A stretch of 43,691 bases of DNA from Muribaculaceae bacterium (GTDB lineage Bacteria > Bacillota > Clostridia > Lachnospirales > Lachnospiraceae): NCBI GenBank assembly GCA_023663465.1, contig JAMPHJ010000010.1, positions 1 to 43,691 on the forward strand, given 5' to 3'. This document shows, in pieces, positions 1 through 43,691 of the stretch (position 1 is its first letter; each line of letters begins with the position of its first letter). Under the pieces are notes generated by a model that saw only the letters and a list, made by a program, of their open reading frames with translations, ran no database searches and was not told the DNA's origin. Both the position numbers and the translations under genes were made by a program.

Positions 1-50
1 GAATTTTCATTTTCCCTAAATTCTACCGTACCCTCAAATTCATACTTCAT
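1..50 (-). CDS. 5' end of an unidentified gene (truncated by window edge)
   Basis: An ATG at position 50 on the minus strand opens a frame reading MKYEFEGTVEFRENEN that runs off the left edge. A GAGG motif lies about 10 bases upstream of the ATG. It follows the GH25 gene in the same orientation at about 100 bp. Only 16 residues are visible, so no family can be named, and it could be a chance frame. Confidence 0.4.
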   Translation of the reverse strand, partial: MKYEFEGTVEFRENEN

Positions 51-146
51 TCTGCTTTTACCTCGTCTCTTCCCATAATTGATTAATCCCTACATGCTCA
101 TTGTAACATGAACCATTCCAGGCGGCAACCACTTATCCATCTTTTC

Positions 147-1256
147 TCAGTCGCCAAATTCCCCGAAACTGATATTCATATCGACATCCGCCCTGATGCC
201 TTCCACTTCCCCGGAATCTGTATACTGCCAAATCTTAAACTCGTAGGGGAAATACAAGCTTGTATCATAACTTGCAAACCATTTATCGTAATCTTCCAGC
301 TGTTCTATGTCCAGCATCAGCATGAAAGTCTTCAGATTACCGTAAATCATCGGCGTATATCCCGCCTCTTTTATCATCTCACAGAAGGTAATACAATATT
401 CGGTCCGTTCTTCTTTCGTCAAATCTGCGGTTCTGGCATTCTGCGCGGATACCGCTTCCACGTCTATGACAACAGGATAGGTAATCTGATACGGCTCTAT
501 CGCATCTAGCACATATTCCGCTTCTTCTTCGGCTTCTTCCACACTCGTCGCCTGGGTGAAAAAGTAAATGCCCGCCGCGATATCGTTTCTCAGCGCCCCT
601 TTGATGTTCGTTTCAAACATCGCATCTTCCACGATTTCCCCTTCCGTATATCCACGGACGCCCAATCTGATAAAGGCATACTCCACACCGTCCTGCGCCA
701 CTTCCTCCCAGTCGATTTTTTCCTGATAACGGGATACGTCGATGCCTTTATGGGAAATGACGGTTTCGTCCTCATAATATTCCAGCAGACCATCCTCTGT
801 CAGTGTGAAATTTTCCTGTAAATATGTATGCTGTTTTAACGTATCCAAAATTGGGAAGAAATAATACTGGTTGCTGTCCACAAGCACGATATCCTCTGGA
901 TAGAAATGACGCAGCATTTTCAGCGTGCCATCCCCCGATAACATCAATTCTTTCATCTCATCCAGAATTTCCTGCCGGGTCTCTTCGGAAACAGTAAGCC
1001 CTACTTCTTCCTCTTTCTGCGCAAGTAAGTAATCCACTTCTTCCTGCGTAAAAGTATTCTGCAGCGCTTCTAACTCGCTCATGACTTCGATATTTTCCTG
1101 TTGCGTGGCGCGGTACTTAAAAAACATGACCATACAGACCGTAACCGCGCTCAGTGTAATCAGACAGAGAATAATGGAAGCAAACAACGTAATATTTTCA
1201 GCCCGCCTTTTTCTTCTTCCCCTGCCTTTTCCCTGTACATTATGTTCCTGCATCAT
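147..1256 (-). CDS. Membrane-anchored GH25 family lysozyme (N-acetylmuramidase)
   Basis: 369 residues. A basic N-terminus (GKGRGRRKRR) precedes one hydrophobic segment at about residues 22-46, so the rest should sit outside the membrane. A charged, glutamate-rich linker follows. The GH25 domain begins near GIDVSRYQ, with the catalytic-type acidic pattern VVIDVEAV and the late IWQYTDSG and DVDMN motifs of the family. Family knowledge: GH25 enzymes cleave the beta-1,4 bond between N-acetylmuramic acid and N-acetylglucosamine in peptidoglycan. The start follows an AGGAG site at 8 bases spacing and is an ATG-ATG pair. It lies 10 bp after the YitT gene and is probably co-transcribed. A role in remodelling the cell's own wall is inferred from the anchor and the absence of phage genes nearby. 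Confidence 0.9.
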   Translation of the reverse strand: MMQEHNVQGKGRGRRKRRAENITLFASIILCLITLSAVTVCMVMFFKYRATQQENIEVMSELEALQNTFTQEEVDYLLAQKEEEVGLTVSEETRQEILDEMKELMLSGDGTLKMLRHFYPEDIVLVDSNQYYFFPILDTLKQHTYLQENFTLTEDGLLEYYEDETVISHKGIDVSRYQEKIDWEEVAQDGVEYAFIRLGVRGYTEGEIVEDAMFETNIKGALRNDIAAGIYFFTQATSVEEAEEEAEYVLDAIEPYQITYPVVIDVEAVSAQNARTADLTKEERTEYCITFCEMIKEAGYTPMIYGNLKTFMLMLDIEQLEDYDKWFASYDTSLYFPYEFKIWQYTDSGEVEGIRADVDMNISFGEFGD

Positions 1257-1266
1257 ATGTTTTCTC

Positions 1267-2121
1267 CTATATCCTGTCGCTAAAATAGCTCTTATATCCT
1301 TCCCCGAAAATTTCCGTGGCGCTCGTAATCACCATGAAGGCTTCCGCATCTTCTTCTTTTACGATATCTTCCACCTGCGGGGAAATCTGTTTTTTGGCTG
1401 CGCACATCAGAACCTTTTTCTCTTTGCCGCTGAATGCCCCATGCCCTTCAATCTGGGTAACGCCGATATCCAGCTCCTCTAAAATCCGTTTCGTAATCTC
1501 CGGGGCTTTATCGCTGATGATATAGAGCAGTTTCGCCTCGTCCTTTCCATATAGAACGATATCCAGCATCAGGGAGCTGACTACCACCGTAATCCCCGCA
1601 TATAAAGCGGCGTCAATATCCTTGAAAACAATACCAGATATCGTAATAATAATAACATCTGTTACAAAAAAAAGCACTCCTGTTTTCAGGTACGGCAATT
1701 TTCTGCGAAGCCATTTCACAATAATATCCATGCCGCCCGTGGTGGAGCCCACCTTCATAATCATACCGATGGAAACCGCGTATAGTACGCCACCCGCAAG
1801 AGCTGCTAACAGTATATCATCTGTCGCCGCTCCCAGGGGCGCTAAAATATTGGCAAAGATGGAAATAAGCGCCGTAGCGTAAATCGTCGAGATCGTAAAC
1901 CTGACACCGAATTTCCAGATGGCAAATAACAGAATCGGTATGTTCAGTATAAAAATCAACGTACCTGTTTCTATGTGCAGCGATTTGCTGATAATAATCG
2001 CAATCCCCGTAACGCCGCCCGGCGCCATATTGTTTGGGTCGATAAACAGACTGATTGCCGCCGCATTGATAAATGCAGAAACGGTTATGACGGCATATTT
2101 TTTCCAACTTTCCATTTTCAT
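1267..2121 (-). CDS. YitT family membrane protein (DUF161 + DUF2179)
   Basis: 284 residues. The first ~180 residues are hydrophobic with five or six likely membrane segments and contain the family motifs IDPNNMAPGGVTGIAIII and GSTTGGMDII. The C-terminal ~85 residues form a soluble DUF2179-type domain (KLLYIISDKAPEI through DAEAFMVITSATEIFGEGY). The family is abundant in Firmicutes but its substrate is not established. The start is the ATG 13 bases after AGGAG; a second ATG two codons later is possible. The GH25 gene follows 10 bp downstream. I saw no convincing promoter or terminator in the 137 bp upstream. Confidence 0.9.
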   Translation of the reverse strand: MKMESWKKYAVITVSAFINAAAISLFIDPNNMAPGGVTGIAIIISKSLHIETGTLIFILNIPILLFAIWKFGVRFTISTIYATALISIFANILAPLGAATDDILLAALAGGVLYAVSIGMIMKVGSTTGGMDIIVKWLRRKLPYLKTGVLFFVTDVIIITISGIVFKDIDAALYAGITVVVSSLMLDIVLYGKDEAKLLYIISDKAPEITKRILEELDIGVTQIEGHGAFSGKEKKVLMCAAKKQISPQVEDIVKEEDAEAFMVITSATEIFGEGYKSYFSDRI

Positions 2122-2258
2122 ATGCTCTTACAAGCTCCTATCGGTTCTGACTTCTGCTCCTGCCACAGACAGCAGCATTTTCCCCATATAGTATGTGAAT
2201 TTCCCTTCAAATCATACGTCTGCTTTCCGCCTTATGGATTGTGAACCCTATGCCGGCG

Positions 2259-3482
2259 TCAAATGCTGGCACGCACCAGTTCCGGGCGGTAGCCATTTTC
2301 TTTCAGTGCCGTGATAATCTGGTTTTTATGCTCCGTACCGTAAGCTTCTAACGTAATCCGCAGCTCCACCGCGGCGTTTCTGTTTATCGATACGAACTGA
2401 TTATGCTCCAGTTTGATAACATTGCCATTCTCTCTGGCAATGACATCGGCTACCCTGGACAATTCCCCCGGCTTGTCGGGAAGCAGTACGGATACGGAGA
2501 AAATTCTATCCCTCAGGACAAGTCCCTGCTGTACGACAGAAGACATCGTAATCACGTCCATATTGCCGCCGCTTAGAATCGCCACGGCTTTTTTATTCTT
2601 GATATCCATGTGCTTGAGCGCGGCCACCGTTAAAAGCCCTGAGTTTTCTACAATCATCTTATGGTTTTCCACCATATCCAGAAAGGCTACCACCAATTCT
2701 TCATCCGCCACGGTAATGATATCATCCAGATTCTGGCTGACATAAGGAAAGATAACCGTCCCCGGCGTTTTAACCGCGGTTCCGTCTGCAATCGTATTCA
2801 CCACGCTAAGGGTCTGTACCTTGCCGGCGCGGATGGACTCCTGCATACAGTTTGCCCCCGCAGGCTCCACACCGATTACCTTAATCTTAGGATTCAACAG
2901 CTTGGCAAGCGTCGAAACGCCGGTAGCAAGTCCGCCACCGCCAATCGGAACGAGAATATAATCCACCAGAGGAAGCTCCTTGATAATTTCCATCGCAATC
3001 GTGCCCTGTCCCGTCGCCACATCTAAATCGTCAAAAGGATGGACAAACGTATAACCTTTTTCCTCTGCAAGCTGATAAGCATAGTTGCATGCCTCATCAT
3101 AGACGTCACCGTAGAGAACCACCTCTGCGCCGTATCCTTTCGTGCGGTTTACTTTAATCAGCGGCGTGGTCGTCGGCATAACGATGGTCGCTTTTACGCC
3201 GTAGCATTTGGCCGCATAGGCAACCCCCTGCGCATGATTTCCGGCAGAGGCCGTAATCAGCCCTTTCTGCCTATCCTCTTCCGATAAGGTACTCAGCTTA
3301 TAATAGGCGCCCCGCACCTTATACGCCCCGGTAAACTGCATGTTTTCCGGTTTCAGATAGACTTTTGCGCCCGTCTGCGCACTGAAATAATCGCTGTATA
3401 CAAGTTTTGTCTCCATTGTCACCCGCTTGACGACTTCACAGGCTTCTTCAAATTTTTCTAAGGACAATTCTTTCTCTTCCAT
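2259..3482 (-). CDS. ilvA: Threonine ammonia-lyase (threonine dehydratase), PLP-dependent, with ACT domain
   Basis: 407 residues from the ATG at 3482, which has a GGGAGG site 8 bases upstream; a longer GTG-started frame to 3530 lacks such a site. The enzyme converts threonine to 2-oxobutanoate and ammonia, the entry to isoleucine synthesis or threonine catabolism. The PLP-binding lysine is K55 in TGAYKVRGA; SAGNHAQG and the glycine loop IGGGGLATG are present. The last ~80 residues (VSVLLPDKPGELSRVADVI onward) form one ACT-like domain. Length and a single ACT domain resemble the shorter TdcB/ThrD-II class rather than the ~510-residue E. coli IlvA. It lies downstream of ftsY in the same direction; no branched-chain genes are adjacent, so biosynthetic versus catabolic role is undecided. 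Confidence 0.93.
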   Translation of the reverse strand: MEEKELSLEKFEEACEVVKRVTMETKLVYSDYFSAQTGAKVYLKPENMQFTGAYKVRGAYYKLSTLSEEDRQKGLITASAGNHAQGVAYAAKCYGVKATIVMPTTTPLIKVNRTKGYGAEVVLYGDVYDEACNYAYQLAEEKGYTFVHPFDDLDVATGQGTIAMEIIKELPLVDYILVPIGGGGLATGVSTLAKLLNPKIKVIGVEPAGANCMQESIRAGKVQTLSVVNTIADGTAVKTPGTVIFPYVSQNLDDIITVADEELVVAFLDMVENHKMIVENSGLLTVAALKHMDIKNKKAVAILSGGNMDVITMSSVVQQGLVLRDRIFSVSVLLPDKPGELSRVADVIARENGNVIKLEHNQFVSINRNAAVELRITLEAYGTEHKNQIITALKENGYRPELVRASI

Positions 3483-3533
3483 CTTCCAATCCTCCCAACC
3501 GCCGGTATTCTGAAATTTCTCTTGCGCCACTCA

Positions 3534-3605
3534 GAATCTTTCTCGAATTATTCTGCATCATTTTTGAGTCATTCTGAATCATTCTAATTATTCCTGAATT
3601 ATTCT
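3534..3605. repeat. Degenerate ~10-bp tandem repeat at the ftsY 3' end
   Basis: Read on the minus strand there are about seven units close to AGAATAATTC (AGAATAATTC, AGGAATAATT, AGAATGATTC, AGAATGACTC, AAAAATGATGC, AGAATAATTC, GAGAAAGATTC). The core GAATNATTC is itself palindromic. The first unit contains the ftsY stop codon. Confidence 0.7.
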
Positions 3606-4528
3606 TGGTCAAACAACGCGTTCACAAATTGGTCTGCGTCGAATTTCTGTAAATCTTCAATCGTCTCGCCAACGCCGATATATTTTACCGGAATCTGCAG
3701 CTCTGACTGGATTGCCACCGCAATTCCGCCTTTTGCCGTACCATCCATCTTGGTCAGGATGATTCCTGTCAAATCCGCCGCTTCCCCAAATTCCTTTGCC
3801 TGCTGCAATGCATTCTGTCCCGTCGTTCCATCCAATACAACCAGATTCTCCCGATGGACGCCCGGAAACTCTTTATCGATGATACGATTCATCTTTTTCA
3901 GCTCTTCCATCAGATTTTTCTTATTGTGAAGCCGCCCCGCGGTATCGCACAACAGTACATCTACATTTCGGGCTTTCGCCGCCGTCACAGCATCGAAGAT
4001 AACGCTTGCCGGGTCGGAGCCTTCTTTGCCGCCTATGATATCTACGCCCGCACGGTGCGCCCATTCCGTCAGCTGTTCGCCCGCCGCCGCACGGAAGGTA
4101 TCCGCCGCCGCGATTAGTACTTTTTTATTCTGGGCTTTCAATTTCCCGGCTAATTTCCCGATGGAAGTTGTTTTGCCTACACCGTTAACCCCGATGACAA
4201 GCACAATGGACTGCTTGTGTTCAAACTCATAGGCAGTCTCGCCCACCTGCATCTGCTCTTTGATGTTGCGGATTAAAAACTCCTTGCATTCGCCCGGTTC
4301 CTTGATATGGTTCTCTTTGACCTGCTCGCGCAGTTTATCCAGAATCTTCCCCGTCGCGTTTACGCCGATATCGCCCATAATCAGAATTTCTTCCAATTCT
4401 TCATAGAAGTCCTCATCGATATACGAAAAACCGTTAAAAACTGCATCAATTCCCTGTACGATGTTTTCCCTCGTTTTGGACAATCCGGCTTTCAACCTGC
4501 TAAAAAATCCTTTTTTTTCTTCACTCAT
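3599..4528 (-). CDS. ftsY: Signal recognition particle receptor FtsY (GTPase)
   Basis: 309 residues, the short form without a long acidic A domain. After an N-domain helical bundle (residues ~20-95) comes the SRP-type GTPase domain: P-loop GVNGVGKTT, the insertion-box motif DTFRAAAGEQL, DTAGR (G3) and TKMDG (G4), ending with the conserved KYIGVGE. It docks SRP-ribosome complexes on the membrane for co-translational insertion of membrane proteins. The start codon overlaps the smc stop as TAATG, so translation is probably coupled. The smc-ftsY order is widespread in Firmicutes. The 3' end lies inside a degenerate 10-bp tandem repeat. Confidence 0.97.
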   Translation of the reverse strand: MSEEKKGFFSRLKAGLSKTRENIVQGIDAVFNGFSYIDEDFYEELEEILIMGDIGVNATGKILDKLREQVKENHIKEPGECKEFLIRNIKEQMQVGETAYEFEHKQSIVLVIGVNGVGKTTSIGKLAGKLKAQNKKVLIAAADTFRAAAGEQLTEWAHRAGVDIIGGKEGSDPASVIFDAVTAAKARNVDVLLCDTAGRLHNKKNLMEELKKMNRIIDKEFPGVHRENLVVLDGTTGQNALQQAKEFGEAADLTGIILTKMDGTAKGGIAVAIQSELQIPVKYIGVGETIEDLQKFDADQFVNALFDQE

Positions 4529-7500
4529 TAATCATCCAATTCCTTATCTATTAAATTTACGCTTACCAGCGTAGAGACACCCTTTTCCTGCATTGTAATC
4601 CCGTAGAGTCTGTCCGCTTTTTCCATCGTGCCGCGTCTATGGGTAATCACGATAAACTGCGTGCTTTTCGTCAGTTTATGTAGATACTTTGCAAACCGTC
4701 CCACGTTATTTTCATCCAGCGCCGCTTCAATCTCGTCCAACAGACAGAAAGGAGAGGGTTTCAAATTCTGGATGGCAAACAGCAGACTGATTGCCGTTAA
4801 CGATTTTTCCCCACCGGACATCTGCATCATATTGACCAGCTTCTTTCCCGGCGGCTGTGCAATAATGCGGATTCCTGCTTCCAAAACATCTTCGTCCTCG
4901 ATAAGCTCCAGCGTACCTTTTCCGCCGCCGAACAGTTCTTTAAACACTTTGTCAAACTCCCGGTTTATCTCGGCAAATTTTTCATTAAACTGCTTGCGCA
5001 TGGAAGTGTCCAGTTCTTCAATAATGCCAAGCAGGGTCTGTTCCGCCTCAACCAAATCATCATGCTGCGTCTTTAAGAAGGTATAACGCTCCATTAGATT
5101 CTTGAAATCCTCGATAGCGTTGACATTGACGTCCCCCAGCTTTCTGATGGCGTCCTTTAGGGCGGAAATTTCTTTTTTCATGGCGGATAAATCCGTCATT
5201 TCTTCATCCCGCATGGAAGAAGCGTCCGATAGCGTAATCTGATACTCGTCCCACATATAATTAATCTGGGACTCTATGGAATCCTCTAATTTTTCCTTCT
5301 GGCTGCTTAGACGATAGACTTCTTTATCCAGCGCGCTCATCTGCTTCGACAAGTCTTCCCTTTCCGTAAAAAAGTTTTTCTGCTTTGCCGACAACTCTTC
5401 TTTTGCCGCGATATCCTCTTTTAACTTGACTTCCGTATCGGACTGGGTCGTATGGGAAGCTAAAATCGTCTTTTCCAGTTCCAGAATATTTGCTTTCTTG
5501 CGCTCGATTTCTTCCTTGCCAAGCTCTAGTCCGTCCTTTACTTCCTGCAGCTCTATCTCATGGCGTTCGATTTCCCCCATGATACGCCCCACATTCTGGT
5601 TGTGGAAACCTGCCTTCTGACGCATTTTCTCGACTTCCACATCCCACTCGGAAACCTTCGCCGACTGTAGGGATTCCTCGGCGCGCTCTTCTTCTAACTG
5701 CTTCTGTAGTACGCCTATCTGCGCTTCTACATCTTTTTCCAACTGCTCGGAATTTTGAAGCTCCGTTGCAATTTCCTCCTTGCTTTCCCGGATTTCCTTA
5801 ATCTGGGTATCCATTTCCAGCTCTTCGGATTTCAGCTCCTCTGAACCTTCCGCCGCCTCATCCTTACGCTCTCTCGCCTGGCTTACATTCAGCCGCGCCG
5901 TATTCTGCTCGATAAACTTTCGCTGCAGCTGCCCCTTAATGTCCTCGATTTCCAGACGCAGTTTATTTCTCTGCGCCTTGGTCTGCTCGATATCTTCCAG
6001 AATGCTATCAATCTCTATGACATATTGCTTTACTTTTTTCTCAAGCGCTTCCATTTCCCGCCGGCGTCCCAAGAGGTTGCTGTTATTTTTAAAAGTACCG
6101 CCGCTGATGGCGCCGCCAGGAACAAGCAGTTCCCCTTCTATCGTCACCATGCGGATGCTGTAATGAAATTTCCCGGCAATTTTCACCGCATTATCTATCG
6201 TATCCACGACAACAATTCTTCCCAGCAGAGATTTTGCGACGTTTTTATATTTCTCGTCTATCTTCACCAATTCATCCGCCATACCGATAACGCCTTTTTC
6301 TTGTAAGGCGTCCGTATTTTTAAATTCCTGCGGCTCCTTGATGCTGGTCAGGGGCAGGAATGTCGCCCGCCCGGACCGTGTCTGTTTTAAAAAAGAAATC
6401 ATCTTCTTGGCGGTCTCTTCATTTTCCGTGACAATATTCTGGATATTACCGCCCAGCGCAACTTCTATCGCCGTCTCATATCTGGCGTCTACCTGGATAA
6501 TATCGGCTACCACGCCGACAATCCCTTTTTCCCTGCCTTTATGCTCCATAACCGCTTTCACGGCACCGCCGTAGCCTTCATACCGTTCCGTCAGATTCAT
6601 GAGCGCATCCAGCTTGGACTTCTCCTGATGGTAAGAAACCTGGGTGTCCCGAAGCTTCTGATCCTTACCCGCCAGTTCTTCCCGCATTCCGGCAAGTTTT
6701 TCCTCCGATACTTCCTGATGGTCCTTCAATCGCTGTATCTCTTCATTCACTCTTTCAAATTCTTCTTCCAGACTCTTAATGGTTTCCACCTGCGCCGCCT
6801 CGTCGGATTTTGCCCGCAGCAGACGGGAATTTAATTCCGCCTTCCGAATCTGAATCTGCTCCAGCATCGTATCGAAACGTCCCAGCTTGGATTTGATGGT
6901 AGCCCTGTTGTTCAAAGCGTCGATGATGGTATTTTTATTGCCCTCAATCTGAGCGTTTAACCCTTCTATCCGGCTCTGCACACTCTCTAAGAGCTGCTTT
7001 GCCTCTTCCCTTGCCGTCTCTAATGCTGAAAGCTTTTCATCAATTTCCTCTTTTTCCTGTAAAATGCCCGCCTTTTCCTGATTCTTTTCCGCAATTACGG
7101 ACTGAATCGTTTCGATTCTGTTCAACAAATGCTCTTCGTTGCCTTGAGCGGAGTTAATCTGCTCTTTTAAGACATTGACTTCGCCTTCTAACTTAGAGCG
7201 CATAACGCCCGTATCGGTCAGTGTCGCCCTTGCCTGCTCGATTCCCTCATCAAGCAGCTCTATCCGGCTTTCGATTTGCTCGTATTCTTCTTTAATATTT
7301 TCGTACTTCTGCGTGGTATCTTCCAAATCCCCGCTGGCAATCTGCAGTTTTTCTTCCAGGGAATCTAGCTGCTCTTTAATCTTGACATTTTCCACGAGAA
7401 AAACATTCACGTCCAGCGTTTTTAATTCTTCTTTTTTCTTTAAATAGACTTTCGCCTTTTCTGACTGCCGCTCCAACGGTTCAATCTGCTTTTCCAGCTC

Positions 7501-8088
7501 TGAGAGGATATCGTTGACACGGATAAGGTTCTGTTTCTCATCTTCCAGTTTCTTCTGCGCCGCATATTTTCTTCGCTTAAACTTGACGATACCCGCCGCC
7601 TCATCAAAAAGCTCGCGCCTCTCCTCCGGTTTCCCGCTCAGGATTTTATCAATCTGCCCCTGTCCGATGATGGAATATCCCTCTTTCCCAATACCGGTAT
7701 CATAAAACAATTCGTTGACATCTTTTAAACGGCAAATCGTTCCGTTAATCATATATTCGCTCTCGCCGGAACGGTAGAGTCTTCTGGATACCGTCACTTC
7801 ATTATAGTCGATGGCAAGCTGATGATCCGCATTATCCAAAGTAATCGCCACAAAAGCAGAACCCAGGGGCTTGCGCATTTCCGTACCCGAAAAGATGACG
7901 TCCTGCATGGACGCCCCGCGCAGCTGCTTGATACGCTGTTCCCCCAGCACCCATCTGACAGCGTCCGCAACATTGCTCTTACCGCTGCCGTTAGGTCCTA
8001 CAATTCCGGTAATCCCGTTATGAAATTTGAAATTAATTTTATTGGCAAAAGATTTAAATCCCTGTACTTCAATACTTTTTAAATACAT
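4528..8088 (-). CDS. smc: Chromosome segregation protein SMC
   Basis: 1186 residues, the full family length. The N-terminal ATPase half has Walker A GPNGSGKSN near residue 32. Two very long coiled-coil arms flank a hinge (about residues 500-650; KGIVGVVADIIQVD through VTIEGELLVPGGAISGG). The C-terminal half carries the signature MSGGEKSLTA and Walker B FCLLDEIEAALDENN. SMC forms the ATP-dependent loop-extruding core of bacterial condensin with ScpA and ScpB, which are not in this window. The start ATG follows GAGG at about 7 bases. It lies 30 bp after rnc and overlaps ftsY by one base, indicating one transcript rnc-smc-ftsY. Confidence 0.98.
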   Translation of the reverse strand: MYLKSIEVQGFKSFANKINFKFHNGITGIVGPNGSGKSNVADAVRWVLGEQRIKQLRGASMQDVIFSGTEMRKPLGSAFVAITLDNADHQLAIDYNEVTVSRRLYRSGESEYMINGTICRLKDVNELFYDTGIGKEGYSIIGQGQIDKILSGKPEERRELFDEAAGIVKFKRRKYAAQKKLEDEKQNLIRVNDILSELEKQIEPLERQSEKAKVYLKKKEELKTLDVNVFLVENVKIKEQLDSLEEKLQIASGDLEDTTQKYENIKEEYEQIESRIELLDEGIEQARATLTDTGVMRSKLEGEVNVLKEQINSAQGNEEHLLNRIETIQSVIAEKNQEKAGILQEKEEIDEKLSALETAREEAKQLLESVQSRIEGLNAQIEGNKNTIIDALNNRATIKSKLGRFDTMLEQIQIRKAELNSRLLRAKSDEAAQVETIKSLEEEFERVNEEIQRLKDHQEVSEEKLAGMREELAGKDQKLRDTQVSYHQEKSKLDALMNLTERYEGYGGAVKAVMEHKGREKGIVGVVADIIQVDARYETAIEVALGGNIQNIVTENEETAKKMISFLKQTRSGRATFLPLTSIKEPQEFKNTDALQEKGVIGMADELVKIDEKYKNVAKSLLGRIVVVDTIDNAVKIAGKFHYSIRMVTIEGELLVPGGAISGGTFKNNSNLLGRRREMEALEKKVKQYVIEIDSILEDIEQTKAQRNKLRLEIEDIKGQLQRKFIEQNTARLNVSQARERKDEAAEGSEELKSEELEMDTQIKEIRESKEEIATELQNSEQLEKDVEAQIGVLQKQLEEERAEESLQSAKVSEWDVEVEKMRQKAGFHNQNVGRIMGEIERHEIELQEVKDGLELGKEEIERKKANILELEKTILASHTTQSDTEVKLKEDIAAKEELSAKQKNFFTEREDLSKQMSALDKEVYRLSSQKEKLEDSIESQINYMWDEYQITLSDASSMRDEEMTDLSAMKKEISALKDAIRKLGDVNVNAIEDFKNLMERYTFLKTQHDDLVEAEQTLLGIIEELDTSMRKQFNEKFAEINREFDKVFKELFGGGKGTLELIEDEDVLEAGIRIIAQPPGKKLVNMMQMSGGEKSLTAISLLFAIQNLKPSPFCLLDEIEAALDENNVGRFAKYLHKLTKSTQFIVITHRRGTMEKADRLYGITMQEKGVSTLVSVNLIDKELDD

Positions 8089-8118
8089 AGTAACCTCGCA
8101 TCTGTACTGTCATTCTTT

Positions 8119-8832
8119 CTAAGCCTGTAAATCCGGCTCCCCGGACTCATATATCCCGGATTTTAACGCCTCATAAGCCGCTTTCTGCTCCGCCGCCTTT
8201 TTGGTTTTCCCGGAACCTGTTCCGATTTTTCTATCGCAAACCCGCGCTTCCACCACAAACAGCTTATCATGGTCGGGACCCGTCTCACATAAAAGCTCAT
8301 AGTGAAGGGTTCCTTTGTTCTCCCGCTGCACATGTTCCTGCAAAATAGTCTTCGCATCATAAAATAACTGCTTATGCTCTAAATCCGATAAAATAACCCG
8401 ACGGATGTAAGCCGCCGCCTGTTCGATGCCGCTGTCCAAATAAATCGCCCCGATAATCGCTTCCATGACATCCGAAATAATGGAATCCCGATACCTTCCG
8501 CCGGTCATCTCTTCCCCTCTGCCCAGCAGGATATATTCTTCTAACCCAAACTCCCTCGCACAGTAGGCAAGCGCCGATTCACACACGATGGAAGCGCGCA
8601 GCCGCGTCAACTGTCCCTCGGTCATGTCTTCATTTTCCTGAAAAAGAAATTCGCTGGATACAAGCTCCAGTACGGCGTCCCCTAGAAATTCCAGCCGTTC
8701 GTAATCCTCAAATTTATTAATTTTCTGTTCGTTTGCAAAAGAGCTGTGAGTCAGCGCCCTTTTTAACAAAAGCTCATCTTTAAACTGATATCCTATCTTA
8801 GTTTCCAATTCTGCCATTGATTTATGCCGCAT
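8119..8832 (-). CDS. rnc: Ribonuclease III
   Basis: 237 residues from the ATG at 8832, chosen because AGGG lies 6 bases upstream. In-frame ATGs at 8853, 8835 and 8817 are alternatives; 8817 would give the most typical N-terminus. RNase III cuts double-stranded RNA, including rRNA precursors. The endonuclease domain contains the signature ERLEFLGDAVLEL and the second acidic site DVMEAIIGAIYLD. A C-terminal double-stranded-RNA-binding domain runs from DAKTILQEHVQ to GKTKKAAEQKAAYEAL. It is first in the rnc-smc-ftsY cluster, immediately after the acpP terminator, so a promoter should lie in the ~70 bp between. That stretch holds an inverted repeat with arms ACAGTA/TACTGT (8863-8883) but no clear 17-bp-spaced promoter. 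Confidence 0.96.
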   Translation of the reverse strand: MRHKSMAELETKIGYQFKDELLLKRALTHSSFANEQKINKFEDYERLEFLGDAVLELVSSEFLFQENEDMTEGQLTRLRASIVCESALAYCAREFGLEEYILLGRGEEMTGGRYRDSIISDVMEAIIGAIYLDSGIEQAAAYIRRVILSDLEHKQLFYDAKTILQEHVQRENKGTLHYELLCETGPDHDKLFVVEARVCDRKIGTGSGKTKKAAEQKAAYEALKSGIYESGEPDLQA

Positions 8833-8903
8833 CATTATCCCTGTCTTTCCCATTGCTTGAAAACAGTACTTAGAACATACTGTCCGTTGTTTTTCTATTA
8901 CGC

Positions 8904-8931
8904 AAAAAAACCCTTTCCAGAAAGGGTTTTT
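8904..8931 (-). terminator. Intrinsic terminator after acpP
   Basis: On the minus strand AAACCCTTTC and GAAAGGGTTT form a stem around a short loop, followed directly by a run of T. It begins a few bases after the acpP stop and separates plsX-acpP from rnc-smc-ftsY. An A-run on the other side would let the same hairpin work in reverse, but no plus-strand gene ends here. Confidence 0.9.
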
Positions 8932-8936
8932 CTTCT

Positions 8937-9176
8937 TTATTCTGCCGAACCAATCGAATCCTTCATTAATTGAACCGCTTCTTCCACCGTTGTGATATGC
9001 TCTGCTTTTTCCGCCGGAATCTCGATATCAAATTCCTCTTCGATTCCCATAATAATCTGAAAAATATCTAAAGAATCCGCTCCCAAATCTTCCACAAAAG
9101 TCGTTTCCATTGTAATCTCTTCCGGGTCTACGTTCAAAACCTCTGCAATCACTTGTTTTAACTTTTCAAATTCCAT
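8937..9176 (-). CDS. acpP: Acyl carrier protein
   Basis: 79 residues, acidic and four-helical as usual for ACP. The phosphopantetheine attachment serine is in the motif GADSLD (about residue 35), followed by the recognition helix [17 protein letters not shown]. It carries growing acyl chains in type II fatty acid synthesis and donates them to PlsX. It lies 18 bp downstream of plsX, and an intrinsic terminator follows its stop. An AAAGG site lies about 13 bases upstream of the ATG. Confidence 0.97.
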
Positions 9177-9194
9177 ACTGACAGCCAGCCTTTC

Positions 9195-10205
9195 TTAATC
9201 TTGTACAGTAATCTTTTCCTTGATTTTCTCATTGATTTTCTGTTCTTTAAATGTTACGCACTGTAAAATAGAATTTTTAATTTCGACTGACTTAGAACTG
9301 CCATGCGTCTTAACAACAAGCCCGTTCAATCCCAGCATCGGCGCTCCGCCGTACTGCTCTAAATCAAACGCCTTCAAAGTCTGTTTGAGGGCAGGTTTTA
9401 CCAAAAGCGCGCCAATTTTGCTGCGTAGGGAAGTCATCATGCCCGCCTTGACTTTCTTAATCAACGTGCCGCCGACGCCTTCATACATTTTCAATATCAC
9501 ATTGCCGACAAACGCTTCACATACGATAACGTCCGCCATGCCGGCAGGAATGTCCCGCGCCTCAATACTCCCGATAAAATTAATATCCGGGCAGTTTTTC
9601 AGAAGCGGAAAGGTTTCCTTCACCAGCGCGTTTCCTTTTTCCTCTTCCGCACCGATATTAACAATCGCCACTTTCGGATTCTTGACGCCCATAACATTTT
9701 CCATATAGATAGAACCCATTTTGGCAAACTGCACCAGATGAGAAGGTCTGGCGTCCACGTTCGCGCCGCAGTCCACCAACAGCGCACATCCGTCTTCCGT
9801 CGGGATTAACGGCGCTAGCGGCGGCCGCTCCACCCCTTTGATACGTCCTACGATAACCTGTCCGCCCACCAGCGTCGCACCGGTGCTTCCCGCGGACACA
9901 TAAGCATCGCAGGTGCCGTCTTTGACAAGGTTCAGCGCCTTCACCAGAGAAGAATCTTTTTTCTTACGGATTGCCATGACCGGCGGTTCCGCCATCTCGA
10001 TGACTTCACTCGCAGGAACAATGACAAGCTGCTCTTCAGGATATGTGTATCCGGCAAGCTCCTTTTTTAATGTCTCTTCCTGCCCTGTCAGATAAATCCT
10101 TACTTTCTGGCTTTCATGGATGGCTTCTATGGCGCCTTTCACGATTTCACCCGGCGCGTTGTCGCCGCCCATTGCATCTACTGCCACATTTACATATTCT
10201 TTCAT
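9195..10205 (-). CDS. plsX: Phosphate acyltransferase PlsX
   Basis: 336 residues from the ATG at 10205 (MKEYVNVAVDAMGGDNAPGEIVKGA). The frame is open to an ATG at 10238, but family proteins start just before the DAMGGDNAP motif. The nearest purine-rich site (GGAAGGGA) is about 13 bases upstream, a long spacing, so the start is moderately certain. PlsX transfers acyl groups from acyl-ACP to phosphate, making acyl-phosphate for glycerol-3-phosphate acylation by PlsY. Family motifs include SAGSTGA and VDCGANVD. A TTGATT-17-TATATT promoter lies at 10256-10284. No recognisable FapR box was found. Confidence 0.95.
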   Translation of the reverse strand: MKEYVNVAVDAMGGDNAPGEIVKGAIEAIHESQKVRIYLTGQEETLKKELAGYTYPEEQLVIVPASEVIEMAEPPVMAIRKKKDSSLVKALNLVKDGTCDAYVSAGSTGATLVGGQVIVGRIKGVERPPLAPLIPTEDGCALLVDCGANVDARPSHLVQFAKMGSIYMENVMGVKNPKVAIVNIGAEEEKGNALVKETFPLLKNCPDINFIGSIEARDIPAGMADVIVCEAFVGNVILKMYEGVGGTLIKKVKAGMMTSLRSKIGALLVKPALKQTLKAFDLEQYGGAPMLGLNGLVVKTHGSSKSVEIKNSILQCVTFKEQKINEKIKEKITVQD

Positions 10206-10255
10206 GCTGATAACCGTATCCCTTCCGCATTCTGTCATTTTACATGTCTTATACT

Positions 10256-10284
10256 AATATACTAGACCATAGTTGAAAAATCAA
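10256..10284 (-). promoter_or_regulatory. Promoter of plsX-acpP
   Basis: Minus strand: -35 TTGATT (10279-10284), 17-bp spacer, -10 TATATT (10256-10261). It lies about 50 bp upstream of the chosen plsX start and downstream of the long palindrome, so plsX-acpP can be transcribed independently of rpmF. Confidence 0.7.
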
Positions 10285-10325
10285 GTTGAAAGCCAAAAAA
10301 AGCACGGAAAGCAATTTTTAGTGAT

Positions 10326-10498
10326 TTGCAGTCGGTTCAGGCAGGGCAGGTAGAAATCCCTTGTCAGCACGCTTTCGCTCCGTGAAAAATCGCAACGGTA
10401 CTAAGTTCAAAAGCCGCAAAGCGTCTTTTTCACTAAGTACCGGCGTTTTTCAAGGACCTTCGCGGGATTTCCACCTGCTCTGCCTGAACCAACTGCAA
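10326..10498. repeat. Long imperfect palindrome between rpmF and plsX
   Basis: Outer arms of 35 bp (10326-10360 and 10464-10498) match as inverted repeats at 32 of 35 positions. Nested inside, 10382-10406 (GTGAAAAATCGCAACGGTAC...) roughly mirrors 10432-10451 (ACTAAGTACCGGCGTTTTTC). On the minus strand, the direction of the flanking genes, two of the three outer mismatches become G-U pairs, which would suit a folded RNA. No open reading frame of note is inside. It could be a miniature palindromic repeat element or a structured RNA or leader. Confidence 0.65.
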
Positions 10499-10501
10499 CA
10501 C

Positions 10502-10534
10502 AAAATACCGGGAATACAGTACCCCCGGTATTTC
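10502..10534 (-). terminator. Hairpin terminator after rpmF
   Basis: Minus-strand stem AAATACCGGG / CCCGGTATTT with an 11-base loop, then TTTTGTG. The T tract is short, so termination may be partial. It starts about 24 bases after the rpmF stop. Confidence 0.65.
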
Positions 10535-10557
10535 AAATGCCTATTCATTTTCCATGC

Positions 10558-10737
10558 TTACTCAACAGCAATGATTTCCTTTTTGTTATAGGTTCCACAT
10601 TTCTTACAAACTCTGTGGGGCACCATCAATGCGCCGCATTTACTGCATTTTACTAATGTAGGAGCAGTCATTTTCCAGTTTGCTCTTCTCTTATCTCTTC
10701 TCCCTTTGGAAGATTTGTTCTTAGGACAGATAGACAT
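10558..10737 (-). CDS. rpmF: 50S ribosomal protein L32
   Basis: 59 residues, beginning MSICPKNKSSKGRRDKRRAN. The basic N-terminus binds rRNA, and four cysteines (C31, C34, C44, C47, as CSKCG and CKKCG) form a zinc ribbon, so this is the zinc-binding form of L32. It lies 2 bp downstream of the DUF177 gene, the usual partner, and shares its promoter at 11306-11334. The ATG follows the AGGAGG-type site that overlaps the DUF177 stop. A hairpin terminator follows. Confidence 0.96.
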   Translation of the reverse strand: MSICPKNKSSKGRRDKRRANWKMTAPTLVKCSKCGALMVPHRVCKKCGTYNKKEIIAVE

Positions 10738-10739
10738 TG

Positions 10740-11279
10740 TTACACCTCCTTATTCGCGTTGAAGATATCTTTTATCACTGCCATACGGGGGTCGGGAACA
10801 AATGTATCGCATGTGCAGCTCCCTGTATTTAAGTCCTTGCCGCATTGGAAACAGATTCCTTTACAATCCGGCTTGCACAGTACCTTCCGAGGCCAGTTGA
10901 TTATGATTTCACTGTTCAGTAAGCCGTCTACGCTCAACTGATATCCTTCCATGAAAGCCTGTTCTTCATCCGCTATATCCGCTTCGTCCGGCGTTTCAAA
11001 AACCGCGTCCGGCGCATATATTTCCCTGCTAAAACAAAGGGATAGCTTTTCTTTTACAGGTTTCAGACATCTATCGCAGTTCATGGCAAACGTAAACTCC
11101 GCCTGCCCTTCCAGCTCCGCTTTCTTCTTACCAATCCTGGTAAAAGTAAGAGATACGGGCGATTTTTCAAGAACCTGAAACGTTTCCCCGCCGATAAAAA
11201 CTTCCTGTATATCTGTCTCTACCTGCATCGTAAGCATCTCATCCCCGGATGTTAAGATATCGGTTAAATTTATGAACAT
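10740..11279 (-). CDS. DUF177 / YceD family protein
   Basis: 179 residues. Family members are encoded next to rpmF across bacteria and are implicated in rRNA or ribosome-linked functions (the plant relative is needed for 23S rRNA accumulation). Visible features: CDRCLKPV at about residues 74-81 and a late cysteine cluster CKPDCKGICFQCGKDLNTGSCTCD that could bind metal. The start ATG follows ATAGGAG at 6 bases. It is the first gene after a perfect consensus promoter and runs into rpmF with a 2-bp gap. Confidence 0.92.
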   Translation of the reverse strand: MFINLTDILTSGDEMLTMQVETDIQEVFIGGETFQVLEKSPVSLTFTRIGKKKAELEGQAEFTFAMNCDRCLKPVKEKLSLCFSREIYAPDAVFETPDEADIADEEQAFMEGYQLSVDGLLNSEIIINWPRKVLCKPDCKGICFQCGKDLNTGSCTCDTFVPDPRMAVIKDIFNANKEV

Positions 11280-11305
11280 AGTTGACTCCTATCCACACTC
11301 AAACT

Positions 11306-11334
11306 ATTATACATAGGGAGTCTGGGTTTGTCAA
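11306..11334 (-). promoter_or_regulatory. Consensus promoter of DUF177-rpmF
   Basis: Minus strand: -35 TTGACA (11329-11334), exactly 17 bp, -10 TATAAT (11306-11311). All twelve hexamer positions match consensus, the strongest-looking promoter in the window, which fits a ribosomal protein operon. Confidence 0.93.
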
Positions 11335-11375
11335 CCATAAATTTCCTTGCAAAATTAGTCGTCTTTTTCCAACAT

Positions 11376-11816
11376 TCAACCCAGAAATTCCCCTTTCCTA
11401 TCCTGATAGCGCTTCAGCCGCTCGTTCAACACCTGTGATATCTTCTTATCCCGGTGCCAGACTGCCCAGGATACCGCTGCAAAAATAACCGCAATACTGA
11501 TAAACAAAAATCCCGACTGCTTCCAGTTTCTAACATCAAACCAGTCAAACAGGACTGCGCAGCCAAATACCACCACATTGATATAGAGATAGTGCAGCCC
11601 CCGGCGCAGGATAATCTGTTTTTTTGATATCTTGCGGTTCGGATATAGCAGATTTCCCCATACACAGATAAAAGCTGTCCCCAGAATCTGCCATAACAGG
11701 GCGATTGATAAGGAATCATCTCTATAAAAAACCGTAATAAATAAGGCGCAGGCAAATAAAACGCCTGTCACAACATAGGCAAAGGTATTCATCATCTCTT
11801 TTATTTTCTCTAACAT
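11376..11816 (-). CDS. DUF3021 family membrane protein (partner of LytTR regulator)
   Basis: 146 residues from the ATG at 11816 (MLEKIKEMMNTFAYVV), preceded by AGAGAGG at about 12 bases. The frame extends upstream to a TTG overlapping the LytTR stop, but that N-terminus is basic and atypical. There are four likely membrane segments (about residues 12-30, 38-55, 77-95, 105-122) and a basic C-terminal tail. DUF3021 genes are commonly found directly after LytTR genes. In related LytTR regulatory systems (HdrRM, BrsRM of streptococci) a membrane protein antagonises the regulator; that function is inferred here. It is last in the ATPase-permease-LytTR-DUF3021 operon. Confidence 0.85.
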   Translation of the reverse strand: MLEKIKEMMNTFAYVVTGVLFACALFITVFYRDDSLSIALLWQILGTAFICVWGNLLYPNRKISKKQIILRRGLHYLYINVVVFGCAVLFDWFDVRNWKQSGFLFISIAVIFAAVSWAVWHRDKKISQVLNERLKRYQDRKGEFLG

Positions 11817-11892
11817 ATGTCTGATTACACCTCTCTTTATCCATATCATCTTTATCTTATCAGAGCGCTTACATCTTATCGTAATCCGCCTT

Positions 11893-12330
11893 CTAAATGC
11901 CAAGCTTATTTTTCAATATCGGCACATACTGCCTCGATATGACGACTCTTTCCCCGTTTTTCATCAATGCCTCAAATTTCCCATTGAACGCCGGATAGAA
12001 ATTCTGTACTTTTGCCAGATTCAGAATGACGGACTTAGACGCCCTGAAAAAGTCCGTTCCCTCAAACCGCCTTTCCAGTTCGTACAATTTCAACCTGATT
12101 TCGTATACGTTTTCTTTTGTATAGAGAAAAACTTTATTGTCTACCGCTTCAAAGTAATAGACTTCACCGGGTTCTACCTGTAAAATCTTATCACCCTTTT
12201 TCACCGTCAGCTTTTCCCTTTTGACCTTAAATCCATTGACCAGCTGCAGGAGCGACTCATCCATTTCCCTGCACCGGATGATAATCGCTTCCTCGTCGTC
12301 TGGTCCGATATCTTCTATAATAATTTTCAT
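11893..12330 (-). CDS. LytTR-family DNA-binding regulator
   Basis: 145 residues. The first ~45 residues (MKIIIEDIGPDDEEAIIIRC...) form a short N-terminal part with no receiver domain. The LytTR DNA-binding domain covers about 48-145: ILQVEPGEVYYFEAVDNKVFLYT, YELERRFEGTDFFRASKSVILNLAKV and the closing RVVISRQYVPILKNKLG. Stand-alone LytTR proteins of this type are usually controlled by a membrane partner rather than phosphorylation. The start follows GAGGGAG at 5-8 bases. The gene is embedded in the transporter operon, and two 9-bp direct repeats upstream of the operon promoter are a candidate target, which would make it autoregulatory. Confidence 0.93.
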   Translation of the reverse strand: MKIIIEDIGPDDEEAIIIRCREMDESLLQLVNGFKVKREKLTVKKGDKILQVEPGEVYYFEAVDNKVFLYTKENVYEIRLKLYELERRFEGTDFFRASKSVILNLAKVQNFYPAFNGKFEALMKNGERVVISRQYVPILKNKLGI

Positions 12331-12415
12331 GCCACTCCCTCATGTCAGAATCATCTGCTGCAATGACATCGCAGGAAATCTCAGATTCCCAATCTGTGTC
12401 CAGTATACCAGTCTT

Positions 12416-13330
12416 TTATCTGTCGTGCATCTCTTTTTTCTTACTGATTAAGACTGCTGCGGCAATCACCAGGATACTAAGCAGGACAAGATACGCAAAC
12501 TGCATCTGTAAAGAGACCATTTTTCCATCAAACGTAATAGTAATGCCCATATTTTCCTGAAATGCGGTAATGACTTCTTCCGGCATATCCGCAAAAGTTT
12601 CCTTCACTGCCTCTTCCACGCAGACGACGCGCATCATTGCTGCGCCGTGCAGCACGGGAAGGCATTTTAAGATATCCACAACTTTTTCGGGAAGCATCGC
12701 CATCGGCAGATAAATGCCGCCCACAAATCCCACCAGCGTGCCAATGACTGTCAGCAGACCACTCCAGGAACTTTCGCTATGGACAAAAAGAGCAACAAAA
12801 TAAGCAATTGCCGCGTAAACAAAAGTATTTAAGAAAATCATTCCCGTCAGTTGAAACCATGCCGTTACCGAAAGCAGTTTCGCGCCGGTTATTGCCATAT
12901 ATCCCTGCGCCACAGCCAGGGTAAACAGACACATCATGACGCCGATAACCCATGCAGATAAAATATAGCCCAGCGCAATCTGCCCGCGTCTGATAGGTGC
13001 AATGTAAAAGCTAAAAAGCCGGTTTTGCGCATCATCCTTTATCATGTTTCCCATGACCGTCATCGTTACGGTCACGGAGTTGACAATTAGTATCCCCGCC
13101 AGCGTCCACATCTGTACAAGGTATTCTGCATTTTCTTTATCCTCTTCCAAGTTTCTGACACCGCCCCATTGCTGCAAAACTTCTAAGATGTTTTCGCTGT
13201 TCATATTGCCCAGAAACAATACCATCAGTCCCAGCACAATCAGCATCGATAAAATGGAAAAAAAGACCGCGCCTTTATCCCTCATAAAAATTAAAAAATT
13301 CCTCCAAAACAGTTTGCCTACGACTCTCAT
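12416..13330 (-). CDS. ABC-2 type transporter permease
   Basis: 304 residues from the ATG at 13330, which has GGAGG 6 bases upstream; a GTG two codons earlier overlaps that site. One N-terminal membrane segment (SILSMLIVLGLMVLFLG) is followed by a ~60-residue outer loop and a block of five membrane segments from about residue 90 to 230, then an outer loop and a final segment near the C-terminus, which is basic. This is the ABC-2 exporter topology. It pairs with the ATPase encoded upstream. The substrate is unknown; such pairs export drugs, lipids or peptides. Confidence 0.9.
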   Translation of the reverse strand: MRVVGKLFWRNFLIFMRDKGAVFFSILSMLIVLGLMVLFLGNMNSENILEVLQQWGGVRNLEEDKENAEYLVQMWTLAGILIVNSVTVTMTVMGNMIKDDAQNRLFSFYIAPIRRGQIALGYILSAWVIGVMMCLFTLAVAQGYMAITGAKLLSVTAWFQLTGMIFLNTFVYAAIAYFVALFVHSESSWSGLLTVIGTLVGFVGGIYLPMAMLPEKVVDILKCLPVLHGAAMMRVVCVEEAVKETFADMPEEVITAFQENMGITITFDGKMVSLQMQFAYLVLLSILVIAAAVLISKKKEMHDR

Positions 13331-13365
13331 TTTCACCCTCCGATTTACATTTCATGTTTTCCATT

Positions 13366-13454
13366 ACATTCTATTACGTCTCTTTCCACGTTTTCTCACC
13401 ATATTCTATTACGCCTCTTTCCACGTTTCCTCGCCATATTCTATTGCGCTTCTT
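13366..13454. repeat. 35-bp tandem repeat (2.5 copies) over the ATPase gene stop
   Basis: Unit 1 is 13366-13400, unit 2 is 13401-13435, and a partial third copy covers 13436-13454. Units share ATTCTATTACG..CTCTTTCCACGTTT..TC. The partial copy contains the last codons and stop of the ABC ATPase gene, so the spacer before the permease appears to have grown by duplication of the gene end. Confidence 0.85.
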
Positions 13455-14376
13455 CTAAGGCTTTCCCCGTCACATTCAAAAAAACATCATCCATAGAACC
13501 CTTTACCAGCTCGAATCCACCAAGCAACGTGTGAATACGCTGTATCATTGGCAGCGCTGAGAGACTTTCTTTTACTTCAATCACTGCACAGTCTTCTTTC
13601 CGGTAAAAAGGAATTTTCTCTTTTTCCAATGCAGCCCAAAATTCCTCTTCCCTCTTGTCCGCCGGAAGCAGCGTAAGTTTATCATTCGCATATTTTTCTT
13701 TTAGGGAATAAGGCGTCCCCTGTTCCTTGATATGCCCGCTATCCAGAATCGCAATCTGGGACGCTTTGGCTGCCTCTTCCATATAATGCGTCGTCAGAAA
13801 CACCGTCATGCCCGTATCTTTTTGCAGTTTTTCCACGCTCTGCCAGACATTCTTCCTCGTCGCCGGGTCAAGCCCGGTCGTCGGCTCGTCTAGAAACAGG
13901 ATTTCCGGCGTATTGACAAGCGCTCTTGCAATCTCGCAGCGTCTCTTCTGTCCGCCGGATAATTTTGCAAAACGCCTCCCATACACTTCGCCCAAATCCA
14001 GGATTTCACACACATCCAGAATTTTCTCTTTCAGTCTTCCCCTGTTCGTTTCATAAAGCGCGCCTCTGACAAAAAGATTTTCCTTCACGCTCAGTCTTTC
14101 ATCCAGACAGTTGTTCTGATAGACCACCCCGATTTTCCTTCTGATTTTTTCATCCTCTTTGCCTAAACGACAGCCGCAGATAGTAACCTCCCCCTGCGTC
14201 GGCGTCAAAAGGGTGCACAGCATGTTGATGGTCGTTGACTTTCCTGCGCCGTTGACGCCCAGAAAACCAAACAGTTCACCCTTTTTTATCTGAAAACTAA
14301 TATCATCCACCGCTTTTACTTCTTTAAAATATTTCATAAGATGCGATACTTGTATTATTGTTTCCGTAGTTTCCAT
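13441..14376 (-). CDS. ABC transporter ATP-binding protein (DrrA/CcmA-like)
   Basis: 311 residues. The nucleotide-binding domain has Walker A GVNGAGKST (about residue 40), Q-loop VVYQNN, signature LSGGQKRR, Walker B EILFLDEPTTGLDP and switch histidine TTHYMEEA. The C-terminal ~80 residues form the accessory domain typical of ABC-2 exporters (DRRA-type). It powers the permease encoded next. The start ATG follows GGAGGAC at 6 bases. It is the first gene of the operon, about 57 bp downstream of its promoter. Its 3' end is the partial copy of a 35-bp tandem repeat. Confidence 0.95.
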   Translation of the reverse strand: METTETIIQVSHLMKYFKEVKAVDDISFQIKKGELFGFLGVNGAGKSTTINMLCTLLTPTQGEVTICGCRLGKEDEKIRRKIGVVYQNNCLDERLSVKENLFVRGALYETNRGRLKEKILDVCEILDLGEVYGRRFAKLSGGQKRRCEIARALVNTPEILFLDEPTTGLDPATRKNVWQSVEKLQKDTGMTVFLTTHYMEEAAKASQIAILDSGHIKEQGTPYSLKEKYANDKLTLLPADKREEEFWAALEKEKIPFYRKEDCAVIEVKESLSALPMIQRIHTLLGGFELVKGSMDDVFLNVTGKALEEAQ

Positions 14377-14432
14377 AACAGTCCTCCTCTCTTTCTGACC
14401 CGTGAACCGGACCTTGCCCTTCTTTTTTGTCT

Positions 14433-14461
14433 ATCATAAAGATTCCGTTTCTTTATGACAA
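14433..14461 (-). promoter_or_regulatory. Promoter of the ABC-LytTR-DUF3021 operon
   Basis: Minus strand: -35 TTGTCA (14456-14461), 17 bp, -10 TATGAT (14433-14438). Five of six bases match in each hexamer. The start codon of the ATPase lies about 57 bp downstream of the -10. Confidence 0.88.
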
Positions 14462-14475
14462 TAAAAAAAAGGCAG

Positions 14476-14505
14476 CTTACCTCTGACACATGGTAAGTTA
14501 CCTGT
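14476..14505 (-). promoter_or_regulatory. Putative LytTR operator: two 9-bp direct repeats, 12-bp spacer
   Basis: Minus strand: ACAGGTAAC (14497-14505), 12 bp, AGAGGTAAG (14476-14484), a repeat pitch of 21 bp ending 14 bp upstream of the -35. This matches the known geometry of LytTR sites: two 9-bp direct repeats about two helical turns apart, just upstream of the -35. The dyad TCTGACA...TGTCAGA overlaps them. Binding by the LytTR protein of this operon is inferred. Confidence 0.65.
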
Positions 14506-14592
14506 CAGAAGGGTAAGATGCATAGGCTATTTGGGGCTATGCTTCTTTGCCGTTTTGGTTTCTGTTGTATGAGGTCTTAACATTTTCCCTGC

Positions 14593-14669
14593 CATTACCG
14601 GCAAAAACAGCTTATTTTTTTGAAATATACTATTATTTTTTTGCCGATAATGTGATATACTATTACCGG
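14593..14669. promoter_or_regulatory. Inverted repeat and third half-site in the Fic promoter
   Basis: CATTACCGGCAAAA (14593-14606) and TTTTGCCGATAATG (14639-14652) are inverted repeats with one mismatch. A third element ATTACCGG lies at 14662-14669. The right arm sits between the -35 and -10 and the third covers the likely transcription start, as expected for a repressor site. Confidence 0.6.
14633..14661 (+). promoter_or_regulatory. Extended -10 promoter of the Fic gene
   Basis: TGATATACT gives an extended -10 (hexamer TATACT, 14656-14661). A weak -35 TTATTT lies 17 bp upstream (14633-14638). The -10 is 17 bp before the start codon. Confidence 0.55.
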
Positions 14670-14678
14670 AGGCGAAAA

Positions 14679-15569
14679 ATGAATTATTTATCTGTTACCG
14701 AAACTGCCAAAAAATGGAAAATATCCGAAAGAAGCGTCAGAAACTACTGCGCCACGGGAAGGGTTGATGGAGCGTTTCTTATGGGAAAAACCTGGAGCAT
14801 TCCCGAAAGTGCAATTAAACCTGAGAGAAAAAACGCTAATAACAACTTTTCCGAAACCCTGCTTGAAATTCTTGCCGAGGAAAAGAAACTTCAGCGCAAG
14901 GGCGGTATTTATCATAAAATCCAAGTGGACATGACTTATAACTCCAACCACATTGAGGGCAGCAGACTTACCCACGACCAGACGCGCTATATTTATGAAA
15001 CCAACACAATTGAATTGGAAAATGACACCGTAAATGTAGACGACATTATAGAAACCGTAAACCATTTTAGATGTATTGATATTGTAATAGAAAACGCCGG
15101 AAAAAGGCTGTCCGAAAAGCTGATAAAAAAGCTGCACCAAACTCTGAAAAGTGGTACAACAGCCATCCGCAAAGATTGGTTTGCTGTTGGAAAATACAAA
15201 AAACTACCTAATGAGGTGGGCGGTATTGAGACGACAGCCCCCGAAAAGGTTGCGAATAAAATGAAAGACCTGCTTGAACGTTATAATAGTCAAAATATGC
15301 ACACCTTGGAAGATATAATAGAATTTCACTATGAATTTGAACGCATACACCCTTTTCAGGACGGAAACGGGCGTATAGGCAGACTTATCATGTTCAAGGA
15401 ATGTCTGAAAAACAATATTGTACCATTTATACTAAGTGAGGACTTAAAACTGTTCTATTATCGAGGCTTAAAGGAATGGCATAGAGACAGAATGTATCTT
15501 ACTGATACAATCCTTACCGCACAAGACAGATTTAAAGCGTATCTTGACTATTTCAAGATAAAATACTGA
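14679..15569 (+). CDS. Fic domain protein with N-terminal HTH
   Basis: 296 residues from the ATG at 14679, 7 bases after GGAGG; the frame is open further upstream but without an RBS. Residues ~1-50 (YLSVTETAKKWKISERSVRNYCATG) resemble an excisionase/MerR-like helix-turn-helix. The Fic core has the complete motif HPFQDGNGRIGR with catalytic H224. Family knowledge: Fic enzymes transfer AMP or related groups from nucleotides to proteins. The inhibitory motif (S/T)xxxE(G/N) occurs as SNHIEG (S89-G94) before the core, so it should be a self-inhibited class II Fic that needs no separate antitoxin. It is on the plus strand between minus-strand operons, with an inverted repeat in its promoter that its own HTH could bind (inference). 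Confidence 0.92.
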   Translation: MNYLSVTETAKKWKISERSVRNYCATGRVDGAFLMGKTWSIPESAIKPERKNANNNFSETLLEILAEEKKLQRKGGIYHKIQVDMTYNSNHIEGSRLTHDQTRYIYETNTIELENDTVNVDDIIETVNHFRCIDIVIENAGKRLSEKLIKKLHQTLKSGTTAIRKDWFAVGKYKKLPNEVGGIETTAPEKVANKMKDLLERYNSQNMHTLEDIIEFHYEFERIHPFQDGNGRIGRLIMFKECLKNNIVPFILSEDLKLFYYRGLKEWHRDRMYLTDTILTAQDRFKAYLDYFKIKY

Positions 15570-15609
15570 CTGTTCGCTGCGTAACCAGCAGGTTTTCTTC
15601 ACTCAGCTA

Positions 15610-15638
15610 TAGATTTATCTCTGTATACATGATATAAT
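15610..15638 (+). promoter_or_regulatory. Extended -10 promoter of the 336-residue unknown gene
   Basis: TGATATAAT is an extended -10 with consensus TATAAT (15633-15638). A weak TAGATT (15610-15615) lies 17 bp upstream. The gene start is 28 bp downstream. Confidence 0.55.
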
Positions 15639-15666
15639 TGTCCCATTGAATCTGGGAGGTGCAGAC

Positions 15667-16677
15667 ATGAATTTTTCAATTTTAGCAGACTGCCATGCAA
15701 AATGGCAGGATATCCTCGTAATCGGGAAAACGATAGAACGGGACGCGCAAAAATACCATATTGTCGGCATGACCTTATCCGATAAGGCAGAACTGTACAT
15801 CATCGAACCATATGATAAGCAAGAACCCATAAAAAGAAAAGGTATCTGCAACAATAGACGGATATTAAAAGAACATGAAGGAAGAAACTGCTGCTATTTG
15901 CATTGCAGCGAATTTTATCTTGGCAGTGAAAGGCTGCAGACACAAGGCGGCACGAGCGGTTCCTTGGAATACTCCATTGAGGATTATAGGACAATACAGC
16001 TATTCCTTGACATGATGAGCGCCGGATGGATAGTTCCAGAATGGCTGAAAGATACCGATTGGACTGACCTGCAGTTGGTGACGCTGCATATTTCCAATAT
16101 GGAAAAACTACCCGACTATTCGCCAGATATGCCCATAACCATAACACACACACCCGATTCCACTCAGCATATACTCGAAAAGACTATTACTTTGAATGTG
16201 GGGAAAAGCCGCTCATTTTCTTTTACGGATGATTACGGGGACAATGTGCAATGCCACATCAATAATGTAACGCTAATTGATATGTGGAAAGATACAGAGG
16301 AAGAATTTAAGAATCCCAAACTGTCAGAAAAATTTTCCCCTAAACAGTTAGAGCAGGCAAGAAAGCAAATGTATGACACACTAAAGCAGTGCTGCCCGGA
16401 AGGAATGTGCTATATCGGTATAGAATATGAATGCAGTAAAAACTATGACCTGATATTCCATTCCAAGCAGCATTTAAAATCCCGTCCAGAAACACGTCAA
16501 GGAAGTACCTATCTTCTTATGATGCACTTAAAGCCCGATCAGGAAACAGGGACGCATGGTCTTCCGTTGAAAGGCTGTGTGATACAGACGCCAGTTTCAC
16601 CGAACACCACAGCAATCCCTGCGGAACTGTTTTTGTATTATGAAAGGGTGGCTGAATGGACTGAAACGATTTCTTAA
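15667..16677 (+). CDS. Uncharacterised protein (336 residues)
   Basis: The start is the ATG at 15667, 6 bases after GGGAGGT; the frame is open 21 bases further upstream. It begins MNFSILADCHAKWQDILVIGKT. I recognise no domain. No signal peptide or membrane segment is visible, so it should be cytosolic. It is rich in charged and aromatic residues and has several cysteines (GICNN, EGRNCCYLHC, QCCPEGMCYIG). The first ~110 residues look like beta strands with a target-binding feel, and a helical segment (KFSPKQLEQARKQMYDTLKQCC) precedes the last third. It follows the Fic gene by 97 bp with its own promoter and ends just before convergent ackA. Whether it works with Fic is unknown. Confidence 0.75.
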   Translation: MNFSILADCHAKWQDILVIGKTIERDAQKYHIVGMTLSDKAELYIIEPYDKQEPIKRKGICNNRRILKEHEGRNCCYLHCSEFYLGSERLQTQGGTSGSLEYSIEDYRTIQLFLDMMSAGWIVPEWLKDTDWTDLQLVTLHISNMEKLPDYSPDMPITITHTPDSTQHILEKTITLNVGKSRSFSFTDDYGDNVQCHINNVTLIDMWKDTEEEFKNPKLSEKFSPKQLEQARKQMYDTLKQCCPEGMCYIGIEYECSKNYDLIFHSKQHLKSRPETRQGSTYLLMMHLKPDQETGTHGLPLKGCVIQTPVSPNTTAIPAELFLYYERVAEWTETIS

Positions 16678-16699
16678 AGAAATCAAACAGTCTGCTGCT

Positions 16700-17902
16700 T
16701 TATTTATCCTTTATCAACGCATAAGTTTCCCGTGCAATCGCCAATTCTTCGTTGGTCGGAATCAGAAGCGCTTTCGTCCTGGAATCCGTCGTTGTAAGAA
16801 TTAGTTCTTCACCACGTTTTGCATTCTTTTCTTCATCCAGCGCTACGCCAAGATAGCCGAGACGGCTGCAAATCAGGCTTCTGATAAAAGGACTGTTCTC
16901 GCCTAAACCTGCGGTAAAGCAAATGGCATCCACGCCGTTCATTGCCGCCGCATAAGCGCCGATATATTTTGTTACACGGTATACAAAGGTTTCGATGGTA
17001 CGGATACCGGCTTCATCCCCCTGTTCGTATGCCTTCTGCAGATCCCTAAAATCCGAAGAAAGATTGCTGGATAATCCAAGCACACCCGATTTTTTATTCA
17101 GAATCGCCATAATCTCATCAATTGATTTGCCTTCTTTGTGGGCAATATATTCTATAATGGCAGGGTCGATATCCCCGGAACGGGTTCCCATAATCAGACC
17201 TTCAAGCGGTGTCAATCCCATCGAGGTATCAATGCATTTTCCGTCTTTGACTGCGGATACACTGGCACCGTTCCCAAGATGGCAGACAATCAATTTCAAA
17301 TCCTCGTATTTTTGTCCTAACAGCTCTGCCGCCCTATGGGATACATAGGAATGGCTTGTTCCGTGGAATCCGTATCTGCGCACTTTATACTTCTCATAAT
17401 ATTCATATGGAATACCGTATAAGTATGCTTCTCTAGGCATTGTCTGATGGAAAGCCGTATCAAATACCGCCGCCATCGGCGTATCCGGCATCAGTTCTTT
17501 GCAGGCTGCGATACCGATTAAATTTGCCGGATTATGCAATGGCGCAAGCTCGTTGCAGTCCGTAATCGCCGCAATCACTTCCTCGGTAATTAAAGTAGAA
17601 GAAGCAAATTTCTCGCCGCCGTGTACGATACGGTGCCCCACTGCCCCGATTTCTGATAATGATTTTACAACGCCTGTTTTTTCATCTACCAAAGCATTTA
17701 ACACCAACTGAACAGCCTGGGTATGATCCGCCATCGGCGTAACCGTTTCTACCTTTTCTTTGCCGGTCGGCTGATAGACAAGCTGGCTGCCCTCTATGCC
17801 GATACGCTCGCACAACCCTTTCGCAATCATCTCTTCCGAAACCGCATCTATCAGTTGGAATTTTAAAGAGGAACTGCCACAGTTAATCACTAATATATTC
17901 AT
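16700..17902 (-). CDS. ackA: Acetate kinase
   Basis: 400 residues, the normal length. Opening INCGSSSLKF and later HRIVHGGEKF, YGFHGTSHSYVS, CHLGNGASV and FTAGLGENSP are the ASKHA-family nucleotide and acetate site motifs. It converts acetyl phosphate and ADP to acetate and ATP, the energy-yielding last step of acetate fermentation. It lies 43 bp after pta and shares its promoter. AAAGGAG is 13 bases upstream of the ATG, a little far. It converges with the plus-strand unknown gene, 22 bp away, with no clear terminator between them. Confidence 0.98.
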   Translation of the reverse strand: MNILVINCGSSSLKFQLIDAVSEEMIAKGLCERIGIEGSQLVYQPTGKEKVETVTPMADHTQAVQLVLNALVDEKTGVVKSLSEIGAVGHRIVHGGEKFASSTLITEEVIAAITDCNELAPLHNPANLIGIAACKELMPDTPMAAVFDTAFHQTMPREAYLYGIPYEYYEKYKVRRYGFHGTSHSYVSHRAAELLGQKYEDLKLIVCHLGNGASVSAVKDGKCIDTSMGLTPLEGLIMGTRSGDIDPAIIEYIAHKEGKSIDEIMAILNKKSGVLGLSSNLSSDFRDLQKAYEQGDEAGIRTIETFVYRVTKYIGAYAAAMNGVDAICFTAGLGENSPFIRSLICSRLGYLGVALDEEKNAKRGEELILTTTDSRTKALLIPTNEELAIARETYALIKDK

Positions 17903-17945
17903 ATGGATAATCTTGCTCCTTTCGCCGTGTTCTATCTACAATCTT

Positions 17946-18947
17946 TTACGCCAGCTGCGCCTGGACAGCCGTCAGGGCTACAACGCCGACGATATCTTCC
18001 CAGGAACACCCGCGGGATAAATCATTGACAGGTTTGGCGATGCCTTGCAGCATCGGTCCATAGGCTTCCGCTTTTGCGAGACGCTGTACTAATTTATAAC
18101 CGATATTTCCACAATCCAGATTCGGGAAAATCAGGACGTTGGCTTTGCCCGCTACTTCGCTGCCGGGAGCTTTGGATTTTGCCACCTGTGGAACAAGTGC
18201 GGCGTCACTCTGCAATTCCCCATCAATACATAGATTCGGATACTGCTCATGGGCAATCCGGGTTGCCTCCACCATCTTATCTACCAGCGGATGTTTGGCG
18301 CTGCCTTTCGTAGAGTGGGACAGCATCGCGATAATTGGCTTTGCGCCTACCAGACTTTTGAAACTCTTGGCGGACGTATCGGCAATCGCCGCCAGCTCTT
18401 CCGCCGTCGGATCCTGATTCAGACCACAGTCCGCAAACAAGAATGTGCCATGTTCCCCAAACGTACAATCCGGTACGTCCAGAATAAAGAAACCGGATAC
18501 TAACTTAACGCCGGGAGCTGTTTTCAGAATCTGCAACGCCGGACGCAGCGTATCTGCAGTCGCATGACAGGCTCCCGCCACCATGCCGTCCGCGTCGTTT
18601 GCCTTTACCATGATAACGCCGAACGTCAGATAGTCATGCAGCAGGATTTCCCTCGCTTTTTCCAGTGTCATCCCCTTATTTTTCCGGGTCTCATAGAGCA
18701 GGTTTACATAGTCATCCAGCTTTTCCGTCCTTTCCGGGTCGATGATGGTAACGCCGTCCAGCTCGACTTCCAACCATCCGGCGCCGTCCAAAATCTTCTC
18801 TTCGTTGCCGACCATAATGATATCGGCGATTCCCTCCCTTATGATATGGGACGCTGCAATTAAAGTCCTTTTATCATTTGTTTCCGGCAATACGATAGTT
18901 TTCTTATCGCTTCTCGCCTTCTCTTTCATTGCGTCAATATATGACAT
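17946..18947 (-). CDS. pta: Phosphate acetyltransferase
   Basis: 333 residues from the ATG at 18947 (MSYIDAMKEKARSDKKTIVLPE), preceded by GGAAAGGAG; the frame is open to 19010 but that start gives an atypical leader. It converts acetyl-CoA and phosphate to acetyl phosphate and CoA. It is the short form without the N-terminal regulatory DRTGG domain. Conserved stretches include DGMVAGACHATADTLRPALQI, GSEVAGKANVLIFPNLDCGNIGYKL and the closing PVNDLSRGCSWEDI. The operon pta-ackA has its own promoter at 19019-19047. Confidence 0.97.
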   Translation of the reverse strand: MSYIDAMKEKARSDKKTIVLPETNDKRTLIAASHIIREGIADIIMVGNEEKILDGAGWLEVELDGVTIIDPERTEKLDDYVNLLYETRKNKGMTLEKAREILLHDYLTFGVIMVKANDADGMVAGACHATADTLRPALQILKTAPGVKLVSGFFILDVPDCTFGEHGTFLFADCGLNQDPTAEELAAIADTSAKSFKSLVGAKPIIAMLSHSTKGSAKHPLVDKMVEATRIAHEQYPNLCIDGELQSDAALVPQVAKSKAPGSEVAGKANVLIFPNLDCGNIGYKLVQRLAKAEAYGPMLQGIAKPVNDLSRGCSWEDIVGVVALTAVQAQLA

Positions 18948-19018
18948 AACCCCGTCTCCTTTCCATACCTTCCTATGCTTCACCCACGCCAATACATGCA
19001 AGAGAAACACTTATTAAA

Positions 19019-19047
19019 ATTATACAGAAACAGGCTTATGGATACAA
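19019..19047 (-). promoter_or_regulatory. Promoter of pta-ackA
   Basis: Minus strand: -35 TTGTAT (19042-19047), 17 bp, -10 TATAAT (19019-19024). It lies about 70 bp upstream of the pta start, just after the stop of the preceding membrane-protein gene. Confidence 0.85.
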
Positions 19048-19068
19048 GTACCTTTTCCCATTAAATTC

Positions 19069-21399
19069 CTAGAAAAAGGAAAATCTTTTTCCACTCTTCT
19101 TCCTATCCCCTATCAGGTAAAATGCTATTCCAACCGCTGCCGCAAGCGATACCCCTTCACACACCCGCCAATACCACGGCTCCTTAAACGCCACCTTGAA
19201 ACTCCCGGAAAAGCCCGCAGGAACATCCACCGCAATCCGGTAAGATTCGCCGGGAGAAAGAGTAAGCTCCTGCCCGCCATCGGTAATGGCATGATAACCT
19301 TTATACAAAAGCAGGGGAACCTCCACCTGCTGCGTATCCGTAGTCGGATTGGTCAGGGATACGACGACAGCGCCTTTTTCCCGGTGCCAGTCTTCTATGA
19401 AAATGACATTTGTGTCATAAGTTAGCTGGTCTTCATAAGCGCTTATATATCCGTCGATATCCTGCAGTTCATCCATCGGAAGATATTCTCCGGATATTAC
19501 GTCAAAGGTTGATAACCCGCCAGCCTGTTCAATGCGGTAAACTTTTCCTTCCTGCAGACAGCCGCTCATATAAGATAAGCCCTGCCATAAAGACAAACCG
19601 ACCAATACCCCTGCAAACAATTTCCTTTTTGCTCCAATCCACTCCTTTTTTAAAATAATGCATAGTAAATAAGGAAGCAAAACTCCGGCAATCGTTAAAA
19701 AACGCCAGGGAAACTGCAGACTGCGCACAGGCATTTTTAGAATTGGAAGCCTATTGACCAGATTTGTATATGGGAACATACAGGTTGATAACCATAGGCT
19801 TAATAAACAGAAAAAGACCGCTAAATACTCTTCCCTTTTTTCAGTCGAATTTCTTTCCTTTTTTCCCATACAAAAAACAAACCAACCTATTATAACCGCC
19901 ATACAGGCAAGTCCAACCGTCAGCGGCGTCGTCGAAGCAACTCCGGTCTCATTTTTAGTGGAACCCGACATTGCAAGAAAATCATTCATAAAAAACTGCG
20001 CCAAAAAAGCTCCTCTTCGCTCTATACTATAATTGATACCATTTTCATTGGGATAATTAATAACATATGTTCCGCTTATCATATAATCCAAAAAAGGGAT
20101 CAGAAACCACAAATTCAACAACAACGTTGCCGCAGCACTCTTAAACAGCACAAGCATCGTCCTTTTCCGAAAAGTCTTCTTCCATAGAATAACAACTGTC
20201 AAAATAATAAAGAGCGCTGTCATTTCAGTCGATATCATATGAGAAAGAAAAATACCGGTACATCCAAACGTAATGGTAACCCAGCTTCTATTATGCTCCT
20301 TTGACTCTTCTGGCAGCATATAGACTTTCCATAATCCATATAATACCAGCGGCATAAATGTGATGGCTGTATATTCTCCTGCTGCACTTCTCGTATAGAC
20401 GTCATTCAGACGGTATAAATTTAAAGAATACAGAACCGTGCACAACAATCCGATTCTGGCGCTGCTCATCTTAGAAAAACAGTAATAAGACAAAAACACT
20501 GTTATGATATGGATCAATAATACATAAAATTTATAAGATGCTTGTATGGATACGCCAAAAATACGGAGTATTGCAGGAATATATAAAAAGATATCGCCAT
20601 AAAAAACCGACGTGGCATATCCATGCCCATTCAGCCATCCCTGCTGGATCTTTACAGGAAACATACCATTTTGCAAAGCCTCTTTTATTCCCTCAATTCT
20701 CGTCAGATGAAATAGTAAATCTTGTCCTTCGGGGACAGCAAGATAATTCACCATCAATGGTATACTGCTAAAAAGAATCAGCAGTACCAATATTTTGCAA
20801 TGTGTCTGCGTTTCTCTGTTGAAACAAAGCTTATCCTTCTGCATATATAAAAATAGCAGTCCGTTTACAAAACTAAAAAATACAATGATTAAAAACAGCA
20901 AATTTCTTCCTGCAACGGGGGATGGAAAAATATGAATATTCCTTACTATAATATAATCCCCTTCTCCCGAATCTTCGCTGAGTCTTGCCTGAAATAGCAT
21001 TGGTCTATTATTATACTTAACTTTAAAGTCACAAACCGCCCTATGAGAATCTGCTAGAGAAATCGTACCACATACATTCTGATTGATTCCTCCATCTATA
21101 TATTCCAAATTTATTCTTACAACGTTTTTATTTAAAAATTCATATTCTATATCAATCGTATACAACCCTTTAGGCAGCGTAAATCTCGGAGTCGTGATGT
21201 AAGTTGTCCCATACGATTTATCCAGATAAAACCCGCTTTCCCCGGAATCATACAATAAATCTTCCTGAGAAAAATTCAGCTCGACTTTCTCTTGTTTCCT
21301 CTGGGCAAAGCAAATCACACACAACAACAAGATTTCCACTATAAGCACACCAAGCCATGTATATCTGTTAAATTTCAGCATTTTTATTTTTTGTATCAT
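19069..21399 (-). CDS. Large polytopic membrane protein, PTPS-related/GT-C-like (paralog A)
   Basis: 776 residues from the ATG at 21399, 9 bases after GGAGG; a longer frame to 21432 lacks an RBS. One N-terminal membrane segment is followed by a ~130-residue, probably outer beta domain (LNFSQEDLLYDSGESGF to YIIVRNIHIFP), then about 11-12 membrane segments with FHLTRIEGIKEALQNGMFPVKIQQ, NGHGYATSVFYGD and FLSHMISTEMTA, then a soluble outer domain and a last membrane segment. The motifs fit the 6-pyruvoyl-tetrahydropterin-synthase-related membrane family, which resembles GT-C glycosyltransferases; the activity is unknown. It is a paralog of the next gene upstream, 45 bp away. The last ~98 codons are almost identical between the two. 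Confidence 0.8.
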   Translation of the reverse strand: MIQKIKMLKFNRYTWLGVLIVEILLLCVICFAQRKQEKVELNFSQEDLLYDSGESGFYLDKSYGTTYITTPRFTLPKGLYTIDIEYEFLNKNVVRINLEYIDGGINQNVCGTISLADSHRAVCDFKVKYNNRPMLFQARLSEDSGEGDYIIVRNIHIFPSPVAGRNLLFLIIVFFSFVNGLLFLYMQKDKLCFNRETQTHCKILVLLILFSSIPLMVNYLAVPEGQDLLFHLTRIEGIKEALQNGMFPVKIQQGWLNGHGYATSVFYGDIFLYIPAILRIFGVSIQASYKFYVLLIHIITVFLSYYCFSKMSSARIGLLCTVLYSLNLYRLNDVYTRSAAGEYTAITFMPLVLYGLWKVYMLPEESKEHNRSWVTITFGCTGIFLSHMISTEMTALFIILTVVILWKKTFRKRTMLVLFKSAAATLLLNLWFLIPFLDYMISGTYVINYPNENGINYSIERRGAFLAQFFMNDFLAMSGSTKNETGVASTTPLTVGLACMAVIIGWFVFCMGKKERNSTEKREEYLAVFFCLLSLWLSTCMFPYTNLVNRLPILKMPVRSLQFPWRFLTIAGVLLPYLLCIILKKEWIGAKRKLFAGVLVGLSLWQGLSYMSGCLQEGKVYRIEQAGGLSTFDVISGEYLPMDELQDIDGYISAYEDQLTYDTNVIFIEDWHREKGAVVVSLTNPTTDTQQVEVPLLLYKGYHAITDGGQELTLSPGESYRIAVDVPAGFSGSFKVAFKEPWYWRVCEGVSLAAAVGIAFYLIGDRKKSGKRFSFF
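19138..19431. repeat. 294-bp near-identical block, copy 1 (3' part of paralog A)
   Basis: It aligns without gaps to 21541-21834; I count 18 differences in 294 bases (about 94% identity). The block encodes the C-terminal outer domain beginning near TYDTNVIFIEDW. Flanking coding sequence of the paralogs is much less similar. Confidence 0.9.
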
Positions 21400-21444
21400 A
21401 ACTTTCTTACCTCCGCCGCTTCCCATAAGCATTTCCTATCAATA

Positions 21445-23397
21445 TTATACATAAACAGAATTTTGTATACAAGACTTTTTTCCATGTCCTCTCTCCCAGC
21501 CTTTTTTATTTTTTCGTAACCAGAATATAATTCCTACAAATGCCGCAAGCGATACCCCTTCACACATCCGCCAATACCACGGCTCCCTAAACGCCACCTT
21601 GAAACTCCCGGAAAAGCCCGCCGGAATATCCACCGTAATCCGGTAAGATTCGCCGGGGAAAAGGCTAAGCTCCTGTCCGTTATCGGTAATGGCATGATAG
21701 CCTTTATACAAAAGCAGCGGAACCTCCACCCGCTGCGTATCCGTAGTCGGGTTGGTCAGGGATACGACGACAGCGCCTTTTTCCCGGCGCCAGTCTTCTA
21801 TGAAAATGACATTTGTGTCATAAGTTGGCTGGTCAAGGTAGGGTTTCATATACTCATAAAGCACAAAATCCTGGTCAGAATCTACAGGCAGATATTCCCC
21901 ACCGCCTACTTCAAACGTTGAGACATCTTCCGCCCAATCTACATAATAAGGCGAAAATTCGTTCATACATGTGTGCTGATAGGATAAACCCTGCCAAACG
22001 GACAGACATATCAGCACACCCGCAAGCAATGTCCTTTTCCTGCGCCCCATCCAGTCCTTTTGCAGAATCAAGCATAGTAAAAAGGAAAGCAGCAGCCCGG
22101 CAGCTAGATAAAAACGCCAGGGAAACTGAATGCTTTTCGCCGCCATCCGCAACGCCGGAATTTTTTCCATAAGCCATGTGTAAGGAAAGTATTTGGTCGT
22201 CATAAATAAACTCAATATACATAAAAAAATAATGAGATATTCTTTCTTCTTTGCTCCCTCCCGTCTTTTTTGAAAACAGCAAAACAGAACCCAGAAAATC
22301 AACACACCCATAGAGGCCCAGCCCAATGTCAGCGGCATCGTATCCGCTGCGCCCATAAAAAACTGCGCAATTGTAACGCCCCGTTCTTCCAGCCTGTCCG
22401 CCATATACGCATAGGGGCTTGTCACAACATAATTTCCACTTGCCATTTCATCTAAAAAGGGTACCAGAAACCAGAGATTGAGCAGTATCGTCGCTGCTAT
22501 CGCTTTAAACAGTACCAGAAGCGTTTTCTTCCGAAACGTTTTTTTCCACAGGATAAGAGAGACTAACAAAAGAAAAAAGGCCGTTATTTCCGTAGATATG
22601 ATATGGGAAAGAAACACGCCGCTGCAGCCAGCTGTAATGGGAATCCAGCTTCTTTCGTGCTCTTTAGAATCCTCCGGCAATGTATAGACCCGCCAAACCC
22701 CATATAAAATAAGGGGCAGAAAAGTCATGGCGCTAAATTCGCCGACAGCCGCCCTCATATTAATACAGCACAGCCGGTATAAATTCAGACTATACACCGC
22801 CGTGCATACAAGTCCCGTCTTCTGATTACTCATTTTAGAAAAACAATAATAAGATAGAAAAACTGTCGCTCCATTGACAAGCAGCACATAGCATCGATAC
22901 GCTGTCTGTATCGTTTCTCCCAGCACATAAAGCGCGGCGGGTAGATATAGAAAAACGTCGCCATAAAAGATAGATGCGGCATAGCCATGTCCGCTCAGCC
23001 AGCTCTGCTGGATTCTTACCGGAAACATATAGCTCCTGAAACTTTCCGCAAGCCCCACAATCCGCATAAGATGAAAGCGTAAATCATGTGCTTCGCTGAA
23101 TAAATAGGGTTTCACCAATGGAATACTGCTACAGAATGTCAGCAGCAATAGAATCATAAAATGAAATACCGTCTTTTTCTGAATCCCCAGCTTATCCTTT
23201 CTGGAATAAAGAAAAAGGCAAACGTCTATCATCAAAAAGAGGAATGCCGCCCGAAACAAAAACCGCCTTACTGCCAACACGCCGCCTAAAGCGGCTGCAT
23301 GGCTGCTGTAATATGCGAAACCACCTGCTAAAAGAAGCAGTTCTACCACGCCTATACAGAGCCATACCTTTTTTGTAAAACGGAGTTTCTGCAACAT
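21445..23397 (-). CDS. Large polytopic membrane protein, PTPS-related/GT-C-like (paralog B)
   Basis: 650 residues. It has the same architecture as paralog A (FHLMRIVGLAESFRSYMFPVRIQQ, SGHGYAASIFYGD, FLSHIISTEITA) but lacks the ~130-residue beta domain after the first membrane segment. That region is replaced by a short loop (YYSSHAAALGG). About 12 membrane segments are followed by the outer C-terminal domain and a last membrane segment. The start ATG follows GAGGACATAGGA. It lies 21 bp after alaS, so it is probably read through from the glyS-alaS transcript. The function is unknown; a transferase of lipid-linked sugars or similar is an inference from fold resemblance. Confidence 0.8.
   Translation of the reverse strand: MLQKLRFTKKVWLCIGVVELLLLAGGFAYYSSHAAALGGVLAVRRFLFRAAFLFLMIDVCLFLYSRKDKLGIQKKTVFHFMILLLLTFCSSIPLVKPYLFSEAHDLRFHLMRIVGLAESFRSYMFPVRIQQSWLSGHGYAASIFYGDVFLYLPAALYVLGETIQTAYRCYVLLVNGATVFLSYYCFSKMSNQKTGLVCTAVYSLNLYRLCCINMRAAVGEFSAMTFLPLILYGVWRVYTLPEDSKEHERSWIPITAGCSGVFLSHIISTEITAFFLLLVSLILWKKTFRKKTLLVLFKAIAATILLNLWFLVPFLDEMASGNYVVTSPYAYMADRLEERGVTIAQFFMGAADTMPLTLGWASMGVLIFWVLFCCFQKRREGAKKKEYLIIFLCILSLFMTTKYFPYTWLMEKIPALRMAAKSIQFPWRFYLAAGLLLSFLLCLILQKDWMGRRKRTLLAGVLICLSVWQGLSYQHTCMNEFSPYYVDWAEDVSTFEVGGGEYLPVDSDQDFVLYEYMKPYLDQPTYDTNVIFIEDWRREKGAVVVSLTNPTTDTQRVEVPLLLYKGYHAITDNGQELSLFPGESYRITVDIPAGFSGSFKVAFREPWYWRMCEGVSLAAFVGIIFWLRKNKKGWERGHGKKSCIQNSVYV
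21541..21834. repeat. 294-bp near-identical block, copy 2 (3' part of paralog B)
   Basis: This is the partner of 19138-19431, equal in length and without indels. Confidence 0.9.
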
Positions 23398-23418
23398 TCC
23401 TATGTCCTCACTACTTTT

Positions 23419-26058
23419 TTACTGAAGCTGCCCTTCCAGCACTTTCGCCGCTTCCGCTATGGCAGCGTCGATTCCCGCCGGATTCTTACCGCCTGCCTGC
23501 GCCATGTTGGGACGTCCGCCGCCGCCGCCGCCCACGAGTCCTGCAATGCCTTTAATCAAATTGCCGGCATGAGCGCCGCCTGCCTGCGCAGCGTCCGTTG
23601 CCATTGCCACCAGATTGACTTTCCCATCCTTATCGGAAGCGAGCACCACAACGCCCTCGCCGAGCTTTTCCTTCAGCTGATCGCCCAAATCACGCAGACC
23701 GTTCATATCTACGCCGGATACTTTTGCCGCCAGCAGTTTTATGCCTTTTACCTGTGTCACTTTATCCATGACGTCGCCCAGCGCATCTTTCGCTGCCTTA
23801 CTCTTTAAGGACTCATTCTCGCTCTGCAGCGCTTTCAATTCTGCCATCAGATGATTGCATCTGTCAAGTAGATTGACGGGCGTGGTTTTCAAAATTTTCG
23901 CCGCCTCTTCCAGCTTTTTTTCCAGCTCTGCATAATATTTCACAACGCCGTTTCCGGTCAGGGCTTCAATCCTTCTGACGCCTGCGGCTACGCCGCTTTC
24001 GGAAACAATTTTAAAGGATGAGATAACACCTGTATTTCTAACATGCGTACCGCCGCAGAACTCTTTGGAAAACTCTCCCATTTCCACAACGCGCACTTTT
24101 TCCCCGTATTTCTCGCCAAACAGCGCCATTGCGCCCGTTTTCTTCGCCTCTTCTATCGTAAGCACTTCGGTTACGACTGGAATATTCTCTGCAATCTTTT
24201 CGTTGACAATCCGCTCAACTTCCGCCAGCTCCTGGGGCGTCATCGCAGAAAAATGGGAAAAATCGAAACGCAGCCTTTCGCCGTCGTTATAAGACCCCGC
24301 CTGTTCCACATGCGTGCCCAGCACCATACGCAGCGCCTTCTGTAACAGGTGCGTCGCACTATGGTTTTTACAGGTCGCGCTTCTGCGCTCCTCATCTACT
24401 TTCAGCGTTACCGTATCGCCCGTTTTCAACATGCCGGATACCATGCGTCCGATATGTCCGACTTTGCCGCCTAACATGACGACGGTATCTTCTACCTGGA
24501 ACTTACCATCCGCACTGCAAATCATGCCAATATCCCCGACTTGTCCGCCCTTCGTCGCATAAAAAGGCGTCTCGTCCACGAAAATCGTCCCGATCTCACC
24601 ATCAGTCAGCGCTTCCACAATTTCCGTCTCTGTCGTCAGCACAGAAATCTTCCCATCATGCACCAATTTCTCATAGCCAACAAAAACACTTGTTATGCTT
24701 GGGTCGATGGATTCGTAGACAGTTACGTCCGCGCCCATATAATTTGTCACTTTGCGGGCTTTCCGCGCTTTGACTTTCTGCTCTTCCATCGCAGCCTGAA
24801 AGCCTTCTTCCTCTACGCCCAGCTCTTTTTCTTCCAGAATTTCCTTCGTTAAATCCAAGGGGAACCCGTAAGTATCATATAATTTGAAGGCGTCTTCGCC
24901 AGAAAGCTCCTTTTTACCCTCTTTCGTCAGGGTTTCTTCCATTTCCGCCAGAATGCTCAATCCCTGGTCGATTGTCTTGTTAAACTTATTCTCTTCCTGG
25001 GTCAGTACATTAAAAATAAATTCCTTCTTTTCATCCAGCTCTGGATAACCGTCCTTGGAACCTTCGATGACGGTATTGCTCAAATCGGCAAGAAACTTAT
25101 CCTGAATGCCCAGCTTACGCCCCTGTCTTGCGGCTCTTCTGATAATTCTCCGCAGAACATAGCCCCGCCCCTCGTTAGAAGGCATGATACCATCCGAAAT
25201 CATGAAGGTTGCCGAGCGGATATGGTCGGTAATAATACGGATGGATACGTCCGTATCATAATCTTCTTTATAAGTAACACCTGCTATTTCACACACTTTG
25301 GTCCGAAGCGCCAGCACCGTATCCACATCAAAAATCGAATCTACGTCCTGTACGACAGACGCCAGCCGCTCTAATCCCATGCCAGTATCAATATTTTTCT
25401 GCGCAAGTTCCGTGTAATTGCCCTTACCGTCGTTATCAAACTGCGTAAAGACATTGTTCCAGATTTCCATATAACGGTCACAGTCGCACCCTACCGTACA
25501 ATCCGGCTTACCACAGCCGTATTTTTCCCCACGGTCATAATAAACTTCCGAACAGGGACCGCAGGGTCCCGAACCATGCTCCCAGAAATTATCCGCTTTC
25601 CCGAAACGATAAATCCGCTCCGGCGCAATGCCGATTTCCTTATTCCAGATTTCAAACGCTTCCTCGTCTTCCTCATAAATGGACGGATAGAGTCTGTCCG
25701 CGTCCAAACCTACAACTTCGGTCAGAAATTCCCAGCACCACGCAATCGCTTCATGCTTGAAATAGTCCCCGAAAGAAAAGTTCCCCAGCATCTCAAAGAA
25801 CGTGCCGTGTCTTGCCGTCTTGCCGACATTTTCCAAATCGCCTGTACGGATACACTTCTGACAGGTCGTCACACGCCGTCTGGGCGGTATCTCCTGCCCC
25901 GTGAAATAAGGCTTTAGGGGCGCCATCCCGGAGTTGATGAGAAGCAGACTGTTATCATTGTGAGGAACAAGAGAAAAACTCTTCATTTTCAAATGTTCCT
26001 TGCTCTCAAAAAATTCAAGAAACATCCTTCTTAATTCATTTACGCCATATCGTTTCAT
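23419..26058 (-). CDS. alaS: Alanine--tRNA ligase
   Basis: 879 residues, full length. The class II catalytic core at the N-terminus (RRMFLEFFESKEHL, SGMAPLKPYFTG, FEMLGNFSFGDYFK) is followed by the tRNA-recognition region, an editing domain with NHSATHLLQ and CGGTHV (the zinc and deacylation site), and a C-terminal DHHA1-type domain ending in a glycine-rich stretch. It charges tRNA-Ala and clears mischarged Ser or Gly. It starts 26 bp after glyS, so there is no room for a T-box leader and it must be co-transcribed with glyS. Confidence 0.98.
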   Translation of the reverse strand: MKRYGVNELRRMFLEFFESKEHLKMKSFSLVPHNDNSLLLINSGMAPLKPYFTGQEIPPRRRVTTCQKCIRTGDLENVGKTARHGTFFEMLGNFSFGDYFKHEAIAWCWEFLTEVVGLDADRLYPSIYEEDEEAFEIWNKEIGIAPERIYRFGKADNFWEHGSGPCGPCSEVYYDRGEKYGCGKPDCTVGCDCDRYMEIWNNVFTQFDNDGKGNYTELAQKNIDTGMGLERLASVVQDVDSIFDVDTVLALRTKVCEIAGVTYKEDYDTDVSIRIITDHIRSATFMISDGIMPSNEGRGYVLRRIIRRAARQGRKLGIQDKFLADLSNTVIEGSKDGYPELDEKKEFIFNVLTQEENKFNKTIDQGLSILAEMEETLTKEGKKELSGEDAFKLYDTYGFPLDLTKEILEEKELGVEEEGFQAAMEEQKVKARKARKVTNYMGADVTVYESIDPSITSVFVGYEKLVHDGKISVLTTETEIVEALTDGEIGTIFVDETPFYATKGGQVGDIGMICSADGKFQVEDTVVMLGGKVGHIGRMVSGMLKTGDTVTLKVDEERRSATCKNHSATHLLQKALRMVLGTHVEQAGSYNDGERLRFDFSHFSAMTPQELAEVERIVNEKIAENIPVVTEVLTIEEAKKTGAMALFGEKYGEKVRVVEMGEFSKEFCGGTHVRNTGVISSFKIVSESGVAAGVRRIEALTGNGVVKYYAELEKKLEEAAKILKTTPVNLLDRCNHLMAELKALQSENESLKSKAAKDALGDVMDKVTQVKGIKLLAAKVSGVDMNGLRDLGDQLKEKLGEGVVVLASDKDGKVNLVAMATDAAQAGGAHAGNLIKGIAGLVGGGGGGRPNMAQAGGKNPAGIDAAIAEAAKVLEGQLQ

Positions 26059-26084
26059 CGTTTCTATCGTATCCTTTCCATCTC

Positions 26085-27473
26085 TTAGAAATCAAATTTA
26101 TCCGCAAAGTAAGCGTCCAATTCCGCAATCGCCACGCGTTCCTGCTCCATAGAGTCACGGAATCTGACTGTTACACACTTATCCGTCTCGGAATCAAAAT
26201 CGTATGTAACGCAGAAAGGCGTCCCGATTTCATCCTGTCTTCTATAACGTTTTCCGATATTGCCCCTGTCGTCAAATTCGCAGTTATACTTTTTGGACAA
26301 TGCCGTAAAGACTTGCTCCGCGCCTTCATTCAATTTCTTAGAAAGCGGCAGTACGCCAATTTTCACAGGCGCCAGCGCCGGATGGAAGTGCAGTACGGTA
26401 CGCACGTCCCCTTCCCCGATTTCCTCTTCGTCATAAGCTGCGCAGAGGAATGCTAAAACGACACGATCAGCGCCTAAAGACGGTTCAATAACATATGGTA
26501 TATATTTCTCATTCTTACTGTCGTCAAAATAGGACATGTCCTCGCCGGACGTATTCTGATGCTGCGTCAAGTCATAATCGGTTCTATCCGCAATTCCCCA
26601 CAGTTCGCCCCATCCAAAGGGGAACAGAAATTCAATATCCGTCGTGCCTTTAGAATAAAAGCAAAGCTCTTCCGGCGAATGGTCGCGCAATCTCATCTCT
26701 TCCTCTTTCATGCCAAGGGAAAGCAGCCAGTCGCGGCAGAATCCGCGCCAATACTGGAACCATTCTAAGTCCGTTCCCGGTTCGCAGAAAAATTCCAGCT
26801 CCATTTGCTCAAATTCCCTTGTACGGAAGGTAAAGTTACCGGGTGTAATCTCATTCCGGAAAGATTTTCCGATCTGTCCGATGCCGAATGGAATTTTTTT
26901 ACGGGAAGTTCTCTGGACATTCTTAAAATTCACAAAAATACCCTGCGCTGTCTCCGGTCTTAAATAAACCGTATTCTTCGCATCTTCCGTAACGCCCTGG
27001 AAGGTCTTAAACATTAAGTTAAACTGTCTGATGTCCGTAAAATTGTGTTTCCCGCAGGTCGGGCAGGGAATCTTATTTTCCTCTACAAAATCTTTCATCT
27101 GCTGCTGGGTCCATGCGTCTACGGACTCTTGTAACGTGATGCCGTTTTTCTCGGCATAATCTTCTATCAACTGATCTGCACGGAAGCGTTCATGACATTC
27201 TTTACAGTCCATCAAGGGGTCTGAAAATCCGCCTAGATGCCCCGATGCGACCCAGGTCTGGGGATTCATCAGAATCGCGCAGTCCACGCCCACATTATAG
27301 GGATTTTCCATGACAAACTTCTGCCACCATGCCTTTTTCACATTATTCTTCAATTCAACGCCTAAATTTCCATAGTCCCATGTATTGGCAAGACCTCCGT
27401 AAATTTCCGAGCCGGGATAGACAAACCCTCTTGCCTTCGCCAGCGCTACAATTTTTTCCATCGTCTTTTCCAT
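26085..27473 (-). CDS. glyS: Glycine--tRNA ligase (homodimeric class II type)
   Basis: 462 residues, the single-subunit GlyQS type rather than the alpha2-beta2 enzyme. Class II motifs: [43 protein letters not shown] (motif 2) and the motif 3 region [15 protein letters not shown]. Two CxxC pairs ([15 protein letters not shown]) could bind zinc. A C-terminal anticodon-binding domain is present. GGAAGGAG lies about 9-12 bases before the ATG. It is preceded by the lipoprotein gene at 58 bp and followed by alaS. No T-box is visible in the short leader, unlike many Firmicutes glyS genes. Confidence 0.97.
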
Positions 27474-27531
27474 GTTTTATCTTACTCCTTCCTCGTCATC
27501 GTTTTCCTGTCTTTTGAAGCTTTTCGTATTC

Positions 27532-28128
27532 TTATTGAAATACGATATAGGATAACACTGTCTCTTCCCCCGCCGTAATCGCGGCGTCTTTTTTCCCGGA
27601 AATGGTTACGTTCGCGCTGGTATACAGAATCTTATCATATACATTGACATTCAGCGCCTCGCCCGCCGCCGTCTGTATAATCAGAATATGATTATCCGAA
27701 ATGGCTGCGATATCTTCATCGGTCATATCCGTCCCGTTATCCGACTGAATACTTTTCAAAGAATATCCCTGTGCGTATGCCTGTGCAACTGTTCCGCTAA
27801 AGAGCTCCCTGTTGTTAAAATCCGTATAATCCGTTCCCGTCTTATATGCCATCTGCACAACAATGGTTCCGTCTTTTTCCTCCACCGACTTACAGACGAT
27901 ATTGTCTGCCCCGTCGCTGTAGCGCCCAACCTTGTCCTGCGTCATGGCGGCAAGCTCTTCCACGTCATAGTAATTGCGTTCAAACTGTTCCACAATCGTC
28001 TGCGTAATTTCCCCGTTCTTCTGAATGGATACTGTACTGCCCTCAGGATAGGATTTCCCCAAGCTGCCGCAGCCAGACACTATCCATGCGACTGACATTA
28101 TCATAAGTAGCTGTTTCCACTTTCGCAT
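27532..28128 (-). CDS. Predicted lipoprotein of unknown function
   Basis: 198 residues from the ATG at 28128, 7 bases after CCGGAGG. The N-terminus MRKWKQLLMIMSVAWIVSGC is a lipoprotein signal with lipobox VSGC; mature protein would start at C20. The remaining ~180 residues (SVSIQKNGEITQTIVEQF... VTISGKKDAAITAGEETVLSYIVF) look like a small alpha/beta domain with no recognised family. It probably sits on the outer face of the membrane. It is first after a TTGAAA-17-TATAAT promoter and runs into glyS. Confidence 0.82.
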   Translation of the reverse strand: MRKWKQLLMIMSVAWIVSGCGSLGKSYPEGSTVSIQKNGEITQTIVEQFERNYYDVEELAAMTQDKVGRYSDGADNIVCKSVEEKDGTIVVQMAYKTGTDYTDFNNRELFSGTVAQAYAQGYSLKSIQSDNGTDMTDEDIAAISDNHILIIQTAAGEALNVNVYDKILYTSANVTISGKKDAAITAGEETVLSYIVFQ

Positions 28129-28174
28129 AATTTTTCCTCCGGAGCTTATTATAACCGCTAACATACTGCCTTAC

Positions 28175-28203
28175 ATTATATCCGACTTATCTTGGATTTT
28201 CAA
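28175..28203 (-). promoter_or_regulatory. Promoter of lipoprotein-glyS-alaS transcript
   Basis: Minus strand: -35 TTGAAA (28198-28203), 17 bp, -10 TATAAT (28175-28180). A second TATAAT lies about 20 bp downstream, without a good -35. Confidence 0.85.
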
Positions 28204-28231
28204 CACTGAATATTGACAAATACGACGGTTC

Positions 28232-28879
28232 CTACAAATTCTCCACAATCTCCAGACTCTTGAAAGACTTGTCCAGATACCGCTTCCTGTAATCGTCGGC
28301 TATCCCTTTCAGCTGTAAGAGCACGGTGTCCGTTACCGTAAACGTATACAATTTTTCTACGGGAGCCGTCATGATGTAATGCACCGCGTATTCGGTAGAC
28401 GTCTCAAAATTGCCTTTCCCTGGCATTCCGGGAAATTCCCCGTTTAAAACCATCGCCTTCATCTCAAATATGTACCGCACTAACTGATTCGGAAGTTTCT
28501 CATGCATCAGCGCCCGAAGCGACTGATAGAGAAGTTTCAGCATCTCTTTGTCATCGTTATTTTCCCGCGTATAGTAATCCATTACTTCCAGAAAATACAT
28601 GCCATAATATGCGCCTTCAAAATCCGAGCGCAGCCCCTCAAAATAATTACTGATATCGGCGTCCACCAGATTATAAGAAGTCCTTCCCACATATAATTTA
28701 AATTTTCCAAAAGAAAAGGGATTGGCAGGAGCAAGCAGTCTGCTTCCCTGCCTTCTGGCGCCCTTTGCAAATGCGGAAATCTTTCCCCTTTCTTTTGTCA
28801 AAATAACCACTCTTTTATCATATTCGCCAATTGGTTCAGCCTTTAAAATCATTCCCGTCATCTCGATATATTCCTGCAT
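28232..28879 (-). CDS. recO: DNA repair protein RecO
   Basis: 215 residues from the ATG at 28879 (MQEYIEMTGMILKAEPIGEYDKRVVILTKERGKISAFAKGARR), 10 bases after AGGAG; the frame is open to 28912. The N-terminal OB fold is followed by a helical C-terminal domain. RecO helps load RecA on single-stranded DNA with RecF/RecR. The protein is shorter than many RecO proteins (~240-250) and lacks their zinc-binding CxxC pairs; the corresponding region reads GEFPGMPGKGNFETS. The last gene in the M16C-DUF4349-era-yqzL-recO series; its start lies inside the yqzL coding region. Confidence 0.93.
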   Translation of the reverse strand: MQEYIEMTGMILKAEPIGEYDKRVVILTKERGKISAFAKGARRQGSRLLAPANPFSFGKFKLYVGRTSYNLVDADISNYFEGLRSDFEGAYYGMYFLEVMDYYTRENNDDKEMLKLLYQSLRALMHEKLPNQLVRYIFEMKAMVLNGEFPGMPGKGNFETSTEYAVHYIMTAPVEKLYTFTVTDTVLLQLKGIADDYRKRYLDKSFKSLEIVENL

Positions 28880-29021
28880 GAGAATGTTCTCCTGACTCAT
28901 CTTCCCCGGCATTTACCTGCAATCTGCCGTTTTTTGCCTCTCTTTGCGCGTTCCTGTATGACAAAAAATCACTTACGCTTCCCGTCATCAGAAATCTATC
29001 CCAGTAATTTATTTCCTTCAT
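28836..29021 (-). CDS. YqzL-like small protein
   Basis: 61 residues from the ATG at 29021, 6 bases after AGGGGG. It begins MKEINYWDRFLMTGSVSDFLSYR, matching the short W..F..TG....YL pattern of YqzL proteins, which are encoded just before recO in Firmicutes. The C-terminal ~17 residues overlap the start of recO by 44 bp in another frame. The function is unknown. The overlap suggests coupled translation; the tail may be a late addition, as YqzL of Bacillus is about 47 residues. Confidence 0.75.
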   Translation of the reverse strand: MKEINYWDRFLMTGSVSDFLSYRNAQREAKNGRLQVNAGEDESGEHSHAGIYRDDGNDFKG

Positions 29022-29074
29022 CTTCAGCCCCCTAATCAACGATATGCTATTAGGGTTTGCGTTTTTCTTTTTTT

Positions 29075-30007
29075 CTATTCGGAATCCTTGGGATTATATC
29101 CGAAATTTTTTAGGAGAAAATCGCTGTCTCGCCAGTCTTTTTTTACCTTGACCCAGAGCTTTAAATTTACCTGAAAACCGACTAAATCCTCGATATCACG
29201 CCGGGCGAGCGTCCCGATTTTTTTAAGCATCTGTCCCTGCTTTCCGATGATGATTCCCTTGTGGGAGTCCCGCTCGCAGATAATGGTCGCCTCCACGTCC
29301 ATGATTTGCTTCCTCCTATGCATGGACTCAATGGTTACAGCGACACCATGAGGAATTTCATCTTCCAGACATTTTAAGGCTTTCTCCCTGATTAACTCCG
29401 CCGCAATCTGCCGGATTGGCTGGTCGGTCACGGTATCCTCGTCATAAAAGGGATGCCCGCAAGGCAGATATTTCATAATCGTCGCCGCCAGGTCATCCGT
29501 ACCATATCCCTTTAATGCCGATACAGGCACGATTTCCGCAAAGTCCATCTGCTTCCTGTATGTATCAATATAAATGAGAATCTCGTCTTTCTTGATGGTA
29601 TCTATCTTATTGATTACAAGAATAACAGGTGTTTTTATTTTCTTCAGCAGTTCCAGGATATGCTGCTCCCCCGCGCCTATATAAGTCGTCGGCTCCACCA
29701 GCCATAGCACGACGTCCACTTCCGTAAGCGTCCGTTCGGCTGCATTGACCATATAGTTGCCAAGTTTATTCTTCGCTTTATGAATCCCTGGCGTATCCAG
29801 AAACACAATCTGTCCTTCTTCGGAAGTATAGACAGTCTGAATCTTATTCCTTGTGGTCTGCGGTTTATCGGAAGTGATGGCGATTTTCTGTCCAATCAGA
29901 TTATTCATCAGCGTGGATTTTCCCACGTTAGGTCTTCCGATTAGCGTTGCAAAGCCCGCTTTATATTCTGTGTTTTTTTCTTCCATAGTCCTGTTTCCGT
30001 CTTCCAT
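29075..30007 (-). CDS. era: GTPase Era
   Basis: 310 residues from the ATG at 30007 (AAAGG 5 bases upstream). An ATG at 29986 gives a more typical N-terminus, and a GTG at 30034 is also open. GTPase motifs: GRPNVGKST (G1), DTPGIHK (G3), NKID (G4) and SALKG (G5). A C-terminal KH domain carries GIIIGKQGQMLKKIG. Era binds the 3' end of 16S rRNA and is needed for 30S maturation. It lies 44 bp after the DUF4349 gene. The segment carrying its RBS and start is one unit of a 28-bp tandem duplication. Confidence 0.96.
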   Translation of the reverse strand: MEDGNRTMEEKNTEYKAGFATLIGRPNVGKSTLMNNLIGQKIAITSDKPQTTRNKIQTVYTSEEGQIVFLDTPGIHKAKNKLGNYMVNAAERTLTEVDVVLWLVEPTTYIGAGEQHILELLKKIKTPVILVINKIDTIKKDEILIYIDTYRKQMDFAEIVPVSALKGYGTDDLAATIMKYLPCGHPFYDEDTVTDQPIRQIAAELIREKALKCLEDEIPHGVAVTIESMHRRKQIMDVEATIICERDSHKGIIIGKQGQMLKKIGTLARRDIEDLVGFQVNLKLWVKVKKDWRDSDFLLKNFGYNPKDSE

Positions 30008-30059
30008 TTTTACCTTTCTTTTTCTATTCCGCACTTTTATGCCTTTCTTCTCTATTCCG
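30005..30059. repeat. 28-bp tandem duplication between DUF4349 gene and era
   Basis: Two adjacent units (30005-30031 and 30032-30059) share, on the minus strand, CGGAATAGA.AA.AAAGG. The upstream unit contains the DUF4349 stop TAG; the downstream unit supplies the era RBS and start codon. Confidence 0.75.
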
Positions 30060-31194
30060 GTCTACCCGGTTCAGTTCTCTCTGCTTTCCCGTCTTGCGCT
30101 CCTACAACAGTTGATTCTGGCATGGCTGAGCGGGGCATGTTTGGACCTGGCATAGTTGATCCTGGCATGACTCTTTCATTATATAACGTCTGTTCTTTTA
30201 TTGCCGCTTCGTGTTTGATTCTCTCTGTTCTGCGTTTTATCTTCTTTAGCGCCATTCTAAACAGGATAAAGGCGATAATGAGTATGACAGCCCAGATAAC
30301 AATATAGGGGCTATTCACCACAAAGCTGACGAAACCGTTTTCTACATCCCTGCCGATACGATAAAGTGTCTCGCCAAAACCGTTTCTGATTCTGTCCCCG
30401 ATTGTGACTTCTTCTACTACCGTCATCCTCTCCACTTCCTGAATGTTTAAATTCACCGTACTATATTCAATCAGGTTACTCAAGGTACGAAGTTGGGATT
30501 CCATGCTTTCTAACTCATAACGCACGTTAGACAGTCTCTGTTCGATGGCAATGATATCTTCTATCGTTTCCGCCCTTTCCAACAATTCCAGTAGCCGCTC
30601 CTGTTCGGTGGTAAGCGCCTTCTTATGGCTTTCTAAGTCCACATATTGCAGGGTAACATCCTCTACCCGTTCTTCCTTATTGGTAATATTGGACGCTTCC
30701 CCGACCTTTAAGACAAACTCTTCTAACTTCTCTACCGGAATCCGGATCTGTAAACTTGCGCTGCGTTTTTCCTCATAAACCGAATACATGCTGCCGTTAT
30801 ATTGATACTGATATTCAATATACCCGCCCAGCGCCGCAATCTGCTTTTCCAAATTGGCTATCAAGGTATCATAGTCCTGCGTCTCAACCTGTAAATCTAC
30901 GGTCTTAATCAGCTTCCGCCCGGATTCTTGCGCCGCTTCTTCTACATTCCCAGACTCTGTTTCCATTTCCTGCGTATAAGTTTCATCCATAACAGCATCT
31001 TCATACATTCCGGCATCCGCCGTCGCGCCGGACGCCAAGTAAGATGCGGTATCCGCCACATCATAGGCGCCTGCATCGTCATAAGCCGCTTCATTGTAAA
31101 CACTGCCGCCGCTGCTTCCGCACCCACAATTAATAACAGATGTTACTAAAAGAGCTGCCAACACCCGCCATTTTGCCCTGTCCTGCTTGTTCAT
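30052..31194 (-). CDS. DUF4349 lipoprotein with C-terminal membrane anchor
   Basis: 380 residues from the ATG at 31194, 7 bases after GGGAGG. A lipoprotein-like signal ends in SVINCGCGSSGG. After an acidic, alanine/tyrosine-rich linker comes the DUF4349 region (RKLIKTVDLQVETQDYDTLIANLEKQIAALGGYIE), a coiled coil (about residues 190-250) and a membrane helix (YIVIWAVILIIAFILF) near 310. The tail is basic and then proline/methionine-rich, with about four 5-residue repeats (MPGST, MPGPN, MPRSA, MPEST). The role of the family is not established. It lies 53 bp after the M16C gene. Confidence 0.88.
   Translation of the reverse strand: MNKQDRAKWRVLAALLVTSVINCGCGSSGGSVYNEAAYDDAGAYDVADTASYLASGATADAGMYEDAVMDETYTQEMETESGNVEEAAQESGRKLIKTVDLQVETQDYDTLIANLEKQIAALGGYIEYQYQYNGSMYSVYEEKRSASLQIRIPVEKLEEFVLKVGEASNITNKEERVEDVTLQYVDLESHKKALTTEQERLLELLERAETIEDIIAIEQRLSNVRYELESMESQLRTLSNLIEYSTVNLNIQEVERMTVVEEVTIGDRIRNGFGETLYRIGRDVENGFVSFVVNSPYIVIWAVILIIAFILFRMALKKIKRRTERIKHEAAIKEQTLYNERVMPGSTMPGPNMPRSAMPESTVVGAQDGKAERTEPGRPE
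30110..30169. repeat. 15-bp tandem repeat, four units, in DUF4349 C-terminus
   Basis: Plus-strand units GTTGATTCTGGCATG, GCTGAGCGGGGCATG, TTTGGACCTGGCATA and GTTGATCCTGGCATG lie head to tail. They keep frame and encode five-residue MP-x-x repeats. Confidence 0.85.
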
Positions 31195-31247
31195 AATCTT
31201 TCCTCCCGTTTTCTCTGCCATTGTCCCGTATCTTCCTCCGCCTGGCC

Positions 31248-34169
31248 TCAATGGAATAAATACTCCGTTTCCCCAAACAATTCTTTTTCCTTCGCAATTT
31301 TCTCTTCATTTCCGACAACGCACAGGCAGTTATCCTCCATAAAGGCGCGGATATATTCCGCCAATCCCCGGATGGTCTCCGGTGTGGCGGCAAGCAGTTC
31401 ATCCCGCTCTTTCTGCACCTGTTCATAAGAATAATGCGTCATATAGCCCGCCAAAGAATAGGTTCCTTTTGCGGAAGGCGTCATCGGCATATCCAGTTCG
31501 CTGATAGCGCCGATAATATACTGGGTCATCGTCCGTTCGTCGGCTTCAAAGCTTCCGATATAATCCGCCGCCTTCTCATAGATTTCTATCGTCTTTTCCA
31601 GATTCGGGTCCCTATAAGACACAAAAAAACTTTGCCCAGACTTTCCGAAATGGCACATGCAGCCATAAGCGCCACCCTTGACACGCACCTGGGTCCATAG
31701 ATAATCATAGCCCATCAGCACGTTCAAAACTTTGAGCGCGCCCGTATAAGGAAGCCCTTTCGTTTGGAAACTGCCCGCCCTGCATACATACTGTACCTGG
31801 GAAGAAGACATAAATCCTTCATTTCTTTGTTCAACTGCGGGCGCATATCTTTTCGTATCTATCGCTTCCGTATGCAGACTGTTACAAAAAGCGGCGATTA
31901 GCGTATCTATCTTTTCTAACCCTTCCTGTTGCGCCGTATAATCCATCATCAGATTTTCCGGTCTGAACAGACATACAGCAAGCTTCTTTAACTTCTCTTT
32001 CAAGGCGTCTTTTTGACCATCGAAATCTTCTTCCAGGCACTCTAACATCCGATAATATGAAATCCCGCTGACTTGATCCGCAATTGCCGCTGTCTCGGAT
32101 AGATAGGACAATGCCCGGATGGAAGCAAGGTTATGTCCCGCAGACATCATGCTCACCTGGGAGCGGGATTTTAGCTCCGAAACCAATTCTAGCAGCCGTT
32201 TCTCATCTTCAAATACCGAATGCATCACGATTTCTTCCACAAGCTTAAAAGCCGGTTCCAGATTCTCATACAGCGCCTTGACTTTGATTTCTAATGTCGC
32301 CGTATAGTTTTGCAGGTTTCCCGCGTCGATATAGGTATTGACCCCCTGGGAAATCCCACCCGTTACGATATTGATTTCATTAAATAATTCGCCATAGGTG
32401 TAATTTTCAGTATCCACAAGCCCCAGAATGGACTTTAATAGTCCCACATAGGGAAACAAATCTTCCGGCACCTGCCGCAAATCAAACATAAACCGCAGAT
32501 ACCCGATGCCGTTTGTAAAAATATCATGGTAAAGCAGCGTGGTATCGCCGGACTTTCTTTCATCATTGACATAGGGTTCGGCTTCTTTTTTCATATCCGC
32601 CCTTGTCAGCAGGGGAATCTTTTCCAAATCCTCCTTGGGACTCGGCTCTTCCTGATATTGCTTTAAGGCTTTGGTCTTTTCCACAATTTCTTCCAATTCC
32701 GCCGCAGACATGCCCGCTTTCTTCTCTGCAAGCATTTTTTCCAGTTCCCTGTCTTTCTTCCCGGTCAGTCCCTTCACCGGTTCCACGACGACAATTGTGC
32801 GATGGGAATTGTGTAATAGATGCTTCTGAATCAGTTTTTCATAGTAATCCGTATCGATATCCTGTTTTAAAACCTTATAAGTCTCATTTGCTTCCACATG
32901 CACAAAAGGCTTTTTATCATCATAAAGCCAGCTATCTAACATTTGCAGTCCGAATAGAAGCCCTTTCGGATAGGAGCCGAAATCCGCTTCCCGATACTTA
33001 AATTCATAATAGTTGACGCCCGCCCGCAGCGCCTTTTTATTTAATCCCTCTGTGGCAATCTCTTCTAACTTTTCTTCAATTATCTGCGTAAATTCTGCAA
33101 GCTGTTCTTTATTTGCACCTTTGGCGACGATGGAAAAATAAGGCTGCCTGATGCCGTTTTCATAAAAACTGTAAACGTCTTTTCCGATTCCTTTATCAAT
33201 CAACGCCTGTTTTAGAGGCGCGCCGGGTGCGGAACAGAGCACATAATCCAACACCTGGAAGGCAATATACTGCTCTTTGTCCAGATTGTCCCCGAAAGAA
33301 ACATTATAAGACAGATAGGTATTATCTTTCGTAGACTCACTGTCCATAATCGGGTATTCTTTATAAATCGTCACCGGCTTCTCAAAAGGGGGTTCGAGCG
33401 CCAGCCCGGAATCTACTTCCAGCGCATCATAAGCAGACAGATAAGCTTCATCCAGAAATTTCAACTGCTCTGCCATATCCATATCACCGTACAGATAAAG
33501 ATAACTATTGGACGGATGATAATATTTTTGATGGAAGGAAAGAAAATCTTCATAGGAAAGCTCTGGAATCACATCCGGATCTCCGCCCGATTCTACGGCA
33601 TAGGAAGTATGGGGATACAAGGAGTTCATGATTTCCCGCTCCAATACACTGTCCGGGGAAGAAAAAGCGCCCTTCATTTCATTATAAACGACACCGTTAA
33701 TCGTAAGCGCATCTTCCACGCTTTCCATCTCATAATGCCAGCCTTCCTGCCGGAAGATTTTCTCTTCCCGGTAAATATTCGGATGGAAAACGGCGTCTAA
33801 ATAGACGTCCATCAGGTTCCTGAAATCCTTATCATTACAGCTCGCCACCGGATATACTGTTTTATCCGGGTAAGTCATCGCATTTAGGAAGGTATTGAGA
33901 GAACCTTTCGCCAATTCGATAAAAGGATCCTTCACCGGAAACTTCCGGGAACCGCAGAGCACGCTATGCTCTATAATGTGCGCCACGCCCGTACTGTCTT
34001 TAGGCGGCGTCCGAAAACCGATATAAAATACTTTATTTTTATCATCATTGGATAAAAGAACGATTCTTGCTCCCGTCTTATTGTGTTTCATCAGACAGGC
34101 TGCCGAATTTAATTCTTTGATTTCCCTTTTTTCTAATAATGTATAAGCTTCTAATTGTTCCATCTGCAT
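31248..34169 (-). CDS. M16C family zinc peptidase (presequence-protease-like)
   Basis: 973 residues, the full double-domain length of this family. The inverted zinc motif HxxEH is H64-I-I-E-H68 in GVAHIIEHSVLCG, with the downstream acidic helix VVYNEMKGAFSSPDSVLE supplying the third ligand. The C-terminal half repeats the fold without the motif and contains the late RVKGGAYG.....SGQSFFVSYRDP segment that contacts substrate in relatives. Such enzymes degrade oligopeptides in a closed chamber. No signal peptide is seen, so it is probably cytosolic. It is first in a series ending with era-yqzL-recO. The ATG has only a weak, distant purine site (AAAGG). Confidence 0.94.
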   Translation of the reverse strand: MQMEQLEAYTLLEKREIKELNSAACLMKHNKTGARIVLLSNDDKNKVFYIGFRTPPKDSTGVAHIIEHSVLCGSRKFPVKDPFIELAKGSLNTFLNAMTYPDKTVYPVASCNDKDFRNLMDVYLDAVFHPNIYREEKIFRQEGWHYEMESVEDALTINGVVYNEMKGAFSSPDSVLEREIMNSLYPHTSYAVESGGDPDVIPELSYEDFLSFHQKYYHPSNSYLYLYGDMDMAEQLKFLDEAYLSAYDALEVDSGLALEPPFEKPVTIYKEYPIMDSESTKDNTYLSYNVSFGDNLDKEQYIAFQVLDYVLCSAPGAPLKQALIDKGIGKDVYSFYENGIRQPYFSIVAKGANKEQLAEFTQIIEEKLEEIATEGLNKKALRAGVNYYEFKYREADFGSYPKGLLFGLQMLDSWLYDDKKPFVHVEANETYKVLKQDIDTDYYEKLIQKHLLHNSHRTIVVVEPVKGLTGKKDRELEKMLAEKKAGMSAAELEEIVEKTKALKQYQEEPSPKEDLEKIPLLTRADMKKEAEPYVNDERKSGDTTLLYHDIFTNGIGYLRFMFDLRQVPEDLFPYVGLLKSILGLVDTENYTYGELFNEINIVTGGISQGVNTYIDAGNLQNYTATLEIKVKALYENLEPAFKLVEEIVMHSVFEDEKRLLELVSELKSRSQVSMMSAGHNLASIRALSYLSETAAIADQVSGISYYRMLECLEEDFDGQKDALKEKLKKLAVCLFRPENLMMDYTAQQEGLEKIDTLIAAFCNSLHTEAIDTKRYAPAVEQRNEGFMSSSQVQYVCRAGSFQTKGLPYTGALKVLNVLMGYDYLWTQVRVKGGAYGCMCHFGKSGQSFFVSYRDPNLEKTIEIYEKAADYIGSFEADERTMTQYIIGAISELDMPMTPSAKGTYSLAGYMTHYSYEQVQKERDELLAATPETIRGLAEYIRAFMEDNCLCVVGNEEKIAKEKELFGETEYLFH

Positions 34170-34225
34170 TTTCTAACCCATGCCTTTCCGTCATAATCTG
34201 CGTTATTTTTCTGATTATTTATCAG

Positions 34226-34241
34226 TATACTACCTAGTATA
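34226..34241. promoter_or_regulatory. Palindromic operator candidate over the M16C promoter -10
   Basis: TATACTACCTAGTATA consists of 7-bp perfect inverted arms around CC. The -10 hexamer of the minus-strand promoter is within the right arm. No candidate regulator is encoded beside it. Confidence 0.55.
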
Positions 34242-34264
34242 TCATTTCGCTTGAAATTTAGCAA
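34236..34264 (-). promoter_or_regulatory. Promoter of M16C-DUF4349-era-yqzL-recO
   Basis: Minus strand: -35 TTGCTA (34259-34264), 17 bp, -10 TATACT (34236-34241), about 65 bp upstream of the M16C start. Confidence 0.72.
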
Positions 34265-34299
34265 AGTTTCCTACAAGAAAATCGCTCCGGCGTGTGCAT

Positions 34300-34338
34300 A
34301 AAAGAACGGGCAAGAACAATGACTGCTCCTACCCGTTC
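34300..34338 (-). terminator. Terminator of the rhomboid-like/sigma-like operon
   Basis: Minus strand: GAACGGG ... CCCGTTC (34304-34338) with an inner 5-bp helix GAGCA/TGTTC separated by a small internal loop, followed by TTTTAT. The stretch 34339-34481 has no gene; it holds a small hairpin GTAAAA/TTTTAC (34342-34359) and is otherwise featureless. Confidence 0.8.
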
Positions 34339-34481
34339 AGTGTAAAAGGGGAATTTTACCTTAATTTGTGAAACAATGTCATTTTAACAGAAAAAAAAGA
34401 CGAAAGCAAGCGCATTTTGCGTTAAATAAATTGTAAGTTATCGCGTAAATTCTTGCAATCGCCAGTTTCTTACGACGATTT

Positions 34482-34985
34482 TTATACAGTAAACGCCATC
34501 ATGGACAGCTTGGAAAGAATAATTTCCTGTATTTTCACGCCTGCCGCCTTCTTCTGCGCCAGATTCATCTGCACAAATTCATGAAGCGGCATTACCCGGT
34601 TCTGATAACTTGTTTTTTCTTTTCCAAAAAGAGACTTTTTCTCAACAAGCAGGCAGATTTTTACTTTTGCCTTCAATTGCATATAGGTTTTATAGGAAAA
34701 CATATCCTGGGTCATATAATAAAACTGGCTTTCTAACGTGGTATCCGCCTGGGTATCTTTCATGATATAGTGTTCTATAATACTCTTTATCTTAAACGGC
34801 ACCATTTCATGCGCCAACAGCTCCGCATAACTATAGCGCGCGCCAAAATACAGGCTGCTTACATCCTGCATATAATATTTAAAATCATCATTGGTCTCTT
34901 CCACTGCCTGCTCTTTCGCTATTTCCTGCTCCATGCCGCTTCCTTCCATCCTATCCTGCGCTCTCGTTATCGTATCTTCACTCAT
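34482..34985 (-). CDS. Uncharacterised protein co-translated with the sigma-like protein
   Basis: 167 residues. The acidic first ~35 residues are probably disordered. The rest (FKYYMQDVSSLYFGARYSYAELLAHEMVPFKIKSIIEHYI...) looks helical with aromatic residues, and it ends hydrophobic (LSKLSMMAFTV) without a clear membrane segment. No known family recognised. Its ATG overlaps the stop of the sigma-like gene (ATGA), indicating tight translational coupling and perhaps a physical partnership. It is the last gene before an intrinsic terminator. Confidence 0.78.
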   Translation of the reverse strand: MSEDTITRAQDRMEGSGMEQEIAKEQAVEETNDDFKYYMQDVSSLYFGARYSYAELLAHEMVPFKIKSIIEHYIMKDTQADTTLESQFYYMTQDMFSYKTYMQLKAKVKICLLVEKKSLFGKEKTSYQNRVMPLHEFVQMNLAQKKAAGVKIQEIILSKLSMMAFTV

Positions 34986-35728
34986 ACGCCGCTATCCTTC
35001 TGTAGGGACTCTATTTTATCCCCGCTGATTTGGATTGCGTCTAAAATGCTCTTTCTGCTCATTCCGGTCTCTTGCGCCAGCTCGTCCACCGTTACCTTGC
35101 GATGCAAATCTTCTGCCAGCTCGTTTGCCTTATCCGCCACCAGATTGACTTTATCGGCAAGTTTTTTATCTTTGCTTTCCTCTTTTCCATTCTCGGCAAT
35201 CGCTTCTTCCATCGCGTCCATAATCATCCTGCCAAGCGCCCCTTGCGCTTCCCTGGCATGTTCAAATGCCCCCAGCATCGTAACGCCCATCGCAACTGCC
35301 GCATTGCCTTCGCCGATTAAGTCTTCCAGAAGCACACCCTGTCCCGTATAAAGCTTGGCGATTTCCACTACATGGGGCAGGAAAACCTGAATCAGAAGAT
35401 TCTGCGCTGCACCATCCCCCGCCATAGCGGATAGTGTTGCCGCCTCCGTTTCCCCTTCCGACAGCTTAGGCAGCTCTTCTAACTGCCGCAGATAGTCGTC
35501 CAGATAATCCGCCTCTTCCCGGCTGATATAGTCATCTAAGTTTACCGGTTCCCCAATGCCGATTTTATGCTGCCTGAAATAATCGTACACGGCTTCTAAC
35601 TGAGGCTCTGAAAGCCCCATGCCGTCAAACGCCTCTTTTATCTGCTCTTCTAAAAGGCAGTTTCCCTGTTCTTTCGCCTGCCGCTTTAATTTTTCCAGTG
35701 TCTGCGTGAATTGTTGTTCCCGTTCCAT
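34982..35728 (-). CDS. Degenerate RpoD-like sigma-70 protein lacking region 4
   Basis: 248 residues from the ATG at 35728, 6 bases after AAAGGAG; the frame is open to 35845 but that would overlap the upstream gene and has no RBS. Residues 8-60 resemble sigma region 1.1, 72-92 region 1.2, and 103-150 region 2.1-2.2 (NLLIQVFLPHVVEIAKLYTGQGVLLEDLIGEGN, compare RLVVSIAKKY.GRG...DLIQEGN of RpoD). Residues 150-176, where 2.3-2.4 should melt and read the -10, lack the tryptophans and YATWWIRQ-like motif. Residues 195-240 resemble region 3 (ELAEDLHRKVTVDELAQETGMSRKSILDAI). Region 4 is absent. It could bind RNA polymerase core without directing normal promoters; this is inference. Confidence 0.8.
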   Translation of the reverse strand: MEREQQFTQTLEKLKRQAKEQGNCLLEEQIKEAFDGMGLSEPQLEAVYDYFRQHKIGIGEPVNLDDYISREEADYLDDYLRQLEELPKLSEGETEAATLSAMAGDGAAQNLLIQVFLPHVVEIAKLYTGQGVLLEDLIGEGNAAVAMGVTMLGAFEHAREAQGALGRMIMDAMEEAIAENGKEESKDKKLADKVNLVADKANELAEDLHRKVTVDELAQETGMSRKSILDAIQISGDKIESLQKDSGV

Positions 35729-35795
35729 ACCCTGCTCCTTTAAAAATGCCGCACTTTCTGGCGAATGCTGCTTCCCATAAATGCGCGCTGCCCGG

Positions 35796-36656
35796 TTAAT
35801 GTTTGACATGGGTATGCGTATATAAATGTTCTTCGCAATACTCATAATTCCCGTCGCACTTCGAGCAGAAACGGAACTGTAAATCCGGGCTGTCTTTTTC
35901 CGTCCTGCCGCAGATAGCGCATTTATGCTTCGTAATGCCGCTGCTCCCCCGTCTGATATCCCGCTTAAACTCCTGCCTCCTATGAATCTGTTTCGGATTC
36001 AGATGCATCATATTCCTGGACGTCACAAAAAAGACAATAAAATTAAACAGGGATGCCGCAATCGCAAATTTGATATACATCCCGCCCTGTAAAAAGGAAA
36101 AGATGAGTATAATGCCATAAATAATCCCCAGCCATTTTACCTTAATCGGAATGATAAACATCAACAGTACGGACACGTCCGGGAAAGTCGCCGCAAACGC
36201 TAAAAAGATAGACATATTGATGTAATAAGTGCTAAAATACATGGAATTTATCAGAAAATACATCTGGGCTCCCTGCATCGCAATCTGCTCCGCCTGGAAC
36301 AAATAGGCAAACGCCATCGCCAGAAAACTTCCCGCAATCGTAAACAAAATTCCCTCGAAGATGTAGACATTGTAGCGGTAAGTCCCCCAGGTTCTTTCCA
36401 ATGTCGTACCGATAGAGCAATAAAAATACAGCATCAGCAGCGTGAAAAAGATATTCCCTTCGCTCGGCGGAATCAGAATCCATGTCACAAGCCGCCATAT
36501 CTGCCCATGCAGAATCGCATAAGGATCCAGTGTCAGATAAAAAACAAGCCAGGGCGCGACAAGCTCTGCCACATATCCTATCGCGTAACAGATAACCAGA
36601 ACCACCGACAGGTTCCGAATCGCATATTTTCCGAATTTTCTTTCAAATGAACTCAT
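35796..36656 (-). CDS. Rhomboid-like membrane protein with C-terminal zinc-finger-like domain
   Basis: 286 residues. Six likely membrane segments lie between about residues 15 and 225. The loop GTTLERTWGTYRYN resembles the rhomboid GxxxExxWGs motif, but the catalytic GxSG serine motif is missing, so it would be a pseudo-protease. The last ~45 residues carry CAICG, CSKCD and YCEEHLYTHTH, a likely zinc-binding domain on the cytosolic side. It is first in the operon with the sigma-like and 167-residue genes. The start ATG follows GGGG at 9 bases. No promoter stood out in the upstream region. Confidence 0.82.
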   Translation of the reverse strand: MSSFERKFGKYAIRNLSVVLVICYAIGYVAELVAPWLVFYLTLDPYAILHGQIWRLVTWILIPPSEGNIFFTLLMLYFYCSIGTTLERTWGTYRYNVYIFEGILFTIAGSFLAMAFAYLFQAEQIAMQGAQMYFLINSMYFSTYYINMSIFLAFAATFPDVSVLLMFIIPIKVKWLGIIYGIILIFSFLQGGMYIKFAIAASLFNFIVFFVTSRNMMHLNPKQIHRRQEFKRDIRRGSSGITKHKCAICGRTEKDSPDLQFRFCSKCDGNYEYCEEHLYTHTHVKH

Positions 36657-36817
36657 AGTATCATGCCCCTTTTATTGATCATTTCACAAGGAAAAGTTGA
36701 ATATATTCTAACATTCCTTTTTTTAAAAGTAAACGCCGCAGCCGCGAAATCCGCGAAAGTCATAAAAATTTAATATTTCTCTTTTAAAATCTTCATAAAA
36801 TTTTAAAGAAGAGTCGA

Positions 36818-36846
36818 TTGCTTTTTCAAAATGACTGTCGTATAAT
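36818..36846 (+). promoter_or_regulatory. Promoter of the activase fusion gene
   Basis: -35 TTGCTT (36818-36823), 17 bp, -10 TATAAT (36841-36846). It leaves a leader of about 90 bases. A second TATAAT near 36869 has no matching -35. The rest of 36657-36944 is AT-rich without other signals. Confidence 0.75.
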
Positions 36847-36944
36847 GACTTAGCATGTCAAAATGTATTATAATAAGTAAACATTTGGAATTTTCTTCCG
36901 AAGTTTATCGTTAGGAATATCGTTAAAAATAAGGAGTGAATAAA

Positions 36945-39900
36945 ATGGAAACGAATCAGCTTCCCAATACCCTCGGTATTGACATCGGTTCTACCACTGT
37001 CAAAATCGCGGTTTTGAATGAAAAGCACGAGATTCTTTTCTCTGATTACAAAAGACATTTTGCCAATATCCAGGAAACGTTATCCGCTTTATTACAAAGC
37101 GCCTACCAAAAACTGGGAAATTTATCCCTTCATCCCATGATTACGGGTTCCGGCGGTCTGACGCTGGCAAACCATTTAGGGATTCCTTTCGTGCAGGAAG
37201 TCATCGCCGTCTCTACTTCCCTGCAGGAGTTTGCGCCCGTTACGGACGTGGCAATCGAGCTTGGCGGTGAAGACGCCAAAATCATTTATTTCGAGGGCGG
37301 CAACGTGGAACAGCGCATGAACGGTATCTGCGCCGGCGGCACGGGTTCTTTTATCGACCAGATGGCGGCTCTTTTACAGACGGACGCTTCCGGTCTGAAT
37401 ACTTATGCGAAAAATTACCATTCTTTATATACGATTGCGGCAAGATGCGGTGTTTTCGCCAAATCTGATATCCAGCCGCTCATCAATGAAGGCGCTACCA
37501 AGGAAGATTTGTCGGCATCCATTTTCCAGGCGGTCGTCAACCAGACCATCAGCGGTCTTGCCTGCGGCAAACCGATTCACGGACATGTGGCGTTTCTAGG
37601 CGGTCCTTTGCACTTTTTGTCCGAACTGAAACAGGCGTTTATCCGTACTCTGAAACTGGACGAAGAACATATCATCGATATGGATAATTCCCACCTGTTC
37701 GCCGCGATTGGTTCTGCCTTAAACGCTAAAGAAAACGTATGTTATTCTATGCAGGAAATGGTGGATAAGCTTTCTTCTGATATCAAAATGGAATTTGAAG
37801 TAGACCGTATGGAGCCTTTATTTGCTTCCCAGAAGGACTACGACGAATTTGCCAGAAGACATGCTTCCTATCATGTGAAAACCGCGGATCTTGCTTCCTA
37901 TCAGGGCAAATGCTTCCTTGGCATCGACGCCGGAAGCACCACTACCAAAGCGGCGCTGGTAGGGGAAGATGGCTCCCTGCTTTATTCTTTTTACAGCAGC
38001 AACGACGGCAGTCCTTTAAAAACGGCAATCCGCTCCATCCGGGAAATCTATTCCCTTCTGCCAAAAGAAGCAAAAATTGTCCGCTCCTGCTCCACCGGCT
38101 ACGGGGAAGCCTTGATGAAAGCCGCCTTTTTACTAGATGACGGGGAAGTGGAAACCGTTGCCCACTACCATGCCGCGGCATTCTTTGACCCCGATGTGGA
38201 CTGTATTCTAGACATCGGCGGACAGGACATGAAATGCATCAAAATCAAGAATCAGACCGTAGACAGCGTGCAGTTAAACGAGGCATGCTCTTCCGGCTGC
38301 GGCTCTTTTATCGAAACCTTCGCGAAATCCCTGAATTACAGCGTCGAGGATTTTGCAAACGCCGCGCTCTTTGCCGAACATCCGATTGATTTGGGAACCC
38401 GCTGTACGGTCTTCATGAATTCCAAAGTAAAACAGGCGCAGAAAGAAGGCGCAAGCGTTTCCGATATTTCCGCGGGGCTTGCTTATTCTGTCATCAAAAA
38501 TGCGCTGTTTAAAGTCATCAAAGTATCCGACGCTTCGGAACTTGGGAAAAATATCGTCGTACAGGGCGGCACTTTTTACAATGACGCCGTGCTACGAAGT
38601 TTTGAGAAAATCGCAGACTGCCATGCCATCCGCCCGGATATTGCCGGCATCATGGGAGCTTTCGGCGCGGCGTTGATTGCCAGGGAAAATTATGAGGACG
38701 GCTATCAATCTACGATGCTTACACTGGATAAAATAAACGCCCTGCAATTTGAGACCAGTATGGCGAAATGCAAAGGCTGTACCAACAACTGCCGTCTTAC
38801 CATCAACAAATTTACGGGTGGTCGTCAATACATCTCCGGCAACCGCTGCGAGCGTGGTCTTGGAAAAGCCAAAAAAGACAGTACCGTCCCCAATTTATTT
38901 GAATATAAGCTAAAAAGGATTTTTTCTTACGAGCCCCTTCCTGCGGATGAGGCAAAAAGAGGAACCGTGGGCATTCCCCGCGTCCTGAATATGTACGAAA
39001 ACTATCCGTTCTGGTTTACCTTTTTTACGAAATTGGGATACCGGGTTATCCTTTCGCCCGTATCCAACCGCAAAATTTATGAGCTTGGCATCGAATCCAT
39101 CCCCAGCGAATCCGAGTGCTACCCTGCCAAACTGGCGCACGGGCATGTGACCTGGCTGATTAAACAGGGCGTGGACTTCATCTTTTACCCGGCCCTCTTT
39201 TATGAAAGAAACGAATTTCCAGACGCCAACAACCATTACAACTGCCCGATTGTGACGTCCTATTCCGAGAATATCAAGAACAATGTGGAAGAAATCGGGC
39301 GGGGCGAGGTTGTTTTTCGCAATCCGTTTATGTCTTTCAGAGATTTACAGACCGTTACGGACGCACTGGCAAAAGAATTTCATACCCTTCCGGTAAATGA
39401 AGTCATTCTGGCATGTGAAGAAGCCTGGCAGGAATTAGAACAGGCAAGAGCGGATATGCGCGCCAAGGGGGAAGAAGCGCTCGCCTTCATGGAAGCCAGC
39501 CACAAACGCGGCATCGTGCTTGCGGGAAGACCCTACCATATCGACCCGGAAATTAACCACGGTATCCCGGAACTGATTAATTCCTATGACGTGGCGGTTT
39601 TGACAGAAGACTCCGTGTCCCATCTTGCCGCTCCCGAACGTCCGCTCATCGTCTCGGACCAATGGATGTACCATTCCCGACTGTATGCAGCCGCCAGTTT
39701 CGTGAAGACAAGAGAGGATTTGGACTTAATTCAGCTGAATTCCTTCGGCTGCGGTCTGGACGCCGTTACCACCGACCAGGTCAACGATATTTTATCCGGG
39801 TCCGACAAAATTTATACCTGTTTAAAAATTGACGAAGTAAACAACCTTGGTGCGGCAAGGATTCGTATCCGCTCCCTTCTTTCCGCTATCAAAGTCCGGG

Positions 39901-41189
39901 AGCAGAAAAAGAAACAGCGCATCATCTCTTCCAGCGCCTATCAGAAAGTCACTTTTACAGAAGAAATGCGCAAAGACTATACCATCCTCTGTCCACAGAT
40001 GTCACCCATTCACTTTGAAATCTTACAAGCTGCCTTTAATGCGTGCGGATATCACTTTGAAGTGCTTGGTAACGATAACAGACATGCCGTAGACGTAGGA
40101 CTCAAATATGTAAATAATGACGCGTGTTATCCTTCCTTAATGGTGGTTGGACAGATTATGGACGCCTTGCTTTCCGGGAAATATGACATCAATAAAGTGG
40201 CGATTATTATCACTCAGACCGGCGGCGGCTGCCGCGCCACAAACTACATCGGCTTCATCAGACGCGCCTTAGAAAAAGCCGGTATGACGCAGATTCCTGT
40301 TATTTCCTTGAATCTATCCGGCCTTGAAAGCAATCCGGGATTTCATCTGAATGCGGATATGCTGATGCGTGCCGCATACGGAGCTGTATTTGGCGATATT
40401 TTCATGCGCTGCGTCTACCGGATGCGTCCTTATGAAAAAGAACCCGGCCAAGTAAACGCCGTCCATCAGAAATGGCTCCAAAAATGCCGTGCCTTCGTAT
40501 CTGGGAAACATTTAAACTACTTTACGTTCTGTAAAATGTGTAAAGAAATGATACGGGAATTTGACAACATCCCGATTACAGAAGAAAAGAAACCCCGCGT
40601 TGGCATCGTAGGCGAAATCCTTGTGAAATTCGCTCCTGCCGCCAACAACCATCTGGTAGAACTGTTAGAATCGGAAGGCGCGGAAGCCGTCGTCCCCGAT
40701 TTGATGGACTTCTTACTCTACTGCTTCTATAACCAGATTTATAAAGCAGAAGTATTATCCACCTCCAGGAAAGCCGCCATGATTTCCAGATTTGGCATAT
40801 GGGCAATTGAAAAACTTCGTGGCAACGCCGTGAAAGCCTTTGAAAAAAGCGTCCACTTCGAGCCGCCTACAAGTATTTACCGTCTCGTCGATTATGCAAA
40901 GCCGATTGTCAACATCGGTAATCAGACCGGGGAAGGATGGTTTTTGACCGGGGAAATGGTGGAATTAATCCACAGCGGTGTCAACAACATCGTCTGCACA
41001 CAACCCTTTGGCTGCCTGCCCAACCATGTCGTCGGAAAAGGCGTTATCAAAGAGCTGCGCAAACAATACCCGCTCTCTAATATCGTAGCAATCGACTATG
41101 ACCCCGGCGCCAGCGAAGTCAATCAGCTAAACCGGATTAAACTGATGCTTTCTACGGCACAGAAGAATTTAAAGAAACAGGTGTTATGA
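36945..41189 (+). CDS. Fused 2-hydroxyacyl-CoA dehydratase activase / HgdB-like protein
   Basis: 1414 residues from the ATG at 36945, 8 bases after AAGGAG; a GTG at 36936 overlaps the RBS. Two ASKHA ATPase domains of the BadF/BcrA/HgdC type lie in tandem: residues ~10-270 ([38 protein letters not shown]) and ~325-590 ([39 protein letters not shown]). The CAGGTG and RCxxF cysteines resemble those holding the bridging [4Fe-4S] cluster of HgdC. A cysteine cluster CKGCTNNC follows at ~607, then a DUF2229-type domain (from ~672, [12 protein letters not shown]) and an HgdB-like region to the end. Family knowledge: activases pump electrons into dehydratases by ATP hydrolysis. The substrate of these giant fusions is unknown, and no dehydratase or CoA-transferase genes are adjacent. 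Confidence 0.93.
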
Positions 41190-41212
41190 AAAGCAGAATG
41201 CACTCACTGATA

Positions 41213-41266
41213 AAAGCAGATGTGTCTGTCCACGCCTTCCGGTTTCGGATAGTTCACATCTGCTTT
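41213..41266. terminator. Bidirectional hairpin terminator between activase gene and DUF6472 gene
   Basis: A perfect 12-bp stem AAAGCAGATGTG / CACATCTGCTTT encloses a 30-base loop with an inner TCCG/CGGA helix. It follows the plus-strand activase stop by 24 bases. The right arm is also the last codons and stop of the minus-strand small gene. T tracts are short on both sides (TTTCTT; TTTTATC). Confidence 0.75.
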
Positions 41267-41430
41267 CTTACAACACGGTATTCATCATCTAATTGATAGA
41301 ACGAACAGTCAAAATTGCTTCCGCTTAAAAAGCGGCTCATATCGTCCTCATCCAAATCCACCATGCAGACATAGCATTCATAATCTTCATCGTATACATA
41401 ATTGCTGCATGTATCACAGCTGCAACTCAT
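41254..41430 (-). CDS. Small cysteine-rich acidic protein (DUF6472-like)
   Basis: 58 residues, beginning MSCSCDTCSNYVYDEDYECY and ending LDDEYRVVRKQM. Cysteines at 3, 5, 8, 19, 22 and 42 and many acidic residues suggest metal binding. I recognise the pattern from small proteins common in Lachnospiraceae, annotated as DUF6472; the function is unknown. GGGAGG lies 9 bases before the ATG. It follows the 96-residue gene by 59 bp and is likely co-transcribed. Its last codons form one arm of the terminator hairpin. Confidence 0.85.
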   Translation of the reverse strand: MSCSCDTCSNYVYDEDYECYVCMVDLDEDDMSRFLSGSNFDCSFYQLDDEYRVVRKQM

Positions 41431-41489
41431 CTTCTACAGCCTCCCTATTCATAAACGGACAACTGCCCTGCACATGTTCCTATAGGAAA

Positions 41490-41780
41490 TCAATAAAAAA
41501 TTTTATCTAGCTTCCGGTTGATAAATTTGATTTTCCCTCTGTCTGCTGCGACAAGCTCCTGTATCGCCTCGTCCGCTGCTTCCTTCTGCAATTGATTCAC
41601 ACAGAAAATACAGGTGCCAAATTTATCATTGGAAAAAAAACGGGGTTTATCCCACTTCACATAATAGGAAACCCGGCTCCGCAGCAGAAGCTTCTCAATC
41701 CGTTCCTTTGTATCGATGTCGGTCACCTGGCACCACTCTAATTCATTGTGTACTTTTACTTTCTGATATGCTGTTTCCAT
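41490..41780 (-). CDS. Uncharacterised 96-residue protein
   Basis: 96 residues beginning METAYQKVKVHNELEWCQVTDIDTKERIEKLLLRSRVSYYVKWDKP. It looks like a small alpha/beta domain, basic overall, with one FGTCIFCVNQ cysteine pair in the middle and no membrane segment. The ATG follows AAAGGGG at a long spacing. The first gene behind a TTGCAC-17-TATAAT promoter divergent from metA, followed by the DUF6472-like gene. I recognise no function. Confidence 0.8.
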   Translation of the reverse strand: METAYQKVKVHNELEWCQVTDIDTKERIEKLLLRSRVSYYVKWDKPRFFSNDKFGTCIFCVNQLQKEAADEAIQELVAADRGKIKFINRKLDKIFY

Positions 41781-41873
41781 AGTATAACTCTGCCCCTTTC
41801 ACTACCTGCGCGTACCATAGCTGTTTTATCCACCCTTTCAGGCATGTCCCTTTACGGCACAATAGCTATTCCT

Positions 41874-41902
41874 ATTATACCCCTTTTGCGCCAAATGTGC
41901 AA
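41874..41902 (-). promoter_or_regulatory. Promoter of the 96-residue and DUF6472-like genes
   Basis: Minus strand: -35 TTGCAC (41897-41902), 17 bp, -10 TATAAT (41874-41879). Its -35 lies in the palindrome shared with the metA promoter. Confidence 0.85.
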
Positions 41903-41909
41903 GCTTGCA
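41898..41909. promoter_or_regulatory. 12-bp palindrome joining two divergent -35 elements
   Basis: TGCAAGCTTGCA is a perfect palindrome. Its left half belongs to the minus-strand -35 (TTGCAC) and its right half to the metA -35 (TTGCAG). The -35 hexamers are only two bases apart, so RNA polymerase cannot occupy both promoters at once. Confidence 0.75.
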
Positions 41910-41933
41910 GAATGCCGTAATTTGTGGTATCTT
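41905..41933 (+). promoter_or_regulatory. Promoter of metA
   Basis: -35 TTGCAG (41905-41910), 17 bp, -10 TATCTT (41928-41933). The leader to the ATG is only about 30 bases, too short for a SAM riboswitch. Confidence 0.78.
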
Positions 41934-41965
41934 AGAACAAATAAGCAAAAGAACGGAGAAGCATT

Positions 41966-42883
41966 ATGCCAATCAGAATCCAGGATTCCCTTCCTGCAAG
42001 GGCTATTTTAGAAGAAGAAAATATTTTTGTCATGACAGAATATCGTGCAATTCATCAGGATATCCGTCCTTTGAACGTGCTGATTTTAAATCTGATGCCT
42101 ACGAAAATCATCACAGAAACGCAGCTTCTACGCAAGCTCTCCAACTCCCCCCTGCAGGTATCTGTAGAATTTTTGCAGACGGCAAGTTATATTCCGCAGC
42201 ATATTGATTCCAATCATCTGGAATCTTTTTATACGACCTTCGACCAGATTAAAGACCGTAAATTCGACGGTATGATTATTACCGGCGCGCCTCTTGACTA
42301 CGTTAAATTCGAGGACGTCACTTACTGGGACGAACTATGTACCATTATGGAATGGGGAAAAACCCACGTCCACTGCACCCTGCACTTATGCTGGGGCGCA
42401 TTCGCCGGACTCTATTATTTCTATGGGCTGGACCGCTATGACATGGACGAAAAATTATCCGGCGTTTACGCACACCGGGTTTTGAAAAAAACGTCTCCTC
42501 TCTTCCGCGGTTTCGACGATATTTTCTATGCCCCCCAGTCCCGCGCTATGGGAATTGAAGCCTCCAAGATTGCTTCCATCCCGGAGCTGGAGCTGATGGC
42601 AATTTCCGATGAAGCCGGCGTTACAATCGTCAAGACCACCGACAGCCGCCATCTCTTCATTACCTGCCACCCGGAGTACGATTCAGACACGCTTGCCAAA
42701 GAATATTACAGGGATTTGGAAAAAGGGCTGAATCCCAAAATTCCGGTGCACTATTTCCCAGACGATGACCCGTCCAAAACGCCGATTGTCAACTGGCGTT
42801 CCACGGGACAGCTTTTATATTCTAACTGGTTGAATTATTATGTGTATCAGACTACGCCGTATAATGTGGGGGAAATTGTGTGA
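41966..42883 (+). CDS. metA: Homoserine O-acyltransferase (MetA)
   Basis: 305 residues, the normal length. It acylates homoserine at the start of methionine synthesis. The catalytic cysteine is C142 in HCTLHLCWGAFAGLYYFYG, and the HPEYD stretch near residue 235 carries the catalytic histidine and glutamate. In this family residue 111 controls the acyl donor: glutamate favours acetyl-CoA, glycine succinyl-CoA. Here it is aspartate (TGAPLD111YVKFEDV), so acetyl-CoA use is likely but unproven. ACGGAG lies 8 bases upstream of the ATG. It is a single gene with its own promoter and terminator. Confidence 0.96.
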   Translation: MPIRIQDSLPARAILEEENIFVMTEYRAIHQDIRPLNVLILNLMPTKIITETQLLRKLSNSPLQVSVEFLQTASYIPQHIDSNHLESFYTTFDQIKDRKFDGMIITGAPLDYVKFEDVTYWDELCTIMEWGKTHVHCTLHLCWGAFAGLYYFYGLDRYDMDEKLSGVYAHRVLKKTSPLFRGFDDIFYAPQSRAMGIEASKIASIPELELMAISDEAGVTIVKTTDSRHLFITCHPEYDSDTLAKEYYRDLEKGLNPKIPVHYFPDDDPSKTPIVNWRSTGQLLYSNWLNYYVYQTTPYNVGEIV

Positions 42884-42933
42884 AAAGACAGGCTGCCCCT
42901 CTAAAATCCTAAGAGACTGGACAAGCCAGAGGG

Positions 42934-42976
42934 AAAAGGTGCAAAGACTGCTATTTCATTGTCCATGCACCTTTTT
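42934..42976. terminator. Bidirectional terminator between metA and the toxin-antitoxin genes
   Basis: The 10-bp stem AAAAGGTGCA / TGCACCTTTT has a 22-base loop. T runs follow on both strands (TTTTT after metA; TTTTC on the minus strand), so it can end metA and the convergent BrnTA transcript. Confidence 0.9.
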
Positions 42977-42987
42977 ATAATATATAT

Positions 42988-43281
42988 CTATCGCATTGTA
43001 ACATACTCATTAACAGCTTTATCAAGCAGGCGTCCCAAAACATCTATATAATCACTACCAATAGCCTTAGCTTTCTTAATGGTCATAGGAGATACATACA
43101 CCGTAAGCGGTTCAGCATTATAAGGTTTCTTTTTTCGCGCTTCCATAAATGCTTTTTCCATTTCTGCAGTCAATTCCGGAGAATCCTCATCATAAACAGG
43201 AATCAACTTTTTAGCTTCTTCCAACATCTTTTTTTCTTCATTTGTTATACCCGCATTTTGCTCCAATTTAAATGATACCAT
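42988..43281 (-). CDS. BrnA-like antitoxin
   Basis: 97 residues beginning MVSFKLEQNAGITNEEKKMLEEAKKL. The acidic middle (PVYDEDSPELTAEMEKAFMEARKKKP) matches the linker often seen in antitoxins of BrnT. The C-terminus (PLTVYVSPMTIKKAKAIGSDYIDVLGRLLDKAVNEYV) looks like a ribbon-helix-helix DNA-binding domain. It should neutralise the upstream-encoded toxin and repress the pair's promoter. The ATG follows AAAGGGG and overlaps the toxin gene end by 14 bp. Confidence 0.82.
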   Translation of the reverse strand: MVSFKLEQNAGITNEEKKMLEEAKKLIPVYDEDSPELTAEMEKAFMEARKKKPYNAEPLTVYVSPMTIKKAKAIGSDYIDVLGRLLDKAVNEYVTMR

Positions 43282-43564
43282 AATATAATCCCCTTTCCCT
43301 GGCTGTTGCCAAACGTGCAGAAATCAATCTAATATTCGACTGGCGCTCCGTATATACCACAAATAAAACTTCATTTGCCATCCCAATTGTTATAAATCTA
43401 TCACTGCCTATATCACTATGTGCATCATCATAAATTTCAATACGATTTTCATCTAAAAATACTTTAGCAGCAATTTCAAATGAAATACCATGCTTCTTTC
43501 TATTAATTTCAGCTTTTTCTTCATCCCATTCAAAGTTAATATCTATACTAATTTTCCTCACCAC
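43268..43564 (-). CDS. BrnT family toxin (ribonuclease)
   Basis: 98 residues. The signature FEWDEEKAEINRKKHGISFEIAAKVF is typical of BrnT (W-D-x-x-K-x3-N-x2-K-H-G-[VI]-x-F), followed by RFITIGMANEVLFVVYTER and RLISARLATARER, the RelE-like core and terminal arginine motif. BrnT toxins cut RNA and are held by BrnA. The start is a GTG at 43564 or 43561 with a weak RBS; the first ~10 residues are longer than usual, and the good GAGGA motif overlaps the second and third codons. Promoter at 43593-43621. Confidence 0.88.
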   Translation of the reverse strand: MVRKISIDINFEWDEEKAEINRKKHGISFEIAAKVFLDENRIEIYDDAHSDIGSDRFITIGMANEVLFVVYTERQSNIRLISARLATARERGLYYGII

Positions 43565-43592
43565 CTATAGATATTTCTAGTTTATATTATAA

Positions 43593-43621
43593 ATTATACG
43601 CAACATTCAATTAAAATTCAA
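43593..43621 (-). promoter_or_regulatory. Promoter of the BrnT-BrnA-like pair
   Basis: Minus strand: -35 TTGAAT (43616-43621), 17 bp, -10 TATAAT (43593-43598), about 30 bp upstream of the toxin start. The direct repeat ATTCAATTAAAATTCAAT overlaps the -35 and may be part of an operator. Nothing else was identified from 43622 to the right edge. Confidence 0.8.
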
Positions 43622-43691
43622 TAAACATCACAAATACGATAGCGTAAGTTTATTGTAGGAATAAGACAGACAGAAGTGTCCCTTGATCCGG

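Follow-up and report, generated by a model that had tools for sequence, protein, structure and literature searches.

A promoter-blind paralogue of RpoD conserved in Lachnospiraceae, a plausible competitor for core RNA polymerase

The minus-strand gene at positions 34982–35728 of the window (the whole stretch of 43,691 nucleotides analysed here) encodes a 248-residue promoter-blind paralogue of the housekeeping sigma factor RpoD. It belongs to a real, conserved family whose anatomy is well supported; judged from sequence, a mechanism in which the protein binds core RNA polymerase and does not initiate is plausible. We placed the protein in class A of this family, the names of classes A, B and C having been coined in this analysis and class C forming no clean clade. 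The open reading frame has exactly the limits given in the initial annotation, which named no strand. Its ATG follows AAAGGAG, a good ribosome-binding site, and an alternative, longer start at 35845 would overlap the upstream gene, whereas the shorter form matches the starts of the orthologues, which align here. The true rpoD of the host lies on another contig (contig 5), is full length with both region 2.3 and region 4, and shares 28% identity with the sigma-like protein.

The protein is a homologue of RpoD with regions 1.1, 1.2, 2.1–2.2 and 3.0–3.1. A profile of 38 class A sequences (A1) was aligned by hhalign with ten full-length RpoDs at a probability of 99.85, residues 6–243 of A1 lying on residues 7–265 of RpoD, and a PDB sequence search led to SigA (7l7b) with E 1.1e-11 for the single protein and E 3.1e-26 for the profile. 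The Pfam matches of the single window protein to r1.1, r2 and r3 each fell under the gathering score; at E ≤0.1, these domains were matched in 27, 35 and 37 of the 38 family members, respectively. A second profile (A2) consisted of 14 class B sequences, and one iterated profile that had absorbed RpoD served for gene finding only, never for classifying. The region 1.1-like domain occupies residues 7–63 (35540–35710, minus strand; Pfam r1.1 E 3e-4, and hhalign), the region 2.2 core motif DLIGEGN (DLIQEGN in RpoD) residues 136–142 (35303–35323, minus strand), and the region 3.0–3.1-like part residues 193–235 (35024–35152, minus strand), the protein ending before the sigma finger and region 4. The sigma features present in the window's class are thus the core-contact region 2.1–2.2, with its Gln changed to Gly in class A, and region 1.1. 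Set beside RpoD/SigA, the group 1 sigma, the protein is homologous from region 1.1 to 3.1 and its 2.2 core motif differs at one residue, but it lacks the aromatics and net basic charge of 2.3–2.4, the 3.2 finger and region 4. The domain content read in the initial annotation and the descent from a housekeeping-type sigma are both borne out, the latter by hhalign, the clade analysis described below and a common alignment.

The loss of both promoter-reading parts, 2.3–2.4 and region 4, is supported by sequence comparisons across the family. In the window protein, 2.3–2.4 appear as residues 160–184 (35177–35251, minus strand), an acidic replacement that carries MIMDAMEE and is devoid of the RpoD aromatics. 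The common alignment comprised 10 RpoDs together with 34 proteins of class A, 40 of class B and 9 of class C; of 103 rows, 9 that were short, divergent or duplicate had been dropped, as had the single intermediate. In this alignment, region 2.3 holds 5.0 aromatics per protein in RpoD against 0.3 in class A, 1.0 in class B and 1.7 in class C, and the region 4 columns have an occupancy of 0.00 in the window's class. The net charge of 2.3 and 2.4 together is −5.4 in class A versus +3.2 in RpoD, and with 3.0 included the sum is +5.2 in RpoD and −4.6 in class A, −4.0 in class B and −5.3 in class C; the basic charge of region 2.1 is also gone in class A, falling from +5.4 in RpoD to +0.4. The truncated set of 174 proteins (104 class A, 59 class B, 10 class C and 1 intermediate) was compared with 23 control sigmas. 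At E 1e-3, the region 4 profile matched none of the truncated proteins and 21 of the controls; the 2.3 pattern likewise matched none of the former and 18 of the latter, the five control misses being SigF/SigG types, and a WW pair occurred in none of the 174. Weaker region 4 matches (E 1e-3 to 1) were found in 25 of the 174, each covering at most about 35 residues. Three of the 38 class A members have weak Pfam Sigma70_r4 matches (best E 0.0011), which probably reflect the region-3 helix-turn-helix, because the proteins end after 3.1. The absent region 4 and the gutted −10-reading segment devoid of tryptophans, as first noted from the window alone, were therefore confirmed, and a simple truncation, in which relatives would keep these parts, was not seen: none of the 104 class A proteins has region 4 at E 1e-3, the 2.3 pattern or a WW pair.

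The sigma-like gene is intact and under purifying selection. None of 122 extracted proteins has an internal stop, 120 being complete and the remaining 2 cut by contig ends, and the median dN/dS is 0.13 over 76 pairs, which are not independent of one another. Within class A, the mean frequency of the top residue is highest in region 2.2 (0.75), followed by 2.1 (0.70), 2.3 (0.69), 3.1 (0.64) and 2.4 (0.62); the retained core-contact segment of the earlier description is thereby upheld by the homology of 2.1–2.2 and by 2.2 being the best conserved region of the class. In the common alignment, 2.2 and 3.1 share the highest conservation in class B, and in class C 2.2 is surpassed by 3.1, by 3.0 and, slightly, by 2.1, an order that counts against a simple story of 2.2 only; the conservation of 2.2 could be partly structural. 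The seven-residue core motif contains 6 of the 13 invariant columns both among the 38 class A orthologues of A1 (p 4e-8) and in class B (A2; p 3e-8). In 103 of the 104 class A proteins, Gly (DLI/VGEGN) takes the place of the motif's Gln, a core-binding residue in sigma-70 and sigma-32; because of this replacement, core affinity in class A may be weakened or the mode of binding altered. At least 47 of the 59 class B proteins and 8 of the 10 in class C retain the Gln, and 8 of the 59 class B proteins do not match the core motif pattern. Of the 104 class A proteins, 100 carry the MIMDAMEE-type segment, as does an intermediate linked to the membrane protein gene; 1 of the 59 class B proteins has it, and none of the 10 in class C.

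In a tree of 87 rows (65 truncated), made by a quick method with no bootstrap, the truncated paralogues form one clade (SH-aLRT 98.9) set apart from RpoD, from three group 2 sigmas of full length and from eight sporulation sigmas; 15 additional class A rows were left out, together with 12 rows that were long-branched, short or duplicate. A branch with support of 90 and 92 separates class A from the others; with many weak inner branches (37 of 84 open), the relations among the three classes are unsure. Among 103 class A proteins measured, the median length is 247 residues and 99 fall between 240 and 255. Class B proteins mostly have 230–340 residues and usually region 1.1, and class C proteins have about 200 and lack it. 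Class C members L190, L196, L199, L201 and L210 share the start MHDDFYQ[MV]YLEE, and their tails after 3.1 are mostly acidic; class B members L114, L117, L123 and L124 end in or near short His-rich stretches (e.g., HHHSHHHES), possibly metal binding, and L120 and L125 lie a few genes from apparent hrcA and dnaK, named by eye from sequence. In 20 class B-type regions examined, no neighbouring gene was common to more than 4. The intermediate (L171) adjoins the membrane protein and carries DLVQEGN plus MIMDAME.

Of 70 Lachnospiraceae genomes sampled, 47 have a promoter-blind paralogue (11 with class A, 36 with class B or C), and the genes of all 47 were extracted; among the matches listed, 23 of the 70 had no truncated paralogue and none had two. 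Second short or mid-length matches fetched from 8 genomes all had region 4. The class B profile, run on 36 class A genomes, brought up a further sigma in G087 and in G487 (311 and 350 residues, both full-length group 2 types); the other matches listed beyond RpoD and the class A protein were weaker, and seven of eight fetched proved to be SigE, SigF or SigG, the eighth being L222. Outside the family, the matches listed have frames of RpoD length, short exceptions aside, both in 131 genomes from other families of the order and in 143 genomes of a class-wide sample (142 from other orders). The two samples together contain six short exceptions, five with region 4 and the sixth an RpoD cut by a contig end with its 2.3 intact. 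Because the outside matches listed are of RpoD length or prove to have region 4 or to be a cut RpoD, the truncated family appears, within the genomes sampled, to be confined to Lachnospiraceae. Separately, P0001 matches 9 phage records, all unannotated faecal contigs of 4.5–8.7 kb, at 26–31% identity, and 8 plasmid records at 23–31% identity, 5 of them under annotated RpoD or sigma-70 and 3 with no annotation; given these matches, a mobile origin from phage or plasmid is unlikely.

In the window's branch, the sigma-like gene sits between two partners. The upstream gene (35796–36656, minus strand) encodes a hydrophobic, distantly rhomboid-like membrane protein of 286 residues, whose Cys/His tail (residues 244–283; 35808–35927, minus strand) is a probable zinc domain, metal binding being suggested by residues invariant in 31 sequences: H244, C246, C249, C264, C267, C274, H277, H281 and H283. 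The best Pfam match among the 31 upstream membrane proteins is to DUF7577, in the tail (E 1.4e-4). Likeness to the GlpG rhomboid consists of a weak profile match to the homologue 2nr9 (E 0.17) and an invariant W54-R55. The rhomboid motif is GxSG, with a His at the expected membrane position; the upstream protein, unlike GlpG, has N-M-S-I at GxSG and no conserved His at that position, and since the catalytic dyad is not recognisable, it is probably not a protease. The downstream gene (34482–34985, minus strand), whose start overlaps the sigma-like stop (ATGA), encodes a 167-residue protein of no known family. By hhalign, its probability of similarity to RpoD is 0.1; in PDB its profile finds nothing beyond a match at E 0.49, and its Pfam matches are not consistent. 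Of the two partners first described as unknown, the 167-residue protein thus remains so, while the upstream one shows a distant rhomboid likeness and a conserved Cys/His tail. A terminator-like hairpin of 16 pairs follows the third gene (34304–34338, minus strand); it is a consensus match, of a kind found 5 times versus 2.7 expected in shuffles, and stands ahead of an M16 peptidase neighbour, the dehydratase-activase neighbour being divergent.

Whether the three-gene operon is conserved in Lachnospiraceae, a question raised in the initial annotation, is answered in favour of conservation by a survey of 103 loci (80 kept of 91 found in the genome collection, plus 23 others including the window's own), all located by the sigma-like protein alone. 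The membrane-protein gene is upstream on the same strand in 103 of 103, within 100 bases in 87 and within 410 in the rest; the third gene is present in 92, within 100 bases in 87 of these and overlapping in 38. One locus where no third gene was detected is L047, from the cultured species Kineothrix alysoides, which has a class A protein. Among 250 Lachnospiraceae genomes, class A (E below 1e-60) occurs in 37 and the third gene in 32, with both in 30 (Fisher p 9e-30, not corrected for relatedness), and the 167-residue family occurs almost only alongside class A sigma-like genes. Two genomes have the third gene without class A: G512 carries a very divergent sigma-like gene there (L156), and G128, which is 69% complete, has ftsY in its place (L155). 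In L155 (positions 1565–2500, minus strand), this gene for the SRP receptor lies between the membrane-protein gene and the third gene. The membrane protein is present in 236 of the 250 genomes, whether or not a sigma-like gene adjoins it. In genomes without class A, a different gene usually stands beside it (identified as pyruvate kinase in the one of that length tested with Pfam), so the sigma-like and third genes appear to have joined an older gene, that of the membrane protein.

What the family does may be read from which parts of RpoD are kept. According to PMC4598750, region 2.2 makes the main sigma–core contact with the beta-prime coiled coil, 2.3–2.4 bind the −10 element, and region 1.1 mimics DNA in the channel. 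With 2.2 kept, 2.3–2.4 lost and the charge reversed, the protein has the look of a core-binding, non-initiating competitor. Like the core-binding modulator, decoy or anti-sigma suggested in the initial annotation, core binding, competition and control by partners are our inference, and we give roughly even chances to the reading that the paralogue competes with RpoD for core RNA polymerase, is unable to initiate, and is controlled in the window's branch by its operon partners. It would bind core at the beta-prime coiled coil through regions 2.1–2.2, would be unable to recognise or melt promoters, and would compete with RpoD, lowering or redirecting housekeeping transcription. The acidic surface and region 1.1 would perhaps block the DNA channel, an idea that fails for the whole family because class C lacks region 1.1. 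In the window's branch, availability of the paralogue would be set by the Cys/His-tailed membrane protein and the 167-residue partner, with the MIMDAMEE segment in place of 2.3–2.4 as their likely docking site; such a segment may contact the membrane protein or the third protein, as it is confined nearly to class A and the linked intermediate. A profile that picks up sporulation sigmas elsewhere, and may miss ECF sigmas and sigma-54, matches nothing at E 1e-10 beyond RpoD and the class A protein in 13 of 36 class A genomes, 10 of which are at least 90% complete; this suggests that the target is RpoD or core. On the same count, the function does not seem to rely on sporulation sigmas, and a sporulation role is not general.

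The best-surviving alternative, which we nevertheless consider unlikely, is a sigma mimic that would take the place of RpoD in binding an anti-sigma, or some other regulator that binds RpoD, and so free RpoD. PhyR of alphaproteobacteria, an ECF-like protein with a receiver domain, is such a mimic and frees EcfG through NepR; it resembles the present protein in its sigma-derived fold and in presumably not initiating, but the latter is derived from RpoD, has region 1.1 and lacks a receiver. The sigma-2 face that some anti-sigmas cover (2.2; PMC4598750) is kept and DNA reading is lost, as in a mimic, and the Cys/His tail of the upstream partner could be the bound regulator. However, no linked anti-sigma is evident in class B, given that no neighbour is common to more than 4 of 20 regions, and the membrane protein is near universal (236/250) with or without an adjoining sigma-like gene. 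Quite unlikely, in our judgement, is a re-use of the sigma fold as a scaffold for the membrane protein, unlinked to polymerase. The class A gene stands beside the membrane-protein gene at all 103 loci, and the MIMDAMEE-type motif tracks that linkage (present in 100 of the 104 proteins of class A, as well as the linked intermediate); however, classes B and C occur without it in the regions examined, and the core-contact motif is retained in most members of all three classes.

We regard as very improbable a split sigma half that takes region 4 from another protein, in the manner of SigO-RsoA. The protein does end where region 4 would begin, and a partner gene overlaps its stop codon; SigO-RsoA of Bacillus subtilis (PMC10141391) also has sigma domains on a polypeptide lacking region 4. 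Here, however, the partner is no region 4, being without similarity to RpoD (hhalign 0.1), with E 0.49 as its best PDB match and Pfam matches inconsistent; the −10-reading residues that a split sigma needs are gone too, and class B has no fixed partner in the regions examined. A decaying truncated copy of rpoD, for which the lost domains could be cited, has next to no probability, being contradicted by the 122 proteins free of internal stops, the dN/dS of 0.13 and the presence in 47 of 70 genomes.

Titles and opening lines of abstracts in the literature searched held no description of such a promoter-blind RpoD family. In this sense the initial view of a candidate undescribed system stands, but the window's operon is one branch of a Lachnospiraceae-wide family and not a lone candidate. 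To our knowledge, most regulators of sigma usage described so far are RNAs or proteins of unrelated descent that bind to sigma or to polymerase. Extending the reading of a core-binding competitor, we tentatively suggest, with some doubt, that single-copy RpoD paralogues throughout the family may bind core and set the level of housekeeping transcription, and that in one branch a rhomboid pseudoprotease with a zinc tail may hold them at the membrane, which would couple polymerase availability to a membrane signal. If the competitor reading is true, a widespread family of single origin, derived from the housekeeping sigma itself and with its DNA-reading face made acidic, would represent a new kind of polymerase control, and this control would operate in an abundant family of gut bacteria.
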